From assembly GCA_013288485.1 (NCBI GenBank), contig JABDBW010000010.1:1-46663 (forward strand): 46,663 nucleotides of DNA, written 5' to 3'. Positions 1 to 46,663 of this stretch are shown one piece after another. This DNA is from Bacteroidota bacterium. Its GTDB lineage: Bacteria > Bacteroidota > Bacteroidia > Sphingobacteriales > Sphingobacteriaceae. Numbering within the stretch: position 1 is the stretch's first letter; every line of letters begins with the position of its first letter. A program made the translations under genes and the position numbers. The notes below the pieces were generated by a model. It worked only from the letters and a program-made list of their open reading frames with translations. It did no database searches and had not been told where the DNA came from.

Positions 1-353
1 GGCAGTTAAAAATTTATGGCGATGCTGTAGCCGCGTTTATTAAGGACCTGAAGGCAAGCGGTAAACTGGATGATACCCTGGTAATGACCTTCTCTGAATT
101 TGGCCGCCGTGTTGAACAAAATGCCAGCAACGGCACCGACCACGGCACAGCTAACAATGTATTTATGTTTGGCGGCAAGCTAAAAAAAGCAGGCATATTT
201 AATGATGCGCCCGATTTGACCCAGCTGGATAACGGCGATTTAAAATACCAGGTTGATTTCAGGGATGTTTACGCAACGCTGCTGGATAAATGGCTCAATG
301 TAAACAACAGCCAGATATTGAATAAGAGTTTTGCAGGGCTGGATTTGGTGTAA
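1..353 (+). CDS. DUF1501 family protein, C-terminal fragment
   Basis: The gene enters from the left edge; its reading frame is open from base 3 and ends at TAA 351-353, leaving about 116 residues. The fragment has the end of a DUF1501 (sulfatase-like, alkaline-phosphatase-fold) protein: LVMTFSEFGRRVEQN followed by GTDHGTANNVFMFGG, which matches the family's conserved EFGR...GTDHG block, then a tail containing DFRDVYATLLDKWL. Family members are usually secreted through a Tat signal and are often next to DUF1800 genes, but neither can be seen here. The substrate is unknown. It converges with hisS across an inverted-repeat element. Confidence 0.85.
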   Translation, partial: QLKIYGDAVAAFIKDLKASGKLDDTLVMTFSEFGRRVEQNASNGTDHGTANNVFMFGGKLKKAGIFNDAPDLTQLDNGDLKYQVDFRDVYATLLDKWLNVNNSQILNKSFAGLDLV

Positions 354-366
354 CTCGTCTCTAGTG

Positions 367-500
367 CGTCATTGCGAGGAACGAAGCAATCTCTTCATAG
401 GACAGTCGGCAAGAGTTTACTATTTTTAGTTTAAACTCTTAATAAAATTTTTCTTGTTTGATTAGCAAGTGTAGAGATTGCTTCGTTCCTCGCAATGACG
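367..500. repeat. 134-bp element with perfect 28-bp inverted ends
   Basis: Bases 367-394 (core GCGAGGAACGAAGCAATC) and 473-500 are exact reverse complements over 28 bp. A nested inverted repeat lies inside (AAGAGTTTA 411-419 against TAAACTCTT 432-440). There is no ORF. The element fills the gap between the convergent DUF1501 and hisS genes, so it could fold as a two-way transcription stop. A 20-bp part of the arm recurs at 6408-6427, which marks it as a dispersed family, MITE- or BIME-like. Confidence 0.85.
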
Positions 501-519
501 GTTGAAAATGGAGTTTGGT

Positions 520-1899
520 CTACAAACTCGTCGTCAGCAACGCCATAATTTCTTTACCGGTCAATTTTTGCTGAATACCCGATGCCATATCTTTAAAGGT
601 GAGCAGGCCGGTTTGCATTTCGTCGCTGCCAATCAATATGGTATAAGGAACATTCTTATTATTGGCATATTCCATTTGCTTTTTGATCTTGGCGCCTGCC
701 GGGTATAACTCGGTGTTAATATTTGCATCGCGCAGCTGCTGTAATAATGGCAGGGCATACAGTTCACCATCTTTATCAAAGCAGCATATCAATACTTGTG
801 TACTTTGGTTGGCATCTTCGGGGAAAAGGCCCAGTTCTTCCATCACATCATAAATACGGTCGGCGCCAAAAGAGATGCCTGCACCTGTAAGCCCTTTCAG
901 ACCAAACATGCCTGTCAGGTCGTCGTATCTGCCGCCGCCGCCAATGCTGCCCATTTCGGCCTCGTTGGTTTTAACCTCAAATATGGCGCCCGTATAATAG
1001 TTCAGCCCGCGGGCCAGGGTAATATCCAGTTCAACGCTTCCGTTTTGCAGTTTAAAGTTATCTATATAGGTAAGTACTTCCTCTATTTCGTCGCAGCCCT
1101 TTAAACCTATTGCCGATCCGCCCAGGGCTGCGCGCAGGCTTTGCAGCTTTATTGTATTAGAACCTTCTAATAAAATAACCGGCTTTAGCTTTTCTATATC
1201 ATCTGTTGTAAACCCTTTTTCGAGCAGTTCAATTATTACACCGTCGAGACCTATTTTATCCAACTTATCAATGGCAACAGTCAGGTCAATAATATTATCG
1301 ATTTTATCTATAACTTCGGCTATTCCTGATAAAATTTTTCTATTATTAATTTTTATGCTGAAATCTTTAAATCCCAGGCTGCTTAAGGCTTCGTCGTAGA
1401 TCAATATAAATTCAGCCTCGTTTAATAACGAATCGGAACCCACCACATCGGCGTCGCATTGAAAAAATTCTCGGTAGCGGCCTTTTTGCGGCCTGTCGGC
1501 GCGCCATACGGGCTGAACCTGGAAACGCTTGAAGGGAAAAGTAATTTCGTTTTGGTGCTGGACAACGTAACGGGCGAAGGGGACGGTTAGGTCGTAGCGC
1601 AAGGCTTTTTCTGAAATATCCTGGGTAACGAGCACTGAGTTATGCGTAGTAAGTTTTTGCGGATCAACCTTTGATAAAAAATCGCCAGAGTTTAAAATTT
1701 TAAATATCAGCCTATCCCCCTCATCGCCATATTTCCCCATTAAGGTTGACAAGTTCTCCATAGCCGGCGTTTCTATTTGCTGATAGCCATACTTACGGAA
1801 AACTCCTTTAATGGTATCAAAAATAAAATTACGTTTCACCATTTCGGCAGGCGAAAAGTCGCGGGTTCCTTTAGGTACGGATGGTTTTATAGCGGCCAT
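520..1899 (-). CDS. hisS: Histidine--tRNA ligase
   Basis: Class II aminoacyl-tRNA synthetase that charges tRNA-His in the cytoplasm. The start MAAIKPSVPKGTRDF at 1899 matches the family's N-terminus. An in-frame upstream ATG at 1914 is rejected because the -7 promoter box (1904-1911) lies between it and this start. Visible are motif 1, motif 2 (VWRADRPQKGRYREFFQCD), the histidine-binding loop LARGLNYYTGAIFEV, motif 3 (GGGGRYDDL ... GISFGADR) and a C-terminal anticodon-binding domain. The length of 459 aa is normal for the longer bacterial/eukaryote-like HisRS form. It is transcribed alone. Confidence 0.97.
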   Translation of the reverse strand: MAAIKPSVPKGTRDFSPAEMVKRNFIFDTIKGVFRKYGYQQIETPAMENLSTLMGKYGDEGDRLIFKILNSGDFLSKVDPQKLTTHNSVLVTQDISEKALRYDLTVPFARYVVQHQNEITFPFKRFQVQPVWRADRPQKGRYREFFQCDADVVGSDSLLNEAEFILIYDEALSSLGFKDFSIKINNRKILSGIAEVIDKIDNIIDLTVAIDKLDKIGLDGVIIELLEKGFTTDDIEKLKPVILLEGSNTIKLQSLRAALGGSAIGLKGCDEIEEVLTYIDNFKLQNGSVELDITLARGLNYYTGAIFEVKTNEAEMGSIGGGGRYDDLTGMFGLKGLTGAGISFGADRIYDVMEELGLFPEDANQSTQVLICCFDKDGELYALPLLQQLRDANINTELYPAGAKIKKQMEYANNKNVPYTILIGSDEMQTGLLTFKDMASGIQQKLTGKEIMALLTTSL

Positions 1900-1903
1900 G
1901 TGG

Positions 1904-1911
1904 CAAATGTA
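1904..1911 (-). promoter_or_regulatory. -7 box of hisS, 4 nt from the start codon
   Basis: Minus-strand TACATTTG fits the Bacteroidota -7 consensus TAnnTTTG and is followed by CCAC and then the hisS ATG. I see no clear -33 TTTG at the usual distance. The position implies transcription starting at or next to the A of the start codon. Confidence 0.55.
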
Positions 1912-1933
1912 CAAAAAAGATTATTCCCCCTTT

Positions 1934-1956
1934 GTCATCCTGGGCATAGCGAAAAG
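1934..1956. repeat. Degenerate GTCATCCTG-type dispersed repeat
   Basis: GTCATCCTGGGCATAGCGAA resembles the GTCATCCTGAGCG-AGCGAAG word that is scattered through many bacterial genomes. It is a single degenerate copy between hisS and the VOC gene stop. Recognised by eye from general knowledge, so weakly supported. Confidence 0.35.
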
Positions 1957-1957
1957 G

Positions 1958-2323
1958 TCAAGGGTTATACTCCAGCAACTCCATCCTGATCCCAAACGGA
2001 TCATAAAAAGTAAAGCGGTTGCGGTTGGGTATAACCGGCTCCTCTATTATTTGTATGCCATTGTTCTCTAAATGCTGCCGGGCAGCAGCTAGGTCATTCA
2101 CTTCGAATGCGGTATGCCTAAAACTGCGCGCTACGGGTTGTTCAACACCAATATGCCATTCTATTCCGGCTACGGTAAACCAATATCCCGGAGTGGCGAA
2201 GACATGGTCGGGTCGTTGAATAGGTTCAAAACCCAAAACATCAACATAAAACGCCCGCGCCTCTTCCAGCTTTTCGGGTGCTACGCAGATGTTAACATGG
2301 TCGGTCCGTTTAAATTTTATCAT
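1958..2323 (-). CDS. VOC family protein (glyoxalase-like)
   Basis: A 121-aa single vicinal-oxygen-chelate domain protein: DHVNICVAPEKLEEARAFYVD opens the first beta-alpha-beta module, HTAFEVNDLAAARQHLENNG the second, and FYDPFGIRMELLEY is the typical C-terminal strand with a metal-binding Glu. The family includes glyoxalase I, fosfomycin-resistance enzymes and dioxygenases; the substrate cannot be read from the sequence. Its ATG overlaps the stop of the upstream VOC gene by four bases (ATGA, 2320-2323), so the two are surely co-transcribed and probably translationally coupled. Confidence 0.9.
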   Translation of the reverse strand: MIKFKRTDHVNICVAPEKLEEARAFYVDVLGFEPIQRPDHVFATPGYWFTVAGIEWHIGVEQPVARSFRHTAFEVNDLAAARQHLENNGIQIIEEPVIPNRNRFTFYDPFGIRMELLEYNP

Positions 2324-2703
2324 TGTTGTTCGTGTTCGGCAAAGGTGAGCACATAACCGTTATTATCTTTTATCGAAAATTCAGTGGCTCCATAGAAGGT
2401 TTTTTCAAGTCCTTTTAAAACACTTACCTTATCTTTCACGCTATCAAAAAAACCGTGTATATTTTTCAGGTTTATATACAGTAAAAGTGATCCCCCATTC
2501 CTGCGCGATATTTCGGGCAGTTCGTTAGCCAGGCTTTCATAAGTTTGAAACATCATAGTAACACCGCCGTTTACCATCATGGCCCAAACCAGGTCGTCGC
2601 CGGTTTCGGGTACCGACATGGTGGTTTTAAAACCAAGCAGTTCATAGAAAGCGATTGTTGCTTTCATATCATTAGTGAAAATATTGGGTGCTAAACTTTC
2701 CAT
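2320..2703 (-). CDS. VOC family protein (bleomycin-resistance/glyoxalase-like)
   Basis: A 127-aa VOC-superfamily protein: LAPNIFTNDMKATIAFYELLG is the first half-module, and FSIKDNNGYVLTFAEHE the closing strand with the usual D-x-x-G-x-x-x-x-F-x-E pattern. The middle (FQTYESLANELPEI) resembles PhnB/bleomycin-resistance-like members without clear catalytic assignment. It is the first gene of a two-gene operon with the 121-aa VOC protein. It is divergent from tag, with a recognisable promoter for each direction in the 60-bp gap. Function unknown beyond small-molecule binding or isomerisation. Confidence 0.88.
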   Translation of the reverse strand: MESLAPNIFTNDMKATIAFYELLGFKTTMSVPETGDDLVWAMMVNGGVTMMFQTYESLANELPEISRRNGGSLLLYINLKNIHGFFDSVKDKVSVLKGLEKTFYGATEFSIKDNNGYVLTFAEHEQQ

Positions 2704-2713
2704 GACCTTTTTA

Positions 2714-2744
2714 TTTGCAATAAAAGTAAAGATTTATACATTTA
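2714..2744 (+). promoter_or_regulatory. Promoter of tag
   Basis: TTTG (2714-2717), 19-bp spacer, TACATTTA (2737-2744): one mismatch to the Bacteroidota TTTG-N19-TAnnTTTG pattern. It predicts a 5' UTR of about 15 nt before the ATG at 2764. Confidence 0.6.
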
Positions 2745-2749
2745 ATCAA
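2721..2749 (-). promoter_or_regulatory. Promoter of the VOC gene pair
   Basis: On the minus strand TTG (2749-2747), 18-bp spacer, TACTTTTA (2728-2721), overlapping the divergent tag promoter. The start codon is at 2703. Firing in one direction may hinder the other, because the two promoters share bases. Confidence 0.5.
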
Positions 2750-2763
2750 TAATATTCTTATTT

Positions 2764-3321
2764 ATGAAAACCGAAGAAATTAAACGCTGCTCATGGGCCG
2801 GTAACGACCCGTTATACATCAAATACCACGACGAAGAATGGGGCAAGGTAACCCACGACGATAAAAAACTATTCGAATTTTTAATTCTGGAAGGCGCACA
2901 GGCGGGGTTAAGCTGGATAACTATTTTGCGCCGCCGCGAAAACTACCGTAAGGCTTTTGCTGATTTTGATGTACATAAGGTAGCCGCGTTTACTGATAAG
3001 GATGTGGAGCGGCTGATGCAGGATGCGGGCATTATACGTAACCGGCTTAAAATACTGGCGGCTATCAGCAATGCAAAGCTGTTTATTGAGGTTCAAAAAG
3101 AATTTGGCTCGTTCGATAAGTATCTGTATGGCTTTATGCCCGAGGGCAAGCCTATCATAAATTATAATAACCATTTTATAGCCAGTACGCCTATATCCGA
3201 CGCCATTAGCAAGGATATGAAAAAGCGGGGCTTTAAATTTTTTGGCACCACAATTTGTTATGCCCATATGCAGGCCACGGGGATGGTTAATGATCATGTG
3301 CCGGGGTGTTCGTTTAAATAA
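2764..3321 (+). CDS. tag: DNA-3-methyladenine glycosylase I
   Basis: Base-excision repair enzyme that removes 3-methyladenine from alkylated DNA. The 185-aa length and layout match E. coli Tag. KRCSWAGNDPLYIKYHDEEWG supplies Cys9 and His22, and NDHVPGCSFK at the end supplies His178 and Cys182, which together form the zinc snap of the family. FEFLILEGAQAGLSWITIL is the conserved base-binding segment, and the FADFDVHKVA...AGIIRNRLKI stretch the helix-hairpin-helix region. It is a single gene with its own promoter, followed by an inverted-repeat element and polA. Confidence 0.96.
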   Translation: MKTEEIKRCSWAGNDPLYIKYHDEEWGKVTHDDKKLFEFLILEGAQAGLSWITILRRRENYRKAFADFDVHKVAAFTDKDVERLMQDAGIIRNRLKILAAISNAKLFIEVQKEFGSFDKYLYGFMPEGKPIINYNNHFIASTPISDAISKDMKKRGFKFFGTTICYAHMQATGMVNDHVPGCSFK

Positions 3322-3351
3322 CTAAAGGTGGCTTTTTAAATCCTAATATCG

Positions 3352-3422
3352 AATAACGAACACTGAATTTCGAATGTTGAAGTACTTCATTATTCGGCAT
3401 TCGAAATTCAGTGTTCGTTATT
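3352..3422. repeat. Inverted repeat with perfect 25-bp arms between tag and polA
   Basis: Arms 3352-3376 and 3398-3422 are exact reverse complements; the core of the left arm is CGAACACTGAATTTCGAAT. A small palindrome, GAAGTACTTC (3379-3388), lies in the loop. It looks like a REP/BIME-type dispersed repeat. A decayed relative (GGATATCGAATGTTCGATTT) lies between thrB and thrC at about 19374-19394. It could act as a terminator or mRNA-stabilising hairpin after tag, but no T-run follows. Confidence 0.75.
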
Positions 3423-3436
3423 AATATAAATCTGGT

Positions 3437-3463
3437 GTTGTCTCGAACATAATTGTATTTTTG
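3437..3463 (+). promoter_or_regulatory. Putative polA promoter
   Basis: TATTTTTG (3456-3463) matches TAnnTTTG exactly, with GTTG (3437-3440) upstream at a somewhat short 15-bp spacing. The start codon is at 3497, giving a leader of roughly 30 nt that holds a small 5-bp hairpin (ACACC 3469-3473 against GGTGT 3480-3484). Confidence 0.5.
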
Positions 3464-3496
3464 AACTGACACCGTCAATGGTGTAATTAAAAAATT

Positions 3497-6307
3497 ATGA
3501 AGAAGTTATTTCTTTTAGATGGTATGGCCCTGATATACCGGGCGCATTTTGCTTTAAGTAAAACCCCGCGGTTCACTTCAGGCGGTTTAAATACTTCGGC
3601 GGTAATGGGTTTTACCAATACGTTGCTGGATGTATTAAAAAAAGAAAAGCCTACCCACATGGCCGTTGTTTTTGATACCCAGGCCCCAACCGAGCGCCAT
3701 ACCGATTTTGCCGATTATAAAGCCCATCGCGAATCGATGCCCGAGGACCTGTCGGCGGCGCTTCCCTATATATTTAAGCTGATAATGGGTTTTAACATCC
3801 CGGTTATTACTTCGGATGGCTACGAAGCTGATGATATTATTGGCACCCTCGCCAAAAAAGCCGAACAAAAGGGCTATAAGGTGTATTGCATGACTCCTGA
3901 TAAGGATTTCGCTCAGCTGGTATCTGATAATATATTCATTTACAAACCTGCCCGTATGGGTAATGATATGGAAATACTGGGTGTAAAAGAAGTATTGGAG
4001 AAGTGGGAAATTGACCATGTTGAACAGGTGATTGATATTTTGGGTTTATGGGGAGACGCGGTTGATAATATACCCGGCATACCCGGCATTGGCGAAAAAA
4101 CGGCTAAATCACTCATTAAACAATATGGTTCTGTAGAAGGCATTATTGCCAACAGCCATGAATTAAAAGGTAAGCTGCAGGAAAATGTAATACAATATGC
4201 CGAGCAGGGCATGTTATCAAAAAAACTGGCCACTATACTGCTAAATGTACCAGTTGAACTGGATGAGGCCGGGCTGGAAATGTGCGACCCCAACCGCGAT
4301 CTGCTGGAACCCTTATTTGCCGAACTGGAATTCAGAACATTAGGCAAGCGTGTTTTTGGCGATGATTTCAGCGTTACCGAAATGAAGTCGGTTGGTGTGC
4401 AAACCGACCTGTTTGGCGAACCCGTGGCAACCGCCCGTACCACCATGACGGTTGATATACAGGATATTGGCGAACCTGAATTTACTGGCGCGTCGAAAAA
4501 CATAAATACCGTTCCGCACCAATATTACCTGGCGGATACTAAAGAAAAAAGGGCCGAACTGATCGCCCTGCTCAAAAAACAAAAAAGTTTTTGTTTTGAT
4601 ACCGAAACTACCGGCACCGACGCCAATAATTGCGAGTTGGTAGGCTTATCATTTGCCGTTAAATCTTTCGAGGGATGGTACGTGCCTGTGCCTGTTGACC
4701 AGGAAGAAGTGCAGGCGATTGTGGATGAGTTTAAAGAAGTATTGGAAGACGCGTCTATTGGTAAAATAGGGCAGAACATTAAGTTCGATATTTTAATGCT
4801 GAAATGGTATGACGTTAACCTGCAGGGCGACCTGTTTGACACCATGATGGCCCATTATATTATTGACCCCGATACGCGACATGGAATGGATGTACTGAGC
4901 GAAAATTATTTGGGTTATAAGCCGGTTTCTATTACCGAGCTAATCGGCGCCAAAGGTAAGGGCCAGGGCAGTATGCGCGACGTTGAGATAGAGAAGATAA
5001 AGGAATACGCCGCCGAAGATGCCGACATCACCCTTCAACTAAAAGAAATATTTGAGCCAAAAATAAAAGCGGTGGGCGCAGAAGACCTGTTACATAAAAT
5101 GGAGAACCCATTGATCTATGTATTAGCAGATATTGAATATGAAGGCGTAAAAATTGACCACGATACCCTGCGCGAGTTTTCAAAAGACCTCGAAACCGAT
5201 ATAGCCAAGCTGGAAAAAACAGTTTACGAAAAAGCGGGTGTGCGCTTCAATATCGCTTCGCCAAAACAACTGGGCGAGGTGTTGTTTGAAAAACTAATGC
5301 TCGACCCCAAAGCAAAAAAAACCAAAACAGGCCAATATCAAACCGGCGAAGATGTGCTGCTATCGCTCGCGGCGAAGAGCGATATTGTGCGCGATATACT
5401 CGATTACCGCCAGCTGCAAAAACTCAAATCAACCTATGTGGATGCCCTGCCTCAAATGGTAAACCAGAAAACCGGACGCGTGCATACCAGCTATAACCAA
5501 GCGGTAGCGGCAACCGGGCGCTTAAGCTCAACTAACCCTAACCTGCAAAACATTCCTATACGTACCGAGCGCGGGCGCGAGGTGCGCAAAGCTTTTATTC
5601 CGCGTGATAAAGATCACGTTATTGTATCAGCAGACTACTCGCAAATAGAACTGCGCATTATTGCCGAAATAAGCAAGGACGCCAACATGATGGATGCCTT
5701 TGTGAAAAACATAGACATCCATACCGCCACCGCCGCAAATGTTTATGGCATAGCGGTTGAAGATGTTGACAGCAACCAGCGCCGCAATGCCAAGGCGGTA
5801 AATTTCGGCATCATTTACGGGCAGTCGGCTTTTGGCTTATCACAGAATCTTGGTATCCCGCGCAAAGAGGCGGCCGAAATTATTGAGAATTATTTCGCCC
5901 GGTTCCCCGGCATCAAACAGTACATGAGCGATACCATGAACTTCGCCCGCGAAAACGGTTATGTAACCACGCTGATGGGCCGCCGCCGTTATTTACGCGA
6001 TATTAATTCGGCCAACCAAACCGTGCGCGGCTTTGCCGAGCGAAATGCCATTAACGCGCCCATACAGGGCTCGGCGGCTGATATGATAAAGATAGCCATG
6101 ATCAATATCCACCGCGAATTTAAAGCGAAAAAACTCGATTCGCGCATGACCATGCAGGTGCATGATGAGCTGGTGTTTGATGTGCCCCACCATGAAATAG
6201 AAATTGTGAAACCCATCATTATGCACAACATGAAAAACGCCATAAAAACTACTGTACCTATTATTGTGGAGATTGGTACAGGGTTGAATTGGTTGGAGGC
6301 GCATTAA
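3497..6307 (+). CDS. polA: DNA polymerase I
   Basis: Repair and Okazaki-fragment polymerase, 936 aa, with all three domains. The N-terminal 5'-3' exonuclease has LFLLDGMALIYRAHFAL, YEADDIIGTLA, MTPDKDFAQLV and the helix-hairpin-helix DNIPGIPGIGEKTAKSL. The 3'-5' proofreading domain keeps its acidic residues: Asp368 and Glu370 in FDTETTG, NIKFDILML, and YAAEDADITLQL. The polymerase has motif A with Asp713 (SADYSQIELRIIAE), motif B (RRNAKAVNFGIIYGQS, with Phe at the ddNTP-discrimination position) and motif C His889-Asp890-Glu891. Many bacterial PolA proteins have lost proofreading residues; this one has not. It is a single-gene unit closed by a hairpin terminator. Confidence 0.98.
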   Translation: MKKLFLLDGMALIYRAHFALSKTPRFTSGGLNTSAVMGFTNTLLDVLKKEKPTHMAVVFDTQAPTERHTDFADYKAHRESMPEDLSAALPYIFKLIMGFNIPVITSDGYEADDIIGTLAKKAEQKGYKVYCMTPDKDFAQLVSDNIFIYKPARMGNDMEILGVKEVLEKWEIDHVEQVIDILGLWGDAVDNIPGIPGIGEKTAKSLIKQYGSVEGIIANSHELKGKLQENVIQYAEQGMLSKKLATILLNVPVELDEAGLEMCDPNRDLLEPLFAELEFRTLGKRVFGDDFSVTEMKSVGVQTDLFGEPVATARTTMTVDIQDIGEPEFTGASKNINTVPHQYYLADTKEKRAELIALLKKQKSFCFDTETTGTDANNCELVGLSFAVKSFEGWYVPVPVDQEEVQAIVDEFKEVLEDASIGKIGQNIKFDILMLKWYDVNLQGDLFDTMMAHYIIDPDTRHGMDVLSENYLGYKPVSITELIGAKGKGQGSMRDVEIEKIKEYAAEDADITLQLKEIFEPKIKAVGAEDLLHKMENPLIYVLADIEYEGVKIDHDTLREFSKDLETDIAKLEKTVYEKAGVRFNIASPKQLGEVLFEKLMLDPKAKKTKTGQYQTGEDVLLSLAAKSDIVRDILDYRQLQKLKSTYVDALPQMVNQKTGRVHTSYNQAVAATGRLSSTNPNLQNIPIRTERGREVRKAFIPRDKDHVIVSADYSQIELRIIAEISKDANMMDAFVKNIDIHTATAANVYGIAVEDVDSNQRRNAKAVNFGIIYGQSAFGLSQNLGIPRKEAAEIIENYFARFPGIKQYMSDTMNFARENGYVTTLMGRRRYLRDINSANQTVRGFAERNAINAPIQGSAADMIKIAMINIHREFKAKKLDSRMTMQVHDELVFDVPHHEIEIVKPIIMHNMKNAIKTTVPIIVEIGTGLNWLEAH

Positions 6308-6319
6308 GCCCCCTCTAAA

Positions 6320-6344
6320 TCTCCCCCGTTAGGGGAGACTTTTT
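6320..6344 (+). terminator. Intrinsic terminator after polA
   Basis: TCTCCCC (6320-6326), loop CGTTA, GGGGAGA (6332-6338), then CTTTTT. The surrounding CCCCCTCTAAATCTCCCCC wording is also known as a dispersed repeat in Bacteroidota, so it may be a recruited repeat. Confidence 0.7.
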
Positions 6345-6407
6345 AACTCTGCTGTCTATGTCCTCACAGATAGCATATAGTAATTAGCAAACCCCCTTTC
6401 TCCATGA

Positions 6408-6427
6408 ATTGCGAGGAACGAAGCAAT
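6408..6427. repeat. Half copy of the 367-500 repeat arm
   Basis: ATTGCGAGGAACGAAGCAAT is identical over 20 bp to the core of the 28-bp arm at 367-394. The partner arm is missing here, so this is a solo or decayed copy. Confidence 0.75.
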
Positions 6428-6444
6428 GTAGGTTTGATAGTAAG

Positions 6445-7092
6445 CTATATACCGCCAAGCAATCCCAAACCCGCTAATCCAACTCGGGTTTTTACCTTAA
6501 CTAAGAACTTATATCTGTTAAATAGGCTATCTAATGTTTTATTTCCTGTTACAATTTTTAGTTTGTCACCCCTTTTAAGACGATATTGGGCATATAGCCT
6601 CTGATTTGAAACGGGGCGATTTATATAATTAGATAAATCTTCGATAACAAGCAGAGAATCACCCACTAAATGCGCAGATGGTTTTTTATACGACTGTTTT
6701 GTCGCTGCATTTGTGTTTATTTTCTTCAGGGAGTCAAGCTCTTTTTTAAGAATTAAATTGTCCGTATTTACTTCCATAAAGTTCGCTCCGGACATCTCAA
6801 TATCAAACCAGGGATGATCCCAAAACCACAAATACAAAGCGTTAAAATGAAAATCAAAATTTACTGCTAAAGGATCGGTTGTATTGTTTTTTTTTGCCAG
6901 TGACAAATCGTAAAAATTCCAAAAATAATTATCTTTTGTCTTTTTAACCTCCCAGTCATTTTTATTAGGGCCGATGGGTTCCAGGTATCGTATTTTGCTA
7001 ATGGAAACACAAGAAGATAATGATCCTGTTATAAAGAAAGCAATGAATGCATTAAACAGCCAGCGGAAGTTTTGAATATTAAATATATTCAT
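6445..7092 (-). CDS. Unrecognised putative lipoprotein, 215 aa
   Basis: I do not recognise this family. The N-terminus is a signal segment (NAFIAFFITGSLSSC) with Cys at about residue 28 as the likely lipidation site. The mature part is rich in Trp and aromatic residues (DNYFWNFYDLSLAKK, ALYLWFWDHPWFDIEMSG), then a Lys-rich helical stretch (ILKKELDSLKKI), and a C-terminus with a hydrophobic glycine-rich end (LAGLGLLGGI). Base composition appears more AT-rich than its neighbours. It is transcribed alone, towards polA. The gene lies in an accessory-looking patch between a repeat remnant and a Uma2 gene, so it may be acquired DNA. Confidence 0.75.
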   Translation of the reverse strand: MNIFNIQNFRWLFNAFIAFFITGSLSSCVSISKIRYLEPIGPNKNDWEVKKTKDNYFWNFYDLSLAKKNNTTDPLAVNFDFHFNALYLWFWDHPWFDIEMSGANFMEVNTDNLILKKELDSLKKINTNAATKQSYKKPSAHLVGDSLLVIEDLSNYINRPVSNQRLYAQYRLKRGDKLKIVTGNKTLDSLFNRYKFLVKVKTRVGLAGLGLLGGI

Positions 7093-7215
7093 TGGGTAGT
7101 GGGTTTAGAATTTAAAAATAGCAAATATTAATTAAACAAAGCGAGACTTCCCATTGGTTGGGTTTTTAGCCTTACAAACTAAAGCATTACGATTATAGTT
7201 TAATTAGAAATAAGT

Positions 7216-7223
7216 TATATTTG
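7216..7223 (+). promoter_or_regulatory. -7 box of the Uma2 gene
   Basis: TATATTTG matches TAnnTTTG exactly, 20 nt before the ATG at 7244. The -33 region is not clear (GTTTAATT at about 7198-7205). Confidence 0.5.
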
Positions 7224-7243
7224 TAATACACGGTAATAGATAC

Positions 7244-7795
7244 ATGAACGATCAGCATAAATACAAGAGTTATATACCTGAAGTACCTTCTACAGCAGTT
7301 GAAGTTTACCGTATGCTGCCCGAGGGTACCCGTTGTGAAGTCATTTTTAATGAATTAAGTATGTCGCCATCGCCATCCCGTGAGCATCAGTTTATCCTGA
7401 TCAAACTTACTACCCTGCTGTTCCAGTTTTTAAACGACAAGCAAAAAGGAACATTGCTGACCGCGCCTTTTGATGTATATTTTGAAGATGAACAATCTGT
7501 TGTTCAACCTGATCTTTTTGTTGTATTAAAGGAAGATGAGCAGATCATTCAAAAAAATGGAGTACATGGCACACCATCCGTAATTATAGAAATTATTTCA
7601 ACCAACCGCGCTTATGACACGCAAAGAAAAAGGGCGCTGTATGAAAAGGTTGGGGTAAAGGAATATTTTATGATAGACCCTGAAAATAAAAAAACAACCT
7701 TGCTCACGCTGAATACATCAAGGGTTTATGAGCAAACCTACGAAACTGAAGGGATATTTAATTCTGAAATACTTTCTTGCAACATTTCATTTTAA
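7244..7795 (+). CDS. Uma2 family endonuclease-like protein (DUF820)
   Basis: A 183-aa member of the Uma2/DUF820 group of PD-(D/E)XK nuclease-fold proteins. The fold is visible as VIFNELSMSPSPSREHQFIL (N-terminal helix with the conserved S-P-S), LTAPFDVYFEDEQSVVQPDLFVV (the catalytic Asp of PD) and GVHGTPSVIIEIIS (the E-x-x motif), followed by YDTQRKRALYEKVGVKEYFMIDP. Uma2 proteins are abundant in cyanobacteria and scattered in Bacteroidota. Their biological role is largely unknown, and roles in mobile DNA or restriction are only proposed. It is a single gene with its own promoter. Confidence 0.9.
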   Translation: MNDQHKYKSYIPEVPSTAVEVYRMLPEGTRCEVIFNELSMSPSPSREHQFILIKLTTLLFQFLNDKQKGTLLTAPFDVYFEDEQSVVQPDLFVVLKEDEQIIQKNGVHGTPSVIIEIISTNRAYDTQRKRALYEKVGVKEYFMIDPENKKTTLLTLNTSRVYEQTYETEGIFNSEILSCNISF

Positions 7796-7986
7796 ACCGC
7801 GCCTTTCCATCTATATTAATTACAATAATGGAAATTTCAAATACCTTAAAATCCATAATAATACCGATATAGTAATTAAACGGCCTTTTTAATCAAATAT
7901 TCACACTGTTAAAAACACATTTTTTAAATTATGTGTTTGTTCATTTGGGTAAATGTTTAGTACCTTAACCACACTATATTACCTTG

Positions 7987-9414
7987 ATGAGAATTTTTCA
8001 CCTGAGTGCTGAATGTTACCCTGTTGCCAAAGTTGGCGGCCTTGCCGATGTTGTTGGCGCGCTGCCCAAATACCAGCGGTTGGCGGGCCTTGACCCTGCT
8101 GTTGTAATGCCTTATTACGATCGCAAATTTACGCGCGAAAATGTTTTTGATACGGTTTTTCAGAGCGCAACTTTATTGGGTACACGCAGGTTGTATTTTG
8201 AAATATTAAAAGAGCGGACAGATAAACTGGGTTTCGAATTGTACCTGGTGAAAATACCCGGGTTAATAGACCGGGAAAATATATACTGCTACCCTGACGA
8301 AACAGAGCAATTCATTGCTTTTCAGCTGGCATTTTTAGATTGGATAAATTATTCGCAGCAATCGCCTGATATTATTCATTGCCATGACCACCATTCGGGG
8401 TTAGTGCCGTTTTTACTGCAATACTCTAAGTTATATACACGCCTGGCTAAAACACCAACCGTATTTACCTTACATAACGGGCAGTACCACGGCGCTTTTG
8501 GCTGGGACAAACTATCCTACTTACCCGAAATAGATTTGACCAAAACCGGGCTGCTTGATTGGAGCGGAGGGATAAACCCATTGGCATCTGCAGTGAGGTG
8601 TGCCTCAAAATATACTACAGTATCGCCAAGTTACCTCGAAGAACTGGCTGTGAGCGCCAACGGGCTGGAGTATTTGTTTTTTTTAGAAAGATCAAGAGGC
8701 ATAGGCATCATCAACGGTATTGATACCGAAGTATGGAACCCCGCTACCGACCCGATGATAGCCGAAAAATACACATCGCCTAAAATTGCCGAATGGAAAC
8801 AAAAGAATAAAGAAGTGCTTTGTACACACTTTAACCTCGAGCCGCAAAAACCACTCATCTCGTTCATAGGCCGTTTGGTGTTTGAAAAAGGCGCCGACAT
8901 GCTGGCCGGAGCTATTGAACGAAGTCTGGTTGAATATGAAGGTAAGGTTAATTTTTTAATACTCGGCGCCGGCGACCCTGATACAGAAGAAAGCCTGCAG
9001 GAGTTAAAAGAAAAATTTCCTAAAGATTGCAATGTATATATTGGCTATAATGAAGAACTGGCACACCTGGTATATGCCGGAGCCGACTTTTTGCTGATGC
9101 CATCGCGGGTTGAGCCGTGCGGGCTTAACCAGCTATATGCGCTGCGCTATGGTACTTTACCACTGGTTAGAAGCACCGGCGGATTAAAAGACACCGTGAT
9201 TGATTTTGGAGATAAAGGCGGTTATGGTATCCGCTTCAACAATACCAGTGTGGAGGATATAGATTACGCGATAACCCGCGCTATAGTATTATTTGAAGAC
9301 GCCAAAAAATTGCAAACATTACGCAAACGTATGATGGCCCTCGATTTTTCATGGCATATATCTGCCAAACAATATATGGATCTGTACAAAAGTTTAAATC
9401 CCACAACAATATGA
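7987..9414 (+). CDS. glgA: Glycogen synthase (ADP-glucose, GT5)
   Basis: Transfers glucose from ADP-glucose to growing alpha-1,4-glucan. The ATG at 7987 gives MRIFHLSAECYPVAKVGGLADV, where K-V-G-G-L near residue 15-19 is the ADP-glucose-binding motif of GT5. The Rossmann-like halves are visible: PDIIHCHDHHSGLVPF, TVFTLHNGQYHG, ISFIGRLVFEKGADML, and the C-terminal EPCGLNQLYALRYGTLPLVRSTGGL motif region with the catalytic Glu. The 475-aa length is normal. The stop overlaps the glgC start by four bases (9411-9414), so both are made from one mRNA. No glgB, glgP or glgX lies in the window. Confidence 0.96.
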   Translation: MRIFHLSAECYPVAKVGGLADVVGALPKYQRLAGLDPAVVMPYYDRKFTRENVFDTVFQSATLLGTRRLYFEILKERTDKLGFELYLVKIPGLIDRENIYCYPDETEQFIAFQLAFLDWINYSQQSPDIIHCHDHHSGLVPFLLQYSKLYTRLAKTPTVFTLHNGQYHGAFGWDKLSYLPEIDLTKTGLLDWSGGINPLASAVRCASKYTTVSPSYLEELAVSANGLEYLFFLERSRGIGIINGIDTEVWNPATDPMIAEKYTSPKIAEWKQKNKEVLCTHFNLEPQKPLISFIGRLVFEKGADMLAGAIERSLVEYEGKVNFLILGAGDPDTEESLQELKEKFPKDCNVYIGYNEELAHLVYAGADFLLMPSRVEPCGLNQLYALRYGTLPLVRSTGGLKDTVIDFGDKGGYGIRFNNTSVEDIDYAITRAIVLFEDAKKLQTLRKRMMALDFSWHISAKQYMDLYKSLNPTTI

Positions 9415-10673
9415 CATCAAAAACAATTTGCATTGTACTTGGCGGAGGCCAGGGGAGCCGTTTATACCCGCTTACCGCAACCCGTTCAAAACCGGCTGTA
9501 CCTATCGCAGGTAAATACCGGCTGGTTGATATTCCTATCTCCAATTGCTTGCATTCGGGTATTGAACGAATATACGTATTAACGCAGTTTAACTCGGCAT
9601 CGTTAAATAAACATATTAAAAACACCTACCACTTTAGTAGTTTCAGCGAGGCTTTTGTTGATATTTTGGCTGCCGAACAAACCCCCACCAGCGGCGGGTG
9701 GTTCCAGGGTACTGCCGATGCGGTAAGGCAAAGCCTGCATCACCTGGCTGTGCATGAGTTTGAGTATGTGCTGATACTATCAGGCGATCAGCTATACCAA
9801 ATGGATTTTGACGAGATGATGAGCCAGCATATTGCAAAAGGCGCCGATATATCAATAGCTACCATACCTGTGCATATTAATGATGTGCCTGGGTTTGGTA
9901 TATTAAAAACAAATGAAGAAAACTTTGTTACCGCGTTTGTTGAAAAACCCAAGAGCGGGTTCGAGAAACTGGTATCAGAAGTAAGCTCCGAAATGGAAGC
10001 GCAGGGGCGTATTTACCTGGCTTCAATGGGTATTTATATATTTAACCGCAAACTTTTATTTGATCTGCTGCAGCATAATGAAAGTACCGATTTTGGTAAA
10101 GAAGTAATTCCACAATCCATTGATAAGCATAAAGTATTAAGCTATCAATATGAGGGCTATTGGACCGATATTGGTACCATTACTTCATTTTTTGAAGCGA
10201 ATTTAGGCTTAACTGATGACATACCGCAGTTTAACCTGTTTGATAAAAATTACATTTTCACGCGTGCGCGAATGCTCCCGCCATCGAAAGTTTCGGGTAC
10301 GCACATGGAAAAAGCGTTTGTTGCCGATGGCTGCATTATTAACGCCAGCCATGTTATACGTTCAATTATTGGCATACGTACACGTATTGGTTTTGATACC
10401 ACCATTGAAAATTGCTATGTAATGGGCAGCGACAATTACCAGACATTGGAGCAGATAGATGATTCAAAGCTGAACGATATACCCATAATGGGCATTGGCG
10501 ACAGGTGCCAGATAAAAAATGCCATTATTGACAAAAACACCTATATAGGCAATGATGTTTGTATAAACTGCGGGGATAAACTGGAAGATGGCGATTTTAG
10601 CACGCACACCGTTAAGGATGGTATTGTGGTAATAAAAAAGCGCGCCGTAATACCTAACGGGACAATTATTTAA
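9411..10673 (+). CDS. glgC: Glucose-1-phosphate adenylyltransferase
   Basis: Makes ADP-glucose from glucose-1-phosphate and ATP, the rate-limiting step of glycogen synthesis. MTSKTICIVLGGGQGSRLYP is the nucleotide-binding loop, followed by SKPAVPIAGKYRLVDIPISN, the ILSGDQLYQMDF metal site, AFVEKPKSGFE and the sugar-phosphate motif DFGKEVIPQSI...YEGYWTDIGTI. A C-terminal left-handed beta-helix (repeating hexapeptides such as INASHVIRSIIGIRTRIG) follows. The start at 9411 is chosen because the N-terminal loop begins there; an upstream in-frame ATG at 9351 lies inside glgA and adds unrelated residues. The protein is 420 aa. Confidence 0.96.
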   Translation: MTSKTICIVLGGGQGSRLYPLTATRSKPAVPIAGKYRLVDIPISNCLHSGIERIYVLTQFNSASLNKHIKNTYHFSSFSEAFVDILAAEQTPTSGGWFQGTADAVRQSLHHLAVHEFEYVLILSGDQLYQMDFDEMMSQHIAKGADISIATIPVHINDVPGFGILKTNEENFVTAFVEKPKSGFEKLVSEVSSEMEAQGRIYLASMGIYIFNRKLLFDLLQHNESTDFGKEVIPQSIDKHKVLSYQYEGYWTDIGTITSFFEANLGLTDDIPQFNLFDKNYIFTRARMLPPSKVSGTHMEKAFVADGCIINASHVIRSIIGIRTRIGFDTTIENCYVMGSDNYQTLEQIDDSKLNDIPIMGIGDRCQIKNAIIDKNTYIGNDVCINCGDKLEDGDFSTHTVKDGIVVIKKRAVIPNGTII

Positions 10674-10739
10674 TAGTAAAAAACATTTTTAAATGATTTA
10701 TAGTTAATAGTAGAATTGTAAAAACTAAAACCCAAAATT

Positions 10740-10919
10740 ATGAAAAAAGTGATTTGTATGATTGCCCTTGCCGCAATCGCCATTGGTAATGTTTCGGCAT
10801 CGACTTTACCGGACACCGTAAAGGTGAAAACAAAAATGAAACATGGTAATTTAAAGCAGAAGACAAAAACGCCGACCAGCAAAATCAAAACCAAAATAAA
10901 AGATACTAATAAAAAGTAA
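10740..10919 (+). CDS. Small secreted Lys/Thr-rich protein, 59 aa
   Basis: ATG at 10740 begins a signal peptide (MKKVICMIALAAIAIGNVSA) with an Ala-x-Ala-like cleavage site near residue 20. The mature part of about 39 residues is almost entirely Lys, Thr, Asn and Gln (TKMKHGNLKQKTKTPTSKIK) and strongly basic. No domain is recognisable. A strong hairpin terminator follows directly, which supports a real transcript. Similar short basic exported proteins occur in Bacteroidota without assigned function. It sits 66 bp after glgC and could be read from that operon or alone. Confidence 0.65.
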   Translation: MKKVICMIALAAIAIGNVSASTLPDTVKVKTKMKHGNLKQKTKTPTSKIKTKIKDTNKK

Positions 10920-10933
10920 TATTTGTATCGCTT

Positions 10934-10971
10934 AAAACAAAAACACCCGCCTCTGCGAGTGTTTTTGTTTT
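10934..10971. terminator. Bidirectional terminator between the small protein and the MBL hydrolase
   Basis: AAAACAAAAACAC (10934-10946) pairs fully with GTGTTTTTGTTTT (10959-10971), extended by CGC/GCG with one mismatch and a short CTCT loop. A-runs on one side and T-runs on the other let it work for both convergent genes. It overlaps the stop codon of the minus-strand gene. Confidence 0.85.
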
Positions 10972-11644
10972 AAAGATTAATGCTTTCTCCTATTTTAAGC
11001 AATTTGAGGTTGATGCCCGCTTTAATAAATTTTTCCATGGCTTCCTCTTTATTGATGGCTATCACCGGAAAAGTGTCATAATGCATCCCGATAATGTTTT
11101 GGCAGTTTATAAATCGGGTTGCTTTTATGGCGTCGTCAACGCCCATGGTATAGTTATCACCGATGGGTAAGAAGGCCCAGTCCAGGTTCTCATCTTCCAG
11201 CAGCTTCATATCGTAAGTGAGCGCGGTATCACCGGCGTAGTATGCTTTTTTCCCTTCCGAGTAAACGACAAATCCCGCAGGGTTGCCGCCTGCAGCGCCA
11301 TCGGGCATGGTGCTCGAATGTACGGCGTTTACCATTTTTACCCGGCCAAAATCAAAATTAAAGCCGCCGCCGATGTTCATGCCATGCGCTTCAATGCCCT
11401 GTTTGCCCAGCCACCCGGCTATTTCGGCAATACAGATCACTTTGGCGCCGCTGCTTTTTTGTATAGTTACAAGGTCGGCAATATGATCGCCGTGGCCATG
11501 CGATACAAGGATATAATCGGGTTTAAGGTTATGGATATTAATATGCTTTGCCGCCGGGTTGGGTGAGATAAAAGGATCGAACAATAGTTTTTTCCCTTCA
11601 GTTTCAATCATGATGGCTGATTGTCCGTAATAGGTAGTTTTCAT
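10970..11644 (-). CDS. Metal-dependent hydrolase, MBL fold (UPF0173-like)
   Basis: A 224-aa metallo-beta-lactamase-fold protein of the UPF0173/YtkL type. It opens with MKTTYYGQSAIMIETEGKKL, has the metal motif SHGHGDH (H-x-H-x-D-H), then NAVHSSTMPDGAAGGNPAGF and YYAGDTALTYDM (the D ligand), and closes with IGMHYDTFPVI (the last His ligand). Family members are predicted hydrolases of uncertain substrate; some relatives act as N-acyl phosphatidylethanolamine-type or lactonase-like enzymes. It is transcribed alone. Confidence 0.93.
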   Translation of the reverse strand: MKTTYYGQSAIMIETEGKKLLFDPFISPNPAAKHINIHNLKPDYILVSHGHGDHIADLVTIQKSSGAKVICIAEIAGWLGKQGIEAHGMNIGGGFNFDFGRVKMVNAVHSSTMPDGAAGGNPAGFVVYSEGKKAYYAGDTALTYDMKLLEDENLDWAFLPIGDNYTMGVDDAIKATRFINCQNIIGMHYDTFPVIAINKEEAMEKFIKAGINLKLLKIGESINL

Positions 11645-11670
11645 GGTGATGATGTTTTAATGTTGTAAGG

Positions 11671-11784
11671 TTGAAAAGTTGTAATGTTGGGTACACTACG
11701 GTAAAAAACCCTCACAACAAAGTTAAGTTTTAGGTTTATAAAATTAAATATTTGCCAGTTATGAATAACATTACAACTTTTCAA
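11671..11784. repeat. Inverted repeat with perfect 18-bp arms
   Basis: TTGAAAAGTTGTAATGTT (11671-11688) is the exact reverse complement of 11767-11784, separated by a 78-bp loop. It fills the 159-bp gap between two minus-strand genes. Its wording (GTTGTAA, GTTGAAAAGTTG) suggests another dispersed repeat family. No ORF lies inside. Confidence 0.65.
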
Positions 11785-11803
11785 CATTTAAACCTCCAAC
11801 AAC

Positions 11804-13024
11804 TTAATCCTCACTCGTATCCCCATTGCCTTTGTACGCGCTTTTTCTAACAATTGGCATACCGGTAACTTTAAACAGGTCGTCCAATTTTAATAAACTG
11901 CCGTTTGATAAATTTGTTAGCAGCACAATGGTAATATCGTCCTTTATGTCGCGCAAATAAATATGCCTGAAGCCATGCCACCAGCCAGTATGATAAATTA
12001 CTTTTTGCCCTGGGGCCTCAAATATGCGCCAGCCATAGCCATAGCTAAAATGCCCGTGTATCCAGGGGTTATGTGGTGTATAAGCCGAATCCATAGTAGA
12101 TTGTTTAATCAGTTTAGCCGCCCGCATGGCGCGGTCAAACAGGTACAGGTCGCCTACGGTGCTGTATATGCCTTTGTCGCCAACGGGACCGTCCAAAAAA
12201 TTCTGCGCTACCGAATACCGCCACTGCCCCCTGTCGTGCCCCACCACATCAACCGGAATTTTATCATAAGCCGCCTTTGAATATACATCCGTATGTTCCA
12301 TGCCCGCCGGTTTAAATATATTTTCCTTCATAAACTGTGCGTAGCTCATGCCGGTAACCTTTTCAATAATTGAGCCCAGCACCATAAAGTTAGAGTTGTT
12401 GTACAAAAACCTTTTATTAGGCACATTAAAACGGGCGGGTTTGTACTTGGCTATCATGGCCATCGCTTCGGCATTGGTAAGGCCCTTGCGCTGGTTAAGG
12501 TGTTCTTTACGATATATATCATCCACAAAATAAACATAGTTCATCAGGCCCGACCGATGCGTAAGCAGCAAGCGTATGGTTACCCCTTCATACGGAAAAT
12601 CAGGAAAAAAATCCTTTACGTTTTGGTCGAGTTTAAGTTTGCCGCGTTCCATCAGCATTAAAATAGCGGTGCCGGTCATGGTCTTTGAAACCGATGCCAG
12701 TTCAAACCTCGAGTTTATTTTTAAACTGTCGCGGTGCAAATAATCGGCCCAGCCCAGGGCTTTCTCATAAATTATTTTACCATGTTTGGCAACCAGCACA
12801 TTACCGTTAAAGCCACGCGTTTTATGGAGCTTTTGTATAACCTCGTCTATTTGTTTATCAGCATTTTTAGGATTATAAGCCAACAAAGCCGCAGTATTTA
12901 AAGGAGTTGTTGTTTCCGTGGTTGGTTCAGCAGGTTGGTTTTTGGTGCTATCGTCGCCTGGTTTTGAAGAGCAGGCGGCCAATAAAAAAAGCGAAGCGGC
13001 AAAAGTAAGGAGGGTTTGTTTCAT
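11804..13024 (-). CDS. Serine hydrolase lipoprotein, beta-lactamase (S12/class C) family
   Basis: A 406-aa envelope protein. The signal MKQTLLTFAASLFLLAAC places the lipidated Cys at residue 18, and a Thr/Pro/Glu-rich linker follows. The active site is complete: Ser111-x-x-Lys114 in LASVSKTMTG, Tyr208-Asn-Asn210 in FLYNNSNFMVLG, and HTGWWHG as the third (KTG-like) box. Such proteins are DD-peptidases, esterases or D-amino-acid amidases; true beta-lactamase activity is not implied. The next gene upstream is divergent, and there is no operon partner. Confidence 0.92.
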   Translation of the reverse strand: MKQTLLTFAASLFLLAACSSKPGDDSTKNQPAEPTTETTTPLNTAALLAYNPKNADKQIDEVIQKLHKTRGFNGNVLVAKHGKIIYEKALGWADYLHRDSLKINSRFELASVSKTMTGTAILMLMERGKLKLDQNVKDFFPDFPYEGVTIRLLLTHRSGLMNYVYFVDDIYRKEHLNQRKGLTNAEAMAMIAKYKPARFNVPNKRFLYNNSNFMVLGSIIEKVTGMSYAQFMKENIFKPAGMEHTDVYSKAAYDKIPVDVVGHDRGQWRYSVAQNFLDGPVGDKGIYSTVGDLYLFDRAMRAAKLIKQSTMDSAYTPHNPWIHGHFSYGYGWRIFEAPGQKVIYHTGWWHGFRHIYLRDIKDDITIVLLTNLSNGSLLKLDDLFKVTGMPIVRKSAYKGNGDTSED

Positions 13025-13113
13025 TAATGTTATAAATAGTTTACTATTATTTTAAACGAATGCGAAAATTGTAAATTATATACCGTGCTGAAATTAAAGT
13101 TTTAAACATTTTC

Positions 13114-13143
13114 TTGTTTTAGTTGATAACCTCGCTAAATTTA
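13114..13143 (+). promoter_or_regulatory. Promoter of the TPR gene
   Basis: TTG (13114-13116), 19-bp spacer, TAAATTTA (13136-13143), then only three bases before the ATG at 13147. One mismatch to TAnnTTTG. Confidence 0.5.
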
Positions 13144-13146
13144 AAT

Positions 13147-14181
13147 ATGAAAACCTTTCACAAAACTTTTTTAACAACCTTGCTGCTTATTTGTTCGGCC
13201 GCTGCATTTGCACAAAGCGCTAATGACGCTCAGTCCCTGATAAAGCAAGGCGTAGAATTACATAATGCCGGAAAATATACCGAAGCTATTGCAAAATTTA
13301 ACGAGGTATTAAAAACCGATCCGGAAAACGCCTATGCCAATTATGAGGCCGCTTACTCGTTATATGCTGTAAAAAACGGGAAAGACGCGCTTCCTTATTT
13401 AGAAAAAGCTATCAAATCAGGCAATACTCAATTAAAGGTAGCCGCTTATTGCCTGCTGGGGACCGTTTATGACGAAGACCATCAAACAGCAAAAGCCATT
13501 GATGCCTATAATGAAGGCATAAAAATAGACCCCGATTACCCGCAAATATTTTTCAATAAGGGCATAGTCTATTTCAGGAACCAGCAATACGCCGAAGCGG
13601 AAAACTGCGCTATCGATGCCATTAAGCATGACCCTAAAAATGCAAGCAGCCACCGGCTTTACGCGTTGGTAACATTTCATCAAAACAAGCGGGCAAACGC
13701 GCTGTATGGCCTTTGCAGTTTTATTTTGTTGGAGCCTAATACCCAGCGTTCAGTCGAAGCTTATACAAACATTCAAAGTATTTTAAAGGGTGGCGTACTT
13801 AAAGGGAACGACGGCCGTACTAACCTGCAAGTTTCATCAAATGATGATAAGGAAACAGGCCAACTCAATTTGAGTATATCTATGGTGGCGCTTTCGGCAC
13901 AAACCAAAAAACTGGAGGGTATGGACCTGCTGGAATATGAATTGAAAAGTATATTTACTTTAAACGGCCAACTGGACGAAAAGAAAACCGACAAAACCTT
14001 TTTTGATAAATTTTTTGTTGAATACTTTTATAAACTGGCGCAAAGCACTAATATGCCTGCTTTTGCACGTACCGTAGCTTTAACCGCTAACAAAGAAGAA
14101 AGCGCCAATTGGGGCAGGGCGCATACGGCGGAACTAAACGCTATGGCGGAGTGGCTGCAGAAAACAGAGAGGGGCTTGTAA
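13147..14181 (+). CDS. Secreted tetratricopeptide-repeat protein
   Basis: The start at 13147 gives a clean signal peptide (MKTFHKTFLTTLLLICSAAAFA, cleaved before QS); a longer TTG-initiated form would run through the promoter. At least three TPR units follow (QGVELHNAGKYTEAIAKFNE, YCLLGTVYDEDHQTAKAIDA, FFNKGIVYFRNQQYAEAENC), each of 34 residues. The C-terminal 150 residues have no recognisable domain but a regular helical look (LNLSISMVALSAQTKKLEG). The 344-aa protein probably acts as a periplasmic scaffold; partners are unknown. It is followed 55 bp later by an ABC ATPase gene with its own promoter. Confidence 0.88.
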   Translation: MKTFHKTFLTTLLLICSAAAFAQSANDAQSLIKQGVELHNAGKYTEAIAKFNEVLKTDPENAYANYEAAYSLYAVKNGKDALPYLEKAIKSGNTQLKVAAYCLLGTVYDEDHQTAKAIDAYNEGIKIDPDYPQIFFNKGIVYFRNQQYAEAENCAIDAIKHDPKNASSHRLYALVTFHQNKRANALYGLCSFILLEPNTQRSVEAYTNIQSILKGGVLKGNDGRTNLQVSSNDDKETGQLNLSISMVALSAQTKKLEGMDLLEYELKSIFTLNGQLDEKKTDKTFFDKFFVEYFYKLAQSTNMPAFARTVALTANKEESANWGRAHTAELNAMAEWLQKTERGL

Positions 14182-14224
14182 GATACCCTTAACAAAATAA
14201 CTATAAAATCATAGTTCAGACACC

Positions 14225-14232
14225 TATATTTG
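14225..14232 (+). promoter_or_regulatory. -7 box of the ABC ATPase gene, 4 nt from the start
   Basis: TATATTTG matches TAnnTTTG exactly, followed by CCCA and then ATG at 14237. The spacing is the same as at hisS and rlmN and predicts a leaderless transcript. Confidence 0.55.
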
Positions 14233-14236
14233 CCCA

Positions 14237-15232
14237 ATGGCTACCCCCTTTCTGCAGGCAATATCAATCAATAAAACTTATCCCGGCGAGCGTTTTGCAG
14301 GGCTTCGTAAAACCAGCTTATCCATCCACCCCAAAAATATCACAGCGATAATTGGCGAAAGCGGCAGCGGGAAAAGCACTTTATTGAAATTGCTTTACGG
14401 CCTGCTATCGCCCGATGAGGGCGAGGTTCAATTTAATGGCGAGCGGATATGGGGCCCCGAAGAAAAGCTGATACCGGGCCATGACCACATGAAAATGGTT
14501 ACCCAGGATACCGACGGCCTAAACATTTACGCCAAAGTTTGGGATAATATTGCCGGACTAATGCCCAATACCGATGTTGCCGCTAAAAAGGAAAGAACAC
14601 AACAGGTTTTAAAACAACTCAACATATTGCACCTGGCTGATAAGCAGGCCTGCTATTTAAGCGGCGGCGAGAAACAGCGCGTAGCCATTGCCCGTGCCCT
14701 AATTACCCGCCCCGAAGTTTTACTGCTGGATGAACCCTTTAACCAGGTAGATACCTCCTTTCGCGAGGGGCTGCAGCAGGATATACGACAGATCGTTGAA
14801 GAAACCGGCCTGACCGTGATCATGGTATCGCACGACCCGGCCGAGGCGCTATCAATGGCGGATGAATTAATTGTGTTAAAAGATGGTGAAATACTGGAAG
14901 CAGGACACCCCCAGTCGCTGTATCAAAACCCGCAGCATTTATATACGGCAAGGCTATTAACCAATTGCAATGTATTAAGCAGCGCCGATGCCAAACATTA
15001 CGGCATCCGGTCAAAGGCAGAACATATAGTTATTTACCCCGAATGGGCCATAATTACCAGTAGCTGGACCCGCAAAAACTGGATGGTTAAGCAGGTGCTG
15101 TTTAAAGGCAGTTATGAAGATCTGGTGGTAGAAAAGCGCAGTGTCACCTTGCGCTTGCTTAACAGTAAACCCGGTAAATATGCGGCGGGTGATAAGGTGC
15201 ATTTAAAAGTTAAGAAGTATTTAGAATTTTAA
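14237..15232 (+). CDS. ABC transporter ATP-binding protein with TOBE-like tail
   Basis: A 331-aa ATPase of the CysA/PotA/FbpC type. Walker A GESGSGKST (about residue 40), Q-loop VTQDTDGLN, signature LSGGEKQRVAIARAL, Walker B VLLLDEPF and H-loop VSHDPAEALSMAD are all present. The extra 100 residues after DGEILEAGHPQSLYQNP carry VLFKGSYEDLVVEKRSVTLR, which fits a TOBE domain. Such ATPases normally pair with permease and binding-protein genes, but none lies on either side, so the partner and substrate (metal, anion or polyamine) are not known. Confidence 0.92.
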   Translation: MATPFLQAISINKTYPGERFAGLRKTSLSIHPKNITAIIGESGSGKSTLLKLLYGLLSPDEGEVQFNGERIWGPEEKLIPGHDHMKMVTQDTDGLNIYAKVWDNIAGLMPNTDVAAKKERTQQVLKQLNILHLADKQACYLSGGEKQRVAIARALITRPEVLLLDEPFNQVDTSFREGLQQDIRQIVEETGLTVIMVSHDPAEALSMADELIVLKDGEILEAGHPQSLYQNPQHLYTARLLTNCNVLSSADAKHYGIRSKAEHIVIYPEWAIITSSWTRKNWMVKQVLFKGSYEDLVVEKRSVTLRLLNSKPGKYAAGDKVHLKVKKYLEF

Positions 15233-15252
15233 ATGCTGTGTTATTGACCAGC

Positions 15253-15630
15253 TTACTTTTTATTGGTATGGTCATAGATCTCCGCCTTAACAACCACCGA
15301 GTCTTTATTAAAATAAAGAATAAGATTTTTTTTATGAATCGGGTTCTTCCGGTTATACTGCGCGCTATTGTCGATGATCTGGTAGGACAATTGCAGGGTA
15401 TCCCTGTTCTGCGGGCCGCCTAAGGTATCAATTACCTGGCGGTAGGTCATGCCCTTAAACCGGTGGGTTTTTAAAAGGTCCTCAACTATTTTATCACGAA
15501 GCGGGTAATCCAAACCATCCCCATAGCTCCATTTTTGCCGGTCGAACTTTTCGGAATTGCTGCAGCTGCTAACGATAATAAAGAGTGCAAAGCAAATTAA
15601 AGTTTTCAGGAACGGCTTTTTTATCATCAT
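15253..15630 (-). CDS. Small lipoprotein, BamE/SmpA-like
   Basis: A 125-aa protein with signal IKKPFLKTLICFALFIIVSSC (Cys at about residue 23). The mature domain has HRFKGMTYRQVIDTLGGPQNRDT, the helix-turn with L-G-x-P that is typical of the BamE/SmpA/OmlA fold, followed by strands such as LSYQIIDN and KKNLILYFNKDSVVVKAEIYD. BamE itself helps outer-membrane protein assembly; many Bacteroidota paralogues with this fold have no known role. It converges with the ABC ATPase gene 20 bp away and is divergent from the M28 peptidase gene. Confidence 0.8.
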   Translation of the reverse strand: MMIKKPFLKTLICFALFIIVSSCSNSEKFDRQKWSYGDGLDYPLRDKIVEDLLKTHRFKGMTYRQVIDTLGGPQNRDTLQLSYQIIDNSAQYNRKNPIHKKNLILYFNKDSVVVKAEIYDHTNKK

Positions 15631-15700
15631 AGTTAATTAAATAGCAAAGCTAATAAAGCCATTGGGTAATTTCTTATATTCGTTTAAAATCAAAAAATGT

Positions 15701-17344
15701 ATGGCCAAATTTATTCAGCATTTGCTGTTAGCGGGTACAGTAGTTATCGCTATTTCATCATGTAACCAGTCAAAAATTGACGAGCAGGACGGCTTATCTT
15801 CATTCAACAAAGATAGCCTGGTTAAGCATATTGTGACCTTATCCTCCAACGAGTACCAGGGCCGCAGGCCGTTTACGCAAGGCGAGGTTAAATCGATCGC
15901 TTATCTGCAAAAAACTTATAAAGATATGGGCCTTGAACCGGGTAATGGCAACAGTTATTTACAGGACGTTCCGCTGGTAGAGATAAGCCCGAAATATGTT
16001 TCGCCGTTAAAGGTACAGTCGCCAAAAGGCAGCTTCGAGCTAAAAAATATGGAAGATTTTGTGCTATGGACCGAGCGCACCGATACCGTACAAACCTTAA
16101 ACAATGACGATGTGGTATTCGCAGGCTTCGGCGTGGTGGCCCCTGAATATAACTGGAACGATTATGCCGGCCTTAATGTAAAAGGCAAGGTAGTTATGGT
16201 AATGGTAAACGACCCGGGGTTTGAAACGGGCGATACCACCATGTTTAAAGGCAAAACCATGACCTACTACGGGCGCTGGACCTACAAATATGAAGAAGCC
16301 ATCCGCCAGGGCGCGAAAGCTTGCATTATTGTGCATAATACAAAAGCCGCGGCATACCCTTTTAATGTAGTGCAAAACTCGAATGGCGGCGTTAAGCTGC
16401 ACCTGGATAAAAGCGCCAATCATGCCTATCAAATGGCTATGCAGGGCTGGGTTACTCACCCGGTAGCCGTTAAACTATTACAGGCTGCCGGAAAAGATAC
16501 CAACGTGTTGCATACCGCAAACAACCGCGGTTTTAAAGGCTTTGATATGGGCATAAAATTATCTGTAACGGTAAAAACTAAAGTTGTTTTCAATAAATCG
16601 CATAACATTATTGCCAAAATAACAGGCACCAAACGCCCTGATGAGTATGTTATCTTCAGCGCGCATTGGGACCACCTGGGCGTAGGCAAACCCGACGAAA
16701 AGGGAGATACCATTTACAACGGTGCGTTGGATAATGCCAGCGGTACGGCTTCCATTTTAGAAATTGCCCGCGCTTTTAAAAGTATGAAAACCCCACCTGA
16801 AAGAACTATTATTTTTCTATCAGTTACGGCAGAGGAGCAGGGCCTTTTAGGCTCGGAATATTATGGCGAACACCCGGTGTACCCGGTTGATAAAACCGTG
16901 GCCGATATAAATATTGATGGTATAAATAATTACGGAAAAACCAGGGATGTGGCTATATCGGGCAACGGGCAATCAGAACTGGAAGATTATTTAAAGGCTG
17001 AACTTGCCAAAACCAACCGCTACTTAGCGCCCGAATTGCACCCCGAGGATGGCAGTTATTTCCGTTCAGATCATTTCAGCTTTGCTAAAGTGGGCGTACC
17101 TTCTATAACGGTTGATGCCGGTATTGATGTTGTAGGCAAGGGCAAAAAATACGGCCAGCAAATGCAGGACGATTATACCGCGCACCGCTACCATCGCCCG
17201 GCCGACCAATATGATGCTACCTGGAACCTTGATGGCGGTTTAGAAGATGTAGAATTAATATTCCAGATAGGAAAACGTATGGCCTTTGAAAGCACCTTCC
17301 CACAATGGAAGGAAGGTTCGGAGTTTAAGAAGCTGAGGAAATAG
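15701..17344 (+). CDS. M28 family zinc aminopeptidase, lipoprotein
   Basis: A 547-aa envelope peptidase. The ATG at 15701 gives MAKFIQHLLLAGTVVIAISS followed by Cys, a lipoprotein signal; the longer TTG form from 15662 is unlikely. A protease-associated (PA) domain is inserted at about 130-270 (DDVVFAGFGVVAPEYNWNDY, GKVVMVMVNDPG). The catalytic domain has the M28 zinc ligands: HWDHLG near residue 321, GALDNASGTA, VTAEEQGLLGSEYY, DINIDG and FRSDHFSFAKVGVPS. It probably trims peptides at the cell surface or in the periplasm. Its stop lies only 6 bp from the convergent PIN toxin stop. Confidence 0.95.
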   Translation: MAKFIQHLLLAGTVVIAISSCNQSKIDEQDGLSSFNKDSLVKHIVTLSSNEYQGRRPFTQGEVKSIAYLQKTYKDMGLEPGNGNSYLQDVPLVEISPKYVSPLKVQSPKGSFELKNMEDFVLWTERTDTVQTLNNDDVVFAGFGVVAPEYNWNDYAGLNVKGKVVMVMVNDPGFETGDTTMFKGKTMTYYGRWTYKYEEAIRQGAKACIIVHNTKAAAYPFNVVQNSNGGVKLHLDKSANHAYQMAMQGWVTHPVAVKLLQAAGKDTNVLHTANNRGFKGFDMGIKLSVTVKTKVVFNKSHNIIAKITGTKRPDEYVIFSAHWDHLGVGKPDEKGDTIYNGALDNASGTASILEIARAFKSMKTPPERTIIFLSVTAEEQGLLGSEYYGEHPVYPVDKTVADINIDGINNYGKTRDVAISGNGQSELEDYLKAELAKTNRYLAPELHPEDGSYFRSDHFSFAKVGVPSITVDAGIDVVGKGKKYGQQMQDDYTAHRYHRPADQYDATWNLDGGLEDVELIFQIGKRMAFESTFPQWKEGSEFKKLRK

Positions 17345-17350
17345 GATGAT

Positions 17351-17773
17351 TTATTCCGAGTAATTTTTTAGAAACTCATCTGCTGAGTAGACTGGTAAAG
17401 AAGGAATAGCTAATTGTTGCAAGTGTTTATCGCGAGTAATAAAAAAATCCATCTTGTGATGTAATGCAGTATAATATTGAAGTGCATCTTCTATATCAGC
17501 CATAGCAGAATTTAGTGCATTAATAGTTACGGTATGGTTGCAGTCAATAACTTGAATATCGGTTAATAATTCTAAAAGTATTTTTTTTGCTTTATTGTTT
17601 CCGTAACTTTTGCTCAACCAATAGCCTGTTATATGTACAATAGAAGGCGTTACAAATGCCTGAAATTCTCCATCAATAATACATTGTATCAATTGTTTAG
17701 ATATTTCAAACTTTTCTCTTTTCAGCGTGAAATCCAGTAAAATATTGGCATCTAAGAAAATTTTAAAAGCCAT
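17351..17773 (-). CDS. PIN domain toxin (VapC-like)
   Basis: A 140-aa PIN-domain ribonuclease. The acidic active-site residues are present: Asp8 in MAFKIFLDANILLDF, Glu95/Asp96 in MADIEDALQYYTAL, and Asp115 in FFITRDKHL. In characterised VapC toxins this site cuts tRNA or rRNA. The start overlaps the end of the upstream antitoxin gene by 11 bp, the usual arrangement of a type II toxin-antitoxin pair. Target unknown. Its composition is more AT-rich than the flanking thrC, consistent with a mobile module. Confidence 0.88.
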   Translation of the reverse strand: MAFKIFLDANILLDFTLKREKFEISKQLIQCIIDGEFQAFVTPSIVHITGYWLSKSYGNNKAKKILLELLTDIQVIDCNHTVTINALNSAMADIEDALQYYTALHHKMDFFITRDKHLQQLAIPSLPVYSADEFLKNYSE

Positions 17774-18005
17774 ATTTGGATGATTGTTGCTCGTAAAAAT
17801 CTTTTTTCAAGTCTATATTTTCTTCGATTTTCGGTTTCTCTAAACTTTCTATCAGGTTAATGATATTAGATTTTTTTACCGGGCGAACAACTTTGCTAAA
17901 ATACTCTTCAACCAAATCGGAGACACTGGTTTGTCTTTTTTCAGCATAAGCTTTTATTTGCTTAACCAGATCTTTTTCTATAGATAAATTCACATGCGTT
18001 TTCAT
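17763..18005 (-). CDS. Antitoxin of the PIN pair, ribbon-helix-helix (DUF6364-like)
   Basis: An 80-aa protein. MKTHVNLSIEKDLVKQIKAYAEKRQTSVSDLVEEYF is a ribbon-helix-helix DNA-binding domain: a strand, then two helices with the Ser-Val-Ser turn. The Lys/Glu-rich C-terminal half (EKPKIEENIDLKKDFYEQQS) should wrap the toxin. The ATG at 18005 is preferred over an in-frame TTG at 18011. It is the first gene of the operon, and an inverted repeat just upstream is a likely autoregulatory site. Confidence 0.85.
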   Translation of the reverse strand: MKTHVNLSIEKDLVKQIKAYAEKRQTSVSDLVEEYFSKVVRPVKKSNIINLIESLEKPKIEENIDLKKDFYEQQSSKYGF

Positions 18006-18010
18006 ATTCA

Positions 18011-18026
18011 AATATACGCATATATT
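18011..18026. promoter_or_regulatory. Possible operator of the toxin-antitoxin operon
   Basis: AATATA-CGCA-TATATT: perfect 6-bp arms with a 4-bp centre, 6 bp before the antitoxin ATG. RHH antitoxins usually bind such palindromes to repress their own operon. AT-rich, so chance is possible. Confidence 0.4.
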
Positions 18027-18052
18027 TATTTAATGCGCATTCTGTTAAAATT

Positions 18053-19363
18053 TTAATTATTCTTCAACAAATACTTCTTGAACCCTTCAAAATCTTTACC
18101 CAATTCAACTGAGTGTTTAGTCTTGGTATGTAATGATCTTACCTGTTCAGGAATTTCTATATGGCTGGCGATCTCATCCGGGAAAACATCCGGGAACTTG
18201 CAGGGGTGCGCAGTTGATAAAAATATTCCGGCGGTATCATCAACGTGAACATCCTGCTGGTAATCTTTCAAAGCCTGCCATGCAATAGCGGTGTGCGGAC
18301 AAACCACATAGTTATAACGATCGAAAACCGCATGTATAGCTTTTAAAGTTTCTGCATCATCAAAGCTGTAACCGGTTACCAGGTTTTTTAACTGGTTCAT
18401 ATCTTCTTTAAAAAGATCGGCAATGCGCACCCAGTTACTGGGATTACCCACATCCATCGCGTTTGACAGAGTTGCTACCGATGGTTTAGGCTGGTAAACC
18501 CCTGTAGTTAAAAACTGTGGAACAGTATCATTGGCATTGGTGGCGGCAATAAAACGCTCAACCGGCAAACCCATTTTCCACGCCAGCAACCCCGCGCCAA
18601 GGTTGCCAAAATTACCGCTGGGAACAGAAAATACTACCTTGCCTTTACCCAGCTTAAGCAATTGCGCGTACGCGTTAAAATAGTAAAAGGTTTGTGGTAT
18701 CAACCGAGCTATATTAATGGAGTTGGCCGATGTTAAACGATACTTCTCATTTAGCTCTTTATCGGTAAATGCTTGTTTAACCAGGGCCTGGCAATCATCA
18801 AAAGTACCGTCAATTTCAAGGGCCCGTATGTTTTGTCCGTTAGTTGTTAACTGTAGTTCCTGTATATCGCTTACCTTGCCTTTAGGGTAAAGTATGGTAA
18901 CCCGGGTATTGGGTACGCCCAAAAAACCCAAAGCTACCGCACCGCCCGTATCGCCCGATGTTGCCACCAGTACATCCAGTTGTTTTTCGCCTTCTTCTAA
19001 AAAATAGCTCATTACCCGGCTCATAAAGCGAGCGCCAAAGTCTTTAAACGCTAACGACGGCCCGTGAAAAAGCTCCAGTACATAAACATTCTCTTCCAGC
19101 TTAACTATGGGCGCGTAAAAGTTGATGGCGTCGTATATAATCGTTTTCAGATCATCAGCAGGAATATCATCACCCAATAAATTTTGTGCTACATGCAAAG
19201 CTATTTCGGGCAGGGTGTAGCTATCCAGGTTGTTGATAAATTTATCATCCAAACGAGGAATATTAACGGGCATATATAAACCCTTATCCTGCGGCATACT
19301 GTTAAAAACCGCGTCCTTGAAAGATACCCTTGATGAGGTGTTATTGGTACTGTAGAATTTCAT
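18053..19363 (-). CDS. thrC: Threonine synthase
   Basis: PLP enzyme that turns O-phosphohomoserine into threonine, the last step of the pathway. The 436-aa length fits the bacterial short form. MKFYSTNNTSSRVSFKDAVFNS is a family N-terminus; LELFHGPSLAFKDFGARFM carries the PLP Lys; ATSGDTGGAVALGFLG and SVPSGNFGNLGAGLLA bind the cofactor phosphate. It is the last gene of thrA-thrB-thrC; the 62-bp gap to thrB holds a decayed piece of the TTCGAAT-type repeat. Regulation is expected from the attenuator upstream of thrA. Confidence 0.96.
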   Translation of the reverse strand: MKFYSTNNTSSRVSFKDAVFNSMPQDKGLYMPVNIPRLDDKFINNLDSYTLPEIALHVAQNLLGDDIPADDLKTIIYDAINFYAPIVKLEENVYVLELFHGPSLAFKDFGARFMSRVMSYFLEEGEKQLDVLVATSGDTGGAVALGFLGVPNTRVTILYPKGKVSDIQELQLTTNGQNIRALEIDGTFDDCQALVKQAFTDKELNEKYRLTSANSINIARLIPQTFYYFNAYAQLLKLGKGKVVFSVPSGNFGNLGAGLLAWKMGLPVERFIAATNANDTVPQFLTTGVYQPKPSVATLSNAMDVGNPSNWVRIADLFKEDMNQLKNLVTGYSFDDAETLKAIHAVFDRYNYVVCPHTAIAWQALKDYQQDVHVDDTAGIFLSTAHPCKFPDVFPDEIASHIEIPEQVRSLHTKTKHSVELGKDFEGFKKYLLKNN

Positions 19364-19425
19364 TTTATTTCGGATATCGAATGTTCGATTTTGGATTTTT
19401 TGTCTTTTTAATTTTTACTTTTAAC

Positions 19426-20430
19426 TTACCCTATCACCCTCGGCCCTGCATCATTAATTGTTGAAACGTAGGTATTCGATCCAATTTTTATATGGGTTAA
19501 ATGCTGTTGCAGCTTTTGGGTGACCTGTCGTGCAGTTTCCTCATCGCGGGTAAACGCGAATACGGAGGGGCCCGAACCGGAAATACCAAAGCTTACTGCA
19601 CCAAGTTCCATGGCCATTTCGCGCATTTTGTAAAAATCAGGTATTAGCATGGAGCGTACCGGCTCAACCAGTACATCCTGCATACTTCGGCCTATCAGGT
19701 CAATATCGCCCATAAACAATCCGCTAACCAAGCCTGCAATATTACCCCATTGGATAACCGCGTCTTTCATCAATATTTTGTTACGGATGATCTGCCTGGC
19801 CTCGCGGGTAGGCACATCCACCTCAGGAAAAACAATGGCGCAATACAAGCCTTCGGGATGTGGCAAACGTATCACATCAAGCGGTTCATAGCTGCGTATC
19901 AGTACAAAACCGCCAAACAAAGCAGGGGCAACATTATCCGCATGGCCGTACCCGCAGGCCATTTCTTCACCCTTCATGGCAAACGGTAATAACTTTATGG
20001 GGGAAACATTGTCGCCCAGCAAAGTTTTGGCAGCAAATAAACCCGCCACCGTGCTTGCCGAGCTTGAACCCAAACCGCTGCCGATGGGCATTTTTTTATT
20101 CAGCTCAATATCAAGGCCAAGGTCGGCACGGCCAATACTTTGCAGGTAGTGCATTACACTTACGCTTACCGTATTTTTAGTCGGGTCAAGCGGGAGGCGC
20201 CCGTCGTCACCGGTAATTTTACTGATGGTGATGCCCGGCTTGTTGGTAACACGCATAATCACCTCGTCGCCAGGCTCATTAACGGCGAAACCCAGCACGT
20301 CAAATCCGCATACCACGTTGGCTACAGTTGCAGGGGCAAAAACCTGGATACTGTCGCCTATGCCCCCCCCGCCTGCTAAAGAGGGTACTTTTTTAGTGGA
20401 TGTTTTTAAATCATGTATATTGTCTTCCAT
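19426..20430 (-). CDS. thrB: Homoserine kinase
   Basis: GHMP-family kinase that phosphorylates homoserine. The ATP loop PIGSGLGSSSASTVAG is intact. SIQVFAPATVANVVCGFDVL opens the fold, and GAVSFGISGSGPSVFAF is the C-terminal GHMP motif. The protein is 334 aa, somewhat longer than the usual 310 because of an N-terminal extension of about 27 residues (MEDNIHDLKTSTKKVPSLAG); a later start is possible but no ATG is available there. It lies 45 bp after thrA and 62 bp before thrC. Confidence 0.95.
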   Translation of the reverse strand: MEDNIHDLKTSTKKVPSLAGGGGIGDSIQVFAPATVANVVCGFDVLGFAVNEPGDEVIMRVTNKPGITISKITGDDGRLPLDPTKNTVSVSVMHYLQSIGRADLGLDIELNKKMPIGSGLGSSSASTVAGLFAAKTLLGDNVSPIKLLPFAMKGEEMACGYGHADNVAPALFGGFVLIRSYEPLDVIRLPHPEGLYCAIVFPEVDVPTREARQIIRNKILMKDAVIQWGNIAGLVSGLFMGDIDLIGRSMQDVLVEPVRSMLIPDFYKMREMAMELGAVSFGISGSGPSVFAFTRDEETARQVTQKLQQHLTHIKIGSNTYVSTINDAGPRVIG

Positions 20431-20475
20431 ATAATTATAACTATTGTTCCTCCGCCTATTGGCTGGGGTTAGGGG

Positions 20476-22938
20476 TTAGTTGGCCCCTACATTTATCAAA
20501 TCTGCAAATACGCCTGCGGCGGTTACCTCGGCGCCCGCGCCGGGGCCCTTCACTACCAGCGGGCGGTCTTTATACCTGTCGGTAGTGAACGAAATAATAT
20601 TATCGCTGCCAGATAAGGTATAAAAAGGGTGGTTCTCATCAACCATTTCAAGGGTGATAGAGGCCTTGCCGTCTTCCAGTTTGCCTATATATCTTAAAAC
20701 TTTATTTTCGGCATCGGCCCGGTTTTTTATGCCGGCAAAGTAAGCGTCCTCAGTTTTTAGTGTTTTATAAAAGTCTTCCACGCTGGTTGCATCCAGGCAA
20801 GCCTGCGGCAGCATACTCTGTACAGAAATATCTGCTGCTTCCAGCGTGTATCCCGCGTCGCGGGCCAATATCAGCATTTTACGCATAAAATCGGTGCCAC
20901 GCAGGTCATCACGCGGGTCGGGTTCGGTATAACCGTTTTGCTGCGCCAGCTTTACCGTATCATGAAAATTGGCGCTGCCTTTAAAGTTATTGAACAAAAA
21001 CGATATGGTACCAGAAAGTATGGCCTCAATTTTCTGCACCCTGTCTCCGCTGTTCATCAGGTCTTTTAAAGTGCGGATAATAGGCAGCCCGGCACCAACA
21101 TTGGTTTCGTAGAAAAAGTCAACCCCGTGCTGGCGCGCCACGTCCCTGAAATCGCGGTACCTGCTGTAGGGCCCCGAATTACCAATTTTATTGCAGGTTA
21201 CAATGGATATGGTTGATTTAAACACCTCTCCGTAAAACTCAATTGGCTTCGGGCTGGCGGTATTGTCAATAAAAACACAGTTGGGCAAATTCAGGCTTTT
21301 CATTTTTGTGATGAACACCTGCAGATCGGCCTTTTCATGCGATTGGTTTAAAATTTCTTCCCAATTATCTAAGGATATACCATCTGTATCAAAAACCATT
21401 TTACGGGTATTGCTAATGCCCACTATTTTAACCTGTATGCCGTTGTTGTCCTGCAAAAAAGTGGTATGCGCGTTCAATTGTTTAAATAGTGTTTTGCCAA
21501 TGTTGCCTGTTCCTAAACAAAAAGCGTGAAGGGTTTTGGTGAGTTGAACAAAAAAGGCGTCATGCACAGCGTTTAATGCTTTCGCCAGGTCATTCGAGGA
21601 GATAATAACCGAAATATTATATTCTGACGATCCCTGTGCGATTGCCCTTACATTTACACCATTACGGCCCAATGAATGAAATAATTTGCCCGATACTCCC
21701 GGGGTTTCCTTCATGTTTTCGCCAACCACGGCTAATATGGCCAGGTCTTTTTCTATCTGTACCTCCTCCAGTTTTTTGGCAATCAGCTCCAGTTCAAATT
21801 CCTGCTCAATTAATAAGCGAGCCCTTTCTGTATCGCCGGGCTGTACCGCAAAGGTGATACTATGTTCAGACGAAGACTGTGTTATTAATATCACGTTGAT
21901 CTGCTCGCGCGACAGTAATGAAAACAAACGGCCGCTAAAGCCTGCTTTGCCCACCATTCCGCTGCCCTCAACATTCAATATGCTGATGTTATTGATGGAG
22001 GATATGCCCTTTATAGCCAAATTTGACGGCTTGCAATCATGCCGTATAACAGTTCCCTCAAATTCCGGCTCAAAAGTATTTTTGATAACGATAGGTATCT
22101 GTTTCAAAAACGCCGGGATCATGGTTGGCGGGTAAATAACCTTCGCGCCGAAGTAGGATAATTCCATCGCTTCGGTATAGGTTAGCTCGGGTAATGAAAA
22201 AGCTTTTTTAACCATTCGCGGGTCGGCGGTCATCATGCCGTTAACATCGGTCCATATTTCTATTTCCGACGCGTTAAGTGCCGAGCCGAAAATGGCCGCG
22301 GTATAATCACTCCCCCCGCGCCCCAAAGTAGTTATTTGCCCGGCCTCATTAGCCGCTATAAAGCCGGTTACGAATAGCATTTTACCGTTGTTTTCTTTGT
22401 GAAGGCCGCGTATCAACAATTCAGTAAGTTCAGTATTCACTTTGGCCTGGCCGAAAGAGCTATCAGTTTTTATAACTTCGGATGCATCAACAAAAACAGC
22501 TTCAGGAAAAAACTGGCTGGCTATTTTGCTGATCATTATGGTAGCGCAGCGTTCGCCATAGCTTAATACCAGGTCGCGGGTTTTTGGGGTAAGCTCGCGC
22601 AGGGTTAATATGCCCTGCAGCAATTCTTCTAGCTGGTTAAAGTGAATTTTAAGACGTGTTAATGCCGGGTTCTGATTTTGTATTTCGAGCAGGTTTTTTA
22701 CTATGTCGAAATGGCGCTTTTCCAGCTCTGCTAAAGGCGCGATAAAATCATTGCCAATAGCGGCCCCTTCGGCCATCGACTGCAACAGGTTGGTTACCCC
22801 GCTCATGGCCGATAGTACCACAACCGGTTTATCATTAGCCGATTGTTTAACCTTATCCTCCTTGCGGAGAATGGCTAATAAAGTTTGAATGCTTTGAACC
22901 GAACCTACGGATGTTCCGCCAAATTTTAAAATTTTCAT
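20476..22938 (-). CDS. thrA: Bifunctional aspartokinase / homoserine dehydrogenase
   Basis: Fused enzyme, 820 aa, doing the first and third steps from aspartate towards threonine. The kinase domain opens with MKILKFGGTSVGS and has FVTGFIAANEAGQITTLGRGGSDYTA; two ACT modules follow (NILNVEGSGMVGKAGFSGRL, LAILAVVGENMKETPGVSGKL), which in the family bind threonine for feedback inhibition. The homoserine dehydrogenase half begins near residue 465 (LHAFCLGTGNIGKTLF), with NVGAGLPIIRTL, GYTEPDPRDDLRGTDFMRKM and GPGAGAEVTAAGVFADL. The ATG at 22938 is preferred to an in-frame TTG at 22941. First structural gene of thrABC, behind a leader/attenuator. Confidence 0.97.
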   Translation of the reverse strand: MKILKFGGTSVGSVQSIQTLLAILRKEDKVKQSANDKPVVVLSAMSGVTNLLQSMAEGAAIGNDFIAPLAELEKRHFDIVKNLLEIQNQNPALTRLKIHFNQLEELLQGILTLRELTPKTRDLVLSYGERCATIMISKIASQFFPEAVFVDASEVIKTDSSFGQAKVNTELTELLIRGLHKENNGKMLFVTGFIAANEAGQITTLGRGGSDYTAAIFGSALNASEIEIWTDVNGMMTADPRMVKKAFSLPELTYTEAMELSYFGAKVIYPPTMIPAFLKQIPIVIKNTFEPEFEGTVIRHDCKPSNLAIKGISSINNISILNVEGSGMVGKAGFSGRLFSLLSREQINVILITQSSSEHSITFAVQPGDTERARLLIEQEFELELIAKKLEEVQIEKDLAILAVVGENMKETPGVSGKLFHSLGRNGVNVRAIAQGSSEYNISVIISSNDLAKALNAVHDAFFVQLTKTLHAFCLGTGNIGKTLFKQLNAHTTFLQDNNGIQVKIVGISNTRKMVFDTDGISLDNWEEILNQSHEKADLQVFITKMKSLNLPNCVFIDNTASPKPIEFYGEVFKSTISIVTCNKIGNSGPYSRYRDFRDVARQHGVDFFYETNVGAGLPIIRTLKDLMNSGDRVQKIEAILSGTISFLFNNFKGSANFHDTVKLAQQNGYTEPDPRDDLRGTDFMRKMLILARDAGYTLEAADISVQSMLPQACLDATSVEDFYKTLKTEDAYFAGIKNRADAENKVLRYIGKLEDGKASITLEMVDENHPFYTLSGSDNIISFTTDRYKDRPLVVKGPGAGAEVTAAGVFADLINVGAN

Positions 22939-22965
22939 CAAGTTAATTTTTTATTTAATGGTGAT

Positions 22966-23014
22966 GAAGCTATCATGAGCGATTTTATTTTAAGTTGGTG
23001 CTCATGATGGTTTC
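22966..23014 (-). promoter_or_regulatory. Second hairpin between the attenuator and thrA
   Basis: GAAGCTATCATGAGC (22966-22980) and GCTCATGATGGTTTC (23000-23014) pair as a 9-bp stem plus a 3-bp stem around a 3-nt mismatch, with a 19-nt loop. It lies 28-76 bp before the thrA ATG. No T-run follows, so it is not a terminator; it may stabilise the processed mRNA or affect translation start. Confidence 0.5.
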
Positions 23015-23032
23015 ATTATCAGGTTATTTAAA

Positions 23033-23067
23033 CAAAAAGCGCCTTCCTCTTTGTGGAGGAAAGCGCT
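23033..23067 (-). terminator. Attenuator terminator of the thr operon
   Basis: Read on the minus strand: AGCGCTTTCCTC (23067-23056), loop CACAAA, GAGGAAGGCGCT (23049-23038), then a T-run. All 12 positions pair, one of them G-U. It stands between the Thr-rich leader frame and thrA, so it must be bypassed for thrABC to be expressed. Confidence 0.88.
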
Positions 23068-23103
23068 CATGTGGTTTTTTATTTTATGTTTTACACCATA
23101 CGA

Positions 23104-23166
23104 TTACCTCCCTCCGAGTTTTATCCCGGTGGTAGTAACTGTAGTTGTTGTGGTGATATTGCTCAT
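23104..23166 (-). CDS. thrL: thr operon leader peptide
   Basis: A 20-codon frame, MSNITTTTTVTTTGIKLGGR, with 8 Thr (five in a row, then three) and 2 Ile codons, ending at TAA 23106-23104. Thr-rich leaders of this kind control thr operons by ribosome stalling in enterobacteria, where Thr and Ile codons are also mixed. The last three sense codons (GGA GGG AGG, 23115-23107) can pair over 9 bp with the 5' arm of the downstream terminator (CTTTCCTCC, 23063-23055), giving the anti-terminator expected for this mechanism. It is too short to be found by length-based gene callers. Confidence 0.88.
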   Translation of the reverse strand: MSNITTTTTVTTTGIKLGGR

Positions 23167-23181
23167 TGTTATATAATGCCT

Positions 23182-23213
23182 GTAAAGTAAGTAGATATTT
23201 TTTTAATAAGCAA
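23182..23213 (-). promoter_or_regulatory. Possible promoter of the thr operon
   Basis: Minus strand: TTG (23213-23211), 21-bp spacer, TACTTTAC (23189-23182), two mismatches to TAnnTTTG. It predicts a start about 11 nt before the leader ATG at 23166. Weak match. Confidence 0.35.
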
Positions 23214-23265
23214 GTATAAAATAAAAAAAGTATGGTGGAATATAAAAAAGCCTGCTCATTTGCCC

Positions 23266-23273
23266 TATTTTTG
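23266..23273 (+). promoter_or_regulatory. -7 box of the 58-aa protein gene
   Basis: TATTTTTG matches TAnnTTTG and ends 6 nt before the ATG at 23280, so the mRNA leader would be almost absent. It also argues against the upstream in-frame ATG at 23232. Confidence 0.45.
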
Positions 23274-23279
23274 TACAAA

Positions 23280-23456
23280 ATGAAAAGGAAGGCGTTAATA
23301 TCAGACGATAAGCTATTTGAAGAGAAAAGAAAAGCTATTGAAGAACAAATTAGAAAAGAGGTAATGCTATTAAAGGAGTTTGATCCGGACGAAGAATTGA
23401 AAAAAGAGTTTGAGTACGCTTCATTAGTTGATTTACAAAAGTATTTGGATGATTAA
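23280..23456 (+). CDS. Small charged helical protein, 58 aa
   Basis: No family recognised. MKRKALISDDKLFEEKRK begins a stretch of alternating Lys/Glu that should form one long amphipathic helix or coiled coil, ending in the acidic DLQKYLDD. An upstream ATG at 23232 would add 16 residues, but a -7 promoter box lies inside that extension. It lies 30 bp before rsgA in the same direction and could share its transcript. Cytoplasmic by composition. The short length and lack of domain leave its role open. Confidence 0.6.
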   Translation: MKRKALISDDKLFEEKRKAIEEQIRKEVMLLKEFDPDEELKKEFEYASLVDLQKYLDD

Positions 23457-23486
23457 TTCTAAAGGACAAACCATCTTATCACTTTG

Positions 23487-24407
23487 ATGCAGGGCCTAAT
23501 TACCAAATCAACCGGAAGCTGGTACCAGGTGCAAACACCCGGCGGCGAGCGATATGATTGCCGTATTAAAGGCAAATTCCGCATAAAAGGCATTACAACT
23601 ACCAACCCATTGGCCGTTGGCGATGTGGTTGATTTTGAATTGGAGCCCGAACAGGAAACGGGCGTTATTACCAATTTGCACCAGCGAAAAAATTATATTA
23701 TCCGCAAATCCATCAACTTGTCAAAGCAGGGGCAGATCATTGCCGCTAACCTCGACCAGGCCTTATTGGTAGTTACTTTGGCCTCGCCGCGTACATCCCT
23801 GGGCTTTATTGATCGTTTTTTGGTTACTGCCGAGGCTTATGCTATCCCGGCTAAACTGGTGTTTAATAAACTCGATCTGTTTAGCGGTGAAGGGCTGGAA
23901 ATACTTGCCGGTTACCGGGCAATCTATGAAAATATCGGCTACCCCTGTTACGAGGTTTCCGCGCTCGACGGAACTAATATTAACCTGGTGCAGGATTTGT
24001 TAAAAGATAAAGTGACCCTGTTTTCCGGGCATTCAGGCGTTGGTAAATCAACACTGATCAACGCTTTGTTGCCTGATCTTGAACTGCGTACCAGCGAAGT
24101 ATCTGAATGGAGCGACAAGGGTACCCACACCACCACCTTTGCCGAAATGTTTGAACTACCGCAAGGGGGATTTATTATTGATACCCCCGGCATACGTGAA
24201 TTGGGGGTGATAGATATTGAAAAAGCAGAGTTGGGCCGTTATTTCCCCGAAATGCGTTCCCGTATGCAAAATTGCCGTTTTAACAATTGCCGCCATATTA
24301 ATGAACCGGGCTGCGCCGTACTGGAAGCCCTGGAAAATGGCGAAATAGAATTATCACGTTATGAAAGCTATTTGAGTATTTATAATGGGAATGATACGAG
24401 AAATTAG
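23487..24407 (+). CDS. rsgA: Small-ribosomal-subunit biogenesis GTPase RsgA
   Basis: Circularly permuted GTPase that helps late 30S maturation. An N-terminal OB fold (GSWYQVQTPGGERYDCRIKG) is followed by the permuted G motifs: G4 LVFNKLDL, then G1 SGHSGVGKSTLINAL near residue 179, G2 GTHTTTF and G3 DTPGIRELG. The C-terminal zinc site has Cys in NCRFNNCRHINEPGCAVLEAL. The length of 306 aa is typical. The ATG at 23487 is preferred to the TTG directly before it. Confidence 0.96.
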   Translation: MQGLITKSTGSWYQVQTPGGERYDCRIKGKFRIKGITTTNPLAVGDVVDFELEPEQETGVITNLHQRKNYIIRKSINLSKQGQIIAANLDQALLVVTLASPRTSLGFIDRFLVTAEAYAIPAKLVFNKLDLFSGEGLEILAGYRAIYENIGYPCYEVSALDGTNINLVQDLLKDKVTLFSGHSGVGKSTLINALLPDLELRTSEVSEWSDKGTHTTTFAEMFELPQGGFIIDTPGIRELGVIDIEKAELGRYFPEMRSRMQNCRFNNCRHINEPGCAVLEALENGEIELSRYESYLSIYNGNDTRN

Positions 24408-24449
24408 GATCAGGAATAAGAACCAGGAAAAACTTTTCAGGTATTTATA

Positions 24450-25502
24450 TCAATGCGGTACAACTACTAAACCCTTTATTACAGTAGATACCCCGCTTAT
24501 TGGTGCAAGTTGAACCGCGGCATTATTCTTCCAATAGGTGGCAACTCCGGGAGTACGATCTATACCCCCTCCCACATAGAGATCATTTCCTTGTGTAGCT
24601 ATTGCATATGCATATGAGTTGTTTTGGGCCACATTTGTAAGGAGTGTCGCTATCCCATTTTTCCAGTATATTGCAACAGGCAGAAAGCTCGACGGAGAAG
24701 TATAAATTTCAGCGCTACCAGCTATATACACATCATTTCCTTGTAGGGCAATAGCAGATGCACCAGCAAGCGATAAACTATCTATAGCAAGTTTTTTATA
24801 AACACCGTTTCTCCAATAGGCTCCAGTATAAAATCCAAGATTTGTTTGGGTCGGTACCACAACACCTCCGGCTATATGTACATCGGCTCCGTTTACGGCA
24901 ATACCATTTGCCACAGAACGTTTATCACTTAATGTTGACATTATTCCATTCTTCCAATATGCTGCTACATAATTACCCAACGATGTTATGTAGGTTGAAC
25001 CTGCCATATATATGTCATTCCCTTGAATTGTAATAGCATACACTATTGAAGTTGCTGAATTATCAAATGCCAAAGAAACACCATTCTTCCAGCATACGCC
25101 TTTGTTTCCAGCAACGCCTACTATGTATACGTCATTTCCATTTACTGCAATGGCATTTGTCGAGTCATATGCACCACCATTAGAAAGCGTTGTGATTATG
25201 CCATTTTTCCAATAACAGTCTACAATTCCACTAGTTCCATTGTAAGTGCCAACTACGTATACGTCATTGCCTTGCACCGCTATACCATTACCGTTTGAGT
25301 TAAAATTGCTGGCATTTGGAAGAGTAGCGGGCACCCCATTCTTCCAATAGGTTGCTGTGGTAATATTGTTAAAAAAAGTATTACCTACTGCATATACATC
25401 TGCATCAGTATTTGTACCGGAGACAGTAGTTGCAGGCGTGGTCTTTTTACATGCTGTTACAACAACAATAACCAAAAGGCAGGAATATTTTTTTAAATTC
25501 AT
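24450..25502 (-). CDS. Lipoprotein, predicted seven-bladed beta-propeller
   Basis: A 350-aa surface or periplasmic protein. The signal MNLKKYSCLLVIVVVTAC places the lipidated Cys at residue 18. The mature part is built of seven repeats of about 45 residues, each opening with a form of GNDVYVVG (DADVYAVG, GNDVYVVG, GNDVYIVG, GNDIYMAG, GADVHIAG, GNDVYIAG, GNDLYVGG) and most with a later YWKNG and a Leu-rich strand. Seven such units fit a closed propeller. I know of no assigned function; binding of a carbohydrate or protein partner is an inference from the fold. It converges with rsgA. Confidence 0.85.
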   Translation of the reverse strand: MNLKKYSCLLVIVVVTACKKTTPATTVSGTNTDADVYAVGNTFFNNITTATYWKNGVPATLPNASNFNSNGNGIAVQGNDVYVVGTYNGTSGIVDCYWKNGIITTLSNGGAYDSTNAIAVNGNDVYIVGVAGNKGVCWKNGVSLAFDNSATSIVYAITIQGNDIYMAGSTYITSLGNYVAAYWKNGIMSTLSDKRSVANGIAVNGADVHIAGGVVVPTQTNLGFYTGAYWRNGVYKKLAIDSLSLAGASAIALQGNDVYIAGSAEIYTSPSSFLPVAIYWKNGIATLLTNVAQNNSYAYAIATQGNDLYVGGGIDRTPGVATYWKNNAAVQLAPISGVSTVIKGLVVVPH

Positions 25503-25524
25503 TCTGTGAGTATTTAGTTACTTT

Positions 25525-25552
25525 CAAATATAAAGTAAATGAGTTAAACCAA
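25525..25552 (-). promoter_or_regulatory. Promoter of the propeller lipoprotein
   Basis: Minus-strand TATATTTG (25532-25525) matches TAnnTTTG exactly, with a TTG 17 bp upstream (about 25552-25550). It predicts a leader of about 18 nt before the ATG at 25502. The -33 element lies inside the end of the upstream gene. Confidence 0.5.
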
Positions 25553-26716
25553 CCGTTTAACTCTCGTGGCGGCTGTAATTTTCATATCATCAAGCCCGGT
25601 TATGAGGTTTAACCCCGGTGTTTTTCCGGGTTCTATTGTTCCTTTTTCTTTATCAATACCTAAATAGGTAGCACCGTTAATGGTGGCCCATTTCAATAGT
25701 TCGGCGGTGCTTAATACCGGGAATTTTTCCTGTAGCGTACGCATTTCGCTTAATATGCATAATTTGCTGTTTGATGCCAGGCTATCGGTACCTAAGGTTA
25801 TATTAAACCCCCGGCCCAAAAAAAGGTCAACCTTGGGTAGTATGCCCTCGATATATAAATTGGCATTGGGGCAAAAACACCAATGTATTTTACGGTCAAA
25901 ACGTTTTATAAAATAAATGTCTTTTAAATTGGTACAGGTATTATGCACCATTAAAATATCCTGCTTATCGGTCAACAAGGGTATTATGGTTTGTACCGAG
26001 TTGCGCGCCTGTGGTTTAAAATAATTAATGTCAATACCAAAATGTGCATACAATTCATTAAAGCTTCCCAGTTTATAGCGGAAAAACTTGTTTTCGTCTT
26101 CACACTCCTGGTTATGAATGCTTGTTAGATTTTTATGCGTATCACTATATTTTTTTATCAGCTTAAATAGTTCTTTTGATACGCTGTAAGGTGCATGGGG
26201 TGTAATGGAACATGACTGAGGCTTAAATTCATTTAACAGAGCGAGGCCATTATTAAAAACATCCCCGGCTTTATCGGGTAAAAAGCTAAAAACTTCAACG
26301 AAAGTGTGATAATATAATTTGCTCTTAGCTTTAACAGGTATAGTAGCGTTGCTGTTAACTATGTCGCCCACGGCAACTATGCCGTTTTCATATAGTTCAT
26401 TATCCGCAGCAGCGGCGGCGGCAGCTATTTCATCGCTGCCGGCATTTCTTACCTGCATAACATCCTTTATAAAATTCACCAGGCCGCCGCCCCGGGCTAT
26501 TTTATCTTTAAGGTGAGAAAGCTCAACATGGCAATGAGTATTTATAAATCCCGGGCAAATAATGCCTTGCAAATGCTCAACGGAGGCCTTTTCTGCATCG
26601 GGGGGCAGTTTGTCGGTCACTGAAATGATCTTGCCCTGGTCGTCGGTAATAACAACTCCATTTTTGATCGGATCGGCACAAATAGGAAAAACGTAATCGG
26701 CTCTAAAAATTTTCAT
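25544..26716 (-). CDS. Amidohydrolase family deaminase (aminodeoxyfutalosine/guanine deaminase-like)
   Basis: A 390-aa metal-dependent amidohydrolase of the TrzN/guanine deaminase subgroup. Metal and catalytic residues are visible: NTHCHVELSHL (H-x-H), CSITPHAPYSVS, TSIHNQECEDEN (His and Glu), and ITLGTDSLASNSKLCIL (Asp). GIIDPG-like ends are present: NTE VEHLQGIICPGFIN and a C-terminal GTIEPGKTPGLNLI. Bacteroidota proteins of this look have been linked to 6-amino-6-deoxyfutalosine deamination in menaquinone synthesis, but no mqn neighbour is present here, so the substrate stays open. Just 41 bp separate it from the propeller lipoprotein downstream. Confidence 0.82.
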   Translation of the reverse strand: MKIFRADYVFPICADPIKNGVVITDDQGKIISVTDKLPPDAEKASVEHLQGIICPGFINTHCHVELSHLKDKIARGGGLVNFIKDVMQVRNAGSDEIAAAAAAADNELYENGIVAVGDIVNSNATIPVKAKSKLYYHTFVEVFSFLPDKAGDVFNNGLALLNEFKPQSCSITPHAPYSVSKELFKLIKKYSDTHKNLTSIHNQECEDENKFFRYKLGSFNELYAHFGIDINYFKPQARNSVQTIIPLLTDKQDILMVHNTCTNLKDIYFIKRFDRKIHWCFCPNANLYIEGILPKVDLFLGRGFNITLGTDSLASNSKLCILSEMRTLQEKFPVLSTAELLKWATINGATYLGIDKEKGTIEPGKTPGLNLITGLDDMKITAATRVKRLV

Positions 26717-26746
26717 TCAAGTAATAGCTTATAAAGTTACCTACCC

Positions 26747-26758
26747 GTTTACGTAAAC
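26747..26758. promoter_or_regulatory. Perfect 12-bp palindrome upstream of the amidohydrolase
   Basis: GTTTACGTAAAC is its own reverse complement. It lies in the 132-bp gap between the divergent amidohydrolase and rlmN genes, just upstream of a minus-strand TAACTTTA -7-like box. It could be an operator; no repressor gene is adjacent. Confidence 0.35.
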
Positions 26759-26836
26759 CATACCTTAAAACATACAATTGTGTTTTGGCTATTGTTTTGC
26801 GTTTATGATTAAAAAAGATAGATTTTTTAAATTTCG

Positions 26837-26844
26837 TACTTTTG
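26837..26844 (+). promoter_or_regulatory. -7 box of rlmN, 4 nt from the start
   Basis: TACTTTTG matches TAnnTTTG exactly, then CGGC, then the GTG start at 26849. A leaderless mRNA is predicted. Confidence 0.55.
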
Positions 26845-26848
26845 CGGC

Positions 26849-27901
26849 GTGAACGCCGTAAAAGAGAAAATTGACATCCGTAGCCTGGACCTGCAAAGCT
26901 TGCAAAAACATTTTGTTCAAATGGATGAAAAAAGCTTTAGGGCCAAACAGATCTATGAATGGCTATGGAAAAAATCATGCTTTTCTTTCAACGAGATGAG
27001 CAATATTTCAAAAGAACTCCGCAACAAACTGAATGAGAATTTCACCATTAATAATGTGCAGATCAGCAAATCGCAGTTTAGCGCTGATAAAACTATAAAA
27101 AATTCTTTTATTTTACATGATAAGCACTTAATTGAGGGCGTTTTAATTCCAACTCCGGGCCGCATGACGGCCTGCGTATCATCGCAAGTGGGTTGCAGCC
27201 TTACGTGTAAATTTTGTGCCACTGGTTATATGGAGCGTAAACGTAACCTTAACCCGGATGAAATATACGACCAGGTGGTTCTTATTGACCGGCAGGCCCG
27301 CGAAAATTATGGCATACCTTTAAGCAATATAGTTTATATGGGCATGGGCGAACCCTTGCTTAACTATAAAAATGTACTGGATTCGGTCGAAAAAATAACA
27401 TCGGAAGATGGACTGAATATGGCGGCCAAACGTATTACCGTATCAACCGCGGGCATAGCCAAAATGATAAAAAAACTGGGCGACGATGGGGTAAAGTTTA
27501 ACCTTGCCCTTTCTTTACATGCCGCAAACGACGAAAAACGAAATACTATCATGCCCATTAATGAGCAAAACTCATTAAAAGCATTGGCCGAAGCTTTAAA
27601 ATATTACTACGCCAAAACTAAAAACCCGGTAACTTACGAGTATATTATTTTCGACGGCTTTAATGATACCCTGCAGGATGCCGCCGAACTGGCGCAATTT
27701 TGCAAACACCTGCCCTGCAAAGTGAATATTATTGAATATAACCCCATAGCTTTCGCTGATTTTATAAATGCCGGGGAAGACAAGGTAGAGGCTTTTGCCG
27801 AATACCTGCGTAAACAAGGCGTTAACACCCACCTGCGCCGCAGCCGCGGGAAAGATATTGATGCCGCCTGCGGACAGTTGGCTATCAAGGAAGGGAAATA
27901 G
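26849..27901 (+). CDS. rlmN: Dual-specificity 23S rRNA/tRNA adenine-C2 methyltransferase RlmN
   Basis: Radical-SAM enzyme that methylates C2 of A2503 in 23S rRNA and A37 in some tRNAs. It has the cluster motif C-x3-C-x2-C (GCSLTCKFCATG), the N-terminal accessory domain (FRAKQIYEWLWKKSCFSF), SNIVYMGMGEPLLNY, ITVSTAGI, and the C-terminal DIDAACGQLA with the methyl-carrying Cys. The length is 350 aa. The GTG start is needed because residues from KIDIRSLDLQ onwards belong to the conserved domain, yet the promoter box ends just 4 nt before it. Confidence 0.96.
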   Translation: MNAVKEKIDIRSLDLQSLQKHFVQMDEKSFRAKQIYEWLWKKSCFSFNEMSNISKELRNKLNENFTINNVQISKSQFSADKTIKNSFILHDKHLIEGVLIPTPGRMTACVSSQVGCSLTCKFCATGYMERKRNLNPDEIYDQVVLIDRQARENYGIPLSNIVYMGMGEPLLNYKNVLDSVEKITSEDGLNMAAKRITVSTAGIAKMIKKLGDDGVKFNLALSLHAANDEKRNTIMPINEQNSLKALAEALKYYYAKTKNPVTYEYIIFDGFNDTLQDAAELAQFCKHLPCKVNIIEYNPIAFADFINAGEDKVEAFAEYLRKQGVNTHLRRSRGKDIDAACGQLAIKEGK

Positions 27902-27913
27902 TTCACCCACCCC

Positions 27914-27959
27914 GGACCACCTGGACCACCCTGGACCACCCCGGACCACCTGGACCACC
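27914..27959. repeat. Five-copy GGACCACC tandem array
   Basis: GGACCACC occurs at 27914, 27923, 27933, 27943 and 27952, spaced 9, 10, 10 and 9 bp, with C/T-rich joints. It lies 12 bp after the rlmN stop. No known element is recognised, and the units are not self-complementary, so it is not a hairpin terminator. Confidence 0.85.
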
Positions 27960-28111
27960 TCCGTTAAAATCATTTTTAATCAGCGTTTAAGCATACCAAA
28001 GAGCATAGAGATATTTTTTTATATTTATCCTGTATCACGCATCCTGATTAATATTAAATTATGCGAAGGATTTTACCTAACTGAACGTCATACCAATGGA
28101 TAACTACTGAA

Positions 28112-28681
28112 TTGACAGAGCAGGAACTGATTGCTTGTTTGCTTAAAGGCGATGAAAATGCTTTTAAAACCATAGTGAATACCTATAAAAAAATGGTGTA
28201 CAATACGGTATTGGGCTTTGTTCAAAACATGCACGATGCCGAAGATATTACACAGGATGTTTTTATTAAAGTTTACGAAAATATAGGCAAATTTAAGCAG
28301 CAAAGTAAATTAAGTACCTGGATATACCGCATAAGTATTACCCAGGCTATTGATTTTATGCGGCATAAAAACCGCAAAAAACGCGCGGGCTTTTTATCGA
28401 GCCTGTTTGGTGCAAATAATGAGCTACTGCATGAGCCCGTGGAGTTTATACATCCGGGTGTGCTGGCAGAAAACAAGGAGCGGTCGGCCATATTGTTTAA
28501 CGCGATCAACCGGCTGCCCGAAAAACAAAAGACGGCCTTTATGCTTCAAAAGGTACAGGATATGAGCCAGCAAAAAATTGCGGAAGTAATGCAGTTGAAC
28601 GAAGGCGCGGTTGAATCGTTATTAATGCGGGCAAAAGGAAATTTAAAAAAATTATTGATCAATTATTATTCTTCGATATGA
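28112..28681 (+). CDS. ECF RNA polymerase sigma factor
   Basis: A 189-aa sigma-70 family protein with region 2 (DAEDITQDVFIKVYENIGKF and STWIYRISITQAIDFMRHKN) and region 4 (INRLPEKQKTAFMLQKVQD, SQQKIAEVMQLNEGAVESLLMRAKGNLKKL). The frame has no upstream ATG; the start is TTG at 28112 (LTEQELIACLL). A short ATG frame (28096-28110) ends one base before this TTG, and losing one base would join it to the sigma frame, so the start may be damaged or mis-sequenced. It overlaps the anti-sigma gene by four bases (ATGA) and heads a six-gene plus-strand cassette. Confidence 0.93.
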   Translation: MTEQELIACLLKGDENAFKTIVNTYKKMVYNTVLGFVQNMHDAEDITQDVFIKVYENIGKFKQQSKLSTWIYRISITQAIDFMRHKNRKKRAGFLSSLFGANNELLHEPVEFIHPGVLAENKERSAILFNAINRLPEKQKTAFMLQKVQDMSQQKIAEVMQLNEGAVESLLMRAKGNLKKLLINYYSSI

Positions 28682-28995
28682 AAAATCAACAGGAAATAGA
28701 ACAAATGGCTGAACAAACTTTAAACAGTTTAAACAATATGCAGCAGCTGGAAGCTAATGAATATTTACATTCAAAAATTTTGCAGCGGATGAATGACAAC
28801 CGCAAGGTAGTACCTATGGCCTATAACCGGGTAATGCTGCGTCTTGCCGCGGTAATGGTGGTATTTATCGGCATTAACGCCGGTAGCTTTTATATGTTAA
28901 AACAAAGCGACAATACGGTTACCGTAAAAAAAGCAGCAAATGCCGATGCCTTTGCCAATGCGTATAACCTTAACAACAACGTGGATAGTTATTAA
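28678..28995 (+). CDS. Putative membrane anti-sigma factor
   Basis: A 105-aa protein with a cytoplasmic N-terminal helix region (NQQEIEQMAEQTLNSLNNMQ, ANEYLHSKILQRMNDN), a single membrane segment at about 52-73 (RVMLRLAAVMVVFIGINAGS) and a short outer tail rich in Asn and Ala. No zinc HxxxCxxC motif is present. The start overlaps the sigma gene by four bases, which together with the one-pass topology makes an anti-sigma role likely. Similar small sigma-linked membrane proteins are common in Bacteroidota but are poorly described. Confidence 0.8.
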   Translation: MKNQQEIEQMAEQTLNSLNNMQQLEANEYLHSKILQRMNDNRKVVPMAYNRVMLRLAAVMVVFIGINAGSFYMLKQSDNTVTVKKAANADAFANAYNLNNNVDSY

Positions 28996-29005
28996 AACAA
29001 CCAAT

Positions 29006-29611
29006 ATGAAAAGTTATAAAGTTTTAATAAGCGTAGTAATTGTGCTGGTACTTATAAACTGCATTTTACTGGTTACGATTTGGTGCAAACAGCAAAAATT
29101 ACCAGGGCGCGACGGCCCCCCGCAGGCGGCTAATGAATATTTATCAAAAGAACTGAAACTAACTGCCGCGCAGGAAACAGCCTATGCCGCCATGCGTAAA
29201 CAGCATTTTGAATTTACGCGTAAACTGAATGATGAGAGCCATTTGCTGCACGATTCTATTTTTGAAAATATAAAAACACCGGCTTTAAATATCGCCGCTG
29301 TAGATGCCCTGGAGAAAAAGATCAGCGCCATACAGATAATGCTTGATACGGCCACTTTGAACCATTTTCGAAGGTTCAGGGCCATTTTAAATACCGGACA
29401 GCAGGAAAAGTTTGACCATATTATAAAAAACGCTTTGCATATGATGGGGGGCCCGCCGCAGCGTGGACGCCGGCCCGGACCGCCTGATGGTATGCGGCGA
29501 CCACAACGCAGAGGGGACAGGACAGGGCCACCTGATGGAATGCCGCCCCCGCCAAATGGTGGGCCCGAACAAGGGCCACCTCCGCCAAATGGCGGACCAC
29601 CCCCTAATTAA
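29006..29611 (+). CDS. CpxP/Spy-like periplasmic sensor with Pro/Gly-rich tail
   Basis: The ATG at 29006 gives an N-terminal membrane anchor (VLISVVIVLVLINCILLVTI) and a 201-aa protein. The middle region is all-helical (YLSKELKLTAAQETAYAAMR, NTGQQEKFDHIIKNALHMM) and fits the LTxxQ/heavy-metal-sensor (CnrX, ZraP, Spy, CpxP) family, with LTAAQ and a repeat-like second L-x-x-x-Q site. The last 50 residues are nearly only Pro, Gly, Arg and Asn (GPPDGMRRPQRR, PPPPNGGPEQGPPPPNGG). It is 10 bp after the anti-sigma gene and probably senses envelope stress or metal for it. Confidence 0.85.
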   Translation: MKSYKVLISVVIVLVLINCILLVTIWCKQQKLPGRDGPPQAANEYLSKELKLTAAQETAYAAMRKQHFEFTRKLNDESHLLHDSIFENIKTPALNIAAVDALEKKISAIQIMLDTATLNHFRRFRAILNTGQQEKFDHIIKNALHMMGGPPQRGRRPGPPDGMRRPQRRGDRTGPPDGMPPPPNGGPEQGPPPPNGGPPPN

Positions 29612-29624
29612 TTTTAATTAGGCG

Positions 29625-29667
29625 AAGGAATTTATATCAGCCGACATCTAACTGGTATAAATTCCTT
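29625..29667 (+). promoter_or_regulatory. 16-bp hairpin just before the YHYH gene
   Basis: AAGGAATTTATATCAG (29625-29640) and CTGGTATAAATTCCTT (29652-29667) pair at 15 of 16 positions around an 11-nt loop, 4 bp before the ATG at 29672. No T-run follows. It could be a regulator-binding site or a hairpin masking the start. Confidence 0.6.
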
Positions 29668-29671
29668 GATC

Positions 29672-30466
29672 ATGAAAAATAAATCAAACTATCTGGTTAT
29701 AAGCATTACCTTATTGTTTATAGCCGTTGTATCCTGCAAAAAAGACGCGGCGACCACTACAACTACTGCAACAACTGCCACCCCCGTACTCAACACGCCA
29801 ACTATTGGCACCGGAGTGCCTGCTGTTTTTAAAAAAATCTATAATGCCACTTCTATATATGTGGAAGGTAATTATGTAGTTATAAAAGTTACCAGTCTGC
29901 CTGACCATAAGTCACCGTATTATAAGGGCACCCAGTGGGCCTCAACGCAATATGAAGCGTACAACGGCACCAATACGTTGTGGAACCAAAACCCAAATAC
30001 TATTGCTGAAAGCGATGTTACTTTTAAAATACCCCTAAACCCGGCTGTTGCCACCACCCATGCCTCAACCCCGCTTGGGCCAATGGGTGTGGCCATAAAC
30101 GGGGTACCCATATTTAATCAATATGCCGCAGGTGGATCACCGTTAACTAACGAGGTAAATAGCTTTGACCAATATAACGGGCACCCCCAACAGCAGGGCA
30201 TGTATCATTACCATGCCGAGCCCTACTATCTCACTACCAATAAAGGCAAAGACGCACTGGTAGGTTTTTTATTAGACGGGTTCCCGGTTTATGGCCCCCT
30301 TGAAAACGGTAAAACTATTACCAACAGCGACCTGGATGTTTATCACGGCCATTTTGGTGTAACAGCCGATTATCCGGCAGGTATCTATCATTACCACACT
30401 ACTACAGCCGACCCGTATATTAATGGAAATGGATTTTATGGAACAGCCGGCACAGTATCGCAATAA
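29672..30466 (+). CDS. YHYH domain protein, lipoprotein
   Basis: A 264-aa protein with lipoprotein signal (YLVISITLLFIAVVSC, Cys22) and a Thr/Ala-rich linker. The body has the two marks of the YHYH family: GMYHYHAEPYYL, and near the end GIYHYHTTTADPYINGNGFY, together with VGFLLDGFPVYGPLENG. YHYH proteins are secreted, of unknown biochemical function; the repeated His/Tyr suggests metal binding, an inference. The gene is followed, with overlap, by the MORN gene and then SCO, so the three are almost surely co-transcribed. Confidence 0.9.
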   Translation: MKNKSNYLVISITLLFIAVVSCKKDAATTTTTATTATPVLNTPTIGTGVPAVFKKIYNATSIYVEGNYVVIKVTSLPDHKSPYYKGTQWASTQYEAYNGTNTLWNQNPNTIAESDVTFKIPLNPAVATTHASTPLGPMGVAINGVPIFNQYAAGGSPLTNEVNSFDQYNGHPQQQGMYHYHAEPYYLTTNKGKDALVGFLLDGFPVYGPLENGKTITNSDLDVYHGHFGVTADYPAGIYHYHTTTADPYINGNGFYGTAGTVSQ

Positions 30467-31073
30467 ATTACGGGCTTTTACTTGGTTTGTGATTTTATTG
30501 GCTGTAGTTTATATTATGGCCCAGCCGAAAGTAATACCGGCTGTATGGGTAAGCAGCAGCGACCCGCATTTAACACGCATGAACGGCTTTTTATATTATA
30601 ATAAAAAAGCGTTTTCAGGCTACCTGTTTTCAAATTTTGCTAACGGGAACCGGGAACGGGAAACCCCTTACTATGAGGGAAAGGAAGAGGGTTTGATGAA
30701 AAGCTGGTACCCCGATAAGTCGCAAGAGCAAGAGAGGTTATTTGTTAACGGCAAAAAACAAGGTGTACATCATGGCTGGTGGCCCGATGGCAAGCCCAAA
30801 TTTGAATATGAGTTTACTGACGATGAGCATAACGGAACAGCCAAAGAATGGTTCAACAACAATAAACTGTACCGCTGTTTCCATTATACAATGGGGCATG
30901 AGGATGGGCTGCAGCAAATGTGGTGGGCCGACGGTACGGTAAGGGCAAATTATGTGGTGAAGGATGGACAGCAATATGGTTTAATTGGCAGAAAATTTTG
31001 CAAAAATGTATTTAAAGATGAGGCTATTAAAAAAAATGATACCGTTTATGCTGTTGCTTACGGCTTGCCATAA
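30438..31073 (+). CDS. MORN-repeat (YwqK-like) membrane-anchored protein
   Basis: A 211-aa protein. The likely start is ATG 30438, though ATGs at 30423 and 30429 are also in frame; each gives an overlap with the YHYH stop. A single membrane segment (AFTWFVILLAVVYIMAQP) is followed by four or more MORN/YwqK units: YYEGKEEGLMKSWYPD, FVNGKKQGVHHGWWPDGKPK, DDEHNGTAKEWFNNNKL and GHEDGLQQMWWADGTVRANY. Such repeats often act as scaffolds in membranes or in YwqK-type antitoxin annotations, a name of no proven meaning here. It overlaps the SCO start by 56 bp. Confidence 0.85.
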   Translation: MEQPAQYRNKLRAFTWFVILLAVVYIMAQPKVIPAVWVSSSDPHLTRMNGFLYYNKKAFSGYLFSNFANGNRERETPYYEGKEEGLMKSWYPDKSQEQERLFVNGKKQGVHHGWWPDGKPKFEYEFTDDEHNGTAKEWFNNNKLYRCFHYTMGHEDGLQQMWWADGTVRANYVVKDGQQYGLIGRKFCKNVFKDEAIKKNDTVYAVAYGLP

Positions 31074-31659
31074 ACCGGTAAAAAACAACAACCTTCCATT
31101 TTATAATGCGCCCGATTTTACCCCGGTATGGCTTACCCCGCAGGATGATGGGTATAGTACGGTACATACCATAGCAAACTTTAGTTTTGTTAACCAGTTT
31201 GGGAATGTTATCACTAACAAAAGTACCGCAGGAAAAATATACGTGGCCAATTTTTTCTTTACGGCCTGCCGGAATATATGCCCCGCCATGATGGATAACC
31301 TGGCCAAAGTACAGGACGCGTTTGCAAACGATAACCGCGTGCTCCTGCTTTCGCATAGCGTAACACCAACGCGTGACAATGTTGAAACTTTATTTAAATA
31401 TGCAGCTATTCATCATATTGACGGCAAAAAATGGTGGCTGCTAACTGGTAGTCAGCCGGCTATATATAAATTGGCACGGCAGGCTTATTTTGCTGATGAT
31501 GCTACCGGTTACAATAAAGGCGCCGATCAGTTTTTGCATACCGAAAACCTGGTGCTTATCGATCAGAAAGGCAGAATAAGAGGTGTTTATAACGGATCGT
31601 TACCATTGGAAATAAATACATTGATAGCTAACATTAAACAATTGGAAGCAGAAAAATAA
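31018..31659 (+). CDS. SCO1/SenC family copper chaperone, lipoprotein
   Basis: A 213-aa thioredoxin-fold protein. Signal MRLLKKMIPFMLLLTAC puts the lipidated Cys at residue 17. The copper site is intact: Cys84 and Cys88 in FTACRNICPAMM and His174 in QFLHTENLVLID. Known SCO proteins deliver copper to the CuA centre of cytochrome oxidase or act as periplasmic thiol/redox proteins. It is the last gene of the sigma-factor cassette. The ATG at 31018 lies inside the end of the MORN gene, so translation is coupled by overlap. Confidence 0.93.
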   Translation: MRLLKKMIPFMLLLTACHKPVKNNNLPFYNAPDFTPVWLTPQDDGYSTVHTIANFSFVNQFGNVITNKSTAGKIYVANFFFTACRNICPAMMDNLAKVQDAFANDNRVLLLSHSVTPTRDNVETLFKYAAIHHIDGKKWWLLTGSQPAIYKLARQAYFADDATGYNKGADQFLHTENLVLIDQKGRIRGVYNGSLPLEINTLIANIKQLEAEK

Positions 31660-31703
31660 GGCCGGAGTTTCCTTTTTTATAAAAAACACACTACATTAAT
31701 ACC

Positions 31704-32402
31704 ATGAAACTGCAAAGCGGTTACCTGGCCGATTTTTTATCGTTGTTATTCCCCGAGCTTTGCCCCGCCTGCGGCACCACCCTTGTAGCCCACGAACAGG
31801 TAATTTGTACCGATTGCCTTTATAATTTACCCTTTACTAATTTTCACTTGCAACCGGGTAATATTGTTGCCCAACAGTTTTGGGGCAAGATCAAAGTAGA
31901 GGAAGCCTATTCGTTATATTATTTTTCAAAAGGCGGCAAGGTGCAAAACCTGATTCACCATTTTAAATATAAAAACATGCCGGGTATTGGCAATATGTTG
32001 GGGAACATTGCCGGCAAGCAGTTGAGCGCCAACGAACAATTTGCATCAGTTGACTATATTATACCTGTACCCCTGCACAAAAACAGGCTCAAACAGCGGG
32101 GATATAACCAAAGCGCCTGTTTTGCCGATGGCCTTGCTCAAAAATTACAGGCCACTGTTGAAGACAATAACCTGGTACGTATAAAAGCTACTGAAACCCA
32201 AACGCATAGATCGCGCTTTGCAAGATTTGAAAACATGCAGGAAGTATTTGTTGTTAAAGACCCCGAAAAATTAAAGGATAAGCACGTATTGCTGGTTGAT
32301 GATATTGTAACAACCGGCTCAACGCTCGAGGCCTGCGGCATACAACTGTTAAAAATTCCGGGATTAAAATTAAGTATCGCCACCATAGCGTATGCGGAAT
32401 AA
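31704..32402 (+). CDS. comF: ComF family phosphoribosyltransferase-like protein
   Basis: A 232-aa ComF/GntX-type protein. The N-terminal zinc ribbon is visible (CPACGTTL ... VICTDCLYNLPF), then a type I phosphoribosyltransferase core with YIIPVPLHKNRLKQRGYNQS and the PRPP loop HVLLVDDIVTTGSTLEACG. In naturally competent bacteria ComF is needed for DNA uptake or processing, but the biochemical step is unclear. It lies 44 bp after the SCO gene and may share its mRNA, though a separate role is likely. Confidence 0.94.
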   Translation: MKLQSGYLADFLSLLFPELCPACGTTLVAHEQVICTDCLYNLPFTNFHLQPGNIVAQQFWGKIKVEEAYSLYYFSKGGKVQNLIHHFKYKNMPGIGNMLGNIAGKQLSANEQFASVDYIIPVPLHKNRLKQRGYNQSACFADGLAQKLQATVEDNNLVRIKATETQTHRSRFARFENMQEVFVVKDPEKLKDKHVLLVDDIVTTGSTLEACGIQLLKIPGLKLSIATIAYAE

Positions 32403-32408
32403 AATATT

Positions 32409-32485
32409 TAAGATAAGTTATTAAAGATTAGGCTTTTATACTTACAAATGACCAACTAATCTTCAATCTCTAATAACTAATCTTA
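32409..32485. repeat. Inverted repeat of the AGATTAG family (copy 1)
   Basis: TAAGATAAGTTATTAAAGATT (from 32409) pairs with AATCTCTAATAACTAATCTTA (to 32485), about 19 of 21 positions, around a central stretch. It sits in the gap between the convergent comF and hybrid kinase genes. Words such as TTAGAGATTAG recur at 36931-37020 and 39794-39866. Confidence 0.65.
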
Positions 32486-32486
32486 G

Positions 32487-35400
32487 CTACTGCTTCTGAT
32501 ACCTGCTTAGTTTTTCAAACAGTATACCTGGCTCAAATGGTTTTAATATATAATCGTTCATTCCGGCATCGCCTATCTGGCTTACCTGCGCGTTTAGCAT
32601 AGAGGCTGTTAATGCTATAATAGGCAATTTTTTAAAGTAGGGTTCGCTTTTGCCGCGTATGATCTGTGCAGCCTCCAGGCCACCCATTTCGGGCATGTGG
32701 ATATCCATCAATACCGCGTCATAGTTTTTGTTGGTTTCTATCTTGTTTACCGCTTGTAATCCGTTTTCGGCAAAATCAAGGGTAGCGCCCCATTTGGTTA
32801 ATATTTTATTGATCAATAACCTGTTGATCTGGTTATCGTCCACTACAAGCACGTGCATGTTTATTTCTCTTTCCACTTTATTAGGATCTGCCTTCTTATT
32901 ATTATCCTTGTTAAACGTTATGGTAAACCAAAAAGTTGAACCTTTTCCCGGTTCGCTGTCGACATTTATCCGGGAGTCATGTAGCTCTATCAATTTTTTA
33001 CTGATCGCAAGGCCTAAACCTGTTCCACCATACTTGCGCGTAATATCAACTTCGGCCTGTTTAAACGATTCAAATATCGTACTTAATTTGTTACTTGCTA
33101 TACCTATACCTGTATCGGTTACAGAAAAGCGTATGCGCACGTTTTTCCGGGTTTGTTTAATTACCTTAAGTTCAATAGTTATGCCGCCATGTTCCGTAAA
33201 TTTAACCGCGTTGCTTCCCAGGTTTAGCAGTATTTGTGATAACCTGGTACTATCACCTATAATTATTTCCGGTAAAGCATCATCAATTTTTGCGTTAAGG
33301 TAGATATTTTTTGGCTTGGTTTTATATTGTAATGACCCAATAATACTTTGAACGGTTTCGCGGAGGTCAACACTGCCTTTTTCCAGTTCAACATTCCCGG
33401 TCTCTATTTTGGTAAAATCAAGCACATCGTTAATCAGTGTCATTAAATTATCGGCAGAGAATTTAAGCACATTCAGGTTTTCTTTTTGTGATTCGGGAAG
33501 ATTGGCGTCTAACAGCAAACGCGATATGCCGATAACCGCGTTAAGCGGCGTGCGTATTTCATGGCTCATTACTGATATAAACATATCCTTGGCCCTGCTT
33601 AACTGCAAGGCTTCTTCTTTAGCGGCTATTAGTTCGAGCTCTACTTTCTTTTTAGCGCTTATATCAATAACCACTTCAATGTACTTATCAACCGTGCCTT
33701 CCTTATTAAGGATCACCGAATTAATAACGGTGAGCCATATTGGTTTACCATCCTTGCGGTAGCCCAGCAGGTCGACTTCAAACGACTGTTTATTTTTTGA
33801 AAGTTCGCGGCCCTTTTGTATAATAGATTGATCTGTAAGCTCTCCCTGTAATATATCGCCAAGGTGCCTGTTATTTACATCAATTAAATTGTAGCCGGTA
33901 ATTTTTTCGAACGCGGGGTTTACCCATTCAATTTCACCCTCGCTATTGTTTATTACGACGCCGCTGGTTGTATTGCTTGCCACCAATGATAGCAGTTGGA
34001 GTTCACTTTCGGCCTTTTTACGCTCGCTAATATCAACCACACTCGCCACCTGCCGTTCAATCTCACCGGCTTCGTTTAATAACGGATTGTTTGATATAGC
34101 TACCCATACCGGCGTACGGTCCTTTTTATAAATTAATATTTCAAAATTGCATGATTGTTTTTCAGCAATAGCTTTGGCCGCTGTATCAACTACATCCCTA
34201 TCGGTATTTTCACCCATGAGCAGCGTGTCAAACTTTTTGCCCTTCATTTCATAGAGCGTATAACCCGTAATAAGTTCCATTGCCTCATTCATCCATACAA
34301 CTGCGCCATCCACATTACGTGTTAGCATCCCACTTGGCGATTTCTGCGCGGCATATGATAATATTTCCAGGTCTTTTTGGGCCGTAATACGTTTAGTTAT
34401 ATCAGCTATAACCCTTATGTGTTTTTCAATTTCACCCTGTTCATTATAAATAACAGAATTGTTGATAGACAGCCATATTTGCCTGCCGTCTTTTCTTGTA
34501 GCGAATACATGAACCGAATACGATAGTTTTTTTTGAATATGCTCATTGTATTGTTCGCGTCCTCCTGTATCATCATCAGGGCCAATTATCACATCGGGCA
34601 ACAGCTTGTTTTCAACATCAGCATAGCTATAGCCGGTTATCTTTTCAAATGCATCATTTGTCCATATTATTTTGTCATTGGCATCGCTTATTACTATACC
34701 ATTAACAATTTTGCTGGCCACCAATGACAGCTGTTCCAGGTCGGCTAAAATTTTCTTTTGATAAGTAATGTCGCGCCCGCTGGCATACCATTTTTCGCCT
34801 TTATATATACCGCACCATCCAATCCATTTTACTTTATTATCAGCTGAAATTGTTTGAGTTTCCAGCTCATAGGATTGCCCGCTTGCTACAGCTTTTTCAA
34901 TAAGTGGTACAAATTGTTCCCGGTTATGGCCAACAACAAAATCCCAAAGGGAACGCCCAATGGCCTCCTGGGGATCATAACCTAAAATTGTTTTAACAGA
35001 ATTGTTGATCAGCTCGATATTTGAATCCTTATCAGCTATTAAATGTATCTCGGGCGAACTGTTAAATAAGTTAAAAAATTCTTTGTGGGCTTTTAATGAG
35101 TCTTCCAGCGCCAACTTTTGTTTACGCAATACAAAATGGGACATTACTTCATCAGCCAGTGTACGCAAAGCATCCCGCTGCTCAAGAGTAAGTTTACGCG
35201 GAACGGTGTCAACCACACATAATGAACCTAACCGGTGCCCGCTCGGGTCAATAAGCGGAGCGCCGGCATAAAACCGTATACCGGCTTCGCCGGTGACAAA
35301 GGGGTTATGTTTAAAAGTTTCGTCCTCGGCAGCGTTGTTAATTTCTAATATTTCATCATCAAGTATGGTGTAATGACAAAAAGCATCGGCACGCGAAGTT

Positions 35401-35612
35401 TCCGTAGCATCGAGGCCTACTTTTGATTTAAACCATTGCCTTTCCTCATCAATTAATGAAATTAGCGCGATGGGAACCTGGCATATATAGGAAGCAAGGC
35501 GGGTAATAGCGTCAAACTCTTTTTCAGGCAATGTATCCAATACATTGTATGAATTAAGCGCGTTTAAGCGTTTAATTTCGGTATCAGAAAGAGCCCCCTG
35601 GGTTTGGATCAT
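32487..35612 (-). CDS. Hybrid sensor histidine kinase: GAF, four PAS, HisKA, HATPase, REC
   Basis: A 1041-aa soluble sensor with no membrane segment. The N-terminal GAF domain (about 20-165) shows VPIALISLIDEERQWFKS and IRFYAGAPLIDPSGHRLGSLC. Four PAS domains follow (about 180-295, 300-415, 420-535, 545-665), several with the I-G-x-x-L-W or ITGYSYADV type core. HisKA carries the phospho-acceptor His684 (VMSHEIRTPLNAVIG); the ATPase has VTDTGIGIASNKL and YGGTGLGLAISKKL. The C-terminal receiver has Asp970 (AVLMDIHMPEMGG). No output domain, so a separate response regulator must take the signal. It lies 14 bp after glyA. Confidence 0.95.
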   Translation of the reverse strand: MIQTQGALSDTEIKRLNALNSYNVLDTLPEKEFDAITRLASYICQVPIALISLIDEERQWFKSKVGLDATETSRADAFCHYTILDDEILEINNAAEDETFKHNPFVTGEAGIRFYAGAPLIDPSGHRLGSLCVVDTVPRKLTLEQRDALRTLADEVMSHFVLRKQKLALEDSLKAHKEFFNLFNSSPEIHLIADKDSNIELINNSVKTILGYDPQEAIGRSLWDFVVGHNREQFVPLIEKAVASGQSYELETQTISADNKVKWIGWCGIYKGEKWYASGRDITYQKKILADLEQLSLVASKIVNGIVISDANDKIIWTNDAFEKITGYSYADVENKLLPDVIIGPDDDTGGREQYNEHIQKKLSYSVHVFATRKDGRQIWLSINNSVIYNEQGEIEKHIRVIADITKRITAQKDLEILSYAAQKSPSGMLTRNVDGAVVWMNEAMELITGYTLYEMKGKKFDTLLMGENTDRDVVDTAAKAIAEKQSCNFEILIYKKDRTPVWVAISNNPLLNEAGEIERQVASVVDISERKKAESELQLLSLVASNTTSGVVINNSEGEIEWVNPAFEKITGYNLIDVNNRHLGDILQGELTDQSIIQKGRELSKNKQSFEVDLLGYRKDGKPIWLTVINSVILNKEGTVDKYIEVVIDISAKKKVELELIAAKEEALQLSRAKDMFISVMSHEIRTPLNAVIGISRLLLDANLPESQKENLNVLKFSADNLMTLINDVLDFTKIETGNVELEKGSVDLRETVQSIIGSLQYKTKPKNIYLNAKIDDALPEIIIGDSTRLSQILLNLGSNAVKFTEHGGITIELKVIKQTRKNVRIRFSVTDTGIGIASNKLSTIFESFKQAEVDITRKYGGTGLGLAISKKLIELHDSRINVDSEPGKGSTFWFTITFNKDNNKKADPNKVEREINMHVLVVDDNQINRLLINKILTKWGATLDFAENGLQAVNKIETNKNYDAVLMDIHMPEMGGLEAAQIIRGKSEPYFKKLPIIALTASMLNAQVSQIGDAGMNDYILKPFEPGILFEKLSRYQKQ

Positions 35613-35626
35613 TTATTGTTGGTACG

Positions 35627-36901
35627 TTATTCTCTGTATAACGGAAACTGTTCCGTTAGTTTATGCACTTTTTTACGGATTTTGTTTAAAGAAGTTTCAT
35701 TTTCGGAGTCTTTTATCACCTCATCTATCAGAACAACAATGGCTTCCATTTGTTTCTCCTTCATTCCCCGTGTAGTTACAGCCGCGGTACCAATGCGTAT
35801 GCCAGAAGTTATAAAGGGTGATTTATCATCATAAGGCACCATGTTTTTGTTGATGGTGATATCGGCCCGAACCAGCGCGTTCTCTGCAGCTTTTCCGGTT
35901 ACATTTTTATTGCGCAGATCTATCAGCACCAAGTGATTATCTGTACCGCCTGATACGATCTCATAGCCTCGGTCTGTAAACGCTTTGGCAATGGCGGCGC
36001 CGTTCTTTTTTACCTGCAATATGTATTTCATATAGCTGTCAGACAGGGCCTCGCCAAAGGCAATGGCCTTAGCCGCTATTATATGCTCTAGAGGACCGCC
36101 CTGCGTACCCGGAAAAACAGCCATATCCAGCAGGTTCGACATCATCCTTATCTCGCCTTTTGGTGTTTTTAATCCCCACGGGTTTTCAAAATCTTTCCCC
36201 ATCATAATTAGCCCTCCCCGCGGACCCCGCAAGGTTTTGTGGGTAGTGGTAGTAACAATATGGCAATGCGGCAGCGGATCGGTTAATAAACCTCTCGCTA
36301 TTAATCCTGCCGGGTGCGAAATATCAGCCAATACCAGGGCGCCAATTTTATCGGCTACTTTGCGTATAAATTCGTAATCCCAATCGCGCGAGTAAGCCGA
36401 GGCGCCGCAGATGATCATTTTTGGCTTTTCGGCAAGCGCCACTTTTTTTAGCTGGTCGTAGTCAACATAGCCGGTATCTTTTTTAACCCCATAAAAATGC
36501 GGCTCATATAATTTGCCGGAAAAATTCACTGCCGAACCATGTGTTAAGTGGCCGCCGTGCGAAAGGTCAAATCCTAATATTTTATCGCCGGGATTAAGGC
36601 AGGCCAGCATAACCGCGGCATTTGCCTGCGCGCCCGAGTGCGGCTGTACATTTGCCCATTCGGCATTAAACAGTTGCTTGGCGCGTTCAATAGCAATGGT
36701 CTCAATTTCGTCGACTATCTGGCAGCCACCATAATAACGCTTGCCGGGTAAACCCTCGGCATATTTATTGGTAGCAACCGAACCGGCCGCTTCCATAACC
36801 TGCCTGCTCACAAAATTTTCCGACGCGATCAACTCCAACCCTTCTTCCTGGCGCTGCTGCTCTTCATCCAGCAGTTTAAATATTAATTTGTCTCTTTTCA
36901 T
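35627..36901 (-). CDS. glyA: Serine hydroxymethyltransferase
   Basis: PLP enzyme converting serine and tetrahydrofolate to glycine and methylene-tetrahydrofolate; 424 aa, normal length. Motifs: [48 protein letters not shown], the PLP Lys in [15 protein letters not shown], and the C-terminal [18 protein letters not shown]. It is the first gene of a possible two-gene unit with the hybrid kinase 14 bp downstream, an unusual pairing for a one-carbon gene. Confidence 0.97.
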
Positions 36902-36930
36902 ATTATTTTAAAAACAGCGCTAAGTTAATA

Positions 36931-37020
36931 AGATTAGAGATTAGTTAATTGGAGATTAGTTAATTAGTTTGGGGATGTGAGTAATTTGGGGTTGTTAACA
37001 TTTACCCTAACCTCTAATCT
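36931..37020. repeat. AGATTAG-family repeat (copy 2), between glyA and scpA
   Basis: A 14-bp direct repeat, GAGATTAGTTAATT, at 36937-36950 and 36952-36965, lies next to an inverted pair: AGATTAGAGATTAG (36931-36944) against CTAACCTCTAATCT (37007-37020), 13 of 14 matching. It reaches into the end of scpA. Together with 32409-32485 and 39794-39866 it defines one family. Confidence 0.65.
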
Positions 37021-37759
37021 CCCTCCCCGAAATCCAAAAATTATTAAACCCTAAACCTATTTGTATATCTATCAGTTCCTGTTGCAGCATCTCAAGCACG
37101 GCCAGGAAATTATATACAAAATGCACTTTGTTCTCTGAGTGGCCGGCAATGGCTTTAAAATCAAGCATTTTGTTTATCCGCAGCAAGCCTTCAATGGCTT
37201 CCTTTTGTTTTTCTATGGTATAAGGGTATTGTTCAACGGTATGGGTAATATCTTCGGTACTGTTCGCGTAGTTTTTCATCAACCGTGCGTACACCATCAT
37301 TAGTTTATATAAACTAACATCAGCTAATTCCTCTTCGGGTGTGGCAATCCGTTCGGCTTGTTCCAGGTCGTATTTAATATTGCCTCGCCTTTCCTGCATA
37401 AACCGTTCATCTTCAAACGGGCGCAACTCGTCACACAGGTCTTTAAACCGTTTATATTCTATGAGTTTCCTTATCAGTTCATCTTTCTGGTCTATTTCAC
37501 TTTCACCGTTTTCAGCATCATAACGGGGCAGCAGCATTTTGGCTTTAATGCGCATTAGCGTTGCCGCAACAAAAATAAACTCGCTGGCCAGCTCAATGTT
37601 CAGGCTGGCCATCTGGTGTATGTAGTTCAAAAAATCGTCGGTAATACGGGCTATGGGTATATCATGTATATCCAACTCATCGCGCTCAATAAAAAAAAGC
37701 AGCAGGTCGAACGGGCCTTCAAACTGGGGTAGTTTTATTTCGAAGCTTTCTTCATCCAT
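37007..37759 (-). CDS. scpA: Segregation and condensation protein A
   Basis: Kleisin subunit of the SMC-ScpAB condensin complex. The 250-aa protein starts FEIKLPQFEGPFDLLLFFIE, the N-terminal domain that binds the SMC neck, with ELDIHDIPIARITDDFLNYI and LIRKLIEYKRFKDLC. The C-terminal winged-helix that caps the SMC head is seen as VHFVYNFLAVLEMLQQELIDIQ. No scpB is in the window. Divergent from dxs. Confidence 0.94.
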   Translation of the reverse strand: MDEESFEIKLPQFEGPFDLLLFFIERDELDIHDIPIARITDDFLNYIHQMASLNIELASEFIFVAATLMRIKAKMLLPRYDAENGESEIDQKDELIRKLIEYKRFKDLCDELRPFEDERFMQERRGNIKYDLEQAERIATPEEELADVSLYKLMMVYARLMKNYANSTEDITHTVEQYPYTIEKQKEAIEGLLRINKMLDFKAIAGHSENKVHFVYNFLAVLEMLQQELIDIQIGLGFNNFWISGREIRG

Positions 37760-37822
37760 AGTTGCGATAAAAATACGATAACAAACAATAAATAGTGTTA
37801 ATTGTGCTTAATTTACCGATTA

Positions 37823-37843
37823 AACTTGCTTACTTTGCAAGTT
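37823..37843. promoter_or_regulatory. Inverted repeat in the dxs/scpA promoter region
   Basis: AACTTGC (37823-37829) and GCAAGTT (37837-37843) are exact inverted arms with a 7-nt centre (TTACTTT), overlapping a near -7 box (TACTTTG) 21-27 bp before the dxs ATG. A possible operator. Confidence 0.4.
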
Positions 37844-37863
37844 AAATACTCTTAATAATATCA

Positions 37864-38877
37864 ATGCAGGTACAAGCCGGTGACTTACTGGGAAAGATAA
37901 ACTATCCATCTGATTTAAAGAAGCTTGATGAAGAGCAGCTTGAGCAGGTTTGCCAGGAACTGCGCCAATATATAATTGACGTAGTATCGGTAAATGGGGG
38001 GCATTTTGCCGCGAGTTTGGGGGTGGTTGAATTGACCGTGGCTTTACAATTTATACTAAATACACCATACGACCAATTAGTTTGGGATGTTGGCCACCAG
38101 GCTTATGGCCATAAAATACTTACAGGGCGTCGTGAGGCATTTCATACCAACCGTATATATGGAGGGCTCAGCGGGTTTCCAAAGCGCTCAGAGAGCGAGT
38201 ATGATACTTTTGGAGTGGGGCATTCCTCAACTTCTATATCGGTAGCACTTGGCATGGCAGTGGCGTCGCAGTATAAAGGCGAAACCGACAGGCAGCACGT
38301 GGCCGTAATAGGCGATGGCGCCATGACCGCTGGCATAGCTTTTGAAGCGCTGAATCACGCGGGTATTGAAAATTCTAATTTACTGGTAATTCTTAACGAC
38401 AATAACATGTCTATCGACCCTAACGTTGGCGCGTTAAAGGACTACCTAACCAATATTACTACCTCCAAACCGTATAACCGTTTCAGGGATGATATTGCCG
38501 GTGTGCTGGCAAAAATATCATCCATAGGGCCCGATGCCTATAATATGGCGTTGAAAATAGAAAAAAGCATTAAAGGCACCTTGCTTAAGCGAAGCAACTT
38601 TTTCGAGGCGCTTAAATTCAGGTACTTTGGCCCTATTGATGGGCATGATGTAAAGCACCTGGTTAAGGTATTGCGCGACCTGCGTGACATACCTGGGCCC
38701 AAATTATTACATTGTATTACTACCAAGGGTAAAGGTTACGCCTTAGCCGAAAAAGACCAGACCAAGTGGCACGCCCCCGGCCTGTTTGATAAAATAACCG
38801 GCGAGATAAAAAAAACAAAGCAGGAAAAACCGCAGCCTCCAAAATACCAGGATGTATTTGGCCATAGCATTATTTAA
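37864..38877 (+). CDS. dxs: 1-deoxy-D-xylulose-5-phosphate synthase, N-terminal part
   Basis: The first 337 codons of dxs, ended by TAA at 38875-38877. It contains the whole TPP-phosphate-binding domain: NGGHFAASLGVVELTVAL (catalytic His), WDVGHQAYGHKILTGR, the GDGAMTAG motif with NDNNMSIDPNVGAL, and FRYFGPIDGHDVKHLVKVL. The frame stops inside VFGHSII, the first helix of the second domain. The next in-frame codons continue the family sequence without any gap. A dimerising N-terminal domain of this kind would be inactive alone. Confidence 0.93.
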   Translation: MQVQAGDLLGKINYPSDLKKLDEEQLEQVCQELRQYIIDVVSVNGGHFAASLGVVELTVALQFILNTPYDQLVWDVGHQAYGHKILTGRREAFHTNRIYGGLSGFPKRSESEYDTFGVGHSSTSISVALGMAVASQYKGETDRQHVAVIGDGAMTAGIAFEALNHAGIENSNLLVILNDNNMSIDPNVGALKDYLTNITTSKPYNRFRDDIAGVLAKISSIGPDAYNMALKIEKSIKGTLLKRSNFFEALKFRYFGPIDGHDVKHLVKVLRDLRDIPGPKLLHCITTKGKGYALAEKDQTKWHAPGLFDKITGEIKKTKQEKPQPPKYQDVFGHSII

Positions 38878-38901
38878 CTGGCGGAGAAAAATCCTAAAAT
38901 A

Positions 38902-39792
38902 ATGGGCATTACGCCGGCCATGCCATCGGGCTGCTCGCTTAACCTGATGATGAAGGCTATGCCTAACCGTGCTTTTGATGTAGGCATCGCCGAGCAGCAT
39001 GCTGTAACATTTTCGGCAGGTTTATCTACCCAGGGGTTAATACCTTTTTGCAATATTTACTCCAGTTTTATGCAAAGGGCATACGACCAGGTGATACACG
39101 ATGTAGCCATACAAAAGCTTAATGTGGTGTTTTGTTTAGACAGGGCAGGAATTGCCGGCGCCGACGGGCCAACACACCACGGCGCTTATGACCTGGCTTA
39201 TATGCGCTGTATACCCAATATGACGGTATCTGCACCAATGAATGAGGAGGAGCTGCGCAACCTGATGTTTACCGCGCAGCAGGATAATATGGGGCCGTTT
39301 GTTATCCGTTATCCGCGCGGGAACGGGGTTATGGTGGATTGGCAGCGCCCATTTAAAGCTATACCCGTTGGTAAGGGCCGTAAAATCAATGATGGCGAAG
39401 ACGCCGCGATATTAACCATAGGCCATATAGGCAATGAGGCCGTAAAAGCTATTACCGCGTTAAATGGTGAAGGTTATTACCCCGCACACTACGATCTGCG
39501 ATTTGTGAAACCACTGGATGAAACTTTATTGCATGAAGTATTTAAGAAATTTAATAAAGTAATAACTGTTGAAGATGGCTGTATAGAAGGCGGCATGGGC
39601 AGCGCTATACTTGAATTTATGGCCGACAATAACTACAACGCACAAATAATACGTTTAGGCATCCCCGACCGTGTTGTTGAACATGGCGAACAACCCGAAC
39701 TCTGGGCCGAATGCGGTTACGACGCCAAAGGGATTGCTACCCAGGTAAGAAACCTCGTAATTAAACGAAACACACATACGATTGCCAGCTAA
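38902..39792 (+). CDS. dxs: 1-deoxy-D-xylulose-5-phosphate synthase, C-terminal part
   Basis: Same frame as the N-terminal part; ATG 38902 is the first start after the stop. The 296 codons hold the pyrimidine-binding domain, with [19 protein letters not shown] (catalytic Glu), [20 protein letters not shown] and [11 protein letters not shown], then the C-terminal transketolase domain ([20 protein letters not shown]). From this ATG the piece would miss about 8-12 residues of the first helix of its domain. Whether it is translated by itself is unknown; no Shine-Dalgarno or promoter box is seen before it. Confidence 0.9.
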
Positions 39793-39793
39793 T

Positions 39794-39866
39794 GATTAGA
39801 GGTTAGTTAATTAGAGATTAGGCTTGTTTGGTTGCCGGCCTATTTAACACATAATGTATCTCTAAT
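39794..39866. repeat. AGATTAG-family repeat (copy 3), between dxs and the barrel gene
   Basis: GATTAGAGGTTAGTTAATTA (from 39794) runs into GAGATTAGG; the other end carries ATCTCTAATCT (to 39869). It is the same wording as at 36931-37020. It sits in the convergent gap and abuts the stop codon of the minus-strand gene. Confidence 0.6.
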
Positions 39867-39867
39867 C

Positions 39868-41484
39868 TCAATGCGTCCTATAGCTGGCGATATCTGTATA
39901 CATGGCGCGGAACGAGCTGCGCAGGCCGCACATTATCATAAAAGTTTTATCATTGAACTGGGTGTTTGCTTCCTTTCGGTATATCGCCCCCCATTCTATT
40001 CTTAAGTTATATTTAGGGTTAAGTATATAAGCTATTTTACCTTCCAGATAAGTCATATTGGTAGTTAAACCCTGCCCAACATAGTTACCATATCGGTGTG
40101 CCGGATCAATATATACCTGGAAAATATCTTTGCCATAGTTGAGGCCATTTATATCGAGGCCATAATGCCCGTGATCAAACTCGCCGCTAAGATCAAAGCG
40201 CTTATAAGAATAATTGAGCAGACCCACCAACTCACTAAAATTGGCCCCAAACGGATGGGCAAGTGGCTCACCCTGTTCGCTGTAATTTTTTATCTCCTGC
40301 GTTTCCGAATAAGTAAACGGTCTCGCCCCGTTAAATTCAAATAAATAATTTAATGAGTTTACGTTAAACAAATTCGCGCCCCTGACACCTAACTGGTAAG
40401 CAAATTTATTTTTCACACTCCCGGTGCCACTAAAAAAATCGCGGGCCAGGAAATCGTCTAATAAAAACTGTCCGTACGCAGCGATTCCGTCCGTTAGTTT
40501 ATATTTGACATTAAATCCTACAAACGCGTTATCAGGCGACCCGTTAGAGGCCTCTACCGGGCGCAGAAATATAACCGGGTTGCCATAACTATAGTCAAAT
40601 CCGCGATAGCGGCCCAGCGAATCAATATTAGCCCATATCACCGCGTCAAAAAAGCCTACTGATAACCGTTTATCTACATTCCAATCCAGGTAATGGAAAA
40701 CACCCCATTTTTTGTTATACCCATTGGTGTAGTTTACTGCGGGAGCTGCAGGGTCAACCATGTACGACCACATCACCATATATTGTACATTACCCACGTT
40801 TGCCGTTAACTTTAAAAACGGATATGGTGAAGCAAAGTCAGACAACAGTACAGACCGGTAACCATCGCCAATAAATGTTTTGCCCTGCCCTGCCGTAATA
40901 TTCAGATATTTTATAGGCGTATAGGATATAATGCCTGTTACATCCGACCAATCTTTCGTATTTTTTCCATAACTGCGGTCGTAAGCCTGGCCCGGAACCA
41001 TTCCAACCTGGTTAATATAAGTTGTTAAATATTCGGGGAATACCGCCTGGTTTTCATATCCGCTGGAGTAGAAGTAAAAATTTTTAGCTATAGTGCCGCC
41101 CAACTGGTATCCGCGTGTATTTAACCAGACATTTTTGTTACCTGCAAGGTCTCTGCCAATTGGCAGTTCCTGTAAATAATCAGCAAAAAAAGTATAATCT
41201 TTGGTTTTTGTATCGATCAAATGTTCATTAAATAATTTGCGGTATGCCCAGCTATGGTGGCGTGAGGTATCTACACCATAATTCATTAATGAATCATACT
41301 TATGCTGCAATACACTATCAATGATCATTGATTTTAGCGAGCTGTGTTCGCGTGTATTTGTTGAATAAATAGTTGTGTTCAGCTTTTGATAAAACTGATA
41401 GGAATACGGCTGATATTGAGCCTGTGCATCTGCAAATTTTGCAAATAGTAAAAGCAATAATAAACTGCCCAGTATTTTTTTCAT
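39868..41484 (-). CDS. Outer-membrane beta-barrel protein, Wzi/RemB-like
   Basis: A 538-aa protein with signal peptide MKKILGSLLLLLLFAKFADA. The rest is beta-rich with many aromatic strand ends (GYQLGGTIAKNFYFYSSGYE, YLNITAGQGKTFIGDGYRSV, LFNVNSLNYLFEFNGARPF, YNLRIEWGAIYRKEA) and ends with a strand-like segment. The phrase KTFIGDGYRSVLLSD is characteristic of capsule-assembly Wzi-like proteins and of the gliding-motility protein RemB of Flavobacteria. The gene lies 23 bp after gmd, so a polysaccharide-related role at the surface fits; direct proof of function is lacking. Confidence 0.85.
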   Translation of the reverse strand: MKKILGSLLLLLLFAKFADAQAQYQPYSYQFYQKLNTTIYSTNTREHSSLKSMIIDSVLQHKYDSLMNYGVDTSRHHSWAYRKLFNEHLIDTKTKDYTFFADYLQELPIGRDLAGNKNVWLNTRGYQLGGTIAKNFYFYSSGYENQAVFPEYLTTYINQVGMVPGQAYDRSYGKNTKDWSDVTGIISYTPIKYLNITAGQGKTFIGDGYRSVLLSDFASPYPFLKLTANVGNVQYMVMWSYMVDPAAPAVNYTNGYNKKWGVFHYLDWNVDKRLSVGFFDAVIWANIDSLGRYRGFDYSYGNPVIFLRPVEASNGSPDNAFVGFNVKYKLTDGIAAYGQFLLDDFLARDFFSGTGSVKNKFAYQLGVRGANLFNVNSLNYLFEFNGARPFTYSETQEIKNYSEQGEPLAHPFGANFSELVGLLNYSYKRFDLSGEFDHGHYGLDINGLNYGKDIFQVYIDPAHRYGNYVGQGLTTNMTYLEGKIAYILNPKYNLRIEWGAIYRKEANTQFNDKTFMIMCGLRSSFRAMYTDIASYRTH

Positions 41485-41507
41485 AAGGTAATTTTTGCAG
41501 GGGTATA

Positions 41508-42644
41508 TTATTCGAAATAATTCAGGGTTTTAAAGCCTCCTTTTTTCAAATAGTCATCTTTTTTTACCAGGTGCAGGTCTGATTGCATCATATCTGTAAC
41601 CAATGCCTGCAAGTCATACCTAGGTTTCCAGCCCAATTTTTCCTGCGCTTTTGTTGGGTCGCCTATAAGCAGGTCGACTTCTGTAGGCCTAAAATATTTC
41701 TCATCTACTTTAACTACAGTTTGGCCCGGTTTTAAACTTTCTAAACTTAACCCCAGTTCTGCGGCTTTTTGCTCGTCAACGTTAATGATCACTCCACGCT
41801 CATTTTCATCTTTACCGCTAAACTCAACTTCAATACCTAATTCGGCGAATGCCATTTTTATGAAATCTCTTACAGAAGTAGTTACGCCTGTAGCAATAAC
41901 AAAATCTTCGGCTGTATCCTGCTGCAGCATTAGCCACATGGCTTCAATATAATCTTTAGCATGGCCCCAATCGCGGCGGGCCGACAGATTACCTACATAC
42001 AGGCAGCCCTGCAACCCCAAAGCTATTTTTGAAGCGGCCCGGGTAATTTTACGGGTTACAAAAGTTTCGCCCCTAATAGGGCTTTCATGATTAAATAATA
42101 TGCCGTTGCAGGCATACATATTGTATGCTTCGCGGTAGTTTACTATTATCCAATAACCGTATAGTTTTGCCACCGCATACGGTGAGCGTGGATAAAACGG
42201 TGTTGTTTCACTTTGTGGTACTGCCTGCACCAATCCATAAAGCTCAGATGTTGATGCCTGGTATATGCGGGTTTTTTCTGTTAAACCCAATAACCTTACT
42301 GCTTCGAGTATGCGTAAGGTACCAATGCCATCGGCATTAGCGGTATACTCGGGTGTATCGAAGCTTACCTTTACATGGCTTTGTGCAGCCAGGTTATAAA
42401 TTTCGTCGGGTTGTGTTTCCTGTATAAGTCTTATTAAATTGGTGGAATCTGTCAGGTCGCCATAATGCAGTTTAAACTTAACGTTAGGTTCGTGCGGGTC
42501 ATGGTAAAGGTGATCGATACGTTCAGTATTAAATAGAGATGATCTTCTTTTAACGCCATGTACCATGTACCCTTTTTTTAATAAAAATTCAGCGAGGTAC
42601 GCGCCATCCTGCCCGGTGATACCTGTTATTAAAGCTACTTTCAT
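41508..42644 (-). CDS. gmd: GDP-mannose 4,6-dehydratase
   Basis: SDR enzyme making GDP-4-keto-6-deoxymannose, the precursor of GDP-fucose and related sugars for surface polysaccharides. NAD(P) loop [20 protein letters not shown] at the N-terminus, catalytic Thr/Ser in QASTSELYG, and Tyr-x3-Lys in [33 protein letters not shown] is also typical. The protein is 378 aa, normal. No fcl (GDP-fucose synthase) follows here; the next gene is the Wzi/RemB-like barrel, 23 bp later. Confidence 0.97.
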
Positions 42645-42764
42645 TTAATATGTAATAAGTAATTTATAAACTGCAATGATATCCAATTTTATTGTAAAAA
42701 CAGCTATGTAATTAGCTATAATATGCCTTTTACGAGAGTTATTATATAAAAATTACACCGGAGT

Positions 42765-43328
42765 TTACATTCCGGCAACCTGGTCTTCCAATTCACTATA
42801 CCACTCTTCGCCATATTTTCTTATTAGTGGTGCTTTTAAAAATTCATGCACACGTACTTTTAGCTCATCGCCGAAACTGCATGCCGGGCTGCAAATACTC
42901 CATCTGTCATAGTTCAATACGTCAAATTCAGGGTATTTGGTAATGCGTATAGGGTACAGGTGGCATGAAACGGGCTTTTGCCAGTTAATAGCGCCTTCGT
43001 CATAAGCTTTTTCAATGGCGCATTTGGTGATACCGCCTTCCCATATTACATAGGCACATTCCTTATTTACATCAACGCAGGGTGTAGTGTAATCGCCTTC
43101 AAAATCTTTTACGTAAGTGCCGTTTTTTTCAATGGTTTTTATGCCCTTGGCAGTCATGTATGGTTTTACTTTCGGGTATATGTTATTCAATATATCCAGT
43201 TCATCAGCATTCAGTGGCGCGCCCGAGTCGCCCTCCAAACAACAGGCCCCTTTGCACTTATTTAAATTACATACAAAATTTTCTTTTACTACATCTTCAT
43301 GTACTAAAACACTGCCAACTTCTATCAT
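42765..43328 (-). CDS. DUF3109 family Cys-rich protein
   Basis: A 187-aa protein widespread in Bacteroidota. Cysteines are many and clustered: NFVCNLNKCKGACCLEGD (C-x4-C-x3-C-C), CVDVNKECAYV, PVSCHLYPIRIT and SICSPACSFG, which suggests an iron-sulphur cluster or zinc sites; resemblance to the YkgJ-type C-x-x-x-C-C proteins is noted. Function unknown. It lies 7 bp after the DUF3108 gene in a DUF2480-DUF3108-DUF3109 series that appears to be one transcript. Confidence 0.92.
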   Translation of the reverse strand: MIEVGSVLVHEDVVKENFVCNLNKCKGACCLEGDSGAPLNADELDILNNIYPKVKPYMTAKGIKTIEKNGTYVKDFEGDYTTPCVDVNKECAYVIWEGGITKCAIEKAYDEGAINWQKPVSCHLYPIRITKYPEFDVLNYDRWSICSPACSFGDELKVRVHEFLKAPLIRKYGEEWYSELEDQVAGM

Positions 43329-43335
43329 TATATAC

Positions 43336-44112
43336 TTATTTACTTATGGGATTAAGCGGGTATTTAAGCCCCCTCGCATCTGCCAGTTCCATAGTTACAC
43401 TACCTATAATAAGCCCTACGTTTGCTTTTACCGGTATACGGTTAGCGTCGTCGGTGATCCACAAATACAGTTTACTATCTTTTTTAAAAATGCGGCCTGG
43501 TATAATTGTAGGGTTAAATTTAAGGCAATTAAACTTACCTAATGCACAATTTATCACTTCCTTGCCAGCATAGGTAATGCTCAATGTATATATGCCGTCA
43601 TCAAGAAAATATTGCAATTCAAATTTATCGCCCACCTTAATTTTTGAAATATCGAGGCTCCTGGCAAAATAATAGGCCGATACAAAATCCAGCACCTTCC
43701 CCTTAAAGGGGAAAACTCCATTGTTGGCTGTTATTTTATCATTTTCACGATCAAAGCTAACTTTGTCGCTATGCTTCCACCCCCCCTCGTGCCTGTTTTC
43801 CTGGTATAAATACGGAAGCAATGTTGTGCAGTTAACCCATGTTTCGTACCGGTTGCGCACCTTATAAAAAACATCAAATGTTCCGGCAGTTTTACCGTCG
43901 GCAATAATATGAAAAGTAGGATGCCCGTCAATTTTTTCACCATCCTCAACGCGCAAATGTGCCTCGGCGCCTGTAAAGATGCCATATCTTAGTTTATAAC
44001 TCAGCTCTTCTCCGGACTTAAAAACAGTTTCATTAATGTTTTTAAGTTCCTGGCTAAACGTGTTATAAAAACAGCTTGCAAAAAGTATGGTTATAAAAAA
44101 ACATTTCCTCAT
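43336..44112 (-). CDS. DUF3108 domain protein, exported
   Basis: A 258-aa secreted protein with signal MRKCFFITILFASCFYNTFS. The body is all-beta in look, with FKSGEELSYKLRYGIFTGAE (the family mark), TFHIIADGKTAGTFDVFYKV, ILDFVSAYYFARSLDISKI-like, and LKFNPTIIPGRIFKKDSKLY then DDANRIPVKANVGLIIGS. DUF3108 proteins are periplasmic and of unknown function; the fold resembles lipocalin-like or LolA-like beta sheets, an inference. The adjacent genes DUF2480 and DUF3109 keep it company in many Bacteroidota. Confidence 0.9.
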   Translation of the reverse strand: MRKCFFITILFASCFYNTFSQELKNINETVFKSGEELSYKLRYGIFTGAEAHLRVEDGEKIDGHPTFHIIADGKTAGTFDVFYKVRNRYETWVNCTTLLPYLYQENRHEGGWKHSDKVSFDRENDKITANNGVFPFKGKVLDFVSAYYFARSLDISKIKVGDKFELQYFLDDGIYTLSITYAGKEVINCALGKFNCLKFNPTIIPGRIFKKDSKLYLWITDDANRIPVKANVGLIIGSVTMELADARGLKYPLNPISK

Positions 44113-44139
44113 TCAATACTTATTACAAAAAGCAATTCA

Positions 44140-44655
44140 TTAATCTTTTCTTTTATAGATAGGTACTGTTGAGCATGGTTCGCCAAACATAAGGCTTTTT
44201 ACAACGGGAGTAAGTTTTTTTGCCAGTTCAACATAAGCGGAAACCGGAACGGGCACATCTCCGCAGCCTTTTATAACCAAACGCTGGTCGCGGTATTGTT
44301 CAGTATCCAACCGTGCTATTTCTTTTACAAACAAAACGGTTTCTAATACCTCTGCATCGCCAAAAACCACTTCACGGGCATACGGCGCCATGCGGTTAGC
44401 CAGCAATAAGTAGGCCCATGCGGGTACAATAGCATCTGCAGTGCAGGTAACCGCTACGTTTTTACCCCGGTATTGCGACCAGTCATACTCTTTTACAAAC
44501 TCCCTGAAATCTTTTTCACGTAATATTAAACCCTGGAATAGGTTGTCTTTAATATCATAAACAACACGCTCGCCGGGTGCATAAAAATCAGCCGGATCTA
44601 AAGTGACCAAACCACTTTGTGCCACTTTATTTACTATATTTTCCTGTATATCCAT
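44140..44655 (-). CDS. DUF2480 family protein
   Basis: A 171-aa cytoplasmic protein typical of Bacteroidota, with no signal peptide. Conserved blocks are LDPADFYAPGERVVYDIKDN, REKDFREFVKEYDWSQYRGK and VAVTCTADAIVPAWAYLLLA, plus a C-terminal VPVSAYVELAKKLTPVVKSL. No enzymatic motif is seen and the family function is unknown. It is the first gene of the DUF2480-DUF3108-DUF3109 unit and is isolated from the PpiD-like gene by a strong terminator. Confidence 0.92.
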   Translation of the reverse strand: MDIQENIVNKVAQSGLVTLDPADFYAPGERVVYDIKDNLFQGLILREKDFREFVKEYDWSQYRGKNVAVTCTADAIVPAWAYLLLANRMAPYAREVVFGDAEVLETVLFVKEIARLDTEQYRDQRLVIKGCGDVPVPVSAYVELAKKLTPVVKSLMFGEPCSTVPIYKRKD

Positions 44656-44663
44656 TGCTTTTA

Positions 44664-44708
44664 AATAAAAAATCCGGGACGACGTAGTATAAAAACGTTA
44701 TCCCGGAT
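44664..44708 (-). terminator. Intrinsic terminator after the PpiD-like gene
   Basis: ATCCGGGA (44672-44679) and TCCCGGAT (44701-44708) pair perfectly, and the stem extends inwards with one mismatch. On the minus strand the hairpin is followed by TTTTTTATTT, a good terminator for the gene ending at 44730. Confidence 0.88.
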
Positions 44709-44729
44709 ACAAAATTACTTTAAATTTGG

Positions 44730-46663
44730 CTATAACAGCTTCGCCCTGTAATCTTTTACATTGTCCTTATCTTTCAATGCCTCAAATATCTGCCCTTCCG
44801 CACGCTGTAACATAGCCTGGGCGATCTGTTGTTTCTCCCTGACAGCGTTTGTAAGCGGCGCCGGGTTAATGAAACTGTTAACTGTAAACACATATACCCC
44901 TTGCTGCCCGGCTACAGGTTTAGAAATTTTATTAATTTTCGAACCAAAAACGGTGCCCACTACTTTATACTCGGCTGATGACCCTGGTATAACGGGGTTT
45001 GCAAAAACAATGTTTTGCACCGGTACTACTTTAGCGCCTGTTTTTTGGGCGATCTGTTCAATTGATGAAGACCCCGGTATAACGGCGGCAAATTTCTCAG
45101 TTAATAGTTTACCTTTTACCTCGTTCATTACCGCGGGTTCAATTTGCTTTTTAATCAGATCAAGCGATAAGATTCCTTTGGGTTTAATTTCTGTTAAACG
45201 TGCAACAATGTATTGATTGCCGGCAGTAAACACCTGGTCTGAGATATCGCCTTTATCCGCTTTAAATATCCATCGTACTATATCTCGCGCATCGTCTACG
45301 CCCGGTAATGCTGCTGCCGTACCCGATACATTGTCGGCAGTTTTAGGTTTTAAACCTGCCTTTTTTGCTTCTTCGTCAAAATTGTCTTTTGTCAATGCTA
45401 TTAAAAACGCCTGCGCTTTGCTGTAAGCTGCCGATTGCGTTTTACTGCTTGCCGCCAATGGCTTATCAACCACGGCTACTTTTACTACTTTTGATGACCC
45501 TTTTTGATCTTCGATCTCGATCAAATGAGCACCATATGAGGTGGTCACAATTTTCAGGTCGCCTTTTTTGCCGTTAAAAACAGCATCTTCAAAAGCAGGC
45601 ATCATTGCCCCCCTGCCAAATGTGCCTAATTCGCCACCCTTAGCTGCCGAACCCTTATCATACGAATAAATTGGAGCGAGGTCGGCAAATGATTTTTTTC
45701 CTGATTCAATTATTTTTTTAAGAGAGTCGGCGGTAACAAGCGCCTTAGCCATACCCTGCGCGGGTGCAATTAATATATGTCTTGCTTTTACAGAATCGGG
45801 GCCCACGCGCGAATCGATCAATTTGGCCAGCTTATAACTTCCGTTTGAAAGGTATGGCCCATAAACAAACCCGGGCGACGCCTTAAACATAACGGTATCT
45901 ATTTTAGGGTCGAGCTGGCTCTTATACCGATAAATAATAGCCGCTTTTGTTTCGGAATTTATTTGTACAAACAGCGAATCATTAGTGCTTGCTTTAAAAT
46001 CGGGCAGTAACTTCTCCAATTGCTGCTTTATAGCCGCCGAGTCTTCTTTTGACGGGGCCGCGTTAAAACTTACATAACTAATGCCTCTTATTTCCTGCTG
46101 GTTTTTAAATTCGGCCTTATGCTCATCATAATAACTCTTATAATCAGCATCTGTTAAAGTAACTTTACTGTCGGCAACCGAAGCATAGTCAAGAAGGGCA
46201 GCTTTAAAATCGGCCAGTTTATTTTTTGCTTCGTAACTATCTTTAGCATCCAGCGAATTAACATATAACCCGGTACTTACCATGGCGATGTACTTCTCGC
46301 CTAATTTTGCTTCAATTACCTGGGTTACAAATTCGTCCCACTTTATTTTTTGCGGATTATCATCCTTAAGGGTTTTTATATTATTAATAATGTTAAGCAA
46401 ATTATTCCGGTCGAACTTACCTGTTTGCGGGTCGGTGAAAGCCTGTATAACCTGCTGACTCGGATTGGTCCCGCTCATCATTGCCTGGGTTTCATCCGGA
46501 CTAACTATTAAGCCTAATTTGTCAACCTCTTTCCTCACAATGGCTTTGCTTACAAAATTGTTCCAGGTATTGTCCTGGATGTAGCTCGTAATTTGAGGGG
46601 AAAGGGTGCCCTGGGCCGACTGCTGTTTAAATTGAGCGGCGCTTTGTTCAAAGGCTCTGTTAA
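44730..46663 (-). CDS. Peptidylprolyl isomerase / periplasmic foldase, PpiD/SurA-like (5' end outside window)
   Basis: The frame is open to the right edge, so the N-terminal anchor is missing; about 644 residues are visible. The visible N-terminal region (NRAFEQSAAQFKQQSAQGTL, SYIQDNTWNNFVSKAIVRKE, KLGLIVSPDETQAMM) fits the SurA_N-like chaperone domain of PpiD. A parvulin domain follows with RVGPDSVKARHILIAPAQGM, DLAPIYSYDKGSAAKGGELG and FGRGAMMPAFEDAVFNG, the PpiC pattern. A long second half (LVIDSFINPAPLTNAVREKQ-like) resembles the C-terminal domain. It helps outer-membrane and periplasmic protein folding. It ends at a strong terminator. Confidence 0.92.
   Translation of the reverse strand, partial: NRAFEQSAAQFKQQSAQGTLSPQITSYIQDNTWNNFVSKAIVRKEVDKLGLIVSPDETQAMMSGTNPSQQVIQAFTDPQTGKFDRNNLLNIINNIKTLKDDNPQKIKWDEFVTQVIEAKLGEKYIAMVSTGLYVNSLDAKDSYEAKNKLADFKAALLDYASVADSKVTLTDADYKSYYDEHKAEFKNQQEIRGISYVSFNAAPSKEDSAAIKQQLEKLLPDFKASTNDSLFVQINSETKAAIIYRYKSQLDPKIDTVMFKASPGFVYGPYLSNGSYKLAKLIDSRVGPDSVKARHILIAPAQGMAKALVTADSLKKIIESGKKSFADLAPIYSYDKGSAAKGGELGTFGRGAMMPAFEDAVFNGKKGDLKIVTTSYGAHLIEIEDQKGSSKVVKVAVVDKPLAASSKTQSAAYSKAQAFLIALTKDNFDEEAKKAGLKPKTADNVSGTAAALPGVDDARDIVRWIFKADKGDISDQVFTAGNQYIVARLTEIKPKGILSLDLIKKQIEPAVMNEVKGKLLTEKFAAVIPGSSSIEQIAQKTGAKVVPVQNIVFANPVIPGSSAEYKVVGTVFGSKINKISKPVAGQQGVYVFTVNSFINPAPLTNAVREKQQIAQAMLQRAEGQIFEALKDKDNVKDYRAKLL

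Follow-up and report, generated by a model that had tools for sequence, protein, structure and literature searches.

A threonine attenuator of the thrL kind predicted upstream of thrABC in Sphingobacteriaceae

The closest described system is the threonine attenuator of Escherichia coli, thrL (NC_000913; L164 among our loci), in which a leader rich in Thr and Ile codons is followed by thrABC, and the fold of the leader RNA contains a 1:2 hairpin and a terminator hairpin. A 2004 survey by Vitreschak et al. reportedly lists threonine attenuators and mentions Bacteroidetes/Chlorobi, counting Bacteroidetes as a group with candidate attenuators. Leader-peptide attenuators have been suggested to be gamma-proteobacterial in origin, with very few transfers, in the accessible text of one study (PMC3766115). 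Within Bacteroidota, strong indications that leader peptides attenuate amino-acid biosynthesis operons are reported for Flavobacterium psychrophilum (PMC9723704), the 5' UTRs of Bacteroides thetaiotaomicron contain leader-like sORFs with hints of leader-peptide attenuation (PMC7366714), and a trp-named RNA motif, Bacteroid-trp, is listed for Bacteroidetes (PMC2864571). These reports concern the same phylum as the locus described here; the accessible text on F. psychrophilum names neither a threonine operon nor an antiterminator, and threonine is absent from the main text of the other two. Our search of the accessible literature found no description of such an element in Sphingobacteriaceae. 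The original prediction had remarked that such control is little described in Bacteroidota; similar control has been inferred in F. psychrophilum.

We analyzed a 46,663-nucleotide stretch of Sphingobacteriaceae DNA (the window), whose thrABC operon is preceded by the same arrangement as in E. coli: a Thr/Ile leader, the 1:2 and terminator hairpins in the fold, and thrABC downstream. In both, strand 2 is written into the final three sense codons of the leader, which form 9 bp with the 5' side of the terminator; in thrL these codons are GGT GCG GGC and their partner is GCCCGCACC. Since E. coli thrL has the same arrangement, the overlap between antiterminator and leader end is classic. The original prediction was correct that the end of the leader encodes the antiterminator strand, and overstated the novelty of this overlap. 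Read from its sequence, the window element would work like thrL, ordinary in kind and new for these genera.

The two elements differ in sequence. The Rfam model of the threonine leader (RF00506) scores 122 bits on E. coli thrL, whereas on the window it scores 26.3 bits over the full model length, below the gathering threshold of 55; the window element does not pass as a member of this family. Among eight relatives tried, three matched (L064 at 37.7, L092 at 33.7 and L083 at 28.4 bits), so that of nine such leaders, window included, four match at 26 to 38 bits and five are unmatched at the E-value used. Conversely, R1, the covariance model of our alignment A1 (60 sequences, less than 93% alike), scores 32.4 bits on E. 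coli thrL. The ThrA proteins of the window and E. coli are 37% identical, and therefore nothing suggests a recent transfer. We set aside a transfer of the operon from enterobacteria on this identity and on the position of the window ThrA, which falls in a fully supported clade with the family and L178. In the ThrA tree, E. coli, the sole enterobacterial sequence, joins a second ThrA-like copy of genome G104 (L191) with support 0.56. The likeness to the enterobacterial attenuator may reflect convergence or a deep common origin.

The thrABC leader region of the window

The operon lies on the minus strand and comprises thrA (fused aspartokinase-homoserine dehydrogenase I, 20476-22938; NF006959, 1033 bits against a cut-off of 726), thrB (homoserine kinase, 19426-20430; TIGR00191, 219 bits against 168) and thrC (threonine synthase, 18053-19363; TIGR00260, 301 bits against 167). 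We take the source to be a Mucilaginibacter, the genus of its closest named relatives. The next larger gene upstream of the leader, rsgA, is divergent, and the terminator described below is therefore not the end of an upstream operon.

The threonine leader ORF (23104-23166, minus strand; ATG at 23166, stop codon TAA at 23106-23104; MSNITTTTTVTTTGIKLGGR) has 8 Thr and 2 Ile codons among its 20. Among 3000 order-1 Markov copies of the intergenic DNA, 13 contained a 19-codon stretch with at least 8 Thr and none contained one with 9; by the same measure the real DNA has 9, as the count takes in an in-frame Thr codon 5' of the ATG. The run of Thr codons is strand 1 and forms the 5' side of a protector hairpin (strands 1:2; 23094-23155, minus strand), in which the Thr codons are paired with the leader end and the stretch after the stop codon. 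Strand 2, the strand of the antiterminator, consists of the last three sense codons of the leader (GGAGGGAGG; 23107-23115, minus strand). It pairs over 9 bp, two of them G-U, with strand 3 (CTTTCCTCC; 23055-23063, minus strand), which belongs to the 5' arm of the terminator and can have strand 2 or strand 4, the terminator 3' arm, as its partner; the 2:3 pairing was equalled by 1.5% of 200 shuffles of the strand 2 region. The predicted intrinsic terminator (3:4; 23034-23067, minus strand), identified by its computed stem and its covariation, has a 12-bp stem with one U-G pair (5' arm 23067-23056, loop 23055-23050, 3' arm 23049-23038), ends in five Ts (23038-23034) and has an energy of -22.8 kcal/mol, outer pairs included.

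The original prediction had described the leader frame, the terminator between leader and thrA, and the 2:3 pairing. The coordinates of the frame and the pairing, G-U pairs included, proved exact to the base, the Thr content is above chance, and the stem and its T run are read directly. Its description needed two corrections: the ATG of thrA is at 22938, and the 1:2 hairpin (23155-23094), which completes the four-strand scheme, had been missed.

Upstream of the leader we found CTTG (23211-23214, minus strand), which we take to be a promoter-like -33 element of the Bacteroidota type, and, 21 nt 3' of it, a promoter-like -7 element (TACTTTAC; 23182-23189, minus strand). Boxes resembling the putative -33 element also occur upstream of Mucilaginibacter leaders. 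From these positions, transcription would start roughly 10-16 nt 5' of the leader ATG. On the other side, the interval between the attenuator and thrA holds a 78-nt stretch with an inverted repeat (22939-23016, minus strand), which is not part of the switch. The 249-nt region 23190-22942, which includes the hairpin of this insert, folds with z = -6.6, and 0 of 200 shuffles were as stable.

We consider it very probable that this element is a ribosome-mediated transcription attenuator of thrABC, with a four-strand anatomy like that of E. coli thrL and a predicted response to threonine. In the course of events that we infer, RNA polymerase would start shortly 5' of the leader and a ribosome behind it would translate the Thr/Ile-rich frame. 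With charged Thr-tRNA (and Ile-tRNA) in ample supply, the ribosome at the stop codon would cover strand 2 and the 3:4 terminator would form. With Thr (or Ile) scarce, the ribosome would stall in the run of Thr codons and leave strand 2 free; lying mostly 10-12 nt past the last Thr codon, strand 2 would take strand 3 before strand 4 is made, and transcription would proceed into thrABC. Without any ribosome, the 1:2 hairpin would mask strand 2 and the terminator would form.

Folding of these states, with the footprint of the ribosome reaching 12 nt from its A site, gave the corresponding structures. With the ribosome on the last Thr codon, 2:3 is in the best fold, at -24.3 kcal/mol, before strand 4 is made, and remains in it afterwards; with the ribosome at the stop codon the terminator is left; and with no ribosome the fold has 1:2 and the terminator. 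The two systems differ here: under a stalled ribosome covering 12 nt, and with strand 4 made, the window antiterminator stays in the best fold whereas that of E. coli does not. As in attenuators of the thrL type, the window has, ahead of the operon, a short ORF in which codons for the end product abound, a computed intrinsic terminator before the first gene, an antiterminator that excludes the terminator and whose strand 2 is covered by the ribosome at the stop codon and free when it is at the control codons, and a protector hairpin that excludes the antiterminator.

Conservation and pairing across Sphingobacteriaceae

Relatives came from two sets. The named set consisted of 63 thrA loci from the species genome collection, reduced to 61 by dropping L003 and L057, which lack the 5' end of thrA. 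The family set of 81 genomes yielded 65 full-length ThrA matches, 58 of them at least 63% identical to the window ThrA, and 40 upstream stretches were taken from it, 36 with ThrA at least 63% identical and 4 with ThrA at 46-50%. Counts from the two sets overlap, as some genomes are identical (L065 reads like L042). The original prediction had looked to relatives for conservation of the Thr-rich frame, and this was borne out: a Thr/Ile-rich leader is present in all 61 named loci having the thrA 5' end, with 4-9 Thr in each, and in 36 of the 40 further family loci, that is, in every one with at least 63% ThrA identity. Three of the divergent loci (L100, L101 and L103) gave no Thr leader in the scan, and the fourth, L102, has a leader of a different type. 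Among all 119 loci with a leader score of at least 5, 96 passed the terminator script; the 23 failures were L080 and L085, which have the hairpin and a poor T run, and 21 loci of other types.

R1 matched upstream of thrA in all 58 family genomes with at least 63% ThrA identity, scoring at least 61 bits in 57 of them and 49.2 bits in G037; by their handles, 34 of these 58 had already gone into the model, and some of the rest may be identical to named loci included there. The remaining matches among those listed reached at most 51.8 bits and were located elsewhere than upstream of thrA, and in the window's own genome the next match among those listed scored 42 bits. Among 148 genomes of the phylum, R1 gave no convincing match outside the family, the best (49.4 bits) being at noise level. 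Judged by sequence, the threonine attenuator appears complete and consistently conserved within its ThrA clade.

Two loci carried additional features. L104 (genome G086), whose ThrA is 60% identical, has a leader, MTTIMSIMGDVQSWR, in which Met codons accompany those for Thr and Ile, a hint that methionine may share in the control; this leader ends in GGAGG, is accompanied by a CUUCCUCC hairpin and scores 29.8 bits with R1. In L072, a Thr leader of the window's kind is preceded at a distance of about 100 nt by a Flavo-1 RNA match (362-446, minus strand; 50 bits, cut-off 42).

The end of the leader is conserved as RNA. The exact heptamer GGAGGAA occurs there in 73 of 96 loci, the window having the variant GGAGGGA in frame 0. 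The heptamer is read in frame 0 in 56 of the 73 loci (peptides ending in GGR, GGS, GGK etc.), in frame 1 in 13 (RRK), nine of which are named Sphingobacterium loci, and in frame 2 in four (EEG or EER). Because it is read in all three frames, it is the RNA and not the peptide end that is conserved. The original prediction had proposed that RNA pairing dictates the Gly-Gly-Arg end of the window peptide, and this reading holds, relatives encoding GGR, RRK or EEG with the same RNA. One strand kept in three frames is a clear natural demonstration that RNA pairing alone can set how a leader peptide ends. L084 lacks two single bases relative to its sister locus L088, and the first of these gaps truncates the frame; the strand 2 helix ends 11 nt past the early stop, where a ribosome at that stop would still reach it.

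The two Thr codons nearest the leader end face strand 2 within the 1:2 hairpin, and 94 of these 120 codons are ACC; the remaining 238 Thr codons are ACA (104), ACC (68), ACT (41) or ACG (25). Given the position opposite strand 2, pairing may also constrain the control codons. The gap between the last Thr codon and strand 2 has quartiles of 10, 11 and 12 nt, with a range of 0-17.

In alignment A1, changes on both sides affect 9 of the 12 terminator pairs and 11 of the 23 pairs of the protector hairpin. Paired cells make up 96.5% in the terminator, and 77% and 67% in the two helices of the protector. Taken jointly, the 1:2 and 3:4 helices have 79.1% of their cells paired, and sliding the 3' partners lowers this to 43-50%. 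None of 500 shuffles equalled the 127 double-change cells (67 in shuffles) or the covariation score of 0.228 (0.153 in shuffles). Double changes occur in 20 of the 35 pairs, however, which does not exceed the 17.9 of shuffles, 112 of the 500 reaching that number. Without the terminator, the leader has modest stability (median z of -2.2 over the 60 sequences), and L071 and L086 lie above 0. An alternative is that the terminator, which as a hairpin would terminate by itself, is constitutive or kept for another purpose, such as lowering thr expression, with the Thr-rich frame left untranslated. We regard this as improbable: the Thr/Ile-rich frame is kept in 61 of 61 named loci with Thr codons that are varied outside the last two, a sign of selection acting on the amino acid; strand 2 is kept in three frames near the stop codon, and the 1:2 hairpin covaries.

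Column covariation of the antiterminator is weak (3 of 9 pairs against 3.6 in shuffles; 18 cells against 12.5), and 82.6% of its cells are paired, against 79.2% in shuffles and 49-65% when slid; the alignment used for 2:3 places RRK-type leaders one column off. RNAalifold, applied to the full set of 60, returned the terminator alone, because strand 2 is out of register between frames. The covariation that the original prediction had looked for is found, by cells and score, in the terminator and protector hairpin together, and is weak in the antiterminator columns. On balance, the comparisons proposed there mostly favor its interpretation.

Within single loci, the energy of the 2:3 duplex beats shuffles (p<=0.05) in 81 of 96 cases and is no better than shuffles at 0.05 in the other 15 (e.g. 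L082, L091 and L088). Three classes of changed strand 3, seven loci in all, pair better with their own strand 2 than with that of the main class, for which the first 8 of its 80 loci were used: GUCCCGA (3 loci) at -11.9 against -8.3 kcal/mol, GCCCCCA (2 loci) at -15.5 against -7.4, and CUUCUCUC (2 loci) at -14.8 against -11.3. The specificity of the 2:3 pairing is not complete. G-rich strand 2s are promiscuous, that of L097 pairing with GCCCCCA at -15.6 kcal/mol against -15.5 for the cognate; strand 2 of the GCCCCCA class pairs with CUUCUCUC at -14.4 kcal/mol; and strand 3 of L098 and L099 prefers strand 2 of L096 (-17.3) over its own (about -12).

A structurally conserved 1:2 hairpin could also belong to a threonine riboswitch, a T-box or a protein-binding element, in which the sensor would not be a translating ribosome. 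This is very unlikely: Rfam 15 gave 13 matches in window positions 22800-23400, all far below their cut-offs, with no T-box or other element reaching its own; moreover, the 5' side of the hairpin consists of Thr codons, and the stop codon keeps close to strand 2. We give hardly any weight to control of translation, with the leader governing access to the thrA start: the window's 78 nt with their inverted repeat could fold over this start, but they are missing in the near relative L062, the leader stop lies at most 107 nt from thrA in 49 of 61 named loci, and, by script, 34 of 36 family loci have a hairpin with a T run in the interval from leader to thrA.

Shared by close relatives, the element seems to be a commonplace means of matching threonine supply to demand, in a phylum from which few such switches have been studied. 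Now described by a covariance model and by dozens of natural variants, it would provide a clean, testable case of leader-peptide attenuation in Bacteroidota. Since the switch demands a ribosome close behind the polymerase, it would also offer an assay of transcription-translation coupling in the phylum; in the accessible literature, our search found no such test in Bacteroidota.

Other threonine leaders in Bacteroidota

We also took 60 stretches upstream of thrA from outside the family. Nineteen of them, and L102 inside the family, carry a Thr-rich leader of another build. For this second kind, 20 loci were picked by eye, all upstream of thrA (L102, L106-L109, L111-L120, L123, L130, L131, L133 and L138): 17 of the 20 outside loci with a score of at least 5 (L122, L160 and L162 being dropped), together with L120, L138 and L102. 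They have a hairpin that contains or adjoins the stop codon, as in ACCCC-UUA-GGGGU, ACGGG-GUAA-CCCGU and CAACCC-GUUAA-GGGUUG; it is better than shuffles at 0.05 in 16 of the 20, a figure helped by the choice by eye. The motif CAUAUMAUCC follows exactly 3' of the hairpin in 8 of the 20 loci, and a looser form occurs in others. A pattern combining hairpin and motif was run on 28 chosen genomes and matched a single time in each of 10, at thrA in 8 of them; the reversed pattern had no match. Of the 20 loci, 18 were compared with Rfam, and the sole match was a tRNA near L138.

In the loci put through the script, all but L120 and L138, no terminator as strong as that of the family was found. In L111, L113 and L114 an A+U-rich hairpin and a T run follow the stop-codon hairpin, and a weak terminator is therefore possible there; at the remaining loci Rho could act. 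We regard this second kind of leader, as a sequence pattern, as a lead. We also suggest, tentatively and with somewhat more doubt than conviction, that thrA in Bacteroidota is under two unrelated Thr-leader RNAs: the four-strand attenuator of Sphingobacteriaceae, which would have reached independently of the enterobacterial one the same trick of placing strand 2 in the leader end, and a kind found in flavobacteria and other families, with a varying, paired stop-codon hairpin, often CAUAU, and no strong intrinsic terminator. If true, both kinds would require coupling of ribosome and polymerase. Bacteroidota ribosomes are reported to sequester the anti-Shine-Dalgarno sequence.

At L160-L162, the matched aspartokinases are without the homoserine dehydrogenase part; their short leaders end in MTR or YTR, with ACGCG(C/T)TAA at the stop codon, and are perhaps a further kind of leader.

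Surroundings of the locus

ATGAAA stands at the start of the window's 78-nt stretch (22939-23016) and again just past its end. We searched for this insert as a repeat element and found no further good copy of the 81 bases around it in the available genome (completeness 62%). The interval from the putative leader promoter to rsgA contains a 58-aa frame (23280-23456, plus strand) with no Pfam match; relatives of it are found upstream of thrA in 4 of 63 loci (L004, L048, L006 and L042). Directly after thrC, the window encodes a PIN-domain protein and a DUF6364/ribbon-helix-helix partner (17351-18011, minus strand), likely a toxin-antitoxin pair. In a look for other leaders in the same genome, hisG and the better of two ilvD matches proved to lie at contig ends, with no upstream DNA available, the second ilvD match being L174. 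Finally, REP-like repeats (GCCTCACC...CCCTCTCC...GAGAGG, and variants) are found in the interval between terminator and thrA in L008, L010, L030, L032, L033, L035, L036, L039, L040, L050 and L060, occupying the same place in several Mucilaginibacter species.
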